From an uncultured Methanosphaera sp. (GTDB lineage Archaea > Methanobacteriota > Methanobacteria > Methanobacteriales > Methanobacteriaceae): 64,000 nt of DNA. Location of the stretch: contig CAMNFZ010000001.1 of the NCBI GenBank assembly GCA_946537725.1, positions 1-64,000 on the forward strand, in the 5' to 3' direction. Numbering within the stretch: the stretch's first letter is position 1; each line of letters starts with the position of its first letter. The notes below the pieces were generated by a model. The model worked only from the letters and a program-made list of their open reading frames with translations, was not told the DNA's origin and made no database searches. Of the stretch, positions 1 through 64,000 are shown in pieces. A program made the translations under genes and the position numbers.

Positions 1-1
1 A

Positions 2-2326
2 CTATTTTTTAGAATTAGAAATTATCTCATTCAATTCTTTTAATATAATCAAGGTACCCTCCTTACTTAAATGTTTGTCTTCGCTCTGATTTTGCGAACT
101 GTAAATACATGCAGGACATCCATCATCACATTCACAATCCCTAACCAGCTCATAACTCATTTTAATAATATCTCCAAATAATTTAAAAGCTTTACGAGTA
201 AGTCCAATACCTCCTTCAAAACCATCATATATGAAAATAGTTGCATTCATGGTATTCTCATGATATTCTTTAGATACTCCACCTAAATCATAACTATCAC
301 ACATAACATGGAATGGGGCAACAGAAATTAATACATTTTCAACTCCTTGCAAACAACCTCTAAACACGTCTTTAAACTTAGCATCACTAACTATTTTCTC
401 TTCCAACAATTCCTTAATATAAAATGGCACAGTAAACCATAAGCCCTTAGTTTTAAAATTTAAAGGAGGAAGATTTAATTTCTTAGAAGCACTAATTTTA
501 CTAAATTTAATTAAATTGTACCTATCATACTTTTCAGTAACATTTACTCTACCATAACATAAGGTAATGTCACCAATTTTTTCTTCTTTTTCTTTTTTAA
601 GTTCTTTTACATCAACTTCTTTTAAAGCTTGCGTATAATAATTCAAATTTTGCTTTTTAACATACACTCGTTTTTCTTTAATGTCCATTTCTCTAACTAA
701 ATAAGTTTCCCCATTATGTATTAACACAGCATTTTCATGAGCTTCTCTAAAAGCTTGTTTTTCACTCATTTCCTCTAAAAACTTATTACCATTAAAAACC
801 TTGTATGGTTCACTCATAACATCGCTAAGATTTACTTCAAAATTAGGGCTCTTATCCTGCTTAAGTAAGTTAATGTCATTATAATGCCATTCTCCATCAC
901 GATATTTGATTATTCCCTCATTTTCCAGTTCATCTATTTCATCAATCACAATACCTTCATCATCAAATCCAAAACTTTCAATTTCACCAAGCTTTAATGG
1001 TATTTCGTATGCAGCACATTTAAGATGTCCACTTAGAATTTGCTGGTTATTTAAATCAATTATTGCATGTTCATGTGTTTTATTAAAAAATATTTCTGGA
1101 TGTTTCATGAAATACTGGTCCAATGGATTTTGGAAAGATATCATTGTAATAATTGATTGTTGATTTTTTCTTCCTGCACGACCAGCCTGTTGCCAAGTAG
1201 AAATTAATGTTCCGGGATATCCTGAAATAATAACACTATCTAATGAACCAATATTAATTCCCAACTCTAGGGCATTAGTTGTGACAATACCTTTGAGTTT
1301 TCCATTTTTAAGATTATCTTCAATTTTTTTACGTTCATCCACAGTATATCCTGCACGGTATGCTGTTATTTTATCAGCTAATTCAGGATTCTTTACGGTT
1401 AATTCTTTTTTGGATCGTAAAGCTATGACTTCTGCCATTTTCCTGGAAATTTCAAAACATATTGTTTGAAAATCATTTTGTACAAAAGTATTAAACAATT
1501 TTAATGTATCATTATGTATTGATGGGTTTTTTGATTCAATAGCATATGGATTGAAGAATATAAAATATTTTTTTCCTGATGGGGAACCATTATCATCAAT
1601 AATTTCTGATTTAAGTCCTGTTAATTTTTCTCCAAATTCTTCAGGATTTGCTAATGTTGCTGTTGAAATAATAAATTGTGGTTCACTTCCATAGTATTTG
1701 CATATTCGTTTCAATCTGCGTATTAAAAAGGCCATATTTGAACCGAAAACTCCCCTGTACTGGTGTGCTTCATCTATGATTATATATTTTATATTTTCAA
1801 AAAAACGTTTCCATTGACTATGCCATGGCAATATATAATGTAATTCATATGGGTTTGTAATTACTAATCTTGATTTACGTTTTATTTCAGGTCTTTTAGA
1901 TTTTGGGGTGTCTCCATCATATTTTTCAGGATAAATACCCAAATCACATTCTTTATCAATACTCAGTAAACTTTTTAGTTGATCATTTGCTAATGCTTTG
2001 GTAGGATAAATATATAATGCAGTGTTGTTTTTGTTAATTGTCAAATCTTCTATAACAGGTAATGTGAATGATAATGTTTTTCCACTTGCTGTTGGTGTTG
2101 TGATAATTACATTTTTTCCTTTACGTACTTCATTTAGAGTTTTATATTGATGTGTGTATAATCTTATTTCATGTTTGTCTAGGTAATCTTCTAATGGTTT
2201 TGGTAATTCTACTTTATCTTGTGAGTATCTAGCACGTCTTGCAGGTATTTCTTCTATATGTTCTATCCTATCTCTGAACCATTTCTTATTCTGAAAATAA
2301 TTTAAAATTTCTTCAACCATATTCAT
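2..2326 (-). CDS. DEAD/DEAH-box helicase with C-terminal DUF1998 (MrfA/Hrq1-like)
   Basis: Superfamily 2 DNA helicase of about 774 residues. The N-terminal half carries the Walker A motif TPTASGKT, the DEAH box (IIDEAHQYRG) and helicase motif VI (QQAGRAGR). The C-terminal part ends in the Cys cluster CECDDGCPAC typical of DUF1998, a zinc or iron-binding domain found in the bacterial repair helicase MrfA (YprA) and related to Hrq1. The family translocates 3'-5' on DNA and acts in damage repair; a role here is inferred from family. The stop codon lies at the window's first bases, so the gene is complete. Translation may begin two codons later, at 2320. It stands alone and is divergent from aglB. 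Confidence 0.85.
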   Translation of the reverse strand: MNMVEEILNYFQNKKWFRDRIEHIEEIPARRARYSQDKVELPKPLEDYLDKHEIRLYTHQYKTLNEVRKGKNVIITTPTASGKTLSFTLPVIEDLTINKNNTALYIYPTKALANDQLKSLLSIDKECDLGIYPEKYDGDTPKSKRPEIKRKSRLVITNPYELHYILPWHSQWKRFFENIKYIIIDEAHQYRGVFGSNMAFLIRRLKRICKYYGSEPQFIISTATLANPEEFGEKLTGLKSEIIDDNGSPSGKKYFIFFNPYAIESKNPSIHNDTLKLFNTFVQNDFQTICFEISRKMAEVIALRSKKELTVKNPELADKITAYRAGYTVDERKKIEDNLKNGKLKGIVTTNALELGINIGSLDSVIISGYPGTLISTWQQAGRAGRKNQQSIITMISFQNPLDQYFMKHPEIFFNKTHEHAIIDLNNQQILSGHLKCAAYEIPLKLGEIESFGFDDEGIVIDEIDELENEGIIKYRDGEWHYNDINLLKQDKSPNFEVNLSDVMSEPYKVFNGNKFLEEMSEKQAFREAHENAVLIHNGETYLVREMDIKEKRVYVKKQNLNYYTQALKEVDVKELKKEKEEKIGDITLCYGRVNVTEKYDRYNLIKFSKISASKKLNLPPLNFKTKGLWFTVPFYIKELLEEKIVSDAKFKDVFRGCLQGVENVLISVAPFHVMCDSYDLGGVSKEYHENTMNATIFIYDGFEGGIGLTRKAFKLFGDIIKMSYELVRDCECDDGCPACIYSSQNQSEDKHLSKEGTLIILKELNEIISNSKK

Positions 2327-2723
2327 TACCCATTTAGCTCTAAATAATAAAAATTATTAATATATACTTATTTTAGTATGTTCTCAAATTATATATTTAT
2401 TTATATAGGACATTTTTCAAGGATTCCTAATGTTAAATCACATATTTTGTAATGTTTACAATGTTTTAATTTTTTTATAGAATTAAATATTTTTACTATA
2501 ATCATTTTTAATAGATTTTTTTTTCTAATAATTTAAATATATCTTTAAACTTAAATCTTAATAAGGATAGTTAATAAAAAATATGTAAATAAATAAGATT
2601 AATTATATTTTATTATATATTCTCGATTGAAAATTTTTTTAATTTAATTAAACAATCATAGAAAAAGATATGGAATATATAGCTATTCATATCGAACAAT
2701 TGGAGGTCAAAGGAGATTCAGAC
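2327..2723. other. Intergenic region between divergent helicase and aglB genes
   Basis: About 400 bases of AT-rich sequence with no credible reading frame. A TATA-like stretch at about 2610-2618 lies over 100 bases before the chosen aglB start and could be its promoter. The ribosome-binding site for aglB (GGAGGTC, then AGGAGAT at 2711-2717) is near the right edge. Confidence 0.4.
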
Positions 2724-5270
2724 ATGGTCAATAAAAATATAAAAAAAATAGCGCCTATTCTAATAGCTATACTATTGGTATTTGTTGTTTTTGCTATTCG
2801 TGCAGAAACAGTTGAATTGGGTGCTATAAGCAATCCAGAATTAAAGGCATTGTATCAAGATGAAAGTGGAATGCCATATTTTACAGAGTTAGATTCATAC
2901 TACAACTATCGTTTAACCGAGAATTATTTAAAAACTGGTCATTTGGGTGATACTCAAGTAAATGGTACGGACTGGGATTCGTTATCAACGTCGCCTCATG
3001 GTAGGGAAGCGAATTATCAACCTGTTATCATTATGTTAGCAGCATGGGTATATAATTTTGTAAATATGTTTACTAAAGTTTCTTTAACACAAGTTGCTTT
3101 CTGGTTAGGTCCTATTGTAGGGTCATTAGCAGTTTTACCTGCATTTTATATTGTTAGAAGGGCAACTGGAAGTACTTGGGGGGCAATTATTGCTGGTGTA
3201 ATTGCTGGTGCAGCTCCGGCATATTTCTCTCACACATATGGTGGGTTCTTCGATACAGATATGTTCAACGTACTCTTACCATTGATGATAGTCCTATTCT
3301 TATCAGAAAGTGTCTATGCAAAAAAACCATTATTTAAAGGAATATTTGCAGCAATTTCTGCATTGTTCTTAGGATTGTTCTCATTAACATGGAGTGGGTA
3401 CGCTTATATGGTACTATTAACCTTTGGTACTTTAATATTGTACTTCCCAGCATCATACATTATGGATAAAAGGGATGGCTTGGATTTATCCGACAAAAAG
3501 CAGTGGTTAATGAATAATCCTGCATTTATACCATTAATAGTATTTGCTATTGTAGCTATCATAACTTTAGCTATAACTGTTGGAAGTAAAATGTTTGAGA
3601 CAATACTTATGGTAGTAGGAATGTCAACCAGTTTACAAAGTGCTACTGCAGGTTCAGCATACCCTAATGTATATGTATCTGTTGGTGAGATGCAAATTCC
3701 ACAGGTTATTGATATAATCAGGAATACTGGTGGAGAATTCCCAATTATATATGCTATAATAGGTTTTGTTTTAATGGCATATGCCTTATTGAAAAAAGCC
3801 AAAAGCGAAGAAAAAGAAATTGAAGAAGAAGTTGTTGAAGAAGATAAAAAACTTAAAACAAGACGTTATAAACCAAAAACTAAAAAAGCTGAAGAAATTT
3901 CACACGCTCACGAAAATAGGTTTATTCCGGGTAAATTTGAATGGACACAAGATGAAAAATATAACAATCTATTCCTATTTGTACTCTTAATATTATGGAC
4001 AGTAGGTATAGCAGTAATGTTAACTCAGGGTACTAGGTTTATAGAACAGTTTGAGGTACCAATTGCTTTGATGGCAGGTATATCTGTAGCTATTTTGCTT
4101 AAATATGCTGATTTAAAAATTGAAAATAAATCATATGTTAAATTTATAGCAATAGTTCTTGTGTTACTGGCAGTAGTCAGTCCGTTATATGCGGATCATC
4201 TTGTATCTTCTCAATCTGTAGGAAGTACAAATGACGATATGTATAATACATTGACATGGGTAAAAGCTAACACTCCTGAAAATGCAGTACTAGCATCCTG
4301 GTGGGACTTCGGGCACTTGTTTACAGCAGTAGCTCATAGACAAGTGGTATTTGATGGAGGTTCACAGAACAATATGAGAGCATATTGGATAGGTCGTTCG
4401 TTATCAACATCTAATGAAGATTTATCTGCAGGTATCTTAAGAATGTTAGCAAATAGTGGTGAAGATGCATCTAATGTATTAGACTTATACACTAACGATA
4501 CTAGTAAAACAGTAAAAATATTAAATGAAATATTACCTATGGAAAGAAATCAAGCAAGTTCAACTTTAACTGGAACTTATGGTTTAAACCAACAACAAAC
4601 CAATTCTGTTCTAGATTTAACACACCCTGCTAATACAAAACCAATATATCTTATATTAAGTTCAGATATGTTATCAAAAGCAGCATGGTGGTCATACTTT
4701 GGTAATTGGAACTTTGAAAATGCTTCATCTAATCACACTTCCTATTATTCAGCACAAAGTGCTGCTGAAAATATAAATGGTAAAGAATTTACACTTGGTT
4801 CAGAGAATGGAGTGGTTGGAGTTGCATCTACAAGCAATGAAACAAACGGTTCTTCAATGAACTTCGCATATCTTGATCAAAGTAAATTAAATAAAACAGT
4901 AGGTAATTTCACAACAGAAGATAAACAACGTGTAGCAAATGAATTATCAGAAGGAACAGGTAATGAATTAATTAAACCACATAAATTAATTATGGTTGAA
5001 AATAATCAATTAACAGAAAGAATAGTGAATAATAATAGTGACATGTCTATTATGGTATTCCATCAAGCAGATGGGTCATATTTCACAGTACTATTTGACA
5101 AATTCTTAGAAGATTCTGTATTTACCAAATTGTACTTAGAAAGTGGTTATAATACAACTCGTTTCCATTTCGAACATTCCGAACCTGGAATAAGTGTATG
5201 GAACGTTTATGAATATCCAAATTCACAAGCTACTAATGCAACACGTGTATCAAATAACACTACTTCATAA
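2724..5270 (+). CDS. aglB: Dolichyl-phosphooligosaccharide-protein glycotransferase (archaeal oligosaccharyltransferase, STT3 family)
   Basis: Membrane enzyme that transfers lipid-linked glycans to Asn in N-X-S/T sequons on the outer face of the cell membrane. The first two thirds holds a hydrophobic N-terminal segment and many membrane spans, with the acidic loop motifs ELDSYY and FDTDMF expected to bind metal. The signature WWDFGH sits at residues 526-531 and the DK-type motif DMLSK lies further on, in the soluble domain. A charged, Lys/Glu-rich cytoplasmic loop separates two membrane blocks. I chose the ATG at 2724 because AGGAGAT lies 6 bases before it; an in-frame ATG at 2670 lacks such a site. 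The product would be 848 residues. Confidence 0.93.
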   Translation: MVNKNIKKIAPILIAILLVFVVFAIRAETVELGAISNPELKALYQDESGMPYFTELDSYYNYRLTENYLKTGHLGDTQVNGTDWDSLSTSPHGREANYQPVIIMLAAWVYNFVNMFTKVSLTQVAFWLGPIVGSLAVLPAFYIVRRATGSTWGAIIAGVIAGAAPAYFSHTYGGFFDTDMFNVLLPLMIVLFLSESVYAKKPLFKGIFAAISALFLGLFSLTWSGYAYMVLLTFGTLILYFPASYIMDKRDGLDLSDKKQWLMNNPAFIPLIVFAIVAIITLAITVGSKMFETILMVVGMSTSLQSATAGSAYPNVYVSVGEMQIPQVIDIIRNTGGEFPIIYAIIGFVLMAYALLKKAKSEEKEIEEEVVEEDKKLKTRRYKPKTKKAEEISHAHENRFIPGKFEWTQDEKYNNLFLFVLLILWTVGIAVMLTQGTRFIEQFEVPIALMAGISVAILLKYADLKIENKSYVKFIAIVLVLLAVVSPLYADHLVSSQSVGSTNDDMYNTLTWVKANTPENAVLASWWDFGHLFTAVAHRQVVFDGGSQNNMRAYWIGRSLSTSNEDLSAGILRMLANSGEDASNVLDLYTNDTSKTVKILNEILPMERNQASSTLTGTYGLNQQQTNSVLDLTHPANTKPIYLILSSDMLSKAAWWSYFGNWNFENASSNHTSYYSAQSAAENINGKEFTLGSENGVVGVASTSNETNGSSMNFAYLDQSKLNKTVGNFTTEDKQRVANELSEGTGNELIKPHKLIMVENNQLTERIVNNNSDMSIMVFHQADGSYFTVLFDKFLEDSVFTKLYLESGYNTTRFHFEHSEPGISVWNVYEYPNSQATNATRVSNNTTS

Positions 5271-5285
5271 TCTCCTTCTTTTAAC

Positions 5286-5293
5286 TTTTTTTT
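5286..5293 (+). terminator. Oligo-T tract after aglB
   Basis: A run of eight T follows 15 bases after the aglB stop, preceded by further T-rich sequence. Archaeal RNA polymerase commonly terminates at such tracts. No hairpin is evident. Confidence 0.35.
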
Positions 5294-5382
5294 AAGCATT
5301 GTTGATTGATGTATCTTAAACATTTTATATTATAAAAAACAAATAAACTACTAGAATAATCTATAAAATGGGAGATACTTAA

Positions 5383-6081
5383 TTGAAAAAGCTTTCAGAT
5401 TTAAATCATTCATCTTTGATATCTACTAATTCATCATTAGATAAATTACTTGGTGGAGGAATAGAGAAAGGGGCTATAACTCAGTTTTATGGTCCACCAG
5501 GTTGTGGAAAAACAAATATTGCTCTTAAAATTTTATATGAATCTACCAAAAACGGTTCTAAAGCTATTTTTATGGATACTGAGGGTGGTTTATCATTAGA
5601 AAGAATTCAACAAATTGCATCATCAGATTTTGATAAAATTGCTACAAATATTTATTTATTGGAGCCAAAAACATTTGATGAGCAACAATTAGATATTCAA
5701 AGTATAGAAGACGTTCTGAAAGAAGATAATTCTATAGATATTTTAATCATAGACTCTATTGTTGCATTATATAGGGTTGAAGATGGCGATCCAACTGAGA
5801 TTAATAAGAGATTAGGGCGGATGATGGCTAAATTATTAACTTTAAGTAGAGAATATAATATAGCTATAGTAATTACTAATCAGATATATTCACCATTTGA
5901 TTCTGATGATTTAATAGTTGAACCAATTGGTGGAACAGTATTAAAATATTGGAGTAAAATTATAATAGAAATTGAAAGAGATATTGGTTCTTTAACAAGA
6001 ACAGCAATACTTCAAAGACACAAAAATAAATCACCAGGTCAAACAATTTCGTTTGAAATTAATGATAGAGGCATTTCCTAA
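5383..6081 (+). CDS. radB: DNA repair and recombination protein RadB
   Basis: RecA/RadA-family ATPase paralogue, 232 residues, the usual short RadB form without the N-terminal helix-hairpin-helix domain of RadA. Walker A is GPPGCGKT at residues 37-44 and a Walker B-like strand IDILIIDS lies near residue 120. RadB modulates RadA recombinase in homologous recombination in euryarchaea. The start is TTG, preceded by GGGAGAT at 5370-5376. It lies 112 bases downstream of aglB and just ahead of an aminotransferase gene on the same strand, likely co-transcribed with it. Confidence 0.92.
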   Translation: MKKLSDLNHSSLISTNSSLDKLLGGGIEKGAITQFYGPPGCGKTNIALKILYESTKNGSKAIFMDTEGGLSLERIQQIASSDFDKIATNIYLLEPKTFDEQQLDIQSIEDVLKEDNSIDILIIDSIVALYRVEDGDPTEINKRLGRMMAKLLTLSREYNIAIVITNQIYSPFDSDDLIVEPIGGTVLKYWSKIIIEIERDIGSLTRTAILQRHKNKSPGQTISFEINDRGIS

Positions 6082-6102
6082 AGTAGGATGGGGAGTTTAA
6101 TC

Positions 6103-7263
6103 ATGGTATTTAAAAAGAAAGAAAAAAAAGTTCCAACAGGATTTAATTCTATAAATGAATTTTTCGATTACTTATATAAAAAAGAAGATTTAATTTGGAT
6201 GGGACAAAACACTAATCATTTACAAAAAGATAAACATATTGAAAATGCATTAATTGAAGCAGCACGTAAAAGAAATTATTGTAAATATCCTCCACCTGAA
6301 GGTTTTCCTGAATTAAAAGAATTAATACTGGATGATCTTGATTTAAACGTGGAAGACTATGATATTCAGATTACTGCCAGTGCAACTGAAGCATTATACT
6401 TGGCTATAAGCACAACATTACATCACACTACTAATACAATTGCATCAGATCCTGGTTATCTAATAATAAATAATTTCTGTAATAGGTTTGGACATCATGT
6501 TAAAGAAGTACCTATTTACAATGAGGAATGTGGCTACAAATTAACTCCTAAGTTAATTAAAGAAAATATAGATATGCAAACAAAAATGATAGTATTAATT
6601 GATCCTATGAATCCTATGGGATTTACTTATACAGAGGATGAAATTAAAGAAATTGCCGAAATTGCTAAAGAAAATAACATTTTTGTTTTGCATGATATAA
6701 CTTACAAAGATTTTGCCAGAGAACATCACTTAGTAGCACATTATGCACCAGAACATACAATTACTATATACAGTTTCTCAAAAATTTTTGGAATGGCAGG
6801 ACTTAGAATTGGTTCAGTAATTAGTTCACCAGAATTAATAAGAAAAATGAGGGCTAGTGTAATAAATGATTTAGGAACTAACTCTTTAGCTCAAGAAGCA
6901 GGAATTGCAGGACTACAAAGTAAAGAAGAATGGATAAATGATGTGAGAGATATATCATTTCATAATCAGGAAATAATAAAAGAAGCAATAGATGAAACAC
7001 CTGGCGCATTTTTACCAATATATCCAGTTGATTCCAATATGATGACAATTGATGTTTCAGAAACAGGAGTAACTCCTGAAGAAATATCAGAATATTTATT
7101 GAAAGAGAAAAATATTTTTGTTCGAGAAGGTAATTATACTAGTAAACTATTCGGTGATAAATATATTAGGGTAAGTTTTTCCATACCTACAGAAGAAATA
7201 GAAAAATTTAGGGATGAATTTCCTAAAGCTATAAAATTTTTGAAAGAAGAAAAAGGTAATTAA
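6103..7263 (+). CDS. Class I/II pyridoxal-phosphate aminotransferase
   Basis: Fold-type I PLP enzyme of about 386 residues. The PLP lysine is in YSFSKIFGMAGLRIG, with the upstream motif DPMNPMG and the aspartate of VLHDITY. The C-terminal FIRVSF-like segment (YIRVSFS) carries the substrate-carboxylate arginine. Amino-acid specificity cannot be read from the sequence; aspartate- and histidinol-phosphate-type aminotransferases both look like this. An in-frame ATG at 6088 exists, but GGGGAG at 6090-6095 serves the ATG at 6103 better. The gene follows radB by 21 bases. Confidence 0.82.
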   Translation: MVFKKKEKKVPTGFNSINEFFDYLYKKEDLIWMGQNTNHLQKDKHIENALIEAARKRNYCKYPPPEGFPELKELILDDLDLNVEDYDIQITASATEALYLAISTTLHHTTNTIASDPGYLIINNFCNRFGHHVKEVPIYNEECGYKLTPKLIKENIDMQTKMIVLIDPMNPMGFTYTEDEIKEIAEIAKENNIFVLHDITYKDFAREHHLVAHYAPEHTITIYSFSKIFGMAGLRIGSVISSPELIRKMRASVINDLGTNSLAQEAGIAGLQSKEEWINDVRDISFHNQEIIKEAIDETPGAFLPIYPVDSNMMTIDVSETGVTPEEISEYLLKEKNIFVREGNYTSKLFGDKYIRVSFSIPTEEIEKFRDEFPKAIKFLKEEKGN

Positions 7264-7268
7264 TATCC

Positions 7269-7562
7269 TTATTTTTCTTCTATATCCTTTGGATTAATAA
7301 TTTCTACATCAGGAATATCATCTTCTTTTTTTAATGATATGTCTGATTTTGAAATATTTAATATAATATAATCTCCAACTGTTAAAATATCGGTGGGATT
7401 AACTTCATATTTTTCTTTTCTTATATTAAGTTCACCTGAATTTACTATTATTACTTTATTAATGCTACTTGACTTTAGTTCCAAATCAATTTCTTGAACT
7501 TTTCCTATTTCATTAGCATTATTATCTAAAACTTTTTTACCTATTATTTCGGTAGTTTTCAT
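7269..7562 (-). CDS. PRC-barrel domain protein
   Basis: Small protein of 97 residues with the opening typical of the PRC-barrel fold (IIGKKVLDNNANEIGKVQEIDL). The fold is found in photosynthetic reaction centre H subunits, RimM and many small archaeal proteins of unknown role. Translation is supported by GGTGA shortly before the ATG on the minus strand. The gene is convergent with the preceding aminotransferase, with only 5 bases between stops. No specific function can be assigned. Confidence 0.8.
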   Translation of the reverse strand: MKTTEIIGKKVLDNNANEIGKVQEIDLELKSSSINKVIIVNSGELNIRKEKYEVNPTDILTVGDYIILNISKSDISLKKEDDIPDVEIINPKDIEEK

Positions 7563-7641
7563 TATAAGTCACCTTTATACAATTAGTATGTAATTATAAA
7601 ACAATATTTGTTATGGTATAAAATTAAAGGAGTGTTGGAAT

Positions 7642-9267
7642 ATGGAAGAAGCATGTAGATTAATTATTAAAAAAGCCATAGAAAATCAGATATCTACTAA
7701 ACGGGATTTAGAAAAATTAAAAATTCAAACATGCAGAGAATTAAATTTACCCGGATTTATGAGTAATTCCAAAATATTACAATATGCAAAACCTGAAGAA
7801 ATGGAAATATTAAGGCCATTGCTCATGAAAAAGCCCTCACGAACAATATCCGGAGTAGCTATTGTAGCAGTAATGTGTAGTCCACATAAATGTCCTCATG
7901 GAAGATGTAAATATTGTCCGGAAAGTAGTATTGCACCACCAAGTTATACTGGTGAAGAACCAGCAGCCTTAAGGGCAAGAATGTTTGAATTCCATCCATA
8001 CATTCAAACTTTTAATAGATTATACCAATTAAATAACATTGGACATTCAATTGACAAAGTAGAATTAATAATTATGGGAGGAACATTTGCTTCTAGAACA
8101 CTAGATTATCAGGAATGGTTTGTTACACAATGTCTACGAGCCATGAATGATTTTGAAAAAATAAATTCTCAAATTCCTAAAAATCAGAGAGAAATTGAAA
8201 TCATACCACCCTCTGATTTCATGTATCTTAAAGATGTTCAAAAAATTAATGAACATAGTAAAGTTCGATGTATAGGATTAACTTTCGAAACAAGACCTGA
8301 TTATTCAAAAAATGAAGAAATTCATAGGATGTTAAGTTATGGTGTTACACGGGTTGAATTAGGTGTTCAAACATTATACAATTATCGTTATAAAAGAGTT
8401 GACCGAGGCCATACAATACAAGATGTTATACAAGCAAATCAATTATTAAGGGATTCTGGTATTAAAGTTGCTATGCATATGATGCCTGGTTTATTCTCAA
8501 CTTTTGAAAGTGATTTAAACATGTTCAAACGTTTATTTACAGAATCATCTTTTTCACCGGATATGTTGAAGATTTATCCCTGCCTGGTTACAGAAGGATC
8601 CGAATTTTATGAAATGTGGAAAAAAGGAGAATATGAACCATACACCTCAGAACAGGCAGTAGATTTAATAGTGGAAATAAAAAAAATATTGCCTAAATGG
8701 GTAAGAACGATGCGTATTCAAAGGGATATTCCGGCTACATTAATTGATGCAGGAGTAAAAAAATCTAATCTTGGTGAACTGGTCTATAATAGATTAGAAG
8801 AAGAAAATGTGCAATGTCAATGTATAAGATGTAGGGAAGTTGGACACAAAAAAGCTCATGGTATTGAACCAGATTATTCAAATATAGAATTATTGCGAAC
8901 AGACTATGAAGCCACTGGTGGTAAAGAAATATTCCTGTCCTATGAAGATAAAATAAACGATATTCTCATAGGATTTACTCGTCTTAGAATACCTTCAAAC
9001 AACATCATACGTCCCGAAATAACTTCTACTAGTGCATTAATAAGGGAATTGCATGTTTATGGTCAAATGCAAGAAATAGGAAAAAATGATAATCAGTTAT
9101 GGCAACACAGGGGATATGGTGCAGAATTATTAAAAGAAGCAGAAAGAATAGCCAAAAACGAATTTAATAAAGATAAGATGTTGATAATTAGTGGTATTGG
9201 AGTAAGGGATTATTATAGGAAATTAGGATATCACAAAGATGGTCCATATATGTCAAAATTCATTTAA
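7642..9267 (+). CDS. elp3: tRNA uridine(34) acetyltransferase Elp3 (radical SAM and GNAT domains)
   Basis: Archaeal Elp3, 541 residues, which uses acetyl-CoA and radical SAM chemistry to make 5-carboxymethyl-type modifications of wobble uridine in tRNA. The radical SAM cluster is the Elp3-type CX4CX2C at C84, C89 and C92 (CPHGRCKYC). A C-terminal GNAT acetyltransferase domain is marked by [14 protein letters not shown]. Late cysteines CQCIRC probably bind zinc, as in other Elp3 proteins. AAAGGAG precedes the ATG. In archaea Elp3 works without the other Elongator subunits. Confidence 0.93.
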
Positions 9268-9295
9268 TCTTATTTACTTCACTCTTTTCATTTTC

Positions 9296-9304
9296 TTTTT
9301 TTTT
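9296..9304 (+). terminator. Oligo-T tract after elp3
   Basis: A run of nine T lies about 30 bases after the elp3 stop, consistent with an archaeal factor-assisted or oligo-T terminator. No stem is visible. Confidence 0.35.
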
Positions 9305-9387
9305 CCTATAAAAAAATACTATAATGATATTTTATAAACATAAATATAGTATATAAATTTTTTACAAAACAGATAGGTTGTATTATT

Positions 9388-10371
9388 TTGAAAATAGAAA
9401 CTTCAGCAAGATTACATTTATCTTTAATAGATCTTAACGGTTCAGAAGGTCGTTTAGATGGAGGTATAGGAATAACACTTGAACAACCATCATTAAGTAT
9501 CGATTTTAAAGAAAGTAAGGAAGATACAAAAGTCCTATTTCAAGATTCTTCTAATCTAAAAAATAAAGAAGTTTATGAATCAAAAATTATGGAAGCAACC
9601 CATAAAATGAATAACTATTTAAATACAGATACAAACTATGTTTACAAGATAAATAATATTTATCCCATACATCATGGTTTAGGTTTAGGAACCCAACTAG
9701 CATTGTCTGTTGCTAAATTAATTTCAACACATCATCACAAAAACTTAAGCACATTAGAACTAGCTAAAATTATTCAAAGAGGAGGAACTAGTGGTGTTGG
9801 AGTATATTCATTTGATCAAGGTGGAATAATCATTGATGGTGGTCATAAAAAATCTTTAAAAAAAGATTTTCTACCCTCATCAGCTTCACATGTAGCCCCA
9901 CCACCATTACTTGCAAGATATGAATTTCCAGAAGAATGGAATATTCTACTTATTACACCAAATACTAATGAAGGAGCATCAGGTAAAAATGAAATAAACA
10001 TCTTTCAACAATACTCACCAATAAGCATTGAGGATGTTCAAAAAATTAGCTATTTAACCTTAATGAAATTAATGCCATCAGTTCTAGAAAAAGATATTTA
10101 TAATTTTGGGGATGCTGTAAATAAAATTCAATCATTAGGTTTTAAAAAAATAGAAAGAAACTTACAAAATTCTCAAATAAATGATATAATCAATTCAATG
10201 CATCAATTGAATATATCTGCAGTGGGAATGAGTTCATTTGGACCAACTTGTTTTGGAATAACGGATGAAAACCCTAAATATTTGGTAAAAGAATTGAAGA
10301 ATATCTTAAATGATAATATAAAAATTATTACAACAAAGGGAAAAAATCATGGTTCTACAATAAAAAAATAG
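9388..10371 (+). CDS. Beta-ribofuranosylaminobenzene 5'-phosphate synthase (beta-RFAP synthase)
   Basis: GHMP-kinase-fold enzyme, 327 residues, that couples p-aminobenzoate (or p-hydroxybenzoate-derived) precursor with phosphoribosyl pyrophosphate in the first committed step of tetrahydromethanopterin synthesis. The N-terminus (SARLHLSLIDLNG, RLDGGIGI) is the family signature. HHGLGLGTQLALSV is the GHMP glycine-rich motif. The start is TTG at 9388, with AGGTTG 7 bases before it. It opens a close run with hacB and a zinc-finger gene. Confidence 0.88.
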   Translation: MKIETSARLHLSLIDLNGSEGRLDGGIGITLEQPSLSIDFKESKEDTKVLFQDSSNLKNKEVYESKIMEATHKMNNYLNTDTNYVYKINNIYPIHHGLGLGTQLALSVAKLISTHHHKNLSTLELAKIIQRGGTSGVGVYSFDQGGIIIDGGHKKSLKKDFLPSSASHVAPPPLLARYEFPEEWNILLITPNTNEGASGKNEINIFQQYSPISIEDVQKISYLTLMKLMPSVLEKDIYNFGDAVNKIQSLGFKKIERNLQNSQINDIINSMHQLNISAVGMSSFGPTCFGITDENPKYLVKELKNILNDNIKIITTKGKNHGSTIKK

Positions 10372-10381
10372 GAGATAAATT

Positions 10382-10876
10382 ATGGACATAATGAAAGGTA
10401 AAGTATGGAAATTTAGGGATAGTATAGATACCGATGTAATTATAGCAGGCCGTTATCTTAGAACATTCAATCCTGAAGATTTAGCAGAGCATGTGATGGA
10501 AGCAGAAGATCCTGAATTTTCACAAAAAGTCAATAAAGGTGATATAATTGTAGCTGGTTGGAATTTTGGTTGTGGTTCTTCACGTGAACAAGCACCAGTA
10601 GCAATTAAAACTGCAGGTATATCCGTAGTTATTGCTAAATCATTTGCCAGAATATTCTATAGAAATGCTATAAATATAGGATTGCCTGTTATCACAGCAG
10701 ACATAACTGTTGATGAAGGGGATATAATAGAAGTAAATGTAAAAGAAGGAATAATAAATAATATTACTAAAAATACAACAGTTAAAATAAAGCCATTTGA
10801 TCCAGCTATGTTAAATATTTTAGAAAATGGTGGATTAGTAGAACAATACTTGAAAAATAAGAAGGAGGAAAAATAA
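10382..10876 (+). CDS. hacB: Methanogen homoaconitase small subunit (HacB; isopropylmalate isomerase-type)
   Basis: Small swivelling subunit of a two-subunit aconitase-family dehydratase, 164 residues. The substrate loop reads YLRT at residues 25-28. In characterised methanogen enzymes an Arg at this site marks homoaconitase of 2-oxosuberate (coenzyme B) synthesis, while leucine-pathway subunits have a hydrophobic residue. The [10 protein letters not shown] motif is the conserved subunit core. The large subunit is not in this window. GGAGAT at 10371-10376 supports the ATG. The stop overlaps the next gene's ATG (TAATG). LeuD remains an alternative. Confidence 0.8.
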
Positions 10877-11514
10877 TGGTTTGTCCAGTATGTGGTTTTG
10901 AAGAATATGAAATATTAAAATCTAAAGGGAAAAAAAATAAAGAATTATTAGTAAAATGTGATGAATGTAATCATGTATATCATGAAACAGCACCTGAAGA
11001 AGCATATGAAATTCAAGTTCGGGTTGTGATAAGCGAATTTGAAACTTCCTGGAAAACAAATATAACTTTATACTCTGATGAGTACTTAGAAACAGGTACT
11101 TTATTATATATTGATGATAAAGATGTCGAAGTTACTTCTATAGAAAATAATGAGGGAAATCGAGTATTTGAATGTCCTGTTGTAGATATACAAACTATTT
11201 GGGCAAAATCATTAGATACTCTCTCAAGAATAGGTTTCTCAATTGATAATTCAGGTAATGTTATTTCTTATAAAGTAGAATTAGAACGCGAATTTCCAAT
11301 AGCAATTGGTGATGTTGGGGAAATAAATGGATTAAAATTCCGAGTATATGGTATCAAAACATTAGAAAGAAATATGAAAAAAGGATTCGCATATGCTAGA
11401 GTAATTAAAAGGGTTTATGGAAAATTATTATCATCTAAAGATAAATCTAAATTAAAATATGATTTATCCGAATATGTTGTTAAAGTAACCTCTAAAGAAA
11501 AAAATTATAATTAA
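10876..11514 (+). CDS. HVO_0476-family zinc-finger protein
   Basis: Protein of 212 residues with an N-terminal zinc ribbon (CPVCG then CDECNHVYHE), followed by a beta-rich domain. The family is conserved across euryarchaea and is of unknown biochemical role. It begins on the last base of the hacB stop, with GGAGG (10864-10868) ahead of its ATG, so translation is probably coupled. The next gene, a tRNA methylthiotransferase, follows by 13 bases. Confidence 0.78.
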   Translation: MVCPVCGFEEYEILKSKGKKNKELLVKCDECNHVYHETAPEEAYEIQVRVVISEFETSWKTNITLYSDEYLETGTLLYIDDKDVEVTSIENNEGNRVFECPVVDIQTIWAKSLDTLSRIGFSIDNSGNVISYKVELEREFPIAIGDVGEINGLKFRVYGIKTLERNMKKGFAYARVIKRVYGKLLSSKDKSKLKYDLSEYVVKVTSKEKNYN

Positions 11515-11527
11515 TACAAGTGGTATA

Positions 11528-12808
11528 ATGAAAGTATATTTAGAAACTCATGGTTGTACATTTAACCAAGCCGATGGGGAACTTATGGCGGCAATATTGG
11601 AAGAAACTCATGATATTGTGGACACTATTGATGAAGCTGACGTGGTTATCTTAAATACTTGTTATGTTAAATTACCTACAGAACAAAAAATGATCACTAA
11701 GATTAATAAAATTAAAAATGAATATTCTGATAAAAAGTTAATCATTACTGGTTGTATGGTTGAGGTTGATCCAATTAGGTTAAATAAATTTGCAGGTAAT
11801 GCTTGTTGGGTTGGTCCACACAAAATAGATAAAATTGGTGAAATTGTTGATAAGGCTGTTCGTGGAGAAATTGTTCATGAATATGGAAAAACAGCTATTG
11901 TTAAAGCAGGTATATTAAATAAACGTTTTGATTCATTAACTCATATTCTTCAAATTTGTGAGGGCTGTAATGGTGCATGTACTTTTTGTTGTACTAAAAT
12001 TGCTAGGGGAAATTTAATTAGTTATCCGATTAAAGTTATTGTTGAAGAGGCTGAAGAAGCTGTTAAAAATGGTTGTAAGGAATTACAAGTCACAGCACAA
12101 GATTCTGCTTGTTATGGTTTAGATACTGGTGAATCATTTGCTGATTTATTGAATGAAATCTCTTCTATTGAAGGTGATTTTCGTATTAGGGTGGGTATGA
12201 TGCATCCTAAAAGTCTTAAAGGTCAGTTGGATGATGTAATCTCAGTTTTTAAAAATAATGAGAAAATATATAATTTTGTGCATATTCCTATTCAAACTGG
12301 AAGTTCTAAAGTTTTAGAGGAAATGAATAGATTACATTCTTTAAATGAATTTAAATCTATGATTAATAAATTTAAGAAAGAAATACCTGATTTATCTATT
12401 GCAACGGATATTATTGTTGGTTATCCTACTGAAACTGAAGAAGATTTTCAACAAACGTTGGACTTATTATATGAAATTAAACCTGATATTATTCATATTT
12501 CAAAATATATGCATAGACCGGGTGCAAAATCTAATTCTTTGAAAGAAATAGATCATAAGGTCATGAAGGATCGTTCTCATAGAATTAATAAAGTTAAAAC
12601 TGAGGTCATGTTGGAAAATAATAAATTGTATGAAGGTTCGATTCAAAAAGTTTTAATTACTGGTGAAGGTTCTTCTGGCGGTTTTGTTGGTTATACTAAT
12701 TCATATAAAAATGTTATTGTGGATGATGTTAAAATAGGTACTTTTGTTGATGTAAAAATACTTGAAGGTAATAGAACTTATTTAAAAGCAATAAAAGTAA
12801 ATAAATAA
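11528..12808 (+). CDS. tRNA N6-threonylcarbamoyladenosine(37) methylthiotransferase (e-MtaB/CDKAL1-like)
   Basis: Radical SAM methylthiotransferase, 426 residues, that converts t6A37 to ms2t6A in ANN-decoding tRNAs. The N-terminal MTTase domain carries C10, C45 and C76 for the auxiliary iron-sulfur cluster. The radical SAM motif CNGACTFC uses C147, C151 and C154. A C-terminal TRAM domain (about residues 365-426) fits tRNA binding. An extra cysteine (C144) just before the radical SAM motif and C155 after it are unusual but not obviously functional. The archaeal member of the family is the likely match. Confidence 0.88.
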   Translation: MKVYLETHGCTFNQADGELMAAILEETHDIVDTIDEADVVILNTCYVKLPTEQKMITKINKIKNEYSDKKLIITGCMVEVDPIRLNKFAGNACWVGPHKIDKIGEIVDKAVRGEIVHEYGKTAIVKAGILNKRFDSLTHILQICEGCNGACTFCCTKIARGNLISYPIKVIVEEAEEAVKNGCKELQVTAQDSACYGLDTGESFADLLNEISSIEGDFRIRVGMMHPKSLKGQLDDVISVFKNNEKIYNFVHIPIQTGSSKVLEEMNRLHSLNEFKSMINKFKKEIPDLSIATDIIVGYPTETEEDFQQTLDLLYEIKPDIIHISKYMHRPGAKSNSLKEIDHKVMKDRSHRINKVKTEVMLENNKLYEGSIQKVLITGEGSSGGFVGYTNSYKNVIVDDVKIGTFVDVKILEGNRTYLKAIKVNK

Positions 12809-12856
12809 TAGGGTAAAATATATATTTGTTAAAGAAATAATAAAGAATTGATAATT

Positions 12857-13618
12857 ATGAGTTACATAGTATGTCGAAATTGTAAAAAATTTGTTAAAGT
12901 TGATGAAAATATTCCGTTAAACTTTGATAAATGTGAAAATTGTGGACATATTCTAGAATTTGCAGGAACGGATAGTGATTTGAATATTATTTTAAATGAT
13001 ATTAAAGTTCCTAAAATTTCGGATAATAAAATTTGTTTATCTTGTCATGGTATTAATCCTAGAGAAACTGGGGCTTGTTTACATTGTGGGTCTACAAATT
13101 TACATTTTCAATATGATTTGGAAAGTTTTCAAGATTTTCAGGAAGCTAATGGAATTTCGAATGATTTGGGTATGGATCGGCCAGGTAAAACAATTATTAT
13201 TCAAGCTAATCCAAAGTTTAATCCAAAAAATAGTGTGATTTTTAGGATTTTTTCTTTAATGATTGGTTTAATTGATTTTTTCTTCTTTACATTTGTAGGA
13301 GTTCAATTAGTTTTAGGTTCTTCAGAAATTCCTTCTGATATAATGGCTTTTGTTACTCAAAATTTATATTCTTTAACATCAATAATGGTTGTTTCGTTGA
13401 TTTTGGCTGGTTTGATGTCTGTAATGATTATTCCAAGGATGAGTTATAGGGATTCTTTAGAGACGTCTTCAACTATTGGTATTGTTGTAGGATTAATAAC
13501 TCTGTTTGTTTCTAAGGATTTGTTAATGCTTTTTGTATCAATTTTAGTTTGTGGTTTTTTAACTGGTATTGGTGGATTGATTGGTGAGTATATTATTCAT
13601 AAATTAACTAACAATTAA
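12857..13618 (+). CDS. Zinc-ribbon membrane protein of unknown function
   Basis: About 253 residues. Two N-terminal zinc-ribbon pairs are visible: CRNC with CENC, and CLSC with CLHC. The C-terminal half has three to four hydrophobic spans with a Gly-rich final one. The topology suggests a cytosolic metal-binding head on a membrane anchor. I place the start at the ATG at 12857 because the first CXXC follows directly; an upstream TTG at 12848 is possible. I do not recognise a characterised family. It precedes two tRNA genes. Confidence 0.7.
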   Translation: MSYIVCRNCKKFVKVDENIPLNFDKCENCGHILEFAGTDSDLNIILNDIKVPKISDNKICLSCHGINPRETGACLHCGSTNLHFQYDLESFQDFQEANGISNDLGMDRPGKTIIIQANPKFNPKNSVIFRIFSLMIGLIDFFFFTFVGVQLVLGSSEIPSDIMAFVTQNLYSLTSIMVVSLILAGLMSVMIIPRMSYRDSLETSSTIGIVVGLITLFVSKDLLMLFVSILVCGFLTGIGGLIGEYIIHKLTNN

Positions 13619-13630
13619 TCTTTTTTCGTA

Positions 13631-13648
13631 ACCGTTAAGTATATATAC
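13631..13648 (+). promoter_or_regulatory. Probable tRNA-Val/tRNA-Phe promoter (BRE plus TATA)
   Basis: CCGTTAAG followed by TATATAC resembles the BRE/TATA element of methanogen stable-RNA genes. It lies about 45 bases before the tRNA-Val 5' end, giving room for a short leader. Confidence 0.5.
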
Positions 13649-13691
13649 TATGAATGTAAGATATAGTATTAGTGTTTAGAAATATATTTCT

Positions 13692-13763
13692 GGGCCGATG
13701 GTCTAGAGGTATGATACCTCCTTGACGTGGAGGGGATCGCGAGTTCGAATCTCGTTCGGCCCA
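13692..13763 (+). tRNA. tRNA-Val (anticodon GAC)
   Basis: Cloverleaf with acceptor stem GGGCCGA/TCGGCCC, anticodon stem CCTCC/GGAGG and loop TTGACGT, so anticodon GAC. The T arm contains GTTCGAAT. Discriminator is A and the 3' CCA is not encoded. No intron. The gene is 15 bases upstream of tRNA-Phe and probably co-transcribed with it. Confidence 0.95.
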
Positions 13764-13778
13764 TAATTATTTTTAATT

Positions 13779-13851
<73 letters not shown>

Positions 13852-13956
13852 TATAACTTTTTATATAAAATACTATTTTTTTTAATTTTCACAACATTAT
13901 TATAATTAAATGAATATATTTACTATTACTGATTAATCATTTGTGGGGATTTTACT

Positions 13957-14394
13957 ATGGATTTAGATAATTCTATCGAAAAAACATTGGATAAAATACA
14001 AAAAGTAATGAACACGGATAGTGTAGTTGGCAAACCTATTGTCACTAAAGATAAAACAATTATTCCTATTTCTAAGACTGCTTTAGGTTTTGGTGTGGGA
14101 GTTGCAAATAATTCTGCAGAAAGTAAAACCGATGTAGGTGGTGCTGGTGGTGGAGGTTCTATTGATCCTATTGCTTTATTAATTGTTTATAATGATATTC
14201 CTGGACCTCAGGGTGTTGAGTTAGTTCGTGTCGATAATGCAGGTACTACTTTGGAAGATGTTTTGAGTACTGTTGGTAGTGCTGTGTTTGGATTACTTGA
14301 TAACTCTAATGTAAAACCTGCTACTGAAGTGCCTGTAGAAGGTAATATTGATAAAATTAAAACTAAAATAAAACCAAAAAAAGATAAAGATTAA
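13957..14394 (+). CDS. GerW/YtfJ-family protein
   Basis: 145 residues with the family's hallmark order: an N-terminal helix, strand TIIPISK, the glycine-rich FGVGV and GGAGGGGSIDPIA segment, then a hydrophobic IALLIV strand. In Bacillus, YtfJ/GerW is a spore germination protein; archaeal homologues have no known role. GGGG precedes the ATG. The following gene looks like DUF2953 (YtfI), the same partner found beside ytfJ in Bacillus, which suggests a shared, spore-independent function. Confidence 0.82.
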   Translation: MDLDNSIEKTLDKIQKVMNTDSVVGKPIVTKDKTIIPISKTALGFGVGVANNSAESKTDVGGAGGGGSIDPIALLIVYNDIPGPQGVELVRVDNAGTTLEDVLSTVGSAVFGLLDNSNVKPATEVPVEGNIDKIKTKIKPKKDKD

Positions 14395-14455
14395 TACTTT
14401 GTATACAACTATAATAATATTTAAAATATGATTATTTAAATTGGAATGATTATTT

Positions 14456-15157
14456 ATGATTGCTGAAATTATAATTGTATTTTTAATTATTATTATGGTT
14501 ATTATTTTTTTACTATTTTTCAAGTCATGGTATATACATGTAACATTTAAAAATTATAATTTAGATTATAATTTATCTTTAATTGTTAATTATTTAATAT
14601 TTCAAATGACATTAACTAAACAATCTTTAACTACCATAATATTTAATCTAAATATATTCTCTCATACTATTAAAATATATGAACTTGAACTGAAATCAAA
14701 CAATAATGAAGATGAAAATTCTGAAAAAGATTCTAAATCATCCCATCAAACAGAACATGAAGAAAAACAAAATATAAATGATAAAGAGCAACAGTTATAT
14801 AAAATAAAAGAGATTTGTGAATTATTATTTGCTTCTAGAGAGGACTTATATAAAATAGTTATTTTAGCTATGCAGATAATTAAATTCAAAAATTCAAATG
14901 TTTTAATGAAGTTAGGTCTAAGTGACAACAATTTAACAATAAAATTCTGTAATTTATTATGGTCATTAACTTCACCATTATATCCATTACATTTTTATTT
15001 CACATTAACTCCACAAATAAACACATTGAATTTGGAATCAGAGGCTAATATAACATTAAATATGAAACTATTTAATACACTAAAAATACTTCTGATCATA
15101 GTAAAAAATAGAAATTTAATTAATGTAATAAAAAAAACTAGGGATTTTTTTATATGA
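14456..15157 (+). CDS. DUF2953-like membrane-anchored protein (YtfI-like)
   Basis: 233 residues. A single strongly hydrophobic N-terminal span (residues about 1-22) is followed by a beta-type domain, a charged Asn/Glu/Lys-rich linker (about residues 80-110), and the segment KLGLSDNNLTIKFCNLLWSL, which fits the DUF2953 core. Identification rests on this pattern and on its position directly after a GerW/YtfJ gene. The next small gene overlaps its stop as ATGA, so the three genes are likely one operon. Confidence 0.6.
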   Translation: MIAEIIIVFLIIIMVIIFLLFFKSWYIHVTFKNYNLDYNLSLIVNYLIFQMTLTKQSLTTIIFNLNIFSHTIKIYELELKSNNNEDENSEKDSKSSHQTEHEEKQNINDKEQQLYKIKEICELLFASREDLYKIVILAMQIIKFKNSNVLMKLGLSDNNLTIKFCNLLWSLTSPLYPLHFYFTLTPQINTLNLESEANITLNMKLFNTLKILLIIVKNRNLINVIKKTRDFFI

Positions 15158-15375
15158 AAACAAAAAAATTTTTTCAGTTAGAATCAATAAAAACTGGTAA
15201 TAGGATTATATATCCTATTGCTATTTTAAAAATCGCATCATTTAAAAATACTTTTTTTGATTTACAATATGAAATATCTGCATTTAAAATAATAGAAAAT
15301 AAAAAAATTTATTATAAAAATTTAAATTTAAATCAAGATGAATTAGATTATGTGATTAATTCTTTTAAAAATTAA
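15154..15375 (+). CDS. Small hypothetical protein, translationally coupled
   Basis: 73 residues, basic, with Ile/Tyr/Phe-rich strands and no recognisable motif. Its ATG overlaps the TGA of the preceding DUF2953-like gene, which is the main evidence that it is real. Its stop overlaps the convergent histone gene's stop by four bases. Function unknown. Confidence 0.55.
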   Translation: MKTKKFFQLESIKTGNRIIYPIAILKIASFKNTFFDLQYEISAFKIIENKKIYYKNLNLNQDELDYVINSFKN

Positions 15376-15581
15376 AATACCATTTTATAGGCAGCTTCAA
15401 TATCTTGAGCTTTTAAAGTTTTTCTACCTTCTTTTTTAGCATTTTCTAAAGCTAATTCTGCAATATCTTGTGATATGTCCTCAAGAAAATCTGCTAAAGC
15501 AATTTTGGCATCTTCACTAACTCTTTCAGCACCACCACTTTTAATTATCCTTCCTAGTGGTGTCAAGGGTAATTCACTCAT
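15372..15581 (-). CDS. Archaeal histone (HMf-type)
   Basis: 69 residues forming a single histone fold: ELPLTPLGRIIKSGGAERVS, then a long alpha-2 helix and the closing KAQDIEAAYKM. Key positions known from HMfB are present, including the N-terminal PL-P-R pattern and the R-DI end motif in variant form (LKAQDIEAA). It dimerises and wraps DNA in archaeal nucleosomes. GGAGGT lies 6 bases before the ATG, and a BRE/TATA pair lies at 15621-15638, so it is monocistronic. Confidence 0.95.
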   Translation of the reverse strand: MSELPLTPLGRIIKSGGAERVSEDAKIALADFLEDISQDIAELALENAKKEGRKTLKAQDIEAAYKMVF

Positions 15582-15620
15582 TGTTTTACCTCCAATTAAC
15601 GTATTTTTTTATTCTAAAAA

Positions 15621-15638
15621 TTTATTTTAATACTTCGG
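15621..15638 (-). promoter_or_regulatory. Histone gene promoter (BRE plus TATA)
   Basis: On the minus strand CCGAAGTA runs into TTAAAATAAA, close to the methanogen BRE/TATA consensus. It predicts a start near 15600, leaving a short leader with the GGAGGT ribosome-binding site. Confidence 0.5.
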
Positions 15639-16093
15639 TATAATTATTGATTGGTTATAATTATTCGTATTAAATATTTTTTTTTTAAAAATTTGTTATT
15701 TCTCTATTCTATTCATGTTGTAATAGTTTTTTACCTATTAAAATATGTATTTACTTTATTTCTTATACTATTAATATATTATGTGATTTTCAATTATTAG
15801 AGTTAATCCATTTAATGATAGAATAAAAAAACAATTATTTGCTTTTTAATGAGATAAACTGTGAATAATTTTAATTAAGGAGATATTTTATTTATATTTT
15901 TATTTAGTTTAAAATAATTGATTAAAAATATACTTTTTTTTTACATCTGTTATGGTTGGGTATTACTTCTTAAATTTAAAAAAAGTTTAAATTAAAATTG
16001 TCCCTTATTTGTTTTGATAATTCAGGTAAATAATATAATAATTTTAATATTTTTTTTTAAAAAAAGTGTGGGGGGGTGATAGAAAATTTTTAA
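15639..16093. other. AT-rich intergenic stretch with no gene seen
   Basis: About 450 bases between the histone gene's promoter and the 3' end of the radical SAM gene. It is full of A and T runs. A G-run (GTGGGGGGGTGAT, near 16067-16079) stands out close to the 3' end of the radical SAM gene, but no reading frame follows it on the plus strand. I see no RNA gene. Confidence 0.4.
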
Positions 16094-17638
16094 TTATTTT
16101 TTCATATTTTCCAATTTAGCTTTTTGAATATTGGCTAATATTTCTTTAGCTCTGTCGGATTCTATAGGGATATTAAATTTTTCTTCTATACTTTCTCTAT
16201 AAATATTGTTCATAGAACAGAAAGGAATGATTCTGCCATCTGGTGTAGCATAATGGATTACACATCTACGTACTCTGTCTTGATCAAAGTTAAATGGATC
16301 CATAAAGTGCATGCATGAAATTAACAAAGCATTTAAATGGAAATCACCTAATGCATCATAATCTTGTTTTATAAATATGTTCTTTAATAAATCCACAATA
16401 TTTATAAATGATGGGGATTTTTTAGTATCAACAGTTTTTGGTAATTCTTTTAATGCCCTTGCAATTGTCTTTGTTTTGGCTATTTTTGAATTTTTTTGTA
16501 TATCTGGAATACTTTTTTCAATTAATTTAAGGAATTTGTCTACATCAATGAAATCAGTAATTGGTATGACTGATCCGTCTTCTTCTTTAAAAACATAAGT
16601 ACCTATACCACAATGTTCATGGCAGGTTAGTGTAACTTCTGCTTCTGTTCCACTCATGGCTGCAATTAAATCGGATATTGGTGCAACTGTTGATGCAGAG
16701 TAGAATGCATCTTCTGTAATGTTGAAATCAGTTTGTTTTTCCACATTTTTCATGAAGTCATCAATTGTAATTCTTTGTTCTTCAACTTTGTCTGATGGTG
16801 TTCTACCAGCAAAAGATACTGGTTGGAAGTTAACTCCTCTTATAATATCTATATTGTCTAAAGCAAATTTAATTATTTGACCTATTTGGTCATTATTTAT
16901 TCCTTTTACTAATGTAGGAACTAATACAATTCCTAATTTTGCTTTTCTACAATTTTCTATAGCTTCTATTTTTTTATTAAAAATGTTTGCGTTACGTGTT
17001 TTTATGTATGGTTCTTCGGTAACTCCATCGAACTGTAAATAAACAGTATTTAAACCAGCTTCTTTAAGTTCTTTTGCTAAATTTTCATTATTTGCTAAGG
17101 CTATTCCATTAGTAGCAATTTGTGTGTGGGTAAATCCTTCTTCTTTAGCAATTTTTATTAATTCTACAATATCATCTCTTACTGTTGGTTCTCCTCCGGA
17201 GTATTGTATTGCAGGTGTTGCTACTGGATGGTTTTTTCTTAAATTTCTTAGCATTTGTCTTATTTCATCTTGTGATGGTTCATATAATGTTCCGCTTGTT
17301 GCTGCATTTGCAAAACATATTGGACATCTTAAATTACATCTGTTTGTAACATCTATTAATCCTAAGATTGTTTGACTTTCATGTTCTTTACATAAACCAC
17401 AATTTGATGGGCAATCACCACTTACTTCTTGACTTAAATTTGTTAATTGGTGTGGTTTTGCTACGTATTTTAATGCTTTGTTGTATGCTTCTTCATCATG
17501 CCAGTAACTGTTGTTAAATGAACCATGTTCTGGACATGTTTTTTTAATGTATATGCTATTATTTTCTGCATATACTTCAGCATCTAAAATTTTTAAACAT
17601 TCTGGACATAAACTTTTTGTTTTAGAGATTGTAGTAAT
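16094..17638 (-). CDS. Radical SAM enzyme, tetraether lipid synthase-like (Tes/MJ0619-like), with probable AUU start
   Basis: About 514 residues. N-terminal C11/C14 and C35 (CPEC, CPEH) look like a rubredoxin-type site. C76, C80 and C83 (CPSNCGLC) fit an auxiliary cluster. C101, C105 and C108 (CNLRCPIC) are the radical SAM motif. Later cysteines (CHEHC, CMHF, RRC, FCSM) could hold another cluster. This layout matches Tes, which joins archaeol lipid tails into tetraethers; other MJ0619-like enzymes are possible. The frame is open well upstream of the first ATG (17254), which lies after the radical SAM motif. No ATG, GTG or TTG occurs earlier, and GGAGG is placed for an ATT at 17638. Confidence 0.8.
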   Translation of the reverse strand: MTTISKTKSLCPECLKILDAEVYAENNSIYIKKTCPEHGSFNNSYWHDEEAYNKALKYVAKPHQLTNLSQEVSGDCPSNCGLCKEHESQTILGLIDVTNRCNLRCPICFANAATSGTLYEPSQDEIRQMLRNLRKNHPVATPAIQYSGGEPTVRDDIVELIKIAKEEGFTHTQIATNGIALANNENLAKELKEAGLNTVYLQFDGVTEEPYIKTRNANIFNKKIEAIENCRKAKLGIVLVPTLVKGINNDQIGQIIKFALDNIDIIRGVNFQPVSFAGRTPSDKVEEQRITIDDFMKNVEKQTDFNITEDAFYSASTVAPISDLIAAMSGTEAEVTLTCHEHCGIGTYVFKEEDGSVIPITDFIDVDKFLKLIEKSIPDIQKNSKIAKTKTIARALKELPKTVDTKKSPSFINIVDLLKNIFIKQDYDALGDFHLNALLISCMHFMDPFNFDQDRVRRCVIHYATPDGRIIPFCSMNNIYRESIEEKFNIPIESDRAKEILANIQKAKLENMKK

Positions 17639-17650
17639 ATTAATCCCTCC
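17638..17650 (-). promoter_or_regulatory. Ribosome-binding site that decides an AUU start
   Basis: GGAGG at 17646-17650 on the minus strand is followed by a 7-base spacer and ATT at 17636-17638, in frame with the Tes-like gene. This is ideal spacing, and no standard start codon exists in frame between the upstream stop (17710) and 17254. Confidence 0.6.
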
Positions 17651-17922
17651 CCTATAATAATGGTATTCATAATGATTTTTTATGATATTTTTTTTATTAT
17701 TAAATAATTAATTATATATAATTATGTAGTTTATAGAATATACTTTTTATTTATGGTATTATTAATTAAAAATAGTATAAGTATTATGTTTTGATGATGT
17801 AAAGAAATATTTAAATATAATTAGTATTTTTATATTTATTTTTCAATTTAGTTTATTAAGATAATTATTTATAGATTAATCTTTAGATATATCATATGTT
17901 TATAATGTAAATGGGTGTTACT

Positions 17923-18486
17923 ATGGATTTTTTAACATTAATTTTTTATTCGATTTATCTGATGATTCCTGCATATTTTGCTAATGGTTCAGCATTAGTT
18001 TTTGGGGGTGGAACACCTATTGATTTCGGTAAAAATGCTTGGGATGGACGTCGAATTACGGGTGATGGTTGCACATGGAGAGGTTTAATAGGTGGTGGAT
18101 TACTAGGTATGGTAGTTGGTGGACTGCTTGGTCTGATAGCAGATTATGGTATATTAACCACATTATTTAATATATATGCTTCTCAAATAACCATTGTTTC
18201 TGGTAATATTTTTAAAGGGCTGTTGGTTGGTGCTCTTTTAGGTTTTGGGGCATTAATTGGGGATATTATTGGAAGTTTTATAAAAAGAAGACTTAATTTT
18301 GAACGAGGAAAACCAGTACCATTACTAGATCAATTAGATTTTGTAATAGTGTCTTTAATATTCGTTTCATTAGTAATTAATTTAACTTGGGAAGTTATTA
18401 TAATAATATTGATATTAAGTATATTCTTCCATTTAGCAGCTAACATGTTTGCATATGCAATAAATCTAAAAGATGTATGGTATTAA
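17923..18486 (+). CDS. carS: CDP-2,3-bis-(O-geranylgeranyl)-sn-glycerol synthase (CDP-archaeol synthase)
   Basis: Integral membrane enzyme, about 187 residues, that activates unsaturated archaetidic precursor with CTP before polar head groups are added. Typical features are [16 protein letters not shown] near the N-terminus, [16 protein letters not shown] with acidic and basic catalytic residues, and four to five hydrophobic spans. I place the start at 17923 because GGGTG lies just before it; an in-frame ATG at 17911 is poorer. It is divergent from the Tes-like gene, so two lipid enzymes may share a control region. Confidence 0.92.
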
Positions 18487-18491
18487 CCATA

Positions 18492-19535
18492 CTAAATATT
18501 TTCTATCAAAACACACTTCTCATCTAAAGTATCTAAAAACATTTGTATAGCACCAAGTGATGTAAGAACATTACTTGCTTTTTTTGAAATATATTTGTCT
18601 AACGATATAATATTAAGTTTTAAATTTTTAGCAGCTTTTTCACATAAATTGCCCTTACCTATAGAAACTATTACAACTGTGTCTATTTTTGTTCTTTCAA
18701 CAACTTCACTCAATGCGGTTGTAATTTGATCTAACTGTTTTTTATAAATATACTCTGCTAAATTAATTATTTCTTCATCTTTTAATGTATCTAAATCTGC
18801 ACAAACTAATCTGGATATTCTTCTTTTACAAGAAAGTATGTCTTTTTTATTTCCATCGGGTGTATTGCACGTATAATCTTCTTCAGTTATATTTCCTAAT
18901 ACTCTATGAATATCTGCACTAATGCTAAAAAGTTCACTACTTACTCGTGTATTTCTACCATATACTGGTACTGTATGTACTATTGAAGCTAAATTTGTTC
19001 TTAACATACCAGTATAAACTAGTTCTCCAGTACTTAAACGTTCAAGATCACTATGACCTAAAGCTGATTCTTTGAATTCTTTAATAGGTATTATGTCTGT
19101 AGTAGTAGAACCCATATCCATAAAAATACAATTGTCACATATGTACTTTATTAAATCAACTGTTCCAATCCAATTTGCTGCTGCAGCACTAAGTAAATCT
19201 TTTTGTAATTCTTCATAAGTTTTTAAACCATTAAAAGTAACAAAAAATACTTTTTTATCTTCAAATACTTCCATTACTTTATCTGAAATATCTTTTACTC
19301 CTTCTTTTTTACTTTCATAACCATCTGCTAATTCTGCAGTCATAGAAACACACACTATTTCTATGTCAGAATCATTTTTACAAAAATTTTTTAAACATTT
19401 TTGAAGTTTATCATTATTTTTCCACATGGGGAAGTATTCTCTATAATTTTTCATAGAAATGATTTTATTTTCTTTAATTTCTACTATGGAACAATCTGTA
19501 TTTGCTCCTCCAATATCTAATCCTATAATTTTCAT
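18492..19535 (-). CDS. mfnF: Methanofuran biosynthesis condensing enzyme MfnF (hydantoinase/oxoprolinase-like)
   Basis: 347 residues of the ASKHA/hydantoinase A fold, a family once called H4MPT-linked C1-transfer pathway protein. MfnF joins the aminomethylfuran unit to gamma-glutamyltyramine to build the methanofuran core. The nucleotide-binding opening is GLDIGGANTDC, and MDMGSTTTDI is the second phosphate motif. The ATG at 19535 follows the mfnD stop directly, and AAGGAAG inside the mfnD end serves as its ribosome-binding site; a longer form from 19562 is unlikely. Confidence 0.85.
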   Translation of the reverse strand: MKIIGLDIGGANTDCSIVEIKENKIISMKNYREYFPMWKNNDKLQKCLKNFCKNDSDIEIVCVSMTAELADGYESKKEGVKDISDKVMEVFEDKKVFFVTFNGLKTYEELQKDLLSAAAANWIGTVDLIKYICDNCIFMDMGSTTTDIIPIKEFKESALGHSDLERLSTGELVYTGMLRTNLASIVHTVPVYGRNTRVSSELFSISADIHRVLGNITEEDYTCNTPDGNKKDILSCKRRISRLVCADLDTLKDEEIINLAEYIYKKQLDQITTALSEVVERTKIDTVVIVSIGKGNLCEKAAKNLKLNIISLDKYISKKASNVLTSLGAIQMFLDTLDEKCVLIENI

Positions 19536-19536
19536 A

Positions 19537-20526
19537 TTATTCTTCCTTACAAAAACTTCCACTATTTTTAAAGCTTATTTTTTTTCTTTTTTTATTTATT
19601 AATAATTCAATTATATTTTCTATTAAGTTATCATTACATTGTTTTTGTAAAACAATGAAGGGGGTTGTAATTCTCGCATTAACTTCAACAAAATAAATTT
19701 TATCCTCATTAATTATGTAATCAATACCAACAAAACCCTTTAAATTAGGTATACTTTTAATAATTCTTTCAGATATTTGGAATAACTCATTTTTATATTC
19801 ATGTTCTATAGGAGTAACACATCCTATATATGTAATTTTATTATTCTCAGTTCGTATTTCCTGAGAATTAATACTTATACAATTAACGAAACTATCATCA
19901 CATATTATACTAACACTCACAGAATCTCCAGAAATATATTCTTGTAACAAAACATCATCCACATCTTCTTTTTCATATAATTCTAAAATTTCTTTAAATT
20001 CATTTTCATTGTTAACATGAAATATTAAATTAGACGAAGTTCTATTATCAGGTTTGACAATAAAATCAAAAGATTTAAAATGATTTTCTATTACCGAAAA
20101 ATCCACATCATTTGAATTAATTTTTAAAGTATCAATTTTTAATTCTTCTGGAACATATTTATATGTTAAAAATTTACTAGAACAAATAAAGGATGCATTA
20201 GAACTAGAACCTAAAATAGACACATTATTTTCTTCTAAAATTTTACAAATCTTATACTGAATTAAATTATCTTCCGGTGCCACAAACAAACAATAATCAA
20301 ATTCTTCAGAATATTTTTTTAACCATAAACCTATTTCATCTTCTAAGTAAATAGGTGAACAATTCTTAAAATTTAATTTAGGTAACTTTTTATTAATTAA
20401 AAAATAAGTATCAAAAAAAGAGATGTTTTCAAGATTATCCAACATACCTTTAAGCATATTAAATCCTTCATTTATCAAATAATTATCTAAGCATACAGTT
20501 GAATATTCAAAAACTAATAATTTCAT
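19537..20526 (-). CDS. mfnD: Tyramine-glutamate ligase MfnD (ATP-grasp)
   Basis: ATP-grasp ligase of 329 residues that couples L-glutamate to tyramine to form gamma-glutamyltyramine for methanofuran. Visible elements are the lysine-bearing DFIVKPDNR strand, the LLQEYISGDSVSVS segment and the metal-binding end FVEVNARITTP. Its partner mfnF follows with no gap. Adjacency of the two methanofuran genes supports both assignments. Confidence 0.85.
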   Translation of the reverse strand: MKLLVFEYSTVCLDNYLINEGFNMLKGMLDNLENISFFDTYFLINKKLPKLNFKNCSPIYLEDEIGLWLKKYSEEFDYCLFVAPEDNLIQYKICKILEENNVSILGSSSNASFICSSKFLTYKYVPEELKIDTLKINSNDVDFSVIENHFKSFDFIVKPDNRTSSNLIFHVNNENEFKEILELYEKEDVDDVLLQEYISGDSVSVSIICDDSFVNCISINSQEIRTENNKITYIGCVTPIEHEYKNELFQISERIIKSIPNLKGFVGIDYIINEDKIYFVEVNARITTPFIVLQKQCNDNLIENIIELLINKKRKKISFKNSGSFCKEE

Positions 20527-20715
20527 ATGAAAACCTATTATGTATTTAATATTGAAATATAATAATTAACATCTCTATTTTGCATTATTAATGTTTTGAA
20601 AAAATATTTAGATGTATGTTAATTTAATTATTTTATAATTAATTTTTAACATATACTTCCTTACATAAAAAATCTTTTATTTTACTCTTATGTTATCGAT
20701 AGGGAGTTATTTATT

Positions 20716-22029
20716 TTAAATTTGCTTTTCAAATTCTTTAACAATAATAATTTTACCTTTTAAACCAGTTTCGTCTTCAATAAGCTCAGGAACATTGTTA
20801 TTAAAAATTTGTTCAATAAAATGATATTTGTTAATATTTTCAAATTCTTTAACATTTATGTCCTCAGCAATTTCTTTAATATAATATCCTTTAAAGTCTA
20901 AAATTTCATTTGACTCTTTAATTTGAACAGAATTATTTTCAAAACTTTTTTCAATAATATTTAATATCTTTTGAGAGCTAGTTCCATCACCATAAGGATT
21001 CTTAGCATTAACCATGGAATCATATATTTCCTTATCATTCAATATTTTTTCAATATTTCCTCTGATTTCCTCTTCATTAGTTCCAGCTAACACATTTCCG
21101 CCTGCAGAAATAGTTTCAGGTCTTTCAGTATTGTATCTAAGTGTTACACAAGGAATGTCTAAAGTAATAGCTTCTTCCTGAACACCACCAGAATCGGTTA
21201 ATATTAATTGACTGTGAGAAAGTAAGTATAAGAAATCAAGATAACCTAATGGTTTTGTAATTTGTATGTGCTTAGCACTTGATATTTTTTCATATAAGTT
21301 ATTGTTTTCTAATGATTTTCTAGTGTGGGGATGTAATGGAAAAACAATATTGTGCTTTAAATTTAACAAACTATTCACAATATTTTTTAAACGCTCTGGA
21401 TTATCCACGTTCTCTGCTCTATGTAAAGTTAAAGTTATATATTTTTCATATTTTATCATACTAGAAACATTACTTTTTTCAATAGCGATATCTAAATTTC
21501 TTTGACATGCATCAACAATAGTGTTACCTGTTACATGAATCATTTTATGATTTATGCCTTCATTTTGCAAATTAATTGCAGTTTCATCAGTTGGAACAAA
21601 AAATAAATTAGAACAGTTATCGGCTAATATTCTATTAGTTTCTTCTGGCATATCTTTATCAAAGGATCTAAGACCGGCTTCTACGTGACCTACAGGAATT
21701 TTAAGTTTATTTGCAGCTAAAGCTCCTGCTAAAACAGCATTAGTATCTCCTTGAACTAAAACAATATCAATATTTTCTTTGATTAATATTTCTTCTAGTT
21801 CAACAATAATTTTACTAATTTGTTGTAAAGCTGTATTTGATCCAATTCCAATATTATAATTAGGTAATGGTAAGTTTAAATCGATAAAAAATTGTTTTGA
21901 CATTTCTATATCATAATGTTGTCCGGTATGGATTAGAATACATTCATTTTCGCTATGTTGAATTTCATCTATAATGGATGACATTTTAATTATTTCAGGC
22001 CTAGTACCTAATACAATTCCAATTTTCAT
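20716..22029 (-). CDS. wecB: UDP-N-acetylglucosamine 2-epimerase (non-hydrolysing), with C-terminal extension
   Basis: About 437 residues. The GT-B-fold core converts UDP-GlcNAc to UDP-ManNAc for surface polysaccharide. Signature motifs are GTRPEIIKM, GDTNAVLAGALAA, HVEAGLRS, PEETNR and the C-terminal TDSGGVQEEA. The core ends near residue 365, as in other family members, and about 65 further residues follow that I cannot match to a domain. I chose the ATG at 22029 because GTGAT precedes it; GTG at 22038 is part of that site. Confidence 0.9.
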   Translation of the reverse strand: MKIGIVLGTRPEIIKMSSIIDEIQHSENECILIHTGQHYDIEMSKQFFIDLNLPLPNYNIGIGSNTALQQISKIIVELEEILIKENIDIVLVQGDTNAVLAGALAANKLKIPVGHVEAGLRSFDKDMPEETNRILADNCSNLFFVPTDETAINLQNEGINHKMIHVTGNTIVDACQRNLDIAIEKSNVSSMIKYEKYITLTLHRAENVDNPERLKNIVNSLLNLKHNIVFPLHPHTRKSLENNNLYEKISSAKHIQITKPLGYLDFLYLLSHSQLILTDSGGVQEEAITLDIPCVTLRYNTERPETISAGGNVLAGTNEEEIRGNIEKILNDKEIYDSMVNAKNPYGDGTSSQKILNIIEKSFENNSVQIKESNEILDFKGYYIKEIAEDINVKEFENINKYHFIEQIFNNNVPELIEDETGLKGKIIIVKEFEKQI

Positions 22030-22040
22030 TATAATCACTA

Positions 22041-22868
22041 TTATATTTGTTTTAGGATTTTCATCATTTTATTATCAGTAAACTTCTCCTGATTATGATA
22101 AATATATTGTTTTTCTAATTCTTCTATTAATTTATTTTTAGAATATTCACAATCTGTAAATTTAATATTCTTATAATTCATATCACTTAATATGAGTCCA
22201 TTGGCTGGAGCAGGCTGTAATCGTATAGTTTCTCTTAAATCGATAGGTTGCAACAATTTTTCAATATCTGAAAGTTCAAGTTTACCTTTTCCAACTAATA
22301 ATAATGAAGTAACCATTTTTCTTACCATATTCCAAAGGAAACTTTCTCCTTCTACTTTGAATATTAACAAATTATCTTCAACACTTAAATTCATATCAAT
22401 AATTTTCCTATTGGGATTTTTTTCGTTTCGTTTTGAAAAATTTCTAAAGTTATGTTCTCCAATCATATATTGCATCGCAGTTCTCATATCCTCATAATTT
22501 AATTCATAATCTTCAAATGGATTTAATGGTTGTACATAAGTATAAGTTCTAGATAATGGAAATCTAACTTTAAAACCATATGGAACACGTGCTTCACCAA
22601 TTATTTTAACATCTCGTGGTAACAATCCGTTTAAATAATTTAATCTTATCTCTTCATCAGTGATAAAAGATATGACATTACATGTTGAATGAACACCTTT
22701 ATCAGTACGTCCAGCAACTGAATAATGAGCTTTCCAGGTATCTGTTATAACCCCTGCTTCAAAAAATACTTTTAAAAGTTCTCCTTCCACGGTTCTATAA
22801 TCTGGTTGTCGTTGATATCCATGAAATTTAGTTCCTATATATGCTATTTTCAATGCAACTCTTCTCAT
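22041..22868 (-). CDS. truA: tRNA pseudouridine(38-40) synthase TruA
   Basis: 275 residues. The catalytic aspartate is D56 in AGRTDKGVHS. FHGYQRQP and the late NMVRKMV segment are also typical of TruA. It isomerises uridines at positions 38-40 of the tRNA anticodon arm. It lies just upstream of wecB on the same strand with an 11-base gap. Confidence 0.93.
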   Translation of the reverse strand: MRRVALKIAYIGTKFHGYQRQPDYRTVEGELLKVFFEAGVITDTWKAHYSVAGRTDKGVHSTCNVISFITDEEIRLNYLNGLLPRDVKIIGEARVPYGFKVRFPLSRTYTYVQPLNPFEDYELNYEDMRTAMQYMIGEHNFRNFSKRNEKNPNRKIIDMNLSVEDNLLIFKVEGESFLWNMVRKMVTSLLLVGKGKLELSDIEKLLQPIDLRETIRLQPAPANGLILSDMNYKNIKFTDCEYSKNKLIEELEKQYIYHNQEKFTDNKMMKILKQI

Positions 22869-23009
22869 TAATTACCATTCTCAATATTATTTAATTATTA
22901 ATAAATATGTATTTCATATTTAAATTAATTAATGATTCATTAGAAAATTAATAAGTAATGAAATTAACATATTAAATATTAAATAACTAATTCATAAAGA
23001 GTTGATTCT

Positions 23010-23723
23010 ATGATAATAATACCTGCAGTAGATTTAAAAAATGGAAAATGTGTACAGTTAGTTCAAGGAAAACCAGGCACTGAACAAATTGTATTAAACA
23101 ATCCTGAAGATGTAGCATTACAATGGATTTCTAAAGGAGCAAAAAGATTACATATAGTTGATTTGGATGGTGCATTAGGTAGTGGAGAAAATCTGGATAT
23201 TGTTAAAAAAATCATTAACAAATCAGAAGTACCTATACAGATGGGTGGTGGAATACGTACAATTGGAGATGCAAAAAAATTACTTGACATAGGAGTTACA
23301 ACAGTAATCATTGGAACTATGGCTATAAAACATCCAGAATATATTACAGAATTATCCGAAGAATACGGTTCAGAAAGGATATGTGTATCATTAGACAGTA
23401 AAGATAATAAAGTAGTTACTCACGGTTGGACAGAATATACAGATAAAACACCTGTTGAATATGCAAAAATTTTTGAAGAAAAAGGTGCTGGATCCATACT
23501 ATTTACAAATGTGGATGTAGAAGGTTTATTATCTGGTGTTGACTTAAAACCTATAAAAGAATTATTATCAGAAGTAAACATTCCTATTATATACTCCGGA
23601 GGAATAACATCCTTGGATGATCTGAAGGTTTTATCTGAATTAAATACAGATTATGTGGTAATTGGTTCTGCATTATATAAAGGACTAATTGCATTTGAAG
23701 ATACATTGCAGTTTCAACACTAA
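23010..23723 (+). CDS. hisA: Phosphoribosylformimino-5-aminoimidazole carboxamide ribotide isomerase (HisA)
   Basis: (beta/alpha)8 barrel of 237 residues for the fourth step of histidine synthesis. It opens IIPAVDLKNGKCVQL with the catalytic Asp, and carries the phosphate motifs MGGGIRT and YSGGIT. GAGTTGAT precedes the ATG. Other his genes are not in the window. A FAD synthetase-like gene follows within a few bases. Confidence 0.93.
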   Translation: MIIIPAVDLKNGKCVQLVQGKPGTEQIVLNNPEDVALQWISKGAKRLHIVDLDGALGSGENLDIVKKIINKSEVPIQMGGGIRTIGDAKKLLDIGVTTVIIGTMAIKHPEYITELSEEYGSERICVSLDSKDNKVVTHGWTEYTDKTPVEYAKIFEEKGAGSILFTNVDVEGLLSGVDLKPIKELLSEVNIPIIYSGGITSLDDLKVLSELNTDYVVIGSALYKGLIAFEDTLQFQH

Positions 23724-23729
23724 AAAGGG

Positions 23730-24194
23730 GTGGATATTATTAGAGTAATGGCTTCAGGAACATTTGATATTCTTCATCCGGGACATGTTTTTTATTTAGA
23801 AGAAGCAAAAAAATTAGGCGGACAAAATGCTGAATTATTTGTTGTAATAGCAACAGATAAAACAGTAGAAAAACATAAAAGAATCCCAATAATGTCTCAA
23901 CAACAACGTGCAGAACTAATATCAAAATTAAGTGTGGTCGATGAAGTTTATGTTGGAAACGAAGGCGATCCATTTAAAATTGTAAAAGAAAAACAACCTG
24001 ATATTATAGCAATAGGACCTGATCAAAAATTTTCTCCCAAAAAACTTCAAACTCAATTAAAAAACATAGGAATCAATGTCCAAGTAACCAAAATTAAAGA
24101 TTATAAAAAATTTGAATTAGATAGTACTTGTAAAATCATCAGGAAAATAAAAAGAACTCATTTTGATGAGAATGTCTTTGATGATTGTGATTGA
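23730..24194 (+). CDS. ribL: RibL-type FAD synthetase (cytidylyltransferase-like)
   Basis: Nucleotidyltransferase of 154 residues. The HIGH-like motif is ASGTFDILHPGHV and the second motif is ISKLSVVDEVYVG. Archaeal RibL adenylates FMN to FAD; related enzymes of glycerol-3-phosphate or F420 chemistry look similar. The GTG at 23730 lies inside the apparent ribosome-binding site GGGGTG. Start at ATT (23736 or 23739) would give the family's usual N-terminus, and ATG 23748 would shorten the first strand. The start is therefore unsettled. Confidence 0.83.
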   Translation: MDIIRVMASGTFDILHPGHVFYLEEAKKLGGQNAELFVVIATDKTVEKHKRIPIMSQQQRAELISKLSVVDEVYVGNEGDPFKIVKEKQPDIIAIGPDQKFSPKKLQTQLKNIGINVQVTKIKDYKKFELDSTCKIIRKIKRTHFDENVFDDCD

Positions 24195-24274
24195 AATTTT
24201 CACAAAAATTAATATACTTTGTTTGATATAAATATATTTAATATATTTTTACGATAATTTAAGGAGATATCTTC

Positions 24275-24565
24275 ATGGTAGCAAAAAAATATTATGATAC
24301 ATTATTAAAAATTACAGATATAATGAACGAAAAAGGTGCTGGTGATGACGATAAGCCAGGAATTATATATATTCGTAACGAAGCAGAATGTTACACAATA
24401 GGTACTCGTTTTTACGATGAAGAAATTGCTAAATACTTAGATGAAGTAGTTGATAATTGGACTGGTGAAGAATCTACTCTTAAAAAGAAATCTAAAAAAC
24501 GATCCAAAAAACAAGACAAAGTTGAAGAATTATATTATTTATGGAAATTACATTTACCAGAATAA
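24275..24565 (+). CDS. Small Lys-rich hypothetical protein
   Basis: 96 residues: a mixed N-terminal part (about 1-70) followed by a Lys/Ser-rich basic stretch (KKKSKKRSKK) and a short aromatic end. AAGGAGATAT at 24261-24270 is a strong ribosome-binding site. I do not recognise the family. It stands alone between ribL and cofH. Confidence 0.65.
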   Translation: MVAKKYYDTLLKITDIMNEKGAGDDDKPGIIYIRNEAECYTIGTRFYDEEIAKYLDEVVDNWTGEESTLKKKSKKRSKKQDKVEELYYLWKLHLPE

Positions 24566-24672
24566 TTTCCAATTTTTTAACCTTTTTTTCTCAATTAAAC
24601 TCTTTTTACACAATTTATTTTAACTATAATACTTAAACATTATAATAGATATATTGTTTAGGGAATGATTTA

Positions 24673-25722
24673 ATGCTTGATGAGATATATAACAAATCAT
24701 TAGATAATGATATAACTCCCGATATTGCTTTGGAATTAGTTAATTCAACAAATCAATTTGAATTGTTTGATACTGCAGATAATTTAAGGAAGAACATTGT
24801 TGGGGATACAGTAACATATGTTGTTAATAAAGCCATAGATATTACAGATCAGTGTATGATTGGTTGTAAATTTTGTTCTTTTAGAAATCATGAAAATTAT
24901 GAAATGACTCAAGACGAAATCTTGGATAGTATCAAACAAGCAAAATCTGTAGGTGCTACAGAAATTTGTTTATTTGGTGGAATAACAAAAGATATGGATA
25001 TTAATTACTATTGTGATTTAATTAAAACTATTAAAGATAACTATGACATCTGTTTACATGCTCTAAGTCCTAGTGAAGTATATCAAACAGCATTAAATTC
25101 AGGTATTTCTACCATGGATGCTTTAAAATTATTAAAAGATGCAGGTATGGATACTATGACTGGAGCTTCTGCCGAAATATTGGTAGATTCTATTCGTGAA
25201 CAAATATGTCCAAAAAAATTATCAACAAATGAATGGTCTAAAGTAATTAAAGAAGCTCATCAATTAGGTATTCCAACTACTTCTACAATAATGTATGGAA
25301 GTATAGAATCATGGGAAGATAGAATTAAGCATATGTTTATCCTTAAAGAAATTCAAGAAGAAACACATGGATTTACAGAATTTGTTCCATTAACATTTCT
25401 GGGGGCAAATAATGAATTAGGTAAAATAACTAATGAAGCCTCAGGAATTGAAGACTTAAAATTGCATGCAATATCTAGAATAATTTTTGGTGAGGTTTTA
25501 CCAAATATTCAAGTTTCTTGGGTTAAATTAGGATTAAAAATGACACAGGTAGCATTATCCTGTGGTGCAAATGATATTGGTGGAACTATGATTGAAGATA
25601 AAATATCCACTGCTGCAGGTGCTAATTATGGTGATTATTTGCCTGTTGAAAAAATTAAACAATTAATATTGGATATTGGTAGGATTCCACAGCAACGTTC
25701 TACTAAATATGAATTATTATAA
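24673..25722 (+). CDS. cofH: 5-amino-6-(D-ribitylamino)uracil-L-tyrosine 4-hydroxyphenyl transferase (CofH)
   Basis: Radical SAM enzyme of 349 residues, the CofH half of F0 synthase for coenzyme F420. The cluster motif is CMIGCKFC (CX3CX2C). CofH-type signatures HALSPSEV, MTGASAEIL and GIPTTSTIMYG are present and separate it from CofG. The CofG partner is not in this window. A MqnC/MqnE relative is unlikely in this organism. Confidence 0.88.
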   Translation: MLDEIYNKSLDNDITPDIALELVNSTNQFELFDTADNLRKNIVGDTVTYVVNKAIDITDQCMIGCKFCSFRNHENYEMTQDEILDSIKQAKSVGATEICLFGGITKDMDINYYCDLIKTIKDNYDICLHALSPSEVYQTALNSGISTMDALKLLKDAGMDTMTGASAEILVDSIREQICPKKLSTNEWSKVIKEAHQLGIPTTSTIMYGSIESWEDRIKHMFILKEIQEETHGFTEFVPLTFLGANNELGKITNEASGIEDLKLHAISRIIFGEVLPNIQVSWVKLGLKMTQVALSCGANDIGGTMIEDKISTAAGANYGDYLPVEKIKQLILDIGRIPQQRSTKYELL

Positions 25723-25784
25723 CTTTTTTCTTTTTCTATAAAAACAAGATTTTTTTTTAAATGGGGTTTATTGGGTTGAATAAA

Positions 25785-27383
25785 CTATAATTGTTTATTC
25801 AACATTTTTGTTTTTTCTTGTGATGTTAATTGATCAACAATTTCTTCAGGTTTTCCATGATCTAATAATTTACCGTCTCTCATTAATGCTGCACTATCAC
25901 AACATTCTAATACAAAGTCCATATCGTGTGAAATAATTATGAATGTTTGGTCTAATTCTTCACGAGCATTTAATATGGATTCGGTTACATGTCTTCTAGT
26001 TATTGGATCCATAGTTCCTGTTGGTTCATCTAATATTACAATGTTAGGTTCTTTGATAAGAACTTGAGCTATTGCAACTCTGTGACGTTCTCCTCCACTC
26101 ATTTGGTCGGGATATTTTTCTAAAAGTGATGAAGCTTCTTCTTCTTTAAAACCTACTGCTGTTAACACGTGTAATGATTTCATTTTTGCAAATTCGGATG
26201 GTAGATCTAAACTTATTGCATCAGTTAAGTTTCCTAAAATTGTTTTATATGGATATAAACTGAAATCTTGGTGTAATAATCCAATGTGTGGTGTTACACG
26301 ACCTCTATGTTGTGGGCCTTTTTTAGAAATATCAATCCATTCGTCACCTAATCTGACTTCGATTTCTCCATCACTTGGTTCTACTAAACCTGCAATTACT
26401 TTGGATAATGTGGTTTTTCCTGCACCACTTAATCCTACAATACTGGCTATTTCACCTTCATTGATTGTTAAAGTTACTCCATCTACTGATTTAACAACTC
26501 CTCGTGATACTGAGAAATAATACTTTTTCAAGTCATTCATTTTTATTAGAGGATCTCCTAAAGTGACGGTTTCGTGTTTTGGAGGTAATGGTATTTCTTC
26601 TACAAATTCTGCAACAATTTTGGAAGGTTCTCCTTCTTCTTTTATTTCTCCATTTTCTAACCAGATTACTCTATCGGATAAATCTTCTATTACTTCTGGC
26701 CAGTGGGAGTTAATAATCATTGTAATGTTTTTATCTTTAACTCCATTTAACAAAGCATTGTGGAGTAATGTTGCAGTTTTTGGATCTAATGTTCCTGTTG
26801 GTTCATCTGCTAAAAATAGCATAGGGTTCTTAGCTAATTGTCGTGCAAGAACAATTCTTTGTTTTTCTCCACCACTTAAATCACGGGCAACGTGTGTAGT
26901 TCTATGTTCCATTCGTGTCATTTTAAGTAAATTGATTGCTTTGTTGATGTTATCGGGATCTCTTTGATCTTCGAATGATTTCATAATGTTTTCAATTACT
27001 GTTTCTTCTTCATATAAAGCAAAAGTTCGTTGTAACATGATGGATATACGTCTTTTTATTGCTGCAAATTCGTCTCTTGTACTTTTCCATAAGTTTATTT
27101 CATGTTCTTTTAATCTTCCACCACAAGAACATGGGGTATTTGCTTTTGAAGGAGCATCCACATAGTTACAGTCTGAACATATAGCAACATGGTATATGAT
27201 TTCTCCTTCGTCTGGTTCATATTCTGGTATTCCTCTTAACATGTTAAGTAGTACTGATTTACCTGAACCACTTCTACCGAGAACTCCTAATACTTCTCCC
27301 TCATTAATTTCTAGATTAATTTTCTTTAATACGGGCGTATTATCAAAATTCTTCGTAATATTTTTTACTTCTATAAAACTCAT
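25785..27383 (-). CDS. atwA: Methyl-coenzyme M reductase activation component A2 (AtwA), tandem ABC ATPase
   Basis: About 532 residues with two ABC ATPase domains in one chain. The first Walker A is GRSGSGKS and the second GLSGAGKTT; signatures are LSGGEKQR and MSGGERHR. Between Walker A and the first signature is a Cys insert (CSDC and CSCGG), likely zinc-binding. A2 supplies ATP-dependent activation of methyl-coenzyme M reductase in methanogens. No membrane partner is nearby. The ATG at 27383 follows GGTG; GTG 27392 is that site itself. Confidence 0.85.
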
Positions 27384-27620
27384 TAATCGCACCTAATCTA
27401 TTTTTTGGGTAAATTATATTTTTAATAAGGTTTTTTTTTTGATTAAATATATGTAGTTATATATCATTTTTTTAAATATTATATCTTTTGAATTCGTAGT
27501 AATTTATCATTATTTATCATAACATTTTTATTATATTCTAGATATATAGTTATATTACATAGTATTTTTAATTAAAGACTATAGTTAATTTTCACATAAT
27601 TTTATATTAAGGTGGTAACA

Positions 27621-28505
27621 TTGCTTACTTCTGTACAAAAAGAGATATTACAAAGTTTAATTAATTTATATAGGAAATCTAAATGTACCTCTGTTAAATG
27701 TGAAAGTATAGCTGATTTAATGGGTCGTAATGCAGGTACGATAAGGAATCAAATGCAATCTTTACGTAGTTTAGGTTTAGTTCAGGGAGTACCTGGGCCT
27801 AGGGGAGGTTATAAGCCTACTTTAGAAGCTTATCATACATTGAATATCGAAAATGATCCTTGTGAAATTCATGTACCTATATATGTTAATGGTAATTCTA
27901 TTTCTGATATTTCAGTTAATAAAATAGAATTTACGAATATATTAAGACCAGGTGCATGTGAAGCAACAATATCAGTATTGGGAGATATTAAACAATTAGA
28001 TTTGGATAATCAAATAAAAATTGGTCCAACTCCTGTCAATAATTTAACAGTATATGGTACTATTATTGGAAGAGATGATGTTGATAATGCATTGCTACTT
28101 AAAACAGAAGCAATAATCAGTATCCCAAATATTCAAATTAAAGAGTTATCAACACCAATAAAGTGTACAATAAATTATGACATGTCATTAACAGAAGTTA
28201 GTCAATTAATGATTGAACACAATGTTAAAGGAATACCAGTTCTTGTTGATGATGAAATAAAGGGTATAGTTAAATATTCGGATATTATGGAAATGATTGC
28301 TCAAAATAAATTTGATGCAAAAGTAAAAGATTTTATGGATGAAAATATTGCTATAGCTAAAGAAACAAATACATTAATGCATAGTATGGATACTTTATAC
28401 CAGAATGATGTTTCTATGTTAGTTTTAGTTAATAAAGATGGTAAACTTTCTGGTATGGTTACTTTTACTGATGTTTTACGCAGATTAGTTAGTTTTACTA
28501 GTTAA
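27621..28505 (+). CDS. HTH and twin-CBS domain regulator
   Basis: About 294 residues. An N-terminal winged-helix-like segment (CESIADLMGRNAGTIRNQMQSL) suggests DNA binding. The middle part (about residues 80-180) is beta-rich and I cannot assign it. The C-terminus has two CBS motifs (GIPVLVDDEIKGIVKYSDI and LVLVNKDGKLSGMVTFTDV), which usually bind adenosyl nucleotides. GGTGGT before TTG at 27621 decides the start. It precedes the deoxyhypusine synthase gene. Its targets are unknown. Confidence 0.8.
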   Translation: MLTSVQKEILQSLINLYRKSKCTSVKCESIADLMGRNAGTIRNQMQSLRSLGLVQGVPGPRGGYKPTLEAYHTLNIENDPCEIHVPIYVNGNSISDISVNKIEFTNILRPGACEATISVLGDIKQLDLDNQIKIGPTPVNNLTVYGTIIGRDDVDNALLLKTEAIISIPNIQIKELSTPIKCTINYDMSLTEVSQLMIEHNVKGIPVLVDDEIKGIVKYSDIMEMIAQNKFDAKVKDFMDENIAIAKETNTLMHSMDTLYQNDVSMLVLVNKDGKLSGMVTFTDVLRRLVSFTS

Positions 28506-28547
28506 TCAATTTATTTTTTTTTAAATATTTTTTTTGGAGTATATTTT

Positions 28548-29468
28548 ATGAAAGTTAAACATTTAGAAATAGACAGTAATATGACTATAGCTAACTTTAT
28601 GGAACAACTAGAAGAATCAGGCGTTTTGGGTGCTAAAAGAATTTCTCATGCAACTAATTTATTGGCAGATTCAATTAAAGATAAAGATACTAAGATATTT
28701 TTAAGTTTAGCAGGGCCTATGATTCCTGGTGGTTTACGAAAAATAGTGCGGGATTTAATAGATAAGGGTTATGTTGATTTAATTATTTCTAGTGGTGCGA
28801 ATTTAACTCATGATTTAGTGGAAGCTTTTGGTGGACGACATTATATAAGTACTGGTGAAGATGATGAGGTATTACAAGATAATGGGATTGGAAGAATAGC
28901 TGATATTTATACTAAATCCACTGATTTTGAAGTATTTGAAGAAGAAATTCAGAAAATATTTTCAAAAGTAAACGAAAAATATTCTGTTATTTCAATTCAA
29001 AATTTTTTACATGAAATAGGTTTATTGGTAACTGATGAAAATTCATTTATTGCAACAGCAGCGAAAAAAAATGTGCCTATTTTTGCTCCAGGGTTAATTG
29101 ATTGTATGATAGGACTTCAGTTATGGATTTATTGTCAAGATCATGATTTCACTATAAGTGCTGTTGATGATATGGCATATTTGTCTGATTTTGTATATGA
29201 TTCTAAGAAAGTTACTGCATGCATGTTGGGTGGAGGTTTGCCAAAACATTATACTTTAGCTTCAAACATACTTACTGGGGGAATAGATGCAGGAATTCAG
29301 ATTACTTTGGATAGAAGTGAAGGTGGAAGTTTAAGTGGTGCTCCATTAGAAGAAGCAAAATCTTGGGCTAAAGCTAAAAAAGGTTCTAATTTAGTTACAG
29401 TTGTGGGTGATGCTACTGTGTTGTTCCCACTAATTGTTGCTGGAGCTTTAGATAAAATAAAGGAATGA
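28548..29468 (+). CDS. dys: Deoxyhypusine synthase
   Basis: 306 residues. Transfers the aminobutyl group of spermidine to a lysine of initiation factor aIF5A. The reactive lysine is K275 in SWAKAKKG, matching the WGK lysine of the human enzyme. LSLAGPMIPGGLRK and ISSGANLTHD are NAD-site motifs. It is followed after 4 bases by a membrane-protein gene. The agmatinase gene at 48 kb may supply the polyamine precursor. Confidence 0.92.
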   Translation: MKVKHLEIDSNMTIANFMEQLEESGVLGAKRISHATNLLADSIKDKDTKIFLSLAGPMIPGGLRKIVRDLIDKGYVDLIISSGANLTHDLVEAFGGRHYISTGEDDEVLQDNGIGRIADIYTKSTDFEVFEEEIQKIFSKVNEKYSVISIQNFLHEIGLLVTDENSFIATAAKKNVPIFAPGLIDCMIGLQLWIYCQDHDFTISAVDDMAYLSDFVYDSKKVTACMLGGGLPKHYTLASNILTGGIDAGIQITLDRSEGGSLSGAPLEEAKSWAKAKKGSNLVTVVGDATVLFPLIVAGALDKIKE

Positions 29469-29472
29469 TCTG

Positions 29473-30057
29473 ATGTTAGTAGATGCAATATGTTTTGCTT
29501 TATCTGGATTTTTTATGAAAGCATCGGATGAATTTGCGGATGAAAAAGATAATACAATTATGGCTATTATTACAGGGTTTTTATGTGTAATTTTTTCGCT
29601 ATATGTCTCTCATATTAACGGAGATGCTACTTGTATCTTTATAAGTATTCTTATAGGTACTGGACTGGCTTTAAAAGTTGATACTATTAATCACGTAATG
29701 TCAGCAATAATATTTTTATTAATCTTATTTACGATAGGATTTCCACAAGTTAGTCCATTTTGTTTAGTATTATCTATTATCGCAGCATATGCTGATGAAC
29801 GTGGAAATGATTATGCTGATGAAAAAGAAAAAAAAGGTTTGGAGTTGAATTTTTTTGAAAAATTATTAAAATACAGATATATCTTTAAATTCACAGTATT
29901 ATTGTTATCATTATTAGGTTTAATCCAGTATTTTAATCCAAATTTTTTAGGTAATATAATGTTTTTTAAACCTATTACTATAGTATACTTTTATTTATTT
30001 GATTTATCATATGAATTTTCAAATACTTTAGTTGATGGATTTAATGATATTTTCTAA
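29473..30057 (+). CDS. Membrane protein with paired DEFADEK/DYADEK motifs
   Basis: 194 residues, six or so hydrophobic spans. Two similar acidic motifs stand out: ASDEFADEKDN near residue 18 and ADERGNDYADEKEK near residue 115. Paired Asp-rich motifs occur in UbiA-type prenyltransferases, but spacing and surrounding residues do not clearly match, so I leave the function open. The start is 4 bases after dys, with AAGGAATGAT as ribosome-binding site. Its 3' end overlaps convergent pyrF by 30 bases. Confidence 0.68.
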   Translation: MLVDAICFALSGFFMKASDEFADEKDNTIMAIITGFLCVIFSLYVSHINGDATCIFISILIGTGLALKVDTINHVMSAIIFLLILFTIGFPQVSPFCLVLSIIAAYADERGNDYADEKEKKGLELNFFEKLLKYRYIFKFTVLLLSLLGLIQYFNPNFLGNIMFFKPITIVYFYLFDLSYEFSNTLVDGFNDIF

Positions 30058-30675
30058 CGTTTCTTGAGGTGAATCTGAATTATAAATGCTTCTACCTATA
30101 ATTGCGGCATTAGCATACTTTAATGTTTCTTTAGCTTCACCGCCTTGAACACCTACTCCTGGTGATATGATAAAAGCATCATCTCCCACTATTTCTCTAA
30201 TTTTTTGCAATCGATCTAATTTTGTTGCAGGTGCAACGTAGTTTGTTATTCCCAATTCAACACCCATATGGGCTATATCTAGGGATACAGGTTTTAGAAA
30301 TCTATCAGCACCAGGATGTGACATTTCAGTTAATAAAAATATTTCTTTATCTAATTTTTCTGCAGTTTCTTTACATGCAAGTACGCTATCTTCACCAGTA
30401 AAACCATGTACAATAATTGAGTCTGCTCCGTAATTTAATGTATTTCTGACTATTTTTTCATTAGTTGCATCAATATCAGCTACTTTGTAATCTGCTATTA
30501 TTTTTACATCAAATGTTTCTTTGATTTTGGTAATGATTTGTGGTCCTTGGGCTAATGTGATGGGATAACCAATTTTGATGGTATCTAAATATTTTGTTGT
30601 TTGTTCAAGTATTGAAAATGCTTTGTTTTCTTCTTCTACATCTAGTGCTAATATTATTTTATTTTTTACATTCAT
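30028..30675 (-). CDS. pyrF: Orotidine 5'-phosphate decarboxylase
   Basis: 215-residue (beta/alpha)8 barrel completing UMP synthesis. The catalytic tetrad region is ADYKVADIDATN, and the phosphate loop IISPGVGVQGG is clear. It overlaps the 3' end of the upstream membrane-protein gene in convergent orientation. No other pyr gene is in the window. Confidence 0.92.
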   Translation of the reverse strand: MNVKNKIILALDVEEENKAFSILEQTTKYLDTIKIGYPITLAQGPQIITKIKETFDVKIIADYKVADIDATNEKIVRNTLNYGADSIIVHGFTGEDSVLACKETAEKLDKEIFLLTEMSHPGADRFLKPVSLDIAHMGVELGITNYVAPATKLDRLQKIREIVGDDAFIISPGVGVQGGEAKETLKYANAAIIGRSIYNSDSPQETLENIIKSIN

Positions 30676-31162
30676 AATTATACATTTATCTTTTAATTTA
30701 ATATTTTTTTTTCTTTATGGGTTATTTTTTATTTAAAAATTTTATTTTAATTTTTTTTTATTAATTTAATTAGTTTTTCTATATAATACGCAATATTTTC
30801 TTTGTTTTTAATTTTAAATTTTTTTTTATTGGTATTATTCTTTTTAATTAATGGTATTACTTATTCGTATTATGCAATATTTTCTATTATATTCTATATT
30901 TTTTATTCATTTTTTTTTCTATATTCTCTTATTTTTTTTATTTTTATTTTTAAAGTGGTATTCTATCTATAAATTTTTTTTGTTTACCTAAATATATAAA
31001 ATTTGATTAATGATTAAAGTTTATTTAAATATTAATCAACATGTTTAAATAATATCGTTAATATAACAATAATCATTATTTTGTTAAAAAATAAAATATG
31101 ATTTTAATGAAATATATTTTTTTAAATTTAATAAGTTTTTATGATATGGAGGAAAATAAAAC
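30676..31162. other. Long AT-rich region upstream of the cobalt transporter operon
   Basis: About 490 bases with no reading frame. A BRE/TATA-like element (CCTAAATATATAAAA, near 30988-31002) would start transcription near 31025 and leave a leader of about 140 bases. A direct repeat GCAATATTTTCT occurs at 30790-30801 and 30874-30885. I see no cobalamin riboswitch structure. AAGGAGG-like sequence (ATGGAGG, 31146-31152) serves cbiM. Confidence 0.45.
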
Positions 31163-31837
31163 ATGCACATAATGGAAGGTTACTTACCACCAATGTGGTG
31201 TGCCATATGGTTCATTATTTCTGCAATTGTTGTAGTTTATGGTATCATGCAAATTAAAAAAGCAACAGCAGAAACTGATGATGCATTACCATTACTTGCA
31301 CTCTCCGGAGCATTTATGTTTATATTATCATCATTAAAAATGCCATCCGTAAGTGGAAGTTGTTCCCACCCATGTGGAAATGGTTTAGGTACAGTATTCT
31401 TTGGTCCAGCAGTAACCGCAGTATTATCTGTAATAGTATTATTATTCCAAGCTATATTATTAGCACACGGTGGATTAACAACCTTAGGAGCAAACATTTT
31501 CTCAATGGGTATAGTTGGTCCAGTATGTGGTTACGTAGTTTGGAAAGCACTTAGAAGTATGAACATCTCTGCACCAATTTCAATATTCTTTACAGCATTC
31601 GTAGCTGATTTAATGACCTACGTAGCAACTTCTGTAGAATTAGCATTAGCATTCCCAGGTGCAAACATGGGAGCTACTTTTGTAGCATTCTTAGGTATAT
31701 TTGCAGTAACTCAAATACCTTTAGCTATAGCAGAAGGTCTATTAACAATGGTTATTTACAACTACATCCAAGATGCAAGACCGGATATTCTTGTAAAATT
31801 AGGTGTAATCAGTGAACAAGAAGCAGGAGCTAATTAA
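31163..31837 (+). CDS. cbiM: Cobalt ECF transporter substrate-capture protein CbiM
   Basis: 224 residues, the S component that binds Co2+. The invariant N-terminus MHIMEGYLP is present, where the amino group and His2 take part in metal binding. Six or so membrane spans follow, with the SGSCSHPCGNG segment. First gene of cbiMNQO. Its stop is one base before cbiN's ATG. Confidence 0.95.
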   Translation: MHIMEGYLPPMWCAIWFIISAIVVVYGIMQIKKATAETDDALPLLALSGAFMFILSSLKMPSVSGSCSHPCGNGLGTVFFGPAVTAVLSVIVLLFQAILLAHGGLTTLGANIFSMGIVGPVCGYVVWKALRSMNISAPISIFFTAFVADLMTYVATSVELALAFPGANMGATFVAFLGIFAVTQIPLAIAEGLLTMVIYNYIQDARPDILVKLGVISEQEAGAN

Positions 31838-31838
31838 A

Positions 31839-32138
31839 ATGGATTGGAAAAATATTGGTATATTAATAATAGTAGCAATCTTAATAGTTGCTCCATTAAT
31901 TATCTTCAACGGTCACGGTGAAGATGATGGTTACTTTGGTGGATCCGATGATCAAGGTGGGCAATATATTGAACAAAACAACCCTAACTATAAAGTATGG
32001 GCAGCACCTTTATGGGAACCACCTAGTGGTGAAATAGAAAGTCTTTTATTCTGTCTACAAGCAGCTATTGGTGCTATTATTATCGGATTTATATTCGGTT
32101 ATTGGTACGGCGGAAAGAAAACTAAAAACCAACAATAA
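31839..32138 (+). CDS. cbiN: Cobalt ECF transporter accessory protein CbiN
   Basis: 99 residues with two membrane spans joined by an acidic, glycine-rich external loop (GHGEDDGYFGGSDDQGG). CbiN is needed for CbiM to load cobalt. The start is at 31839, one base after the cbiM stop, with GGAG at 31826-31829; a longer in-frame form overlaps cbiM and is unlikely. Confidence 0.93.
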   Translation: MDWKNIGILIIVAILIVAPLIIFNGHGEDDGYFGGSDDQGGQYIEQNNPNYKVWAAPLWEPPSGEIESLLFCLQAAIGAIIIGFIFGYWYGGKKTKNQQ

Positions 32139-32194
32139 TTATGTTATTGATTTAACATAATATTTTTTTATAATTTTTTTTTTGAGTGGTGAAA

Positions 32195-32992
32195 ATGTCG
32201 ATTTTTGAAGATACGTTAGATCATCATACTATGCATAATGAACTAACAAATACTAATATCTATTCTAAAGTGATTTTTGCTTTAGCAGCAATACTTTTAA
32301 ATTTAGTTTCTGGTTCTCCAATTGTACCTTTCCTAATATTTTTGCTATGTTCTGTCTTAATTATATTTAAGGCTAAAATTCCAGTAACTTTTTATGCAAC
32401 TTTTATGGCAATACCTATAGGATTTGCAGTTTTATCAGGAATTTTTTTAGCATTTTTGGGAACTGGACCTCATATTTGGGATTTAGGATTATTTGGTATA
32501 GGATTAACAAAAGGTGGGATAAACCAGGCATTATTAGTATTCTTTAGAGTACTAGGTGGTGTAGCAGCATTAGGATTTTTAATTTTAACTACTCCTATGA
32601 ACCGTATATTTGCTGTTTTCCATGACTTACATGTACCAACAATATTAACTGATTTGGCTATATTAATGTATAGATACATCTTCTTATTCTTAGATGTAAC
32701 AAGTACAATGTATAACTCTCAGAAAACTAGATTAGGATATCATAGTTACATGAGTTGGATGAACTGTTTAGCTTCATTAGCTGGAATGGTATTTATAAGA
32801 ACCTGGGAACAAGGGGAAATTTCTTATAAAGCTCTTGCTTCTAGGGGATATAATGGTCAATTAAACATGATTCGTGATGGGGATTCAATTAAAGATATAC
32901 CTATATTACATTGGATATTAATAATTATATTTATAGTAATAGTTATTCTAGGAATCCTTTACTTTGGTTCAATGAATTTATATACAATTTAA
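32195..32992 (+). CDS. cbiQ: ECF transporter transmembrane protein CbiQ
   Basis: About 265 residues, the T component that couples ATPase to CbiM. Multiple hydrophobic spans and the coupling-helix motif ASRGYNG near residue 230 match the family. The preceding LGYHSYMSWM segment is also typical. GGTGA sits before the ATG at 32195. Third gene of the operon. Confidence 0.93.
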   Translation: MSIFEDTLDHHTMHNELTNTNIYSKVIFALAAILLNLVSGSPIVPFLIFLLCSVLIIFKAKIPVTFYATFMAIPIGFAVLSGIFLAFLGTGPHIWDLGLFGIGLTKGGINQALLVFFRVLGGVAALGFLILTTPMNRIFAVFHDLHVPTILTDLAILMYRYIFLFLDVTSTMYNSQKTRLGYHSYMSWMNCLASLAGMVFIRTWEQGEISYKALASRGYNGQLNMIRDGDSIKDIPILHWILIIIFIVIVILGILYFGSMNLYTI

Positions 32993-33013
32993 ACAAAAAA
33001 AGGAGATTAAGTT

Positions 33014-33853
33014 ATGGTAGCAATATTAGAAGTTAAAGATTTACATTATAATTATCCTGATGGTACTCAAGCTATTAAAGGTATAAATTTTAAAGTAGAA
33101 GAAGGACAAATGATTTCAATTTTAGGTCCTAATGGTGCGGGTAAAAGTACTTTTTTCTTACATTTTAATGGTATTATCGAACCAACTTCTGGTGAAATTA
33201 TTATTGAAGGAAAAACATTAAAATATGATAAAAAAAGTTTACTTGAAGCAAGGGCCAAAGTAGGGGTAGTATTCCAAAATCCTGATGACCAATTATTTGC
33301 TCCAACAGTATTTGAAGATGTGGCTTTTGGTCCAATGAATATGGGTCTTGATGAAGAGGAAGTAAAACAACGAGTTGAAGAAGCATTAGAAGTTGTTGGA
33401 ATGTCCGAATACGCACAAAAAGCACCTCATCATTTAAGTGGAGGTCAGAAAAAACGTGTAGCAATAGCAGGTATTCTATCAATGAGACCTAAAGTAATGG
33501 TTTTAGATGAACCAACCAGTGGATTAGATCCAAATGGTGCTTCAGCTATTATGCAATTATTATATGACTTGAATGCCGAAGGTATGACCATTATAGTTTC
33601 TACTCACGATGTTGATTTAGTACCTATGTATTCTGATAATATTAATGTTTTAAGAAAAGGAAAAATATTAAAACAAGGAAATTGTCGAGAGGTATTCAGT
33701 GATAAGGAAGTAATCGAACAAGCTGATTTAAGATTACCTTGGGTCGGACAAATATTTGAAATGCTTGAAAAAGAGGATAATATTACTTTTAAAGAGTCCG
33801 GTTATCCTTTAACTGTTGCTGATGCACGTAAAACTTTACTTGAGAAATTATAA
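33014..33853 (+). CDS. cbiO: Cobalt ECF transporter ATPase CbiO
   Basis: 279 residues, ABC ATPase. Walker A is GPNGAGKST, Q-loop VFQNPDDQLF, signature LSGGQKKR, Walker B VMVLDEPT and H-loop STHD. Completes cbiMNQO, followed by hairpin-type terminators. ECF modules often hold two ATPases; only this one is present, so it likely forms a homodimer. Confidence 0.95.
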   Translation: MVAILEVKDLHYNYPDGTQAIKGINFKVEEGQMISILGPNGAGKSTFFLHFNGIIEPTSGEIIIEGKTLKYDKKSLLEARAKVGVVFQNPDDQLFAPTVFEDVAFGPMNMGLDEEEVKQRVEEALEVVGMSEYAQKAPHHLSGGQKKRVAIAGILSMRPKVMVLDEPTSGLDPNGASAIMQLLYDLNAEGMTIIVSTHDVDLVPMYSDNINVLRKGKILKQGNCREVFSDKEVIEQADLRLPWVGQIFEMLEKEDNITFKESGYPLTVADARKTLLEKL

Positions 33854-33870
33854 TTCTCAAATCTTTTTTT
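33840..33870 (+). terminator. Hairpin and T-run ending the cbiMNQO operon
   Basis: TTGAGAA (33840-33846) pairs with TTCTCAA (33854-33860) around a 7-base loop that contains the cbiO stop, followed by seven T (33864-33870). A second perfect 8-bp stem (ATGATATT/AATATCAT, 33871-33891) follows. The layout resembles a bacterial-style intrinsic terminator. Confidence 0.45.
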
Positions 33871-34073
33871 ATGATATTCATGTAATATCATACTTTTCTT
33901 CACCACTTTTAATACATTATTACTTCAATGTAATATTATTATTACTTTTTATTATTTCTAAAATATTAATTACTTAGTTAAACAAAATATATAACATACA
34001 TAGCAAATAAACAAAACTTATTTTATATATTTTCATTCAATTATTTTTAAAAAAATTAAAAAGGGGGAACAAT

Positions 34074-35453
34074 ATGTCAACAGGAATAGATGTGGATTAT
34101 TTCCAGAAAATTATAAAAAAATTAGAAACACAAGTGGAATATGCAGATATCCGAGTAAGAAACTCTATTAACAATTCTTTAGTATTAAAAGATGGAAAAA
34201 TAGATAATATTGATACAGGAATAAATTATGCTATTGGTATACGAGTTTTACAAAATGGTGCATGGGGATCAGCTTTTACGAGTGAAATAGATAAAGTTGA
34301 AGAAGCAGCACAAAATGCAACAACGATAGCTAATCAACTAAAGAGTGATGTAGAATTAACACAAACTAATCCTCAGGAAGACATAGTTAAATCCAAAGCT
34401 AAAATAAAAATTGAAGATGTTACAATAGAAGAAAAAATTGAAACAATGCAAGAACTTCATAAAATATCATTAATTGATCAAATACAAAGTACTAATATCT
34501 CCTTATCAGAATCACAATCATCTGATTTAATAATAAGCTCAGAAGGAACAAATATACTTAGTGACAACAATAGGACTGTATTATCTATGAATGCAGTAGC
34601 TTCAAATGGCGAAGTAATGCAAATAGGTCATAAAAGTCTTGGAGGAGTACAAGGTTTTGAAATAATCAATAATGCAGACTTAGAATCTTTTGCAACAGGA
34701 ATATCACAAAAAGCTATAAGTTTGCTGGATGCACAAACACCACCATCAGGAGATTTTCCAGTAATACTTGATCCTGAATTAGCAGGAGTATTTATACATG
34801 AAGCATTAGGTCATGCATCAGAAGCAGACATAATATTACAAAATGACTCAATATTAAAAGATAAATTAGGACAAAAAATTGGTTCAGATTTAGTAACAGT
34901 AATTGATGATGCTTCAATTGAAACAGGATTCGGATATTATCCTTATGATGTAGAAGGTACAAAATCTGAAAAAACAACTTTAGTAGAAAATGGAATATTT
35001 AAATCAGTACTAAGCTCACGTGAAACTGCTAGTAAAGTTGGAGATGGTGAATCTAGTGGAAATGCAAGATCATCAGTCAGTAACAAACCACTAGTAAGAA
35101 TGAGTAATACATATATTAAGCCTGGTGACTCATCATTCGAAGAATTAATAGAAGATTTACCTAACGGAATATACTTAAAAGGATCTCGTGGAGGACAAGT
35201 TGATACAGGTAAAGGAATTTTCCAATTTAATGCAGTTGAAGCATATAATATAGAAAACGGTGAATTAGGTGCTCACTTAAGAGACGTGTCATTATCAGGA
35301 ACAACACTGGATATACTTAATAATATTACTGGCGTCGGTTCAGATTTTAATTTAAGTGTGGGATTCTGTGGAAAAGATGGTCAAACTGTTCCAGTAGGTG
35401 ATGGTGGACCACATATTCGAGTAAGTAGAGCTACAGTTGGTGGAGTACAATAA
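34074..35453 (+). CDS. tldD: TldD/PmbA-family metalloprotease
   Basis: 459 residues. The zinc motif HEALGHASEAD (HEXXXH) marks the active TldD subunit. In bacteria TldD pairs with TldE to clip peptides such as microcin precursors and CcdA; the archaeal substrate is unknown. Late GVGSDFNLSVGFCGKDGQ and GDGGPHIRVS match the family's C-terminal region. AAAGGGGG precedes the ATG. Its stop adjoins the AMMECR1 ATG. Confidence 0.9.
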   Translation: MSTGIDVDYFQKIIKKLETQVEYADIRVRNSINNSLVLKDGKIDNIDTGINYAIGIRVLQNGAWGSAFTSEIDKVEEAAQNATTIANQLKSDVELTQTNPQEDIVKSKAKIKIEDVTIEEKIETMQELHKISLIDQIQSTNISLSESQSSDLIISSEGTNILSDNNRTVLSMNAVASNGEVMQIGHKSLGGVQGFEIINNADLESFATGISQKAISLLDAQTPPSGDFPVILDPELAGVFIHEALGHASEADIILQNDSILKDKLGQKIGSDLVTVIDDASIETGFGYYPYDVEGTKSEKTTLVENGIFKSVLSSRETASKVGDGESSGNARSSVSNKPLVRMSNTYIKPGDSSFEELIEDLPNGIYLKGSRGGQVDTGKGIFQFNAVEAYNIENGELGAHLRDVSLSGTTLDILNNITGVGSDFNLSVGFCGKDGQTVPVGDGGPHIRVSRATVGGVQ

Positions 35454-36026
35454 ATGCAAACTAATTATTTAACTCCTGAAGAAGGACAACTACTAATTAA
35501 ACTGGCTAGGGAAAATATTTCCACATATCTAAAAGGTGGTGAATTTTCACAACCAAATAACTTACCTGAAAAATTTTATGAACATTTAGGAGTATTTGTA
35601 ACCCTTTCCATAAATTCAAATTTAAGGGGTTGTATTGGATATCCAGAACCTTACATGCCATTAATTGAAGGATTATTAGATGTTTCTATAGCTGCTGCTC
35701 TGGAAGATCCACGTTTTAATCCTTTATCCTTAAAAGAACTGGATAATGTTCAAATTGAAGTAAGTGTTCTAACAAAACCAACTATAATTACTATTGGCAA
35801 TTATGAAGATTATTTTTCATTGATAAAAGTTGGACGTGATGGATTAATAATAGAAAATTCTTATCATAGAGGTTTATTGTTACCACAAGTTCCAGTAGAA
35901 CAAAAATGGGATGTAAAAACTTACTTAGAAAATTTATGTTACAAAGCAGGATTACATCAAAATTCATGGAAAGATGAAAAAACTAAAATTTATTCATTTC
36001 AAGCACAAATATTTAATGAAAAATAA
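35454..36026 (+). CDS. AMMECR1-domain protein
   Basis: 190 residues with the family's hexapeptide LRGCIG followed by YPEPYMPL. The family occurs in archaea and eukaryotes and has no settled biochemical role; the conserved motif is suggested to be catalytic. Its ATG begins directly after the tldD stop, and the Nog1-type GTPase follows by 12 bases, so the three genes form an operon. Confidence 0.9.
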   Translation: MQTNYLTPEEGQLLIKLARENISTYLKGGEFSQPNNLPEKFYEHLGVFVTLSINSNLRGCIGYPEPYMPLIEGLLDVSIAAALEDPRFNPLSLKELDNVQIEVSVLTKPTIITIGNYEDYFSLIKVGRDGLIIENSYHRGLLLPQVPVEQKWDVKTYLENLCYKAGLHQNSWKDEKTKIYSFQAQIFNEK

Positions 36027-36038
36027 TGGAGGGATATA

Positions 36039-37082
36039 ATGAAATTACCAAATATACCAACGCCTGATGAAATAATAGACAAGGCATTTAATAGGGCAAG
36101 TAAAGCAGCATCTAAAGTTAGAAGTTCTAAACTGCACCCGCGTGTTAAAGGTATGAGAATTGAAGAAGTACGTGTTCAAACAGCATGTGAAGTAATTAAC
36201 AGTACATTTAACAGAATTGTAACTGAAACACCAATAATTGAAGAATTACCTGAATTTTACCAAGATTATATAGATATAGTTGTTGGTGTTGATCAGTATA
36301 AACATTCATTAGGGGCAGTGTTTTGGGCTTTAGGAGTTTTAAAACAAATAGAATCTCAATACGCTAGTAAAATACGTAAATCAGATTCATTAAGTGCAAT
36401 TCCTATAAGAAAAGAAGCTTATGGTAGGATTGTTTCTGTTGTGAAAAGAATAAGTGATGAACTGGATTTCTTAGATTTTGCAAAACGAGAATTAAAACAT
36501 ATGCCTAATATTAACTTCAATGCTATACGTGTTGTTATTGCAGGATTTCCTAATGTCGGAAAATCCACTCTTCTAAACAATATAACTGATGCAAGTCCAA
36601 AAGTTGCAAACTATCCATTTACTACACAAGGATTACAAATTGGAAACTATGAACTTCAATATAGGCAATATCAAATTATAGACACGCCGGGTTTACTTGA
36701 TAGGTCTATTAATGATATGAATGAGATTGAATTAAATGCTATAGCAGCATTAGAACATTTGGGAAATATAATTATTTATATTTTCGATCCATCTGAAACT
36801 TCTGGATTTTTAATGGAAAATCAATATTTATTATATTCAGAAATTAAAAAAGTATTTGAAACACCAATGATTTGTTTATTTAACAAAACGGATTTACTAA
36901 CTGATAAATCTGTAATAAACGAATATGCAGATAAAATTGATGATCCTATATTCGAAACTAGTATTAATGATTTAAGTAAAATAGATGATATTAAAAAATT
37001 AATTCAAACAATGGGTAAAGAATTTGCTCAAGAGGATGAGTTTACAGAATATAATTTAAGGCGTAGGCATAGAAAAGAATAA
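36039..37082 (+). CDS. Nog1-type GTPase
   Basis: 347 residues. An N-terminal helical domain (to about residue 160) is followed by an OBG/Nog1 GTPase domain with G1 GFPNVGKST, switch region NYPFTTQG, G3 DTPG and G4 NKTD. The eukaryotic relative Nog1 acts in large ribosomal subunit assembly; the archaeal form probably does the same. The C-terminus is short and basic. Confidence 0.88.
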
Positions 37083-37196
37083 GAAAATGTGATTCAAAAA
37101 TAATTCTCGAAATATTTAAATAAATAAGAGATATATTATTTAATATAATAAAATAAAATATATTTTTTTTTCAGTAAAAAAGTGAGGAATGATATC

Positions 37197-37859
37197 ATGA
37201 AAAAGGTATATGTAGATTCAAAAGACGACAAAGAAGAAGAAAAAGTTGAAGTAACAGAAGAAACTGAAGAAACAACATCAAACACTCAAGAAAAAGTTGA
37301 AGATACAGAAGAAACTGAAGAAACAACATCAAACACTCAAGAAGAAGCAGAAGATGTAGAAGAAACTGTGGATGATGAAGCAAGTACTGAAGAAAAAGAA
37401 AACTTTGATTATGTAGAATATGGTAAAGAAACTGTTGAAGAAACCAAGAATATGGCTGAAAAAATGTTTAATGATGTCGTTGCCACATTAAAATCAAGAC
37501 AATCAGAATGGAATAAAACATTTGAAGAATACACAGCTAATAAACCACCAGTGGACTTACTTGAATATGAAGAAAATTTAGTTATTAAAATGGATACACC
37601 TAGGGCATCAAAAGATGATATATCTATTAAAATGTCTACTGATTCTGTTGAAATAATTGTAGATTTCCCTGATTTACTTGCAGAAGATGAAGAAGTTAAA
37701 GTTTTACGAAAAGAAAGATGTTCTGGAAAAACCAAAAACGTAATCCCTTTACCTGTTGAAGTAGATATTAAAGAAGTTAAAGCTTCTTTTGAAGATAATG
37801 AATTAACAATAACTCTTCCAAAAATCAAAGGTAAAAAGGTAGATGTTGAAATATTATAG
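37197..37859 (+). CDS. Hsp20/alpha-crystallin small heat-shock protein with acidic N-terminal repeat
   Basis: 220 residues. The alpha-crystallin domain covers the last 100, with beta strands YEENLVIKMDTP, VIPLPVEVDIKEVKASF and ELTITLPK. The first 75 are unusually acidic and hold two copies of a 17-residue unit (beginning TEETEETTSNTQE) and part of a third. Such a tail is not typical of archaeal Hsp20. GAGGAATGAT lies before the ATG at 37197. Followed by a hairpin terminator. Confidence 0.85.
   Translation: MKKVYVDSKDDKEEEKVEVTEETEETTSNTQEKVEDTEETEETTSNTQEEAEDVEETVDDEASTEEKENFDYVEYGKETVEETKNMAEKMFNDVVATLKSRQSEWNKTFEEYTANKPPVDLLEYEENLVIKMDTPRASKDDISIKMSTDSVEIIVDFPDLLAEDEEVKVLRKERCSGKTKNVIPLPVEVDIKEVKASFEDNELTITLPKIKGKKVDVEIL
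37254..37355 (+). repeat. 51-bp tandem repeat encoding the acidic Hsp20 tail
   Basis: Two nearly identical 51-base units beginning ACAGAAGAAACTG at 37254 and 37305, with a degenerate third start after them. The repeat keeps the reading frame (17 codons), which points to recent in-frame duplication. Confidence 0.75.
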
Positions 37860-37891
37860 GTAAAAACTGTTTTTACCTTTTTCTTTTTTTT
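37859..37891 (+). terminator. Hairpin and T-tract after hsp20
   Basis: GGTAAAAA (37859-37866) and TTTTTACC (37870-37877) form a perfect 8-bp stem with a 3-base loop, followed by T-rich tracts. The stem begins at the last base of the stop codon. It looks like an intrinsic terminator, uncommon as a form in archaea. Confidence 0.55.
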
Positions 37892-37931
37892 ATACTTTTT
37901 TTTTCAAAATATATTTTTTTATGGTGATAAA

Positions 37932-38888
37932 ATGAAACCTTATGTAATTTTAATAGGTTCTGCATCTGGTATAGGAAAATCCACCATTGCTTCAGAAGTC
38001 TCAAAAAAATTGGACATTAAATATTTGATAGAAACTGATTTTATTCGTGAAATAGTTCGTGGAATAATCGGATCGGATTATGCTCCTGCTTTACATAAAT
38101 CTTCATATAATGCATACACAACATTAAGAGATTCCTATAACTATGAAACTGAAGAAAAACTTATTGAAGCAGGTTTTGAAGAGCATGCATCTTTTGTTAT
38201 TCCAGCTATAGAAAAAGTAATAAAACGTTCTGTAAAAGATAAAGATTCCATAGTTATTGAAGGAGTTCATTTAGTTCCTGGTTTAATTAATATTGAACAA
38301 TTTAAAGAAGATGCTAATGTGTATTTTTTTATTTTAACAGCTGATAAAGAAGCTCATCAAGAACGTTTTATATCCAGAGCTATGGCGATAAAACGTGGTG
38401 GGGCTCAACTGGATTATTTTAAAGAAAACAGAATAATTAACGATGATCTCATACGTAAAGCAAATTCTTTATCAATTCCAGTAATAAACAATACATCTAA
38501 AGATAATACTTTGAAGAAAATTTTACAAATAATTAATGAAGTTTCTGAAGAAGTATTTTTGCAACATAGTATTGAAGAAATAGATTTGGAACGCCAGATA
38601 ATCACAAAATATGGTGGAAAAATTACAGATATTTCATATTTCATTCCTGAGTTTAAAGAACCTTTAACTCGTAAAATTGATGAGTATGATGATGAATTTA
38701 ATTCACATAAATTCATTAGTCACATAGAATCAGATTCTAAACAGAAAGAATCATTGGCTAAATTATATGAGTTATCAAATAATATTCATAGTCATCATAT
38801 TTCTGCTCCTGATAAAGAAAATTTAGATAGAATTATTCAAGAATTAAAAAAACATGGGTTAGTAATAGAAAAACCAGTTAAAAATTAA
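37932..38888 (+). CDS. 2-phosphoglycerate kinase
   Basis: 318 residues. The P-loop GSASGIGKST is at residues 9-18, followed by ETDFIREIVRG and a nucleoside-kinase-like fold, with VIEGVHLVPG. The enzyme makes 2,3-bisphosphoglycerate, the precursor of cyclic 2,3-diphosphoglycerate that many Methanobacteriales accumulate. A C-terminal charged region (about residues 210-318) goes beyond the kinase core. GGTGATAA precedes the ATG. Confidence 0.85.
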   Translation: MKPYVILIGSASGIGKSTIASEVSKKLDIKYLIETDFIREIVRGIIGSDYAPALHKSSYNAYTTLRDSYNYETEEKLIEAGFEEHASFVIPAIEKVIKRSVKDKDSIVIEGVHLVPGLINIEQFKEDANVYFFILTADKEAHQERFISRAMAIKRGGAQLDYFKENRIINDDLIRKANSLSIPVINNTSKDNTLKKILQIINEVSEEVFLQHSIEEIDLERQIITKYGGKITDISYFIPEFKEPLTRKIDEYDDEFNSHKFISHIESDSKQKESLAKLYELSNNIHSHHISAPDKENLDRIIQELKKHGLVIEKPVKN

Positions 38889-38921
38889 TTTTTAAATAAC
38901 ATTAAGTATTAAAATGATAAC

Positions 38922-39533
38922 ATGAACGAAGATAATATTGATTTTACTAAAGAGATAATGTATTCTGATTGTCCAGTATGTGGTGGAGTTAAAACTTTAG
39001 AGGTAACTAATAGAACGGATAATATACCTTACTTTGGAGACATGTTGGAGACAGCAGTGTCCTGTAAAAAATGCGGATACCAATCTTCAGATAGTATATC
39101 CTTAGAGCATAATGATCCTATAAGATATTCCTTAAAAATTGATAATACTAAATTAAATACGAGGGTGGCAAAGTCACAGACGGCCACAATCACTATTCCT
39201 GATTTGGGATTGAAAGTGGAACCTGGACCAAAATCACAGGGTTATGTTTCAAACGTTGAAGGTATATTAAATCGATTTGAAAGTGCGGTAGTCCGAGCTA
39301 TTAAACTTGAAGGTGCGGATATAGAAAGGGATGTTAATGAAAAAGCTCTTGATATAATAGAATTTATTACAAAAATTAAAACTGGTGAATATTCAACATT
39401 ACTTATATTGGAAGACCCATTTGGTAACAGTTTGATTGATGATGATGATGCTGATAAAGAATTATTAACTCAAGAAGAAGTTGATAAATTACAAACAGGC
39501 TTCACAACAATCGATCAAGATGAGGTGGAATAA
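38922..39533 (+). CDS. ZPR1-type zinc-finger protein
   Basis: 203 residues with one zinc finger (CPVCGG then CKKCGYQ) followed by the ZPR1 beta domain (RVAKSQTATITIPDLGLKVEPGP). Archaeal ZPR1 has one module where the eukaryotic protein has two; the eukaryotic form binds elongation factor 1A. The stop overlaps the ATG of the nitroreductase gene. Confidence 0.88.
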   Translation: MNEDNIDFTKEIMYSDCPVCGGVKTLEVTNRTDNIPYFGDMLETAVSCKKCGYQSSDSISLEHNDPIRYSLKIDNTKLNTRVAKSQTATITIPDLGLKVEPGPKSQGYVSNVEGILNRFESAVVRAIKLEGADIERDVNEKALDIIEFITKIKTGEYSTLLILEDPFGNSLIDDDDADKELLTQEEVDKLQTGFTTIDQDEVE

Positions 39534-40036
39534 TGACTGTCCTTGATGTGATGGAAAAAAGATACAGTGTAAGAGGATATCTTGATAAGGAGATAGAAGA
39601 AGAAAAATTGAATAAAATTTTAAAAGCTGCTCAAGTTGCACCTACTGGAGTAAATGCTCAAGCATTTAAAATTTATGTAATTGATACAAAAAAACATGAA
39701 GAAAAATTAAAACAAATAGGTAAATGGGAATGGTTTACTGAAGCTCCATATATCATTGCTGTTGTTTCAAAACCTAAAGATGCTTGGACTAGGTGGGATG
39801 GAAAAAATATAGCTGATATAGATGCTACAATTGTTATGGATCATATTATTTTGGAAGCTACTGAATTAGGTTTAGGTACCTGTTACATAGCAGCATTTAA
39901 TAAAGAGCCGTTAGCTGAACTGCTTCAGTTATCTGAAGATTATGAACCTGTTTTATTAACTCCTTTAGGTTATCCTAATGCTGAACCTAGGGGTACTGAT
40001 AGAAAAAGTATTGATGAATTAGTGGAATTCATCTAA
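39533..40036 (+). CDS. Nitroreductase-family FMN oxidoreductase
   Basis: 167 residues. The N-terminus RYSVRGY with the following KILKAAQVAPTGVNAQ is the FMN-binding signature, and GLGTCYIAAF is the family's distal motif. Substrate unknown. Translation is coupled to ZPR1 through TAATG. Its 3' end overlaps the convergent transporter gene by 8 bases. Confidence 0.87.
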   Translation: MTVLDVMEKRYSVRGYLDKEIEEEKLNKILKAAQVAPTGVNAQAFKIYVIDTKKHEEKLKQIGKWEWFTEAPYIIAVVSKPKDAWTRWDGKNIADIDATIVMDHIILEATELGLGTCYIAAFNKEPLAELLQLSEDYEPVLLTPLGYPNAEPRGTDRKSIDELVEFI

Positions 40037-40979
40037 ATCTATTTTTTTTAAAATTTTTCCATATTCTCGGAACTGCAAAAATATTGATTAAAAACTGAAT
40101 CAATATATATGTTACTAATATAAGAGCTATAATTATCTCTATAATTAATTCATATTGCATATACCCAAGATAAATATTTAAGTTTGTTAAATATTTCATA
40201 GTTTGCAAAGTCGTTATTGTGTTAATTACAATAGGGAATGTGTATGCAGCATATGTTGGATAAAATGGAAAATGGATATATTCAATATATTTTGCTAGTA
40301 CGAAAATATACAATAATTTAGTAATTACATAAAAAGATATTACTAAATAAAAATTGTTTGGCGTCACTGAAGCTAAATATCCAACAGCACACAAACTAAA
40401 AGGTGCAGCATAAACACCTATAACTGGTTTTGTTTGTTTAACAATAGGCATATTCAAATATCTATATGAAACTATTGCAAAAACAATTAATACAAAGATT
40501 AAACTTATCCAAAAGGATATTGTTCCAATAACTTCCTGATTAAATGTAGGAGCACTTATTGCTATCATTTGAATTCCAGCAAATACAACAAAAGATCCAG
40601 CAGTAAAATCACTTAAATCAAACTTATAAAAAAATCGTACTATATAGTTAATTACGAAAAAAGTATGTAACAATATTGCAAATATCCATAGTATTATTGA
40701 AGAATAACCTACATATGGATAGATGTAATTTGATAATAACATTAATGTCATAGAAAAAGTAGCTATAATACTTGCTAGAACCGGATTTTCCAAATCTTTT
40801 TTTAGAGTTTCAGGGTATTTAATTAATTTAATCAATACTAAAATTATAAGAAATGTAGCTATTAATCCACATATTTCTCTGCTAAGTGGGAAGTAATCAT
40901 GGAATAAATTTCCCATTGCAGTTATACCTAGAACAACTCCACCTATAGAAATGGGTAAATTTTTAATGTTAGTTTTCAT
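40029..40979 (-). CDS. TDT-family transporter (TehA/SLAC1-like)
   Basis: 316 residues with about ten hydrophobic spans and little polar sequence. The N-terminus PISIGGVVLGITAMGN resembles the TDT (tellurite-resistance/dicarboxylate, SLAC1) family, which includes anion channels. Substrate cannot be told from sequence. The gene is monocistronic on the minus strand. Confidence 0.75.
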   Translation of the reverse strand: MKTNIKNLPISIGGVVLGITAMGNLFHDYFPLSREICGLIATFLIILVLIKLIKYPETLKKDLENPVLASIIATFSMTLMLLSNYIYPYVGYSSIILWIFAILLHTFFVINYIVRFFYKFDLSDFTAGSFVVFAGIQMIAISAPTFNQEVIGTISFWISLIFVLIVFAIVSYRYLNMPIVKQTKPVIGVYAAPFSLCAVGYLASVTPNNFYLVISFYVITKLLYIFVLAKYIEYIHFPFYPTYAAYTFPIVINTITTLQTMKYLTNLNIYLGYMQYELIIEIIIALILVTYILIQFLINIFAVPRIWKNFKKNRFR

Positions 40980-41065
40980 ATTTTTTTTCCTATTGATTTA
41001 TAGGTAAATTTATGTTAAAACTATTATTTAAAAAAAAGTAACTGTGGGGGTGAATAATTGGAGTT

Positions 41066-41530
41066 TTAGAATAAATCGTCTTCTTCATCTTCTTGGTTTG
41101 GTTTATCATTAATTTTTAAGGTTGCTTTAACGTCCATACTCAATGCATCACAGTCTGCTTTAATAGCATCTAAATGTTTTAAAATTCTTATTTTTTCTTC
41201 GTTTATTCGTTCTATATTTGTGTATGGGTATGTTGATTCTTTAAGCATTTCATATTCGACAGTGGAATAAGGATAATCATTTAATTGTTTACATACATTT
41301 GCGAGAACATCTCCTAAAAATTTATTCATTTCTACTTTAACACGTTCTCTTATCATTTTGTCATCGTCTAAATGTTGTTTCATTAAACGTACAACTTCTG
41401 CTTTTGCAAATGGTAATTTTTCATCATCTTCATCCATGTATTCTTCATTTTCATCGAAGTTTTCTTCACTTTCTAAATTTTCAATTTCGGTTTCTTCGAT
41501 TTCTTCATTTATTTCTTCATATTCTGCCAT
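41066..41530 (-). CDS. Acidic protein with a histone-fold-like core
   Basis: About 154 residues. The first 35 are almost entirely Glu/Asp-rich. Then [14 protein letters not shown] opens a helical region that looks like the start of a histone fold (compare LPLTPLGRIIKS in the histone at 15 kb), ending near [15 protein letters not shown] helical tail and acidic end follow. The resemblance is my inference. GTGAT before the ATG at 41530 sets the start. I do not know a characterised homologue. Confidence 0.65.
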
Positions 41531-41819
41531 AAAAATCACGTGTATTTTTTTATATATTACTTAAATTCAAGTACTGTTATTAATTATGTTATTTTTAGTT
41601 AATAAATGTAATGTCAATTTAATGTATTTTATGATTAATTAACGTACTATTTAAATCTATTATACATATTTTAGTGTAAAGACTATTTAATTTACTAAAT
41701 TTTACTAATGAAATTTCTCAAAAAAATAAAGATAAATATGGGTTAAATTTCCTTTTTGGGTTAAAAAAAAGATAGAAAAATAGTTAAGAAAAAAAATTAA
41801 TATTTCATTGATAAAAAAA

Positions 41820-42662
41820 TTATAAAATATTCAAACTCAAATCAATAGTTTTAACACTATTTGTAATAAAACCACTTGATATAACATCTACATTTAATTT
41901 AGCATAATCCAATATGTTATCAGGAGTAATACCTCCACTAACTTCAATGATAACTTCTTCACGTAATCTACGTTCTTGAAGTGTGGTTAAAACAGAACTT
42001 ATTTCCTCAGGGGACATATTGTCTAACATCACAATATCTGCACCAAACATACTAGCACGAACAGCATCATCTTCATTTTCTACTTCAATTTCTATTTTTT
42101 TTGTAAAACTAACATTTTCTTTAGCTAATTCGATTGCTTCGATAACTCCACCAACCACTTGAATATGGTTATCTTTAATTAACACACAATCATCTAACTT
42201 AAATCTATGTGTATCTCCACCACCAATTTCAACTGCTTTTTTTTCTAATTTTTGAAGACCGGGGATAGTTTTACGTGTACAAGCAACTCGAACATTTGGA
42301 TTAACTTCTTGAACCTTATCTACTGTATTTCGGACAATGGTTGCAATACCACTAAGATGCATCAAATAATTTAAAATGGTTCTTTCAACCATTAAAATAT
42401 CTCTAGCTTTACCTTCAAATTCTAAAATTACATCACCCTTATGTATTTGGTCCCCATCAAAAAAAGTACTGGAAATATTTAAATCAAATTCATCAATAAT
42501 ATAATGAGCAACATCCATCCCTGCAAGTATTCCCTCTTCCTTACATAAAATTTCTGCTTGAGCCCATTTATTTTCAGGTACAAGACTATTTGTGGTTATG
42601 TCTTCAAAACCAATATCATCGAATATGTTTTCGATGATACGATTATCACTAAAAATTGTCAT
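41820..42662 (-). CDS. nadC: Nicotinate-nucleotide pyrophosphorylase (carboxylating)
   Basis: 280 residues. Quinolinate phosphoribosyltransferase of NAD synthesis. Motifs ARDILMVERTILNYLMHLSG, ACTRKTIPGLQ and EVENEDDA identify the active site, with IEVSGGI as the phosphate loop. NadM, a later step of the pathway, is at 58 kb. Confidence 0.94.
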   Translation of the reverse strand: MTIFSDNRIIENIFDDIGFEDITTNSLVPENKWAQAEILCKEEGILAGMDVAHYIIDEFDLNISSTFFDGDQIHKGDVILEFEGKARDILMVERTILNYLMHLSGIATIVRNTVDKVQEVNPNVRVACTRKTIPGLQKLEKKAVEIGGGDTHRFKLDDCVLIKDNHIQVVGGVIEAIELAKENVSFTKKIEIEVENEDDAVRASMFGADIVMLDNMSPEEISSVLTTLQERRLREEVIIEVSGGITPDNILDYAKLNVDVISSGFITNSVKTIDLSLNIL

Positions 42663-42840
42663 ATTAGAAAATCCCCTTATAAATTTTTATTTAATATATA
42701 ATAATTTCTCATTTTAATTAAATATTATTTTTTTATTTTTTTACAAAATAATTTTTCATTTAAAATATTAAAAATATGAAATATAGATATAATATTATAT
42801 AACAATTTATTGTTTCATTAATAAAAAATAATTATATAAT

Positions 42841-42857
42841 GGGGTATTAATATAATA
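42841..42857 (+). promoter_or_regulatory. Ribosome-binding site that decides a non-ATG start of RNase Z
   Basis: GGGGT at 42841-42845 stands 7-10 bases before in-frame ATA codons at 42852 and 42855. The frame closes upstream at TAA (42837-42839), and the first standard start is a TTG at 42870, inside the conserved FLGT motif. Confidence 0.5.
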
Positions 42858-43790
42858 GAATTAACTTTTTTGGGTACTGCTTCAGCTATTCCTACAAAAA
42901 CTCGTAATCATACTGCTATTGTATTAAAAATATATGATAGGACAGTGTTATTTGATTGTGGTGAAGGAACTCAAAAACAAATAATGGATGCACAAGTAAG
43001 TCCTATGAAAATTGATGATATTTATATCTCGCACTTACATGGCGATCATATACTGGGATTACCTGGTATTATTCAATCATTAGCATTTAGGGGTCGTACA
43101 AAACCTTTAAACATATATGGGCCAATAGGGATTAATGATTTGATAGATCATATAAAAAAATTAGGTTATTTCACTATCTCTTATGAACTCATAGTGCATG
43201 AAATAAAAGATGATGATGTAGTAATTTATCAACAAAATAATTTCTTAATTAAAGCAATGAAAATGAAACATACAGTTACTAATTATGCATACAAAATAGA
43301 AGAAATAAAACAACCTAAATTTTTAAGGCCAAAAGCAATAGAATTAGGAGTCCCTCCAGGACCATTATTTGGTAAATTACAAGCTGGTCATTCAGTAGAA
43401 GTGAATGGCATAACCATACTTCCAGAACAAGTTTTAGGTCCTCCTAGAGAAGGAGTGAAATTAGTTTATAGTGGAGATACAATACCTCAGGAACAAATGA
43501 TTTACTTTGCAAAAGATGTTAATGTTTTAATACACGAAGCAACTTTTGCTAAAGAATACCGTGATAAAGCTGTTGAAAACGGCCATACTATCGCAGAAGA
43601 TGCTGCAAGGATAGCTAATGAAGCTAATGTAAATCAATTAATATTAACTCATCTGTCAAATAGATATACAAGTTCTAAATCATTAGAAGATGAAGCAAAG
43701 GAAATTTTTGAAAATACAGTTTATGCTGAGGATATGATGACTGTAATTGTAGAAAACAATAAACCAGTTAAAATAATTAAACAAGAATAA
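42852..43790 (+). CDS. rnz: Ribonuclease Z, with probable AUA/AUU start
   Basis: About 312 residues. Metallo-beta-lactamase-fold endonuclease that trims the tRNA 3' trailer, needed because the tRNA genes here lack CCA. The metal motif is SHLHGDH, with HEATF and a late THLSNR. The family begins with a strand ending FLGTASA; this strand (IELTFLGT) is encoded here, but no ATG, GTG or TTG lies before it. The only candidates are ATT 42846, ATA 42852 and ATA 42855. Starting at TTG 42870 would cut off the first strand. Confidence 0.88.
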   Translation: MIELTFLGTASAIPTKTRNHTAIVLKIYDRTVLFDCGEGTQKQIMDAQVSPMKIDDIYISHLHGDHILGLPGIIQSLAFRGRTKPLNIYGPIGINDLIDHIKKLGYFTISYELIVHEIKDDDVVIYQQNNFLIKAMKMKHTVTNYAYKIEEIKQPKFLRPKAIELGVPPGPLFGKLQAGHSVEVNGITILPEQVLGPPREGVKLVYSGDTIPQEQMIYFAKDVNVLIHEATFAKEYRDKAVENGHTIAEDAARIANEANVNQLILTHLSNRYTSSKSLEDEAKEIFENTVYAEDMMTVIVENNKPVKIIKQE

Positions 43791-43808
43791 AATAATTTGG
43801 GTGTAAAA

Positions 43809-45209
43809 ATGTCATTATTTAGTAAAATAGAAGTTAAACCAGAAATGGAACCTTTTATTAAAAAAGGAGAAGGTGTTGGAGTAGTTAAAATTAGTGGTTA
43901 TGGTAAAGCATCTGCAAGAATTGAATCTCATAAAATAATTCTAGAATCTTATGATGAAGATTATCCTATAATTGAATCAATATCTGCAATATCTGTCTTA
44001 AGTTATGATCCGGGAAATTTTTTTCAAGAACCAAAATTAGGCATAAGCTTTGGTGAAAAAGAATACACTTTGGCTGGTGTTGATAATAATGATGAAGAAC
44101 TGGAAGCATTCTATCAATCAATTCTTAATTTAAAGAAAACAGAAAAGAATCAAAAAACCAATTCTGTTAATCAAGAAGCTTCTAAAGATTCAAAAAAACT
44201 TAACGAAGATATAGATGAATTAAATGAAGTGGAAAAAGAATTAGACCATACAACCGCATCTGCAGGAACAACAAACAAAATAAAAAGTTTCTTATCTAAA
44301 AAACATTCACCAACTAATCAAGATGTTAAAGATACAGAATCAAAAGAAGACTCTAAAAATATTAAAGATTTCTTAACAATTAAATCTAAAAAATCAGAAG
44401 ATTTAGAATCTGTTCTGGAAGAAAATGATCAAGAAACTACAGAAAATAACCTCAAAACAAAAGAAGAAACTATCTCATCAAAAGAACAAGCAGACTCAAA
44501 TAATCAACCTAATGCTATAAAAAATGATGCAACTGAGAAACAAGAAAAATCAGAAATCGAACTTATCGAAGAATCTGATGAATTTGATGAATTTGATGCT
44601 TTTGAAGATTTTGATGATGATGAAGAAATAATATTAGAAGATGATAATGAATTAGATGAACTAGTAGTTGAAGATGAAGAAGATGATGAACTAGTAGTTG
44701 AAGATGAAGAAGATACTGAAGTAATTGTCGAAGAAGTAGATGAAACAGATGACACAGTAACAGTCGAAGATGAAGAAGATTTAATTATCGAAGAAAGAAC
44801 AGAAAAACCAGAAAAAACAAATGATAACAATAACATTACTCCTCAGAGTAATCCTCAAGAAAATAAAAAAATTATAGAAAAAACCACAGAAAATACAAAT
44901 ATTGAAAAATCAATTAAATCTACAACAAATCAAATACAAGAAGTATCTTCCGAAAAAAATATCATTGAAAAAGATATGAACAAATCTCAAAATGATTTAA
45001 AAGAAGAAATATCTAATGTAAAAGATGAAATAAATGATAAAATAAATAACATAAATCAAGAAATTTCAAACCAAGGCGATTTAAATCAAACAACAACAAA
45101 TACATTTGATCCAGTATACCAAATAAGAAGATACTACGAACTTAAAGAAGACGGAATCATAACCGAAGAAGAATTTGAACAAAAGAAAAAACAATTACTT
45201 GATTTATAA
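43809..45209 (+). CDS. SHOCT-domain protein with acidic low-complexity region
   Basis: 466 residues in three parts. Residues 1-110 are a beta-rich domain resembling a PH-like fold (GVVKISGYGKASARIESHKIIL). The middle 300 are charged and low in complexity, with a Glu/Asp-rich block near residues 260-330. The end (about 430-466) is a SHOCT motif: YELKEDGIITEEEFEQKKKQL. SHOCT domains often accompany oligomeric or membrane proteins; no function is known. GGGTG before ATG 43809 sets the start. Confidence 0.75.
   Translation: MSLFSKIEVKPEMEPFIKKGEGVGVVKISGYGKASARIESHKIILESYDEDYPIIESISAISVLSYDPGNFFQEPKLGISFGEKEYTLAGVDNNDEELEAFYQSILNLKKTEKNQKTNSVNQEASKDSKKLNEDIDELNEVEKELDHTTASAGTTNKIKSFLSKKHSPTNQDVKDTESKEDSKNIKDFLTIKSKKSEDLESVLEENDQETTENNLKTKEETISSKEQADSNNQPNAIKNDATEKQEKSEIELIEESDEFDEFDAFEDFDDDEEIILEDDNELDELVVEDEEDDELVVEDEEDTEVIVEEVDETDDTVTVEDEEDLIIEERTEKPEKTNDNNNITPQSNPQENKKIIEKTTENTNIEKSIKSTTNQIQEVSSEKNIIEKDMNKSQNDLKEEISNVKDEINDKINNINQEISNQGDLNQTTTNTFDPVYQIRRYYELKEDGIITEEEFEQKKKQLLDL
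44655..44714 (+). repeat. 30-bp tandem repeat within the acidic region
   Basis: Two in-frame copies of a 30-base unit beginning GATGAACTAGTAGTTG at 44655 and 44685 encode DELVVEDEED. They show the acidic linker grows by duplication. Confidence 0.7.
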
Positions 45210-45222
45210 AAATGGTGAACAA

Positions 45223-45315
45223 ATGAAAATATATAATATTGTTGGTAAAATATTAGGATTTGTAGCAGTACTAACAATATTGATTATAATATTTATTAAA
45301 TTAATAATAGGATAA
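45223..45315 (+). CDS. 30-residue single-span membrane peptide
   Basis: Too short for usual gene calls. Encodes [14 protein letters not shown] followed by a hydrophobic stretch, 30 residues in all, one membrane span with a basic N-terminus. GGTGA at 45214-45218 sits 4 bases before the ATG, and the frame lies snugly between the SHOCT gene and rfcS, which makes it a credible gene. No known family. Confidence 0.5.
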
Positions 45316-45331
45316 AGCAAAAGGTGAAAAA

Positions 45332-46288
45332 ATGAATATTCCGTGGGTAGAAAAATATAGACCTCAAACACTTGATGATGTAGTAGGACAAGAACAAATA
45401 GTGACAAGATTAAAAAGATATGTGGACGAAAACTCAATGCCCAATATTATGTTTACAGGTTCAGCCGGTGTCGGAAAAACAACATGTGCACTAGCATTAG
45501 CAAAAAGTCTTCTTGGAGAATATTGGCAACAAAATTTTTTAGAATTAAATGCTTCTGATGCAAGAGGAATTGACACGGTACGAAATGAAATAAAAAGTTT
45601 CTGTAAACTCAAAGCAGTAGGTTCACCATTTAGAATTATCTTTTTGGATGAAGTAGATAACATGACTAAAGATGCACAACAAGCACTACGTCGTGAAATG
45701 GAAATGTATACAAAAACATCATCATTTATATTATCATGTAATTATTCATCAAAAATCATAGATCCTATTCAATCAAGATGTGCAATATTCAGATTTGCAC
45801 CTATTAAAGCATTTGAAATAATAAAAAGACTAAAATATATAGCACAAGAAGAAGGAATAGAAGCTGAAGAAACAGCTCTCGAAAATATAGTATATTTCAC
45901 ACAAGGAGATATGCGTCGATCAATTAATATTTTACAAGCATCCACAACAGAAGATAAAAAAATTACTGAAGATGCCGTTTATGATGTAATTAGCAGAGCA
46001 AAACCAAAAGACGTTAGAAAAATAATTAACAAAGCATTAGACAAAGATTTTATGGGTGCAAGAGATTTATTACGTGATATTTTAATTGTTGAAGGTATAA
46101 GTGGGGATGATTTAATTACTCAGTTATATCAAGAAGTAACCGAAATGTCAACTTCAGGATTACTTGATGAAGAAAATTTTGTAAAAATAATGGAATACAT
46201 GAGTGAATGTGATTATAGGATAAGAGAAGGAGCTAATCCAAGACTCCAACTCGAAGCCTTAATAAGTAAATTTTTATTAGTTAAATAA
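45332..46288 (+). CDS. rfcS: Replication factor C small subunit
   Basis: 318 residues, AAA+ clamp-loader ATPase. Walker A is GSAGVGKTT (43-51), Walker B FLDEVDNM, and the arginine finger is in the SRC motif (QSRCAIFRF). Works with RfcL to load PCNA for DNA replication. GGTGA precedes the ATG. The large-subunit gene follows by 12 bases. Confidence 0.96.
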
Positions 46289-46300
46289 GGTTGCATCAAA

Positions 46301-47938
46301 TTGAAATGGGTAGAAAAATATTCACCTAAAACATTGGGTGACGTACTTGGAAATGCTAAAATAAAAGCAGAAATTGAAGTATGGGCAAATAATTGGTCTA
46401 AAGGAATAGTTCAAAAGCCATTATTATTAATGGGTCCACCAGGTGTTGGAAAAACAACAATGGCACATTTAGTTGGAAAAGAATATTTTTCTGAAACAAT
46501 AGAAGTAAATGCTAGTGATAAACGTTCATATGATATATTAAAAAGAAGTATTGGAGAAGCTTCACAAACTCGAAGTCTTTTCCAAGATGGATATAAACTA
46601 TTGATAATGGATGAAGTAGATGGTATTAATGGACGTGATGATTCAGGTGGAGTCCGAGCAATTAACGAAACAATAAAAAATACAAAACAACCTTTAATAA
46701 TGATGGCAAATGATCCATATAGTAAAAGATTAACCAGTATAAAAAGTAAATGTCAAGCCATAAAATTTACAAAAGTACATTCCAACACTATTAATGCTCA
46801 ATTAAAAAGAATATGTGCAAATGAAGATATAACTTATGATCCTGAAGCATTAAAAACATTAAGTAAACAAAGTAATGGAGACTTACGTTCTGCAATAACT
46901 AGTTTGGAAGCAATAGTTGATGCAAACAAGAACATCACTATGGAAAGTATTTCTGTAATATCCAAAAAAGATGGAGAACAAAACATATTTGATACAGTGA
47001 GAACAGTATTAAAAAGTAAAAATCCAGAACATGTTAAAGATGCTATGAGGGTAGATGCACAACCATCAATGTTAATAGAGTTCATAGCTGAAAATATACC
47101 AAGAGAATATGATAGGGTTGATGAAATTGCAAAAGCATATGAAATGATAGCTTTAGCTGATTTAAACCTTGGTAGAGCTTTCAGAACACAAAATTATACT
47201 TACTGGAAATATGCTTTTCTATTTATGGGTAGGGGAGTTGCAGCTAGTAAAAAACAAACATACAAAAAATTTGCAAGATATACTGGTTCATCAGTTTTCC
47301 AAAAAATGTCAAAAAGCAGAAAAAGAAAAAACTTGGTTGAAGCAGTGACAAATAAAATGTCAGTAAAGTTGCATACTTCACCTAAAGAATTAGAAAAACA
47401 ATTACCTTTCTTTGAAATATTATTTGAAGATAACGAGATGGCTTATGATTTAAAAGAATATTTCAAATTGGAAGATGAAGAAGTTAAACTATTCAGGTCT
47501 AGAAAAATACCGGCTTCAGTAGAAAAAAACAGAATAAAAGAACTTAAAAAACAACAAAAACTTGAAGAAAAGGAAATTCAAAAGCAGAAAAAAGAACAGG
47601 AAAAACAGAAAAAAGAACAGGAAAAAAAGAAAAAGGAACAGGAAAAACAAGACAGCAATCTATTGACTAAAAAATCAGAAGAAACTAAAGAAACTACCGG
47701 TACAGTTTCCAAAAAACGCAAAACAAAAAAAGAATCTGAAACTACAATTAAGAACGAAACAACTAATCCAACAATAAAAAAACAAATAAAAACGATAGAA
47801 ACTACACAAAAAACTAAAAAAGAAATAAATAAAAAAGCAGACAAAAAAATTGAAAATAAAAAATCTTCTGATGATTTAACTGATGAAGAAAAACCTAAAA
47901 CTAAAAAATATAAGCAAACAACATTATTTGATTTCTAA
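46301..47938 (+). CDS. rfcL: Replication factor C large subunit
   Basis: 545 residues. Walker A GPPGVGKTT (45-53) and Walker B IMDEVDGI. After the collar domain comes a Lys/Glu/Gln-rich tail (about residues 410-535), and the last seven residues, QTTLFDF, form a PCNA-interacting (PIP) motif. The start is TTG at 46301 behind AAGGTTG. Partner of the upstream rfcS. Confidence 0.95.
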   Translation: MKWVEKYSPKTLGDVLGNAKIKAEIEVWANNWSKGIVQKPLLLMGPPGVGKTTMAHLVGKEYFSETIEVNASDKRSYDILKRSIGEASQTRSLFQDGYKLLIMDEVDGINGRDDSGGVRAINETIKNTKQPLIMMANDPYSKRLTSIKSKCQAIKFTKVHSNTINAQLKRICANEDITYDPEALKTLSKQSNGDLRSAITSLEAIVDANKNITMESISVISKKDGEQNIFDTVRTVLKSKNPEHVKDAMRVDAQPSMLIEFIAENIPREYDRVDEIAKAYEMIALADLNLGRAFRTQNYTYWKYAFLFMGRGVAASKKQTYKKFARYTGSSVFQKMSKSRKRKNLVEAVTNKMSVKLHTSPKELEKQLPFFEILFEDNEMAYDLKEYFKLEDEEVKLFRSRKIPASVEKNRIKELKKQQKLEEKEIQKQKKEQEKQKKEQEKKKKEQEKQDSNLLTKKSEETKETTGTVSKKRKTKKESETTIKNETTNPTIKKQIKTIETTQKTKKEINKKADKKIENKKSSDDLTDEEKPKTKKYKQTTLFDF

Positions 47939-48058
47939 TTCTTTTTTTTTAATAATATTTTTTTTATCAGGCAATATTTTAATTAATTTAAAATTTATAA
48001 TTATATATACAAGAATAATAATTTTAATACAATAATCATAAATTTGAGTGATATTTAA

Positions 48059-48946
48059 ATGTTTTTTTATACAGAAAATATGACAAAATTCGCATTTTCA
48101 ACAGAACTTTATAATCAGGATGACGTAGAAGAAGGATATGCTATTTTTGGAGTGGGATTTGACAGTACCACCAGTTACAAATCCGGTGCTCGTTATGGTC
48201 CAAAAGCTGTTCGAGAAGCATCATATAATTTTGAAACATATAATTTACATTTTGATACATCACTTACTGTTAACAATTATGACATAGGAGATGTAAACGT
48301 AAATTATGGAGACTATGAAACTACTCATATGATGATTGCTGATACAGTTTTATCTCTATTAGATATGGGTCTAAAACCTATAATGATCGGTGGAGAACAT
48401 ACTGTTACTAATGGGGTCATGCAAGCAATATATGATTATGATGAAGATTATTTTCATAATTTAACAATAATTCATCTGGATGCACATTTTGACATGAGGG
48501 ATGAATATTTGGGTGAAAAATATTCTCATGCAACAGTATTAAGACGAATACATGAAATGAATCCTAAAGAGATTATACAAATAGGAATTCGTTCTGCTGA
48601 AGAAGAAGAATTTAAATATGTTAAACAACATGAAAACATAACATATTATACTAATTATGATGTAAAAAATGATTTAAAAAATATATTAAAACGTTTAGAA
48701 AAAATAGACACGCCAATATATATTACAGTAGATATAGATGTGCTTGACCCAGCATATGTCCCATCAGTGGGAACTCCAGCACCATGTGGAATAAATCCAT
48801 ACGAATTAGAACAAATAATAGGAGTATTATCAAAAAAAGACAGTATTGGTTTGGACGTGGTTGAAGTTTCATCAAATACTATTGGAGATTCAACTAGCAT
48901 CAATGCAGCTCAAGTAATATATGATTATTTATGCTTAAAAAATTAA
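48059..48946 (+). CDS. speB: Agmatinase
   Basis: 295 residues, ureohydrolase family. Manganese ligands are in GGEHTVTNG, HLDAHFDMRDEY and DIDVLDPAYVPSVGTP. It converts agmatine to putrescine and urea for spermidine synthesis, which feeds deoxyhypusine formation on aIF5A. The ATG at 48059 follows GAGTGAT. hemB follows by 12 bases. Confidence 0.92.
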   Translation: MFFYTENMTKFAFSTELYNQDDVEEGYAIFGVGFDSTTSYKSGARYGPKAVREASYNFETYNLHFDTSLTVNNYDIGDVNVNYGDYETTHMMIADTVLSLLDMGLKPIMIGGEHTVTNGVMQAIYDYDEDYFHNLTIIHLDAHFDMRDEYLGEKYSHATVLRRIHEMNPKEIIQIGIRSAEEEEFKYVKQHENITYYTNYDVKNDLKNILKRLEKIDTPIYITVDIDVLDPAYVPSVGTPAPCGINPYELEQIIGVLSKKDSIGLDVVEVSSNTIGDSTSINAAQVIYDYLCLKN

Positions 48947-48958
48947 AGGAGAGAATTT

Positions 48959-49924
48959 ATGTTTCCAAATATAAGAATGAGAAGAATGAGAACAGATGAA
49001 CGTATACGTGCAATGTTCAGAGAAACTAGTGTAGGTATTGAAGATTTAATTTATCCAATATATATTAAAGAATCAGCTAAAGATGGAGAACCAGAAGAAA
49101 TTGCAACAATGCCTGGTCAATACAGATATTCTATAAATGATGCAATAGAATTTGCAGGACTCTTAGAAGATAGTGGATTAACATCAGTAATTTTATTTGG
49201 AATACCAGACCATAAAGATGAAGTTGCTAGCAGTGCATATGATCCTAAAGGTATAATACAAGAAACTATTCGCGGCTTAAAAAATCAAACAGAACTTGTT
49301 GTATTAGGTGATGTTTGTATGTGTGAATACACAAATCATGGACATTGTGGGATAATTAAAAATCAATATGTTCAAAATGATGAAACTTTAGACTATCTTT
49401 CAAAAATAGCAGTTAGTTATGCAGAAGCTGGGGTGGACGTAATTGCACCTAGTGATATGATGGATGGACGAGTTAAAGCAATTCGTGAAGGATTAGATGC
49501 AAATGATTTTATTAACACTCCAATCTTTTCATATGCAGCTAAATATGCTTCAACTTATTATGCTCCTTTCAGGGATGCAGCAGACTCAACACCTAGTTTT
49601 GGTGATAGAAAATCATATCAAATGGATCCAGCTAATTTTAATGAAGCAATTAGGGAAGTTAGTTTGGATGTTCAAGAAGGAACTGATGCAATAATAGTTA
49701 AACCTGCTCTAGCCTATCTTGATGTATTAAGAGAAGTTAAACAACAATTTAAAATGCCAACAATTGCTTATCAAGTAAGTGGTGAATATTCTATGATAAT
49801 GGCAGGAATTGAAAAAGGATATATTACTGAAGATTTACTTGATGAAACTTTACTCAGCATCAAAAGAGCAGGTGCTGATATGATAATCAGTTATTTTGTA
49901 CCTCAACTATTGGGTATTGAATAA
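48959..49924 (+). CDS. hemB: Delta-aminolevulinic acid dehydratase (porphobilinogen synthase)
   Basis: 321 residues. Schiff-base lysines lie in [10 protein letters not shown] and [11 protein letters not shown]. The cysteines [11 protein letters not shown] form the zinc site, so this is a Zn-type enzyme. It makes porphobilinogen for corrinoid and F430 tetrapyrroles. AAAGGAGAG precedes the ATG. It is one of several genes in the window that support tetrapyrrole and cobalt use. Confidence 0.95.
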
Positions 49925-50050
49925 TTTTTTTTAACTCTTCTTTTTTTTGCATAACTTAATATCAAATTAACCACATATCTTTATATATATTAAATAATAA
50001 TTTTTTTAATTATTTTCATTTTAATTATATTAACAGGAGATATTTATCAG

Positions 50051-50983
50051 ATGATATTAAATTCTCGTAATATTGCCCAACTTGGTGAAATAGCCACTTT
50101 ATTAGAAGTAAGTGCTTATCCTAAACCAGGTAATGTTCATAGGACACAAGATTTTGAAAACATGGTATATGAAGATTTTTTAATCAGTGGATCAGTTTTG
50201 AGAGAAAATCTTGAAATAGTCGCATACAATGCATCAAAATATTATCCTAATCTTTTAGATAAAATACAAATTGGTGATGCAATTTTACGCTCAATCAAAA
50301 CTACTCAAAACTTAGTAAACACTAATACTAATCTAGGGATAAGTATGTTGTTGATACCTATTTCAGCGGGTTTTGGAGCTTTAGAAAACGAAGAATCAAT
50401 ATATAACTTGCCTAAAATGGTTGATATTATTATGAAAAATACTCGTCCTGAAGATGCAGTAGCATTAACTAAAGCAATAGTACTAGCTAATGCTGGTGGA
50501 CTGGATGATAAAACTTCAGAATATGATATAAATAATAAGAATACAATTAATGAAATCAGTAAAAACAATGTTAATATGTATGATTTATTTGAAATCTCTT
50601 CAAAATTTGATAAAATTTCTTATGAACTTACTAATGGTTTACCTATAATCTCAGAAATAGGTTATCCCACTTATTGTAAATATGATGGAGAATATTCCAG
50701 GAATGATGTTACATTAGAAATATATTTAAATTTATTATCAAAAGTTCCAGATACTCTCATAAATCGAAAATATGGTGAAGAAATAGCAGCTGACATTACA
50801 AAAAGGGCAAAAGTTATTTTAAAAGATACTGAAATAGCAACTGAAGAAAGATTAAAACAGATGAATAAATTTGACAAGTATCTTAGAGAAAATAAATATA
50901 ACCCTGGAACAACAGCTGATTTTACAGCAGCATCTTTATTCGTAGGCTTAGTTGATAAATACTCAAAAACAGGATTATATTAA
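50051..50983 (+). CDS. Triphosphoribosyl-dephospho-CoA synthase family protein (CitG-like)
   Basis: 310 residues. The motif EVSAYPKPGNVHR with the following DF and FLISGS elements is the CitG/MdcB signature. In bacteria it makes the prosthetic group of citrate or malonate lyase. No lyase gene is nearby, so the reaction here may differ. AGGAGATAT precedes the ATG. It is followed after 26 bases by pheS. Confidence 0.78.
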   Translation: MILNSRNIAQLGEIATLLEVSAYPKPGNVHRTQDFENMVYEDFLISGSVLRENLEIVAYNASKYYPNLLDKIQIGDAILRSIKTTQNLVNTNTNLGISMLLIPISAGFGALENEESIYNLPKMVDIIMKNTRPEDAVALTKAIVLANAGGLDDKTSEYDINNKNTINEISKNNVNMYDLFEISSKFDKISYELTNGLPIISEIGYPTYCKYDGEYSRNDVTLEIYLNLLSKVPDTLINRKYGEEIAADITKRAKVILKDTEIATEERLKQMNKFDKYLRENKYNPGTTADFTAASLFVGLVDKYSKTGLY

Positions 50984-51009
50984 TAATAAAAAAAGGGGGA
51001 ATGAATTTC

Positions 51010-52563
51010 ATGTTAGATAAAATGATAAATGAATTACATTTATATGAAAAAAAATTACTTAAAGAATTGTCTAAAAATCAGGATATTACACCTGAAGAAA
51101 TTGCCGAAAATGAAGACATGCCATTAAAAGCTGTAACAAGTGCCGCAGGTATGTTATCAAGTAAAGATATTATCACAGTAAATAAAACATCTAATGACAA
51201 TATCAGTTTATCTGATGAAGGACAACAATATCTAACTCACGGTTTACCAGAACATAGAATTCTTAAAGCTCTTCAAGATTTTGATAAAGAAGGTAAAAAA
51301 GAAGCAACTATAGAAGAACTCATAGAAAAATCAGGTGTAAACAAACACCAAATGAACTTCGCAATAGGCGTAATGATGCGTCACAGATGGACTAAAATGG
51401 ATAACGGTAAAATATCCCTCACAGATGAAGGATTAAATACCAATATAGAAGAATTACCTCAAGTAAAATTCCTTAAATTTATTAATAATTCAAAAGAAAT
51501 ATCTATTGATCAAATACCTAAAGAATTTGATAATGTTAGAAAAGAATTCAAAAAAAGAAAAGACCTTTTTAACATTAAAACTACACAGAAATTTGATTTT
51601 AAATTAAACGACTTAGGAAATCAAATAGTAGAAAAGGGAATAACTATCCAAGAAGAAGCTACTCAATTAACACACGAACAGTTAAAAACAGGCTCATGGA
51701 AAAATCTTCATTACAGAGGTTATGATATTAATGCTTCAGCACCAAATAGTTTCCCTGGAAAAGTACATCCATTACAACAAACAATAGAAGAAATACGAAG
51801 TATATTTATAGACATGGGATTTGATGAAGCAAAAGGAACCATATTAGAATCAGCATTTTGGAATTTTGACATGTTATTCCAACCACAAGACCATGCAGCT
51901 AGAGAAATGCAAGACACATTTTATGTAAATAATCCACCTATTGCCGATTTACCTTCCTCAGAGCTTGTTGAAAAAACTAAAATAGAACATGAAACAGGAG
52001 GTAATACTGGAAGTAAAGGATGGCAATATAAATGGAATGTAGAAATAGCAAAACAAATGGTTTTAAGAACACATACTACTGGATTATCCGTAAGATATCT
52101 TTCAGAACATCAACCACCACTTAAAATGTTTTCAGTAGGACGTGTATTTCGACGAGAAACCTTAGATTATAAGCATCTGCCAGAATTCCATCAAGTAGAA
52201 GGAATAGTAGCTGGAGATGACATGAGTTTTAAAAATCTCTTAGGAATCCTAAAAGAATTTTACAGAAAACTAGGTTTTAAAGTTAGATTTAGACCAGCCT
52301 ATTTCCCATACACTTACTTATCAGTAGAATCAGAAATATACGTGCCTGAAAAGAAAAGTTGGATGGAATTAGGTGGATCCGGAATGTTCCGTCCAGAAGT
52401 ACTTGAACCTCTGGGAATTAAAACACAAGTCGCAGCTTTTGGTTTAGGAATTGAGAGGTTAGCTATGATGAGATGTAATGTAGAAGATATTAGAATGTTA
52501 TATCAAAGTGACATAGGTTGGTTAAGAAATTTACCTGTAACTAAAAACATCAAATCATTTTAG
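51010..52563 (+). CDS. pheS: Phenylalanine-tRNA ligase alpha subunit
   Basis: About 517 residues, the archaeal/eukaryotic-type class II alpha subunit. The N-terminal 200 residues are winged-helix modules for tRNA binding. Motif 2 is VGRVFRRETLDYKHLPEFHQ and motif 3 is FGLGIERLAM. Start at 51010 because GGGGGA at 50995-51000 abuts the ATG at 51001 too closely. The beta-subunit gene is not adjacent. Confidence 0.95.
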   Translation: MLDKMINELHLYEKKLLKELSKNQDITPEEIAENEDMPLKAVTSAAGMLSSKDIITVNKTSNDNISLSDEGQQYLTHGLPEHRILKALQDFDKEGKKEATIEELIEKSGVNKHQMNFAIGVMMRHRWTKMDNGKISLTDEGLNTNIEELPQVKFLKFINNSKEISIDQIPKEFDNVRKEFKKRKDLFNIKTTQKFDFKLNDLGNQIVEKGITIQEEATQLTHEQLKTGSWKNLHYRGYDINASAPNSFPGKVHPLQQTIEEIRSIFIDMGFDEAKGTILESAFWNFDMLFQPQDHAAREMQDTFYVNNPPIADLPSSELVEKTKIEHETGGNTGSKGWQYKWNVEIAKQMVLRTHTTGLSVRYLSEHQPPLKMFSVGRVFRRETLDYKHLPEFHQVEGIVAGDDMSFKNLLGILKEFYRKLGFKVRFRPAYFPYTYLSVESEIYVPEKKSWMELGGSGMFRPEVLEPLGIKTQVAAFGLGIERLAMMRCNVEDIRMLYQSDIGWLRNLPVTKNIKSF

Positions 52564-52578
52564 AAAAGGGGTGAAATT

Positions 52579-52728
52579 ATGGTCATAAGTCCATTAGAAT
52601 TAAATCTTGAAGCAATTACTAATACAATAACTATGCTTGAAAAAGAAAATAAAGATGAAAATAAAGAAAAAATAGACAGTCTCAAAAAAGAAAGAGACAA
52701 ACTATTGAAAGAATTAAAAGTATTTTAA
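52579..52728 (+). CDS. 49-residue coiled-coil peptide
   Basis: Too short for usual gene calls. Encodes a short hydrophobic N-terminus and a heptad-like, Lys/Glu-rich helix ending KERDKLLKELKVF. GGGGTG at 52568-52573 sits 5 bases before the ATG, and the frame follows pheS by 15 bases. Likely a real small protein, function unknown. Confidence 0.55.
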   Translation: MVISPLELNLEAITNTITMLEKENKDENKEKIDSLKKERDKLLKELKVF

Positions 52729-52765
52729 TTTCTAACTATTTTTATATTTTTTTAGAGTTGATTAT

Positions 52766-53470
52766 ATGCAATTATTAGTCAGTGCAATAAATATAAACGA
52801 AGCTAAAGAAGCAAAAGAAGGTGGAGCAGATATTCTTGATGTAAAAAATCCTAAAGAAGGATCATTAGGAGCAAATTTTCCATGGATTATTAAAGAAATA
52901 AGTGACTATGCAGACAACAAAATAATTGTAAGCACAACTATAGGTGATGTTCCATACAAACCAGGTACTGTTTCATTAGCTGCATTAGGAAGTGCTGTGT
53001 CTGGTTCAAATTATGTTAAAGTAGGTTTATATGGTACAAAAAATTATGACGAAGCATTAGATGTAATGAATGCAGTTGTCAAAACAATTAAAGACTATAA
53101 TAAAAATATAACAGTAGTATCCTGTGGTTATGCAGATGCATATAAAATAGGTTCAGTTTTACCTGAAGAAATTCCTCGAGTTGCAAAAGACAGTAACTCC
53201 GATATTGCAATGTTAGACACATATATTAAGGATGGTCACAGATTAACTGATCACATGACTACACAACAATTAGAAGAATTTGTTCAAAAATCACATGATT
53301 ATGGACTTAAAGTAGCTTTAGCAGGTTCAGTTAATAAAACTGATGTAACTATGCTAAAACGTATTAATTGTGATATCATGGGAGTAAGAGGTTGTGTATG
53401 CACTCATGGAGATAGAAATAATGGAACAATAAATCGAGAATTAGTTCAAGATTTAAAAGATAACATTTAA
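52766..53470 (+). CDS. mfnB: (5-formylfuran-3-yl)methyl phosphate synthase MfnB
   Basis: 234-residue barrel. It makes the furan ring of methanofuran from two glyceraldehyde 3-phosphates. The Schiff-base lysine K27 (DILDVKNPKEG) and K85 (NYVKVGLYG) match the catalytic lysines known for the family. With mfnD and mfnF at 18.5-20.5 kb, three methanofuran genes fall in this window at two sites. Confidence 0.93.
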   Translation: MQLLVSAININEAKEAKEGGADILDVKNPKEGSLGANFPWIIKEISDYADNKIIVSTTIGDVPYKPGTVSLAALGSAVSGSNYVKVGLYGTKNYDEALDVMNAVVKTIKDYNKNITVVSCGYADAYKIGSVLPEEIPRVAKDSNSDIAMLDTYIKDGHRLTDHMTTQQLEEFVQKSHDYGLKVALAGSVNKTDVTMLKRINCDIMGVRGCVCTHGDRNNGTINRELVQDLKDNI

Positions 53471-53547
53471 TTAGGATTTAAAATAAAGATATTACTAATA
53501 TAAATTTTAATATTTTATAAGATTATTATATTTAAAGGGGTATTATA

Positions 53548-55041
53548 ATGAGTAGTTTTACAGAAAAATTAACTAAAGCAGAAGACACTTATACATTTGA
53601 TGATTTTCTTATTAAACCAGGATTATCAAGTATTGAACCGAAAGATGTAATATTAAATACTAAAGTATCTACCAACTATGATTTAAACATTCCAGTAATA
53701 AGTTCTGCAATGGATACAGTAACTGAATCCGATATGGCTATCTCCTTAGCTAGACAAGGTGGAATAGGTGTAATTCATCGTAATTTAACTATAGAACAAG
53801 AAGTAAAAGAAGTTAAAAAAGTAAAATACGCTAATGAATTAACAGTCAAAGAAGTTATAACAATCTCACCTAATGAAACTGTCTCAGATGCTCAAGAAAT
53901 AATGGATATGGAAGGAGTAAGTGGATTACCAGTAGTAGATGACAATAACATAGTTATAGGTATCATAAGTAGGAGAGATATTAAACCTTTACGTGGTAAA
54001 CGATTGAACACTAAAGTTCAAGATGCTATGACTCATAATGTTGTTACCATAACTGAAAACACTGATTTAGAAGTAGCATTAGATTTAGCATATGAAAATA
54101 AAGTAGAACGTCTTCCAGTAGTTTCCGATAATCAGGAATTAGTTGGAATAGTAACTATGAAAGATATTTTAGAACGTAAAAAATTTCCAAATGCAGTACG
54201 TGATAAAAATGGAAGATACTTAGTTGCCGCTGCATGTGGTCCTTTCGATATGGATAGGGCAATGGCATTAAGTGATGCAGGTGCAGATATTATTGCTATT
54301 GACAGTGCTCATGGTCATAAAACTGATATTATAGAATCAGTCAGGGAAATGAATAAAAATGTAGAATCTGATATATTATTAGGTAATATAGCTACTGCTA
54401 AAGCTGCTGAAGATATATTGAAAGCTGAAATAAATGGTATAAAAGTAGGTATAGGTCCAGGTTCAATATGTACTACTAGGATAGTTGCTGGTGTTGGAGT
54501 ACCTCAACTAAGTGCAGTAAGTAGTGTAGCTGATGTGGCTTTGGATTATGATGTTCCTGTTATTGCAGATGGAGGTTTACGTTATTCTGGTGATATAGCT
54601 AAAGCTTTGGCTGTTGGGGCTAATGTAGTTATGATTGGTAGTTTATTAGCAGGTACTACAGAATCTCCTGGTGAAATGACAATAAGAAATGGTCGTAAAT
54701 ATAAACAATACCGTGGTATGGGTTCATTAGGTGCTATGACAGGGGGAGTAGGTGCTGGAAAAGATAGGTATTTCCAAACTTCTGGTAGTAATATGAATTC
54801 AACAAAATTAGTTCCAGAGGGAATAGAAGGAGTAGTTCCTTATAAAGGGGAAGCTAGTCAAATAGTTTATCAATTGATGGGTGGATTAAAATCTTCTATG
54901 GGCTATGTTGGTGCATCTTCTATTAAAGAAATGCATGAAAAAGCTGAATTAGTTCATATTACACCTAATGGTATGTCTGAAAGTCATCCTCATGATATTA
55001 CCATAACTAACGAAAGTCCTAATTATCATCCACGAGATTAA
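53548..55041 (+). CDS. guaB: Inosine-5'-monophosphate dehydrogenase
   Basis: 497 residues. The active-site cysteine is in GPGSICTTRIVAG. Two CBS domains are inserted at about residues 100-215 (GLPVVDDNNIVIGIISRRDI and RLPVVSDNQELVGIVTMKDI). The C-terminal flap contains YKQYRGMGSLGAM. Rate-limiting step of GMP synthesis. GGGG precedes the ATG. Confidence 0.96.
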   Translation: MSSFTEKLTKAEDTYTFDDFLIKPGLSSIEPKDVILNTKVSTNYDLNIPVISSAMDTVTESDMAISLARQGGIGVIHRNLTIEQEVKEVKKVKYANELTVKEVITISPNETVSDAQEIMDMEGVSGLPVVDDNNIVIGIISRRDIKPLRGKRLNTKVQDAMTHNVVTITENTDLEVALDLAYENKVERLPVVSDNQELVGIVTMKDILERKKFPNAVRDKNGRYLVAAACGPFDMDRAMALSDAGADIIAIDSAHGHKTDIIESVREMNKNVESDILLGNIATAKAAEDILKAEINGIKVGIGPGSICTTRIVAGVGVPQLSAVSSVADVALDYDVPVIADGGLRYSGDIAKALAVGANVVMIGSLLAGTTESPGEMTIRNGRKYKQYRGMGSLGAMTGGVGAGKDRYFQTSGSNMNSTKLVPEGIEGVVPYKGEASQIVYQLMGGLKSSMGYVGASSIKEMHEKAELVHITPNGMSESHPHDITITNESPNYHPRD

Positions 55042-55069
55042 TTTCTTTCTTTACCCCTTTTTTTTGATT

Positions 55070-55963
55070 TTAAGATTTTAATTCTTTAATATCTTCAGGA
55101 TATTTTCCTAGTATACGTTCCATCATGGACATTTTTTTAATTTCTGCAAACATCACATTAAACTTTTTATTTTCATTTTGTACTTCGTTAAACTCTTCAT
55201 GTAGTTTATTTAAATTTTCTACAATATGTTTATAATCACTTCTGGCTGTTCTAGTATCTTTTTGTTGTTGTTTTAGTTCATCTGTTAATGTTTTTAATGA
55301 TTCATTTAAAACAGTATTATCACTTTTTAAATTATCGTATAATTCTTCTAGATTATCATATTGTTTTTGAAGTAATGCTTTTTCTTTTTCGGGTACTTCT
55401 GAACTACCTTTTAATCTGATATTTTCTTCTGTTAACTGGTGGTTATCTTTTTCTAATAACTTATTCTGTTCTTTTAATGTTTGATTTTCTTTTTCTAGTT
55501 CGTTTATTTTTTTTATATTGGTTTGTAATTCTGTTCTAATATTTTCTGTTTCGGAAGTTTTGATTTTTAGATCAGTATTTTCTTGATTGAATTCTTCAAT
55601 TTTTTTTTCAGAGTTATTTAATTTGTTTTGTATATCAGAATTATTGGACTTTAGAATTTTGTTTTCATTATTTAATTGTGAAATATCATTATTTAACGTA
55701 TCTATGTCTTTTTCCAATTTTGAATTTTTTTCTTGTATATCTCGTAGTTCATTTTCAGTATTTTCTATCGTATTTTTATAATCAGATATTTCTTTTTTAA
55801 GTTTTTCATATTCTTCAATATCTACTAAGTTACCCTCATTATATGCTATTAAAATACTTTCTAATGCTTCTCCAATTTTTATTCCTTTTGTTTCTGCATT
55901 TTCTTTAAATTTGTGCCATACTTCAATATTTTTAATTCTTGCGGTAGCCTGGCCAGAAGTCAT
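55070..55963 (-). CDS. Ribbon-helix-helix plus long coiled-coil protein
   Basis: About 297 residues. The first 45 (QATARIKNIEVWHKFKENAE onward) read as a ribbon-helix-helix DNA-binding fold: a short strand, then two helices. Residues 55 to 270 are a near-continuous coiled coil rich in Glu, Asn, Lys and Leu. The family is not known to me. The ATG at 55963 follows GGTGA; a start at 55975 is inside that site. Its upstream side is the GTTAAC array (56001-56705), so it is the obvious candidate to bind it. Confidence 0.7.
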   Translation of the reverse strand: MTSGQATARIKNIEVWHKFKENAETKGIKIGEALESILIAYNEGNLVDIEEYEKLKKEISDYKNTIENTENELRDIQEKNSKLEKDIDTLNNDISQLNNENKILKSNNSDIQNKLNNSEKKIEEFNQENTDLKIKTSETENIRTELQTNIKKINELEKENQTLKEQNKLLEKDNHQLTEENIRLKGSSEVPEKEKALLQKQYDNLEELYDNLKSDNTVLNESLKTLTDELKQQQKDTRTARSDYKHIVENLNKLHEEFNEVQNENKKFNVMFAEIKKMSMMERILGKYPEDIKELKS

Positions 55964-56000
55964 AGTCTTCACCATAATAATATTTTATTCATAAAACAAG

Positions 56001-56705
56001 GTTAACAAAATGTTTTCATTTTGAAAAGTGGGAAATTTTATGTTAACACTATGTTAACAATTAATTAAGAGATAAAATATACTGATGTTAATTGTATCTG
56101 TGAATTCTTTATTTCATCCGTACTCAATCTAGTTATTTTTTCCAAATAATTATTTTTGTTAACATCATGTTAACATTTCTTTCTTGTTACACTATATGTT
56201 GGATGTACTATATATAGTTTGTTAACATTTGTTTTATTTTATTAACTAAAGTTAACATAAAATTATTTTATTAAAACATATTACTCTCTAATGTTTTCAA
56301 TAATTTTTATTGTTAACTTTTTGTTAACATTTCTTTTTTTCTAATATTTTATTTTCCTTTGAGTTGAATTTCAACTAATTCCATAATAAATTTTCAGGTT
56401 AACATTTTGTTAACATGTTTTTTCTTAATTAATATGTTTATTATTTATCTAATATTAATTTATGCTAAAAAAATGGATGATATTACAAAATAAAACATTT
56501 GTTAATTAAAAATAATGATTGTTAACTTTTTCTTTTTCTTGTTTTCATTAAAAATTAAAAGTTAACTTTTTGTTAATTTTTTTCATATATAGATATTTTA
56601 TAGTTAACATTTTTTTTAAGCCGTATAAAAAAAGTGGTAGTAAATAAAGATGATCTGATTTAAGGTTACATTAACGATGTTTTTATATGTTAACTTTTTG
56701 TTAAC
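56001..56705. repeat. GTTAAC array (centromere- or operator-like)
   Basis: Sixteen GTTAAC hexamers start at 56001, 56042, 56053, 56158, 56169, 56221, 56251, 56312, 56323, 56398, 56409, 56521, 56561, 56603, 56689 and 56700. Ten form five exact GTTAAC-N5-GTTAAC units (17 bp) at 56042, 56158, 56312, 56398 and 56689. Near-copies occur at 56561 (second half GTTAAT) and 56001 (second half GTTTTC). Offsets of 11 bp put both halves on one helical face. GTTAAC is itself a palindrome. Lies between the coiled-coil gene and the HD-hydrolase gene; no reading frame is present. Confidence 0.85.
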
Positions 56706-56730
56706 ATTACATTTTCATTCAAAAAAAAGG

Positions 56731-57900
56731 TTATTGAGGTAATGTTAAATAATCTTCTATTTTAATATTCATTGAAATAGCTTTTTCCTTATTTTCAGGT
56801 GACATAAACAATGCTAAATCTGCATAATTATACTGTGCTTTTTTCAATGAATCTATGATAGTAGATACCTCTGTTAATGGCTTAAGTCCATCATTAGTTT
56901 CTACAAGAACATTCATCTTTTTAAATGATAATTCTTCGGGTGTGTCTATGATAACTTCTTCGGGGTTTATATCTAATTTTTTAGCAATTGCTTCTTCTGC
57001 TTCGGTAATATATTTTTTATCCATTTCAACTATTGCAGATGGATCACTGAATTGTGCTAAATTAATTGTATCTGTTTTTTTATATAAATGTCTTGTATCT
57101 AAATTTTTCATAGTTTGTTCTGGTAACCCTTTAGTATTTCTTGTAATATTGATTAAATCCCCATCATCAAGATAACGTAATTCTTTTTCATTAACTATTC
57201 CTTCAGATAATAAATGGGATAATGAAACTCTGAACATACCATTTACTATTCTTGTTGTGTGATGTTGGTAAACTGTAGGGTACATAAAATATCGGGCAAG
57301 TAATGTTGATTCTGCAGCTTGAACACCTTTTGGGGTGAGAACTAAATTGTCCTCATTATAAGTTAAACTATAAATTAATCTTTCAGTATCTATAACTCCA
57401 TATGCTACTCCAGTATAATATGAATCTCGTGCAAGGTAATCCATTCTATCAACATCTAAGTCTCCAGAGATGATTTTACCAAATTTAGTTTTACCATCTA
57501 TAATACTATTTATTAATTTAACATCAAATCGTTCATCAACAATATCTGTTATATGTGAGTCTGCTATAATTTCTTTTGTAACAACTTCATGCTTATGGTT
57601 TAATGCTCTTTCAGATACATGTGAAAAGGGTGAATGACCTATATCATGTAATAAACCACATACTCTAAGTAATGATATTACTTCTTGATCTAATCCTAGT
57701 GTGTTCCCTACTTTGTTTGCTAGGAATAATGTACCTATTGAATGTTCAAAACGTGTATGATTAGCACCAGGATATACTAAGTTTGTGAATCCTAATTGTT
57801 TTATTCTTCTTAGTCTTTGCATTTCAACTGTATCAACAATTTTTAATTCAAAGTCAGTTAAATGCAAATCACCATGAATACTATCTCTAATAAATCCCAT
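56731..57900 (-). CDS. HD-domain phosphohydrolase (dNTPase-like)
   Basis: About 389 residues. The HD metal site is visible as RFEHSIGT, LLHDIGHSPFSH and SGDLDVDRMDYLARD, with the family opening IRDSIHGDLHL. Relatives hydrolyse dNTPs or other nucleotides; substrate is uncertain. ATG 57900 was chosen over TTG 57909. It follows nadM on the same strand after 17 bases, probably in one operon. Downstream of it lies the GTTAAC array. Confidence 0.87.
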   Translation of the reverse strand: MGFIRDSIHGDLHLTDFELKIVDTVEMQRLRRIKQLGFTNLVYPGANHTRFEHSIGTLFLANKVGNTLGLDQEVISLLRVCGLLHDIGHSPFSHVSERALNHKHEVVTKEIIADSHITDIVDERFDVKLINSIIDGKTKFGKIISGDLDVDRMDYLARDSYYTGVAYGVIDTERLIYSLTYNEDNLVLTPKGVQAAESTLLARYFMYPTVYQHHTTRIVNGMFRVSLSHLLSEGIVNEKELRYLDDGDLINITRNTKGLPEQTMKNLDTRHLYKKTDTINLAQFSDPSAIVEMDKKYITEAEEAIAKKLDINPEEVIIDTPEELSFKKMNVLVETNDGLKPLTEVSTIIDSLKKAQYNYADLALFMSPENKEKAISMNIKIEDYLTLPQ

Positions 57901-57917
57901 TTTAAACAACTCTTTTA

Positions 57918-58460
<543 letters not shown>

Positions 58461-58721
58461 TCACTTTTTATTTTTCTTTTAATAATTGTTATCTATTTTA
58501 TATTTTTCTATTATTTATAGTTTTCAATCATTTTTAGAGAAGTTAGAGTAATTCTTGTTTAAAAATTAAATTATTTTAATTTTTGTTTAAATATTCCTTA
58601 ACTTCTTTTTCTTATTTTTAAATTTAAATCAATAATTTTTTGTTTTACTATATTTTTTTTATATTAAGAAAAAAATATAAATATATAATTTGAGATATAT
58701 AATAATAGTTATTTTTATTTT

Positions 58722-58793
58722 AGTCCTTTAGGGTAGTGGCAATCCTACGAGACTCTGGATCTTGTGACAGCGGTTCGACTCCGCTAAGGACTA
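58722..58793 (+). tRNA. tRNA-Gln (anticodon CTG)
   Basis: Acceptor stem AGTCCTT/AAGGACT, anticodon stem CGAGA/TCTTG with loop CTCTGGA, so anticodon CTG. T arm CAGCGGTTCGACTCCGCT. Discriminator A, no encoded CCA, no intron. An AT-rich TATA-like stretch near 58672-58690 is the likely promoter. The cbiZ gene starts 26 bases downstream. Confidence 0.92.
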
Positions 58794-58819
58794 CTTTTCT
58801 TATTATTGTGGTGTTTTTT

Positions 58820-59881
58820 ATGGCTATTTATTATTCTGAAAAAATATATCAATCTAATTTTTTTGATATACTTAAAAAAGATGATTCTATAATAGTTAAT
58901 CTAAAAAAAGAAAATAATGTTTTAATATCTTCCTGGTTAAATGGGGGCTTAGTATATAATCAAAACAGCATAATAAATCATAGTCTTTCTGGTGAAGATT
59001 ATATTAAATTGTCTGATGGAGATTATGATGATTTTCAAAAATGTAAATTCAAACAATTAAATTTAGATTATGAAAATACTTCGGGGCTTATGACATCAGC
59101 CTGTATGGATAATTATGCTATTTCAACAAAAAAATATGAACAATTGGAGGTTACTTCAATTATTACAGCAGGAGCCGATAAAAATGGTGTAAAAGCTGGA
59201 GATAAAGCTTCATTTTATGAATATGATAATAATTATTTTACACATTTTGGAACAATAAATATTATACTTTTAATTAATGCAAATTTACATGATGGTGCTT
59301 TAGTAACTGCATCTATTACTGCAACAGAAGCTAAAACAAGTGTATTGCAAGATTTAAAACTAGAAAGTCAATATTCCACTCATATTGCTACTGGTACGGG
59401 AACAGATGGTATAGCAGTCATATCTAATAAAAATAGCAGTAATCATCTTGAAAATGCAGGTAAACATTCAAAATTGGGTGAACTCATTGCGTTAAGTGTT
59501 CAAGAATCATTAAGAAAAGCTTTATATTTACAAACGTTCATGTCAACAGATTTTCAATCTACAGTTCTTAGTAGATTATCCAGATTTAATATTTATTTTG
59601 ATGATTTCTATGAAAAATCAGTAACAAATAATAAATTGGAATATGCTAGTAAATTTTATGAATTTAATAAAAATAAGGCAAATGTGGTCTTTGTAAGTTC
59701 AATAATTAATTTAATAGATGAAGTACAACTTAATCTACTTAGTTTAGATGATGTGGAAAATATGGTTAAGTTATTAATTAATAATTATTTGGGCGTGGAT
59801 GTTTCAAATAAAAAAATAAAAGAAATGAATGATGTATTTGATCTTTTAGTTGATTCTATTAATTGTTACTTATTTAATTAG
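58820..59881 (+). CDS. cbiZ: Adenosylcobinamide amidohydrolase (CbiZ)
   Basis: 353 residues. CbiZ removes the aminopropanol arm from adenosylcobinamide so that salvaged corrinoids can re-enter archaeal cobalamin synthesis. Family motifs are LISSWLNGG, ITAGADKNGVKAGD, ATEAKTSVLQDL and ATGTGTDGIAV. The recognisable domain ends near residue 235, and about 115 more residues follow that I cannot place. ATG 58820 with GGTG at 58809-58812 is the start; an in-frame codon inside the tRNA is not. Its end overlaps the convergent universal stress gene by 12 bases. Confidence 0.87.
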   Translation: MAIYYSEKIYQSNFFDILKKDDSIIVNLKKENNVLISSWLNGGLVYNQNSIINHSLSGEDYIKLSDGDYDDFQKCKFKQLNLDYENTSGLMTSACMDNYAISTKKYEQLEVTSIITAGADKNGVKAGDKASFYEYDNNYFTHFGTINIILLINANLHDGALVTASITATEAKTSVLQDLKLESQYSTHIATGTGTDGIAVISNKNSSNHLENAGKHSKLGELIALSVQESLRKALYLQTFMSTDFQSTVLSRLSRFNIYFDDFYEKSVTNNKLEYASKFYEFNKNKANVVFVSSIINLIDEVQLNLLSLDDVENMVKLLINNYLGVDVSNKKIKEMNDVFDLLVDSINCYLFN

Positions 59882-60265
59882 TATTATTGGTAATTTAATG
59901 TTTTTAACTACATTTTTTGTGAAACTACCCATTAATGATGAAGTAATTCCTGTTTTACCATGAGTTCCTAACATTATACAATCTGCTTCGCTTTTTCGTG
60001 TTAAAGTCATAAGATCATATTTTGGGCTACCATATATAATCATACTTTCGCATTCAACATCATTTTCTAATGCATTATCTATAATTGTTTTAATATACTG
60101 TTGAGCAGCATTTTCTAATTCATCATAAGGTCTTGTTAAACTTTGATCAATGATGTGGGTAACAATTATTTTTCCACCTATTTTCTTTGCTAATTGTACT
60201 GCTTCAAAACCTGCTTTTTCTGCTATTTCTGAACCATCTGTTGGTACTAATATTCTTTCAAACAT
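59870..60265 (-). CDS. Universal stress protein (UspA family)
   Basis: 131 residues. ATP-binding motif GTHGKTGITSSLMGS near the C-terminus and the opening FERILVPTDGSE. The ATG at 60265 follows GTGAT and lies just after the stop of the upstream ATPase gene, so it is likely in one operon with it. Confidence 0.9.
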   Translation of the reverse strand: MFERILVPTDGSEIAEKAGFEAVQLAKKIGGKIIVTHIIDQSLTRPYDELENAAQQYIKTIIDNALENDVECESMIIYGSPKYDLMTLTRKSEADCIMLGTHGKTGITSSLMGSFTKNVVKNIKLPIILIK

Positions 60266-60272
60266 ATTATCA

Positions 60273-61955
60273 CTATAAACTTTCCATTTCAATAAAATCT
60301 TCAGTTACTTTTTCTGGATTTCCTTCTTCGATTTGTTTTCCTTTGTTAATCAGTATGCTTCTTGTTGATACTTCTTTAACAAATTCCATGGTGTGACTGA
60401 CGAGTATTATTGTTGTACCTAGTTTTTCATTAATTTTTTTCAATGAATTTGCTACTTGTCTAAGGGTTACAGGATCTAAATCTCCGAAAGGTTCATCTAA
60501 TATTAAAATTTCTGGATTTGATGCTAATACTGTGGCCATAGCTACTCTAACTTTTTGACCTCCGGATAATTCTATAAATTGTCTTGAAAGTAATGGTAAT
60601 GGTAAATCTAAAGCTTCAAAAACGGGTTTTGAATATTCTATGACTTTTTCTACTTCAATACTTGGGAATAAAATGTTAAGTATTTCAGGACTTAAATTAA
60701 TTTTTTCTAATTTAAGAATTGCTTCATCTTTTGATAAATCGGTTAATTGATAAATTAAATCTAAAGCTTCCTTACTTAAATTATATTCTTCAGCCTTTTT
60801 TAATGCATATTCGTATGTTTCATCAGTTTTTGGGGATATTTTATATCCTAATTGTTCAATAATTGGGGTGTGTGGTGTTAATGCAAATTCTTGGTGCATG
60901 AATCCTAAATTTTTTCTTATGTTCATTCTGTTTTCACCATAATTTTGCATGTTAATCCATTCATTATTGGTTAAAATTTCTATACTTCCTTCATCTGCAT
61001 CTTCAAATCCTGCAATCATTCTTAGTATTTCTGTTTTTCCAGATCCTGTTGGTCCAATAATGGATAAGATTTCTCCTTTGTTTACTTGGAAGTTTATGTC
61101 TTCTATTGTGAGTACATGTCCTCCTTTGTATAAATAAAAATCTTTAGTTAAATTTTTTACTTTAATTATAGGTTCGGTTCTGTCCATTTCTGCAATAGGG
61201 TATATTGGTTCTTCATCTTTTAAGAAATCTTGTATAATATCTGATGGTAATCCAATTTCCTGAACTTTACCATTGAACATTAACATAATCCTATCTGCCA
61301 TATATTCCTGAATTTCTGGTTGGTGTGATACTATGATTACTGTGGTACCATATTTGTCATGTATTTTTTTTATGGTGTCTAATACTTCTCTTCTTTTTTT
61401 AGGACTACTCATTGTTGCAGGTTCATCTAATAATAAAATTTCTGGTTTTTTTGCTAGTTGTCTAGCTAAAACTAGTCGTTGTTTTTCTCCTCCACTTAAA
61501 ACAGGTGCAAAATGATTTGCTTTTTCTTTTAATCCTACTGTATCTAGGATATCTAAAGCTTCTTCCATGTATTCTTCTTTTATGTCGGTGATGTCTGCTG
61601 TTGTTTCATCTCCACTTTTTATTCCGTAGAGTTTATGTATTACATTTTCTACTGCAGTTTTTGACCATAAACCAAAGGATCTTTGGAGGTGTATTGCTGT
61701 CATCTCTTTTAGTTCATTTTTGTAGTTGTTATAAGTTTTAGGTGTAATTTCCATATCGTTGATTATGATTTTTCCATCATCAAAAGGTTCTACTCCGCGT
61801 AATATTCTCATTAATGTGGATTTTCCTGATCCACTAATTCCCATTATACCGAATATTTCATTATCCTTTATTTCGAAGGAAACTTCAGCTAGTGCTTTGA
61901 TTTTATTTCCGTCTTTTAATTTGTATATTTTGGTTAGATTTTCTACTTTAATCAT
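60273..61955 (-). CDS. Tandem ABC ATPase, component A2-like paralogue
   Basis: 560 residues with two ABC ATPase domains. Walker A motifs are GISGSGKST and GPTGSGKTE; signatures are LSGGEKQR and LSGGQKVR. It parallels the A2 protein at 26 kb but lacks the Cys insert of that protein and carries a helical insertion of about 70 residues in the second domain. Possibly a second activation factor or a generic ABCE-like ATPase. No transmembrane partner is nearby. Confidence 0.8.
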   Translation of the reverse strand: MIKVENLTKIYKLKDGNKIKALAEVSFEIKDNEIFGIMGISGSGKSTLMRILRGVEPFDDGKIIINDMEITPKTYNNYKNELKEMTAIHLQRSFGLWSKTAVENVIHKLYGIKSGDETTADITDIKEEYMEEALDILDTVGLKEKANHFAPVLSGGEKQRLVLARQLAKKPEILLLDEPATMSSPKKRREVLDTIKKIHDKYGTTVIIVSHQPEIQEYMADRIMLMFNGKVQEIGLPSDIIQDFLKDEEPIYPIAEMDRTEPIIKVKNLTKDFYLYKGGHVLTIEDINFQVNKGEILSIIGPTGSGKTEILRMIAGFEDADEGSIEILTNNEWINMQNYGENRMNIRKNLGFMHQEFALTPHTPIIEQLGYKISPKTDETYEYALKKAEEYNLSKEALDLIYQLTDLSKDEAILKLEKINLSPEILNILFPSIEVEKVIEYSKPVFEALDLPLPLLSRQFIELSGGQKVRVAMATVLASNPEILILDEPFGDLDPVTLRQVANSLKKINEKLGTTIILVSHTMEFVKEVSTRSILINKGKQIEEGNPEKVTEDFIEMESL

Positions 61956-62318
61956 TTATTATAACACCATATTTTTTTTTATTCTTCTATATTATATTAT
62001 GGTGTTTAAAATAATTAATTATTTAGAAAACATTTTTTTTCATTAGATTATAATTATTTTTTTATTGTAATTTCGTTTTTATTAAGATAAAAGTTATATG
62101 ATATTAGTCAATATTCAGAATATTTGATTAAATTCCTGTTTTATTAAGGCTTGTAGTAAATAATTAAAAAATAGGTCAGTTCATATCCATGTGGTATTAA
62201 TTATCTAGTGTTCTAGTTTTTTATATTTGTTTTGTATTTCATGCAGAAAGTGAATATACTAAGTTAAATCAATTCAGTATCAATTTAAAAATCTAAAAAA
62301 AAGAGAATGTTAGGGTTA
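61956..62318. other. AT-rich intergenic region between the A2-like and mntP genes
   Basis: About 360 bases. Both genes are on the minus strand; this region would hold the A2-like gene's promoter and the mntP terminator. I see no reading frame or structured RNA. Confidence 0.35.
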
Positions 62319-62867
62319 TTATAATCCTATTAATATTTTTATACCTATAATGATTAAAATTATTCCTCCGATTATTTGGAACTTATCTCCGAAGATATCT
62401 CCTAATTTTTTACCAATAAGTATTCCTAACAAACTAAATATGAAAGCTACAATACCTATTATAAATGAAGGTAATAATGGATTGGTATTAATAAATGCGA
62501 AAGTTAAACCTACAGCAAATGCATCAATACTGGTGGCAATTGCTAAAAGCGTCACTTCTTTAAAACTAAATTTATCACTTATTTCGTCTTCATCATCACT
62601 TAAACTTTCTCTAATCATATTTAAACCAATTATTAGAAGTAATGTAAATCCTACTATTGGTGCAATGAATGATATGAATGATGTAATGGTACTACCACAA
62701 AAATAACCTATTAATGGCATTAGTGCTTGGAATCCTCCAAAAAATATACCATACCATAATGTTTGGGTATTGGTTAAATCTTTTTGAGTAAAACCCTTTG
62801 TGATTGATACACTAAATGCATCCATAGCTAATGCCACTGCTATTAAAAAAACAGATAAAAAATCCAA
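62319..62867 (-). CDS. mntP: Manganese efflux pump MntP
   Basis: 182 residues, six hydrophobic spans. The two-repeat family signature shows as ALAMDAFSVSI and ATSIDAFAVGL, each with the conserved Asp that passes Mn2+. The acidic loop SDDEDE lies between repeats. Exports manganese. No yybP-type riboswitch is evident upstream. Monocistronic. Confidence 0.92.
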   Translation of the reverse strand: MDFLSVFLIAVALAMDAFSVSITKGFTQKDLTNTQTLWYGIFFGGFQALMPLIGYFCGSTITSFISFIAPIVGFTLLLIIGLNMIRESLSDDEDEISDKFSFKEVTLLAIATSIDAFAVGLTFAFINTNPLLPSFIIGIVAFIFSLLGILIGKKLGDIFGDKFQIIGGIILIIIGIKILIGL

Positions 62868-63802
62868 GTTAATTCACCTATGAAAATAATTATAAGATTA
62901 TTGATTATATGTATTTAATCTATTATTAATACATTTTACTATATTATTAATAATTTTGTGTATTGTTAATATTAAATTATAATTTATTCTTATTTTATAG
63001 TGTTTGATATATATGTCTTTGTTAAGTTTATATTTTTTTTATTGTTTTTTGAATTATATTTTTTCATAATCTTTTTTTAGTTCGTTATATAAGGGTATAG
63101 CGAAGTATAAAAATTATGGAACTGAACTTGTATGTTTATATTTTTTTTCTTAAATATGATGAAATACAGATCATACTTATAAATTTTAAACAACATTAAT
63201 GCAGTAAAAATTACTTTATCCTTTAATTTTTTTATTAATAATCTTTATTTATTATTTGAAGTAATTTCATGGTATGGTCCAATAAATATTATTTAATGCT
63301 TTATTTTTACTGTTTTAATGTTTAAAAACATTGGTTTTTTAATTTATCCTATTTGTGCTTATAATTTTTGTATTATCTGTAAAAACTATTAATAACATAA
63401 TATTTTAACAAAAGAGGGTATATATTATTTCTAATTAACATTAAACAAATTAAATTTTTATATAATAACTAATTTTAACTATTTAATCAATTATTAAAAT
63501 GAGTAATATGGAAAATTTTCCAAATAATATATTATTTTAATGGAATTTATTCCAAAATTTTATCAATTTTTTCGTAATATTTTCCATAAATAATATGTTA
63601 TTTCTTAAATCTTATTTTATTCATATTTTTTTTGTGTAGTATGTTATATAATTTTAAGTAATGATAACTTTTTATATCTTACATTATATAATATCATATA
63701 CTAATATTTTATTTCATATATTACATAAAATATTTTTAAATTTTAATATTATTTACTGTACTACATAAATTTCGAAAAAAAGTTCTTTTGAAGGAGAATA
63801 AA
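62868..63802. other. Long gene-free region ahead of a truncated ATPase gene
   Basis: About 935 bases, extremely AT-rich, with no frame worth calling. The right part holds two TGGAA-N4-TTCCA palindromes (63509-63554, listed apart) and a half-site TTCCA at 63582. The ribosome-binding site AAGGAGA (63791-63797) belongs to the next gene. Nothing else is recognisable. Confidence 0.4.
63509..63554. promoter_or_regulatory. Paired TGGAA-N4-TTCCA palindromes
   Basis: TGGAAAATTTTCCA at 63509-63522 is a perfect 14-bp palindrome, and TGGAATTTATTCCA at 63541-63554 has the same arms. Start-to-start distance is 32 bp, three turns of helix. They may be operators for the ATPase gene 250 bases downstream or for an unseen transcript. 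Confidence 0.4.
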
Positions 63803-64000
63803 ATGTTAAAAAGGGAATATTATTTGAAAAAAATAAGGAATTTGATGGATACAAATGAAATAAAACTAATAACAGGTGTACGTCGTTCTGGAAAAACCTA
63901 TTTTCTTAAAGCTTTAATAGATGAATTAAAAAATAAGGGTATAAAAGATGAAAATATTTTATATTTATCATTTGAATCAGGAAAATATAGGAAAATACGG
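63803..64000 (+). CDS. ATPase N-terminal fragment (AAA/DUF4143-type)
   Basis: First 66 codons of a gene that runs off the window. Walker A is TGVRRSGKT, with LYLSFES following, as in archaeal and bacterial ATPases that carry a C-terminal DUF4143 domain. Such genes are common, often in multicopy families with no known role. AAGGAGA is 5 bases before the ATG. Confidence 0.75.
   Translation, partial: MLKREYYLKKIRNLMDTNEIKLITGVRRSGKTYFLKALIDELKNKGIKDENILYLSFESGKYRKIR

Follow-up and report, generated by a model that had tools for sequence, protein, structure and literature searches.

Among described DNA partition systems, those that come closest to the locus considered here are built around a single protein. 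In pSK1 Par and RocS a DNA-binding domain, a coiled coil and an amphipathic helix are combined in one polypeptide, and the RocS helix binds the membrane only after oligomerisation (PMC11500499). A second point of reference is ParR/parC, where a ribbon-helix-helix (RHH) protein occupies helically phased repeats and represses its own gene (PMC5016525). Motor-free partition by a single protein is unsettled even in bacteria (PMC11500499), and the centromeres of archaeal chromosomes and plasmids were an open question in a 2016 review (PMC5120986). Our literature search found nothing on Methanosphaera partition with ribbon-helix-helix proteins, and no partition study for these gut methanogens.

A phased palindrome array and the gene beside it

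The window, a stretch of 64,000 nucleotides from an uncultured Methanosphaera sp. (contig CAMNFZ010000001.1 of assembly GCA_946537725.1), carries 16 copies of GTTAAC across 705 bp between the start of an RHH gene and the 3′ end of an HD-phosphohydrolase gene. The features are as follows.

56001–56705, no strand: array of 16 GTTAAC palindromes with extended consensus TGTTAACA and a phase of ~10.4 bp; candidate centromere-like site and operator
56001–56006, no strand: single GTTAAC closest to the gene, overlapping the probable promoter region (promoter position presumed)
56042–56058, no strand: GTTAAC-N5-GTTAAC unit 1, exact sequence match
56158–56174, no strand: unit 2, exact sequence match
56312–56328, no strand: unit 3, exact sequence match
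56398–56414, no strand: unit 4, exact sequence match
56689–56705, no strand: unit 5, exact sequence match
55070–55963, minus strand: gene for a 297-aa protein with RHH domain, coiled coil and amphipathic tail, monocistronic as far as seen
55829–55951, minus strand: RHH domain, about residues 5–45, from profile A3 against the NikR and ParG RHH domains
55154–55816, minus strand: long coiled coil, about residues 50–270, where coiled-coil families are the sole matches
55073–55132, minus strand: conserved amphipathic C-terminal tail MSMMERILGKYPEDIKELKS, common to all paralogue groups
56731–57909, minus strand: HD-domain phosphohydrolase gene, conserved next to the array on the side away from the RHH gene; listed for context

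The five units account for ten of the 16 hexamers, and a recount bears out an earlier note on this DNA, which had described 16 hexamers in about 700 bases, ten of them in five units with an 11-bp offset. That note had also put the expected number well under one; when the 755-bp intergenic region is shuffled with its dinucleotides preserved, 0.31–0.33 are expected, an excess of about 50-fold, and the paired form appeared in none of 100 shuffles of the whole window. Outside the array the window has just eight more GTTAAC. A search of the organism's own assembly (1.2 Mb, 69 contigs, 73% complete), which the note had suggested as a check against random scatter, returned five GTTAAC-N5-GTTAAC pairs in total, all of them in the array. 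The array region has a G+C content of 19% and holds no ORF of 50 or more amino acids; it has no match in Rfam, so that reading it as an RNA element was dropped. A scan of the region for sigma-70-type promoters was set aside as uninformative for an archaeon.

Spacings between neighbouring sites, those of 10–12 bp being left out of the test, are multiples of 10.3–10.4 bp. Across arrays the pooled R is 0.63, which none of 5000 jittered sets reached, a value that overstates independence because the genomes are related. Taken array by array, phasing is significant in the window's array (p = 0.02) and in the genomes G019 (p = 0.003), G009 (p = 0.002) and G007 (p < 0.0005), and is not significant in G010 (p = 0.22) and G015 (p = 0.13); four arrays from a sister clade give p values of 0.004, 0.009, <0.0005 and 0.08. 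Because the spacings fall on multiples of ~10.4 bp, the array sites lie on one face of the helix. The same-face placement proposed earlier for the 11-bp-offset halves extends to the single GTTAAC sites, which are in helical phase with the pairs.

The RHH gene is convergent with guaB, which ends at 55041. Its likely start is the ATG at 55963 rather than 55975, since GGTGA precedes the former and most orthologues start with MTSGQAT there; measured from this ATG, the nearest hexamer of the array begins 38 bp away, exactly as first noted. The description of the product as an RHH-like protein with a long coiled coil also stands. A profile of the N-terminal part, built from 23 members, finds the NikR RHH domain (2bj1 residues 5–54, E = 2.7e-4) and, as a weak second match, that of ParG (E = 0.16); an AlphaFold2 monomer model of this part, made from two sequences only, has helices and no strand at a pLDDT of 63. 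Beyond it lie the coiled-coil family matches, and residues ~212–287 are modelled as one confident unbroken helix. The last 20 residues are kept across paralogues as M-S-x-x-D/E-R-x-x-x-x-x-P-x-x-x-K-E-L, and in the model the coiled-coil helix runs on to the proline and is followed by a short helix. This tail is strongly amphipathic (mean moment 0.34–0.79 over 11 residues) and resembles MinD-like helices such as RocS and pSK1 Par are reported to have (PMC11500499). Pfam and NCBIfam gave no meaningful match for the RHH part or for the tail, and neither an ATPase nor a Rep-like domain was found in the protein.

Conservation, relatives and a plasmid copy

Twenty Methanosphaera genomes, MAGs or assemblies, were examined. 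An orthologue with 66–74% identity occurs in six genomes besides that of the window, GTTAAC-N5-GTTAAC lies upstream of it in all six, and the gene order guaB, RHH gene, array, HD gene, nucleotidyltransferase, cbiZ is the same; conservation of the array beside the same gene, the other check proposed at the outset, is therefore found. Individual sites turn over while totals stay at 15–19. The sites are 61–90% conserved, against 51–64% for the surrounding intergenic DNA, and each of the six arrays inspected has sites no more than some tens of bases away from the start codon. The sole further pairs in the genus are a single one in G005 and one apiece in G009 and G019, the latter two at ~3 kb from the array; the extra pair of G019 (L053:6638–6654) and G009 (L054:13824–13840) is at the cbiZ 3′ end and common to both.

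In a sister clade of four genomes (G002, G003, G004 and G016, the last of 1,767,403 bp, which we take to be M. stadtmanae DSM 3091) a homologue that resembles the window protein in its C-terminal part and has diverged at the N-terminus sits at a different chromosomal place, adjoining a DNA ligase-like gene with polymerase D genes near (gene names assigned by eye). It is again preceded by an array, which indicates that array and gene go together: 5–9 GTnnAC-N5-GTnnAC pairs in each genome, spread over 560–1200 bp, with half-sites that are mostly GTATAC, GTGTAC/GTACAC or GTAAAC/GTTTAC. Elsewhere, 400 kb sampled from the G016 chromosome held one such pair. The two clades share the outline of the half-site and the 11-bp offset and differ in the middle dinucleotide, and the RHH strand residues T-x-R-x-K, which by analogy with other RHH proteins would be expected to face the DNA, are identical in both.

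Measured clockwise from orc1/cdc6, these S1 arrays (S1 denotes the orthologues in the window's clade and the sister-clade homologues) lie at 18.3% of the chromosome in G016, 17.2% in G003 and 18.8% in G011, the last in a different gene context; with two independent placements, the similar position is suggestive. ParA-family matches fall at other places on the chromosome, and the strongest of them is close to oriC. In G016 a ParA gene ~20 kb from cdc6 (L200:3839–4934) has at its 3′ end a 109-aa gene with the ParB-like start LGRGLDALI, possibly a conventional chromosome segregation pair. Because a ParA gene and small partner are present near oriC, segregation of the chromosome need not depend on the array locus.

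A profile of the tail recovers a wider family, with one to six copies in 18 of the 20 Methanosphaera genomes and scattered relatives in three other genera. Some of the latter have by eye a different, AbrB-like N-terminus; the tail is perhaps a module that can be combined with various DNA-binding domains. We sort the RHH members into groups: S1a is that of the window and S1b that of the sister clade, S2 genes adjoin ferredoxin oxidoreductase-like genes, S3 takes in the plasmid and variable members, and S4 and S5 make up the rest. Strong arrays were found upstream of every S1 member and of the S4 member of G016, and in six S3 upstream regions; their enrichment, 8.9–24, is above that of 52 control upstream regions, where the highest value was 7.1 (a poly-C run) and the others were at most 5.4. 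Moderate arrays precede an AbrB-like member in G048 and one S2 member in G008. At S5 and the remaining S2 loci no array rose above the controls; the proposition that every paralogue has an array was dropped for this reason, and the array is not obligatory. Nor is the family essential to the genus, as the well-covered Methanosphaera genomes G001 and G013 have no member. Array sequences differ between paralogues, comprising CTTACC-N5 and GTTACC-N5 tandems, TGTAATATTT palindromes and TAAAACA at 10 bp, and within S3 the types are CTTACC, GTTACC/GGTAAC and GTAATATT. One peptide pattern searched against viral contigs gave no relative with the tail.

Several single loci deserve mention. In another Methanobacteriaceae genus, three genes (L141:2277–2966, L154:2361–3053 and L152:155–763) encode the tail motif SFIDRL.NR.PDE behind an AbrB-like N-terminus; upstream of one of them the DNA is rich in AACTCA (z 8.3). 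TGTAATATTT arrays accompany two S3 members (L060:7899–9275 in G017:C7 and L155:2521–3927 in G010:C66) whose neighbours are several other short RHH-like proteins that recur as a group, at L060 also with a restriction-modification-like gene; these surroundings are probably mobile elements. The (GTTACC-N5)n array at L149 (G006:C1) belongs to an S3-type gene whose neighbours are cbiZ and genes for an ABC transporter and a universal stress protein; this is near the S1a position in the window's genome. A degenerate tail relative with six internal stop codons at G016:C1:392918–393118 is a decayed family copy.

The S3 member of G011 is PXD04_RS23160, annotated as a hypothetical protein and carried by pNP174, a circular plasmid of 174,118 bp from Methanosphaera sp. 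ISO3-F5. It is preceded by 14 CTTACC-N5-CTTACC pairs, the sole such pairs in that genome, within an array of ~35 related hexamers mostly 11 bp apart. The plasmid carries MCM and primase genes, PXD04_RS23160 being ~10 kb from priS. A ParA-family search found no match on pNP174, and ten of its proteins, picked for size and lack of annotation, included no partition motor. A second contig of G003 was considered as another named plasmid and gave no match. At 63788–64000 the window itself holds the start of a gene, cut by the window end, for an ATPase that by eye is like AAA_14/DUF4143 proteins also present on pNP174.

Readings of the locus

The reading we favour, with slightly more belief than doubt, is that the array and the neighbouring protein form a compact single-protein partition or anchoring cassette, the array being the candidate cognate site of the protein. 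Partition leads because homologues with arrays of their own are found both on a naturally occurring plasmid and at several locations in chromosomes. RHH dimers would bind the TGTTAACA palindromes, with pairs 11 bp apart allowing two dimers to touch and so to cooperate, and the common phase would set at least 16 dimers on one face of the DNA, or wrap it. The coiled coils would then point away from the DNA, with the amphipathic C-terminal helices displayed as a cluster. This cluster may attach the locus multivalently to a structure of the cell, the membrane being the simplest choice and that of RocS, or to a host partner; membrane tethering is suggested by the composition of the tail and its resemblance to MinD-like helices. 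Since the RocS helix needs prior oligomerisation to reach the membrane, an array of many dimers would supply the multivalency. Sister loci might in this manner be held and separated without a dedicated motor NTPase, while occupied sites beside the start codon would repress the RHH gene. On pNP174 the relative and its own array would serve plasmid partition, and chromosomal copies could be domesticated anchoring or segregation sites. The earlier proposal of a possible partition site is thus supported in part: the array is conserved beside the gene and a plasmid relative has an array of its own, and partition itself is a prediction.

That the array is an autoregulatory operator and nothing else, with an RHH transcription factor tuning its own gene or a small regulon, appears unlikely to us. 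Repressors are common among RHH proteins, the array is always upstream of the gene and sites lie close to the start codon in every array inspected; however, 15–19 sites across 600–800 bp far exceed the needs of an operator, and the pairs have no other targets in the organism's own genome. A long coiled coil with a conserved amphipathic tail would be unusual in a repressor, and the gene–array unit is found on a plasmid as well as at several chromosomal places. The large operator envisaged earlier survives in part: self-repression probably accompanies whatever else the array does, while the number of sites and the plasmid occurrence speak against its being the whole function.

Less probable still is partition that depends on a motor, in which the tail, like the ParR tails that recruit ParM, would bring in a host motor encoded elsewhere, be it an actin-like protein or the ParA from near oriC. 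The combination of RHH protein, upstream array of 10–11 bp repeats and conserved tail mirrors ParR/parC (PMC5016525), and a ParA is available near oriC, but its gene already has a small partner gene and no motor gene is linked to any member inspected.

A replication origin, made up of iterons and served by an initiator of its own, seems to us very improbable. High A+T content and a likeness to iterons speak for it, as do replication genes near the relatives of the array, namely those for DNA ligase and polymerase D in the sister clade and priS on pNP174. GC skew and the distance from cdc6 nevertheless led us to reject an origin as the leading explanation: in G016 the sampled skew points to an origin by cdc6 (0 kb) and a terminus at ~0.7–1.0 Mb, and does not change sign around the array at 324 kb, and the cumulative skew of pNP174 has its minimum at ~160 kb and its maximum at ~60 kb, not at 118 kb. 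Nor could an ATPase or Rep-like domain be detected in the protein. Of the replication-linked element once suggested, the origin form is accordingly disfavoured; no orc1/cdc6 is adjacent to the array. A compositional accident or restriction-site effect can be dismissed, for although GTTAAC suits 80% A+T DNA and its palindrome could be a methylase target, the ~50-fold excess, the exact 11-bp pairing, the helical phasing and the conservation beside one gene in seven genomes refute it.

Beyond the single cassette, we tentatively propose a new family of motor-free archaeal centromeres on Methanosphaera plasmids and chromosomes, in which proteins of RHH, coiled coil and amphipathic tail, with exchangeable DNA-binding domains, would co-evolve with their arrays, and differing specificities would prevent interference between co-resident replicons.

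Comparison with known partition systems

SegAB is archaeal, as is this locus, and has an RHH binding protein with palindromes upstream of its own cassette (PMC12284271, PMC5120986). Here, in contrast, no segA neighbours the gene, the sites are gathered in one array where those of SegAB are scattered, and the profile search gave no SegB match. MatP/matS also pairs an RHH protein and coiled coil with palindromic sites that organise a chromosome region; matS sites are dispersed over the terminus, whereas the present locus is one dense cluster in mid-replichore. Like the centromere-binding proteins ParG and omega (type Ib), the window protein has an RHH domain, ParG being the second profile match, but those proteins are small and work with a linked ParA (ParF/delta), and no ParA is linked here.

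The likeness to ParR/parC (type II) is closer, consisting of the RHH protein, upstream repeats spaced 10–11 bp apart, an operator that here too would overlap the centromere and a conserved C-terminal tail (PMC5016525). It differs in that no ParM-like gene is found among the annotated or inspected neighbours, in the size of the window protein (297 aa, with its long coiled coil) and in having GTTAAC palindromes where ParR/parC has contiguous iterons. Iterons of 11 bp in tandem are, however, present in the pNP174 relative.

The nearest counterparts are pSK1 Par and pneumococcal RocS (type IV), the latter a membrane-anchored protein of chromosome segregation. As in these, a single gene is involved, with no linked NTPase in any inspected locus; an N-terminal DNA-binding domain, a coiled coil and a C-terminal amphipathic stretch follow in the same order; and there are repeated sites and both plasmid and chromosomal versions (PMC11500499, PMC5016525). 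The locus is, unlike them, archaeal and has ~16 phased palindromes. We prefer to regard it as an analogue rather than a member of this kind, as an RHH domain takes the place of the winged HTH and no DUF536 is among the Pfam matches listed. It looks like a motor-free device for DNA partition or anchoring of a make-up not described before, and such a cassette of one gene and one site, with several natural specificities, would be small enough to transplant. If the tail is a membrane anchor, the architecture of RocS and pSK1 Par would have evolved a second time, in another domain of life and around a DNA-binding domain of unrelated origin.
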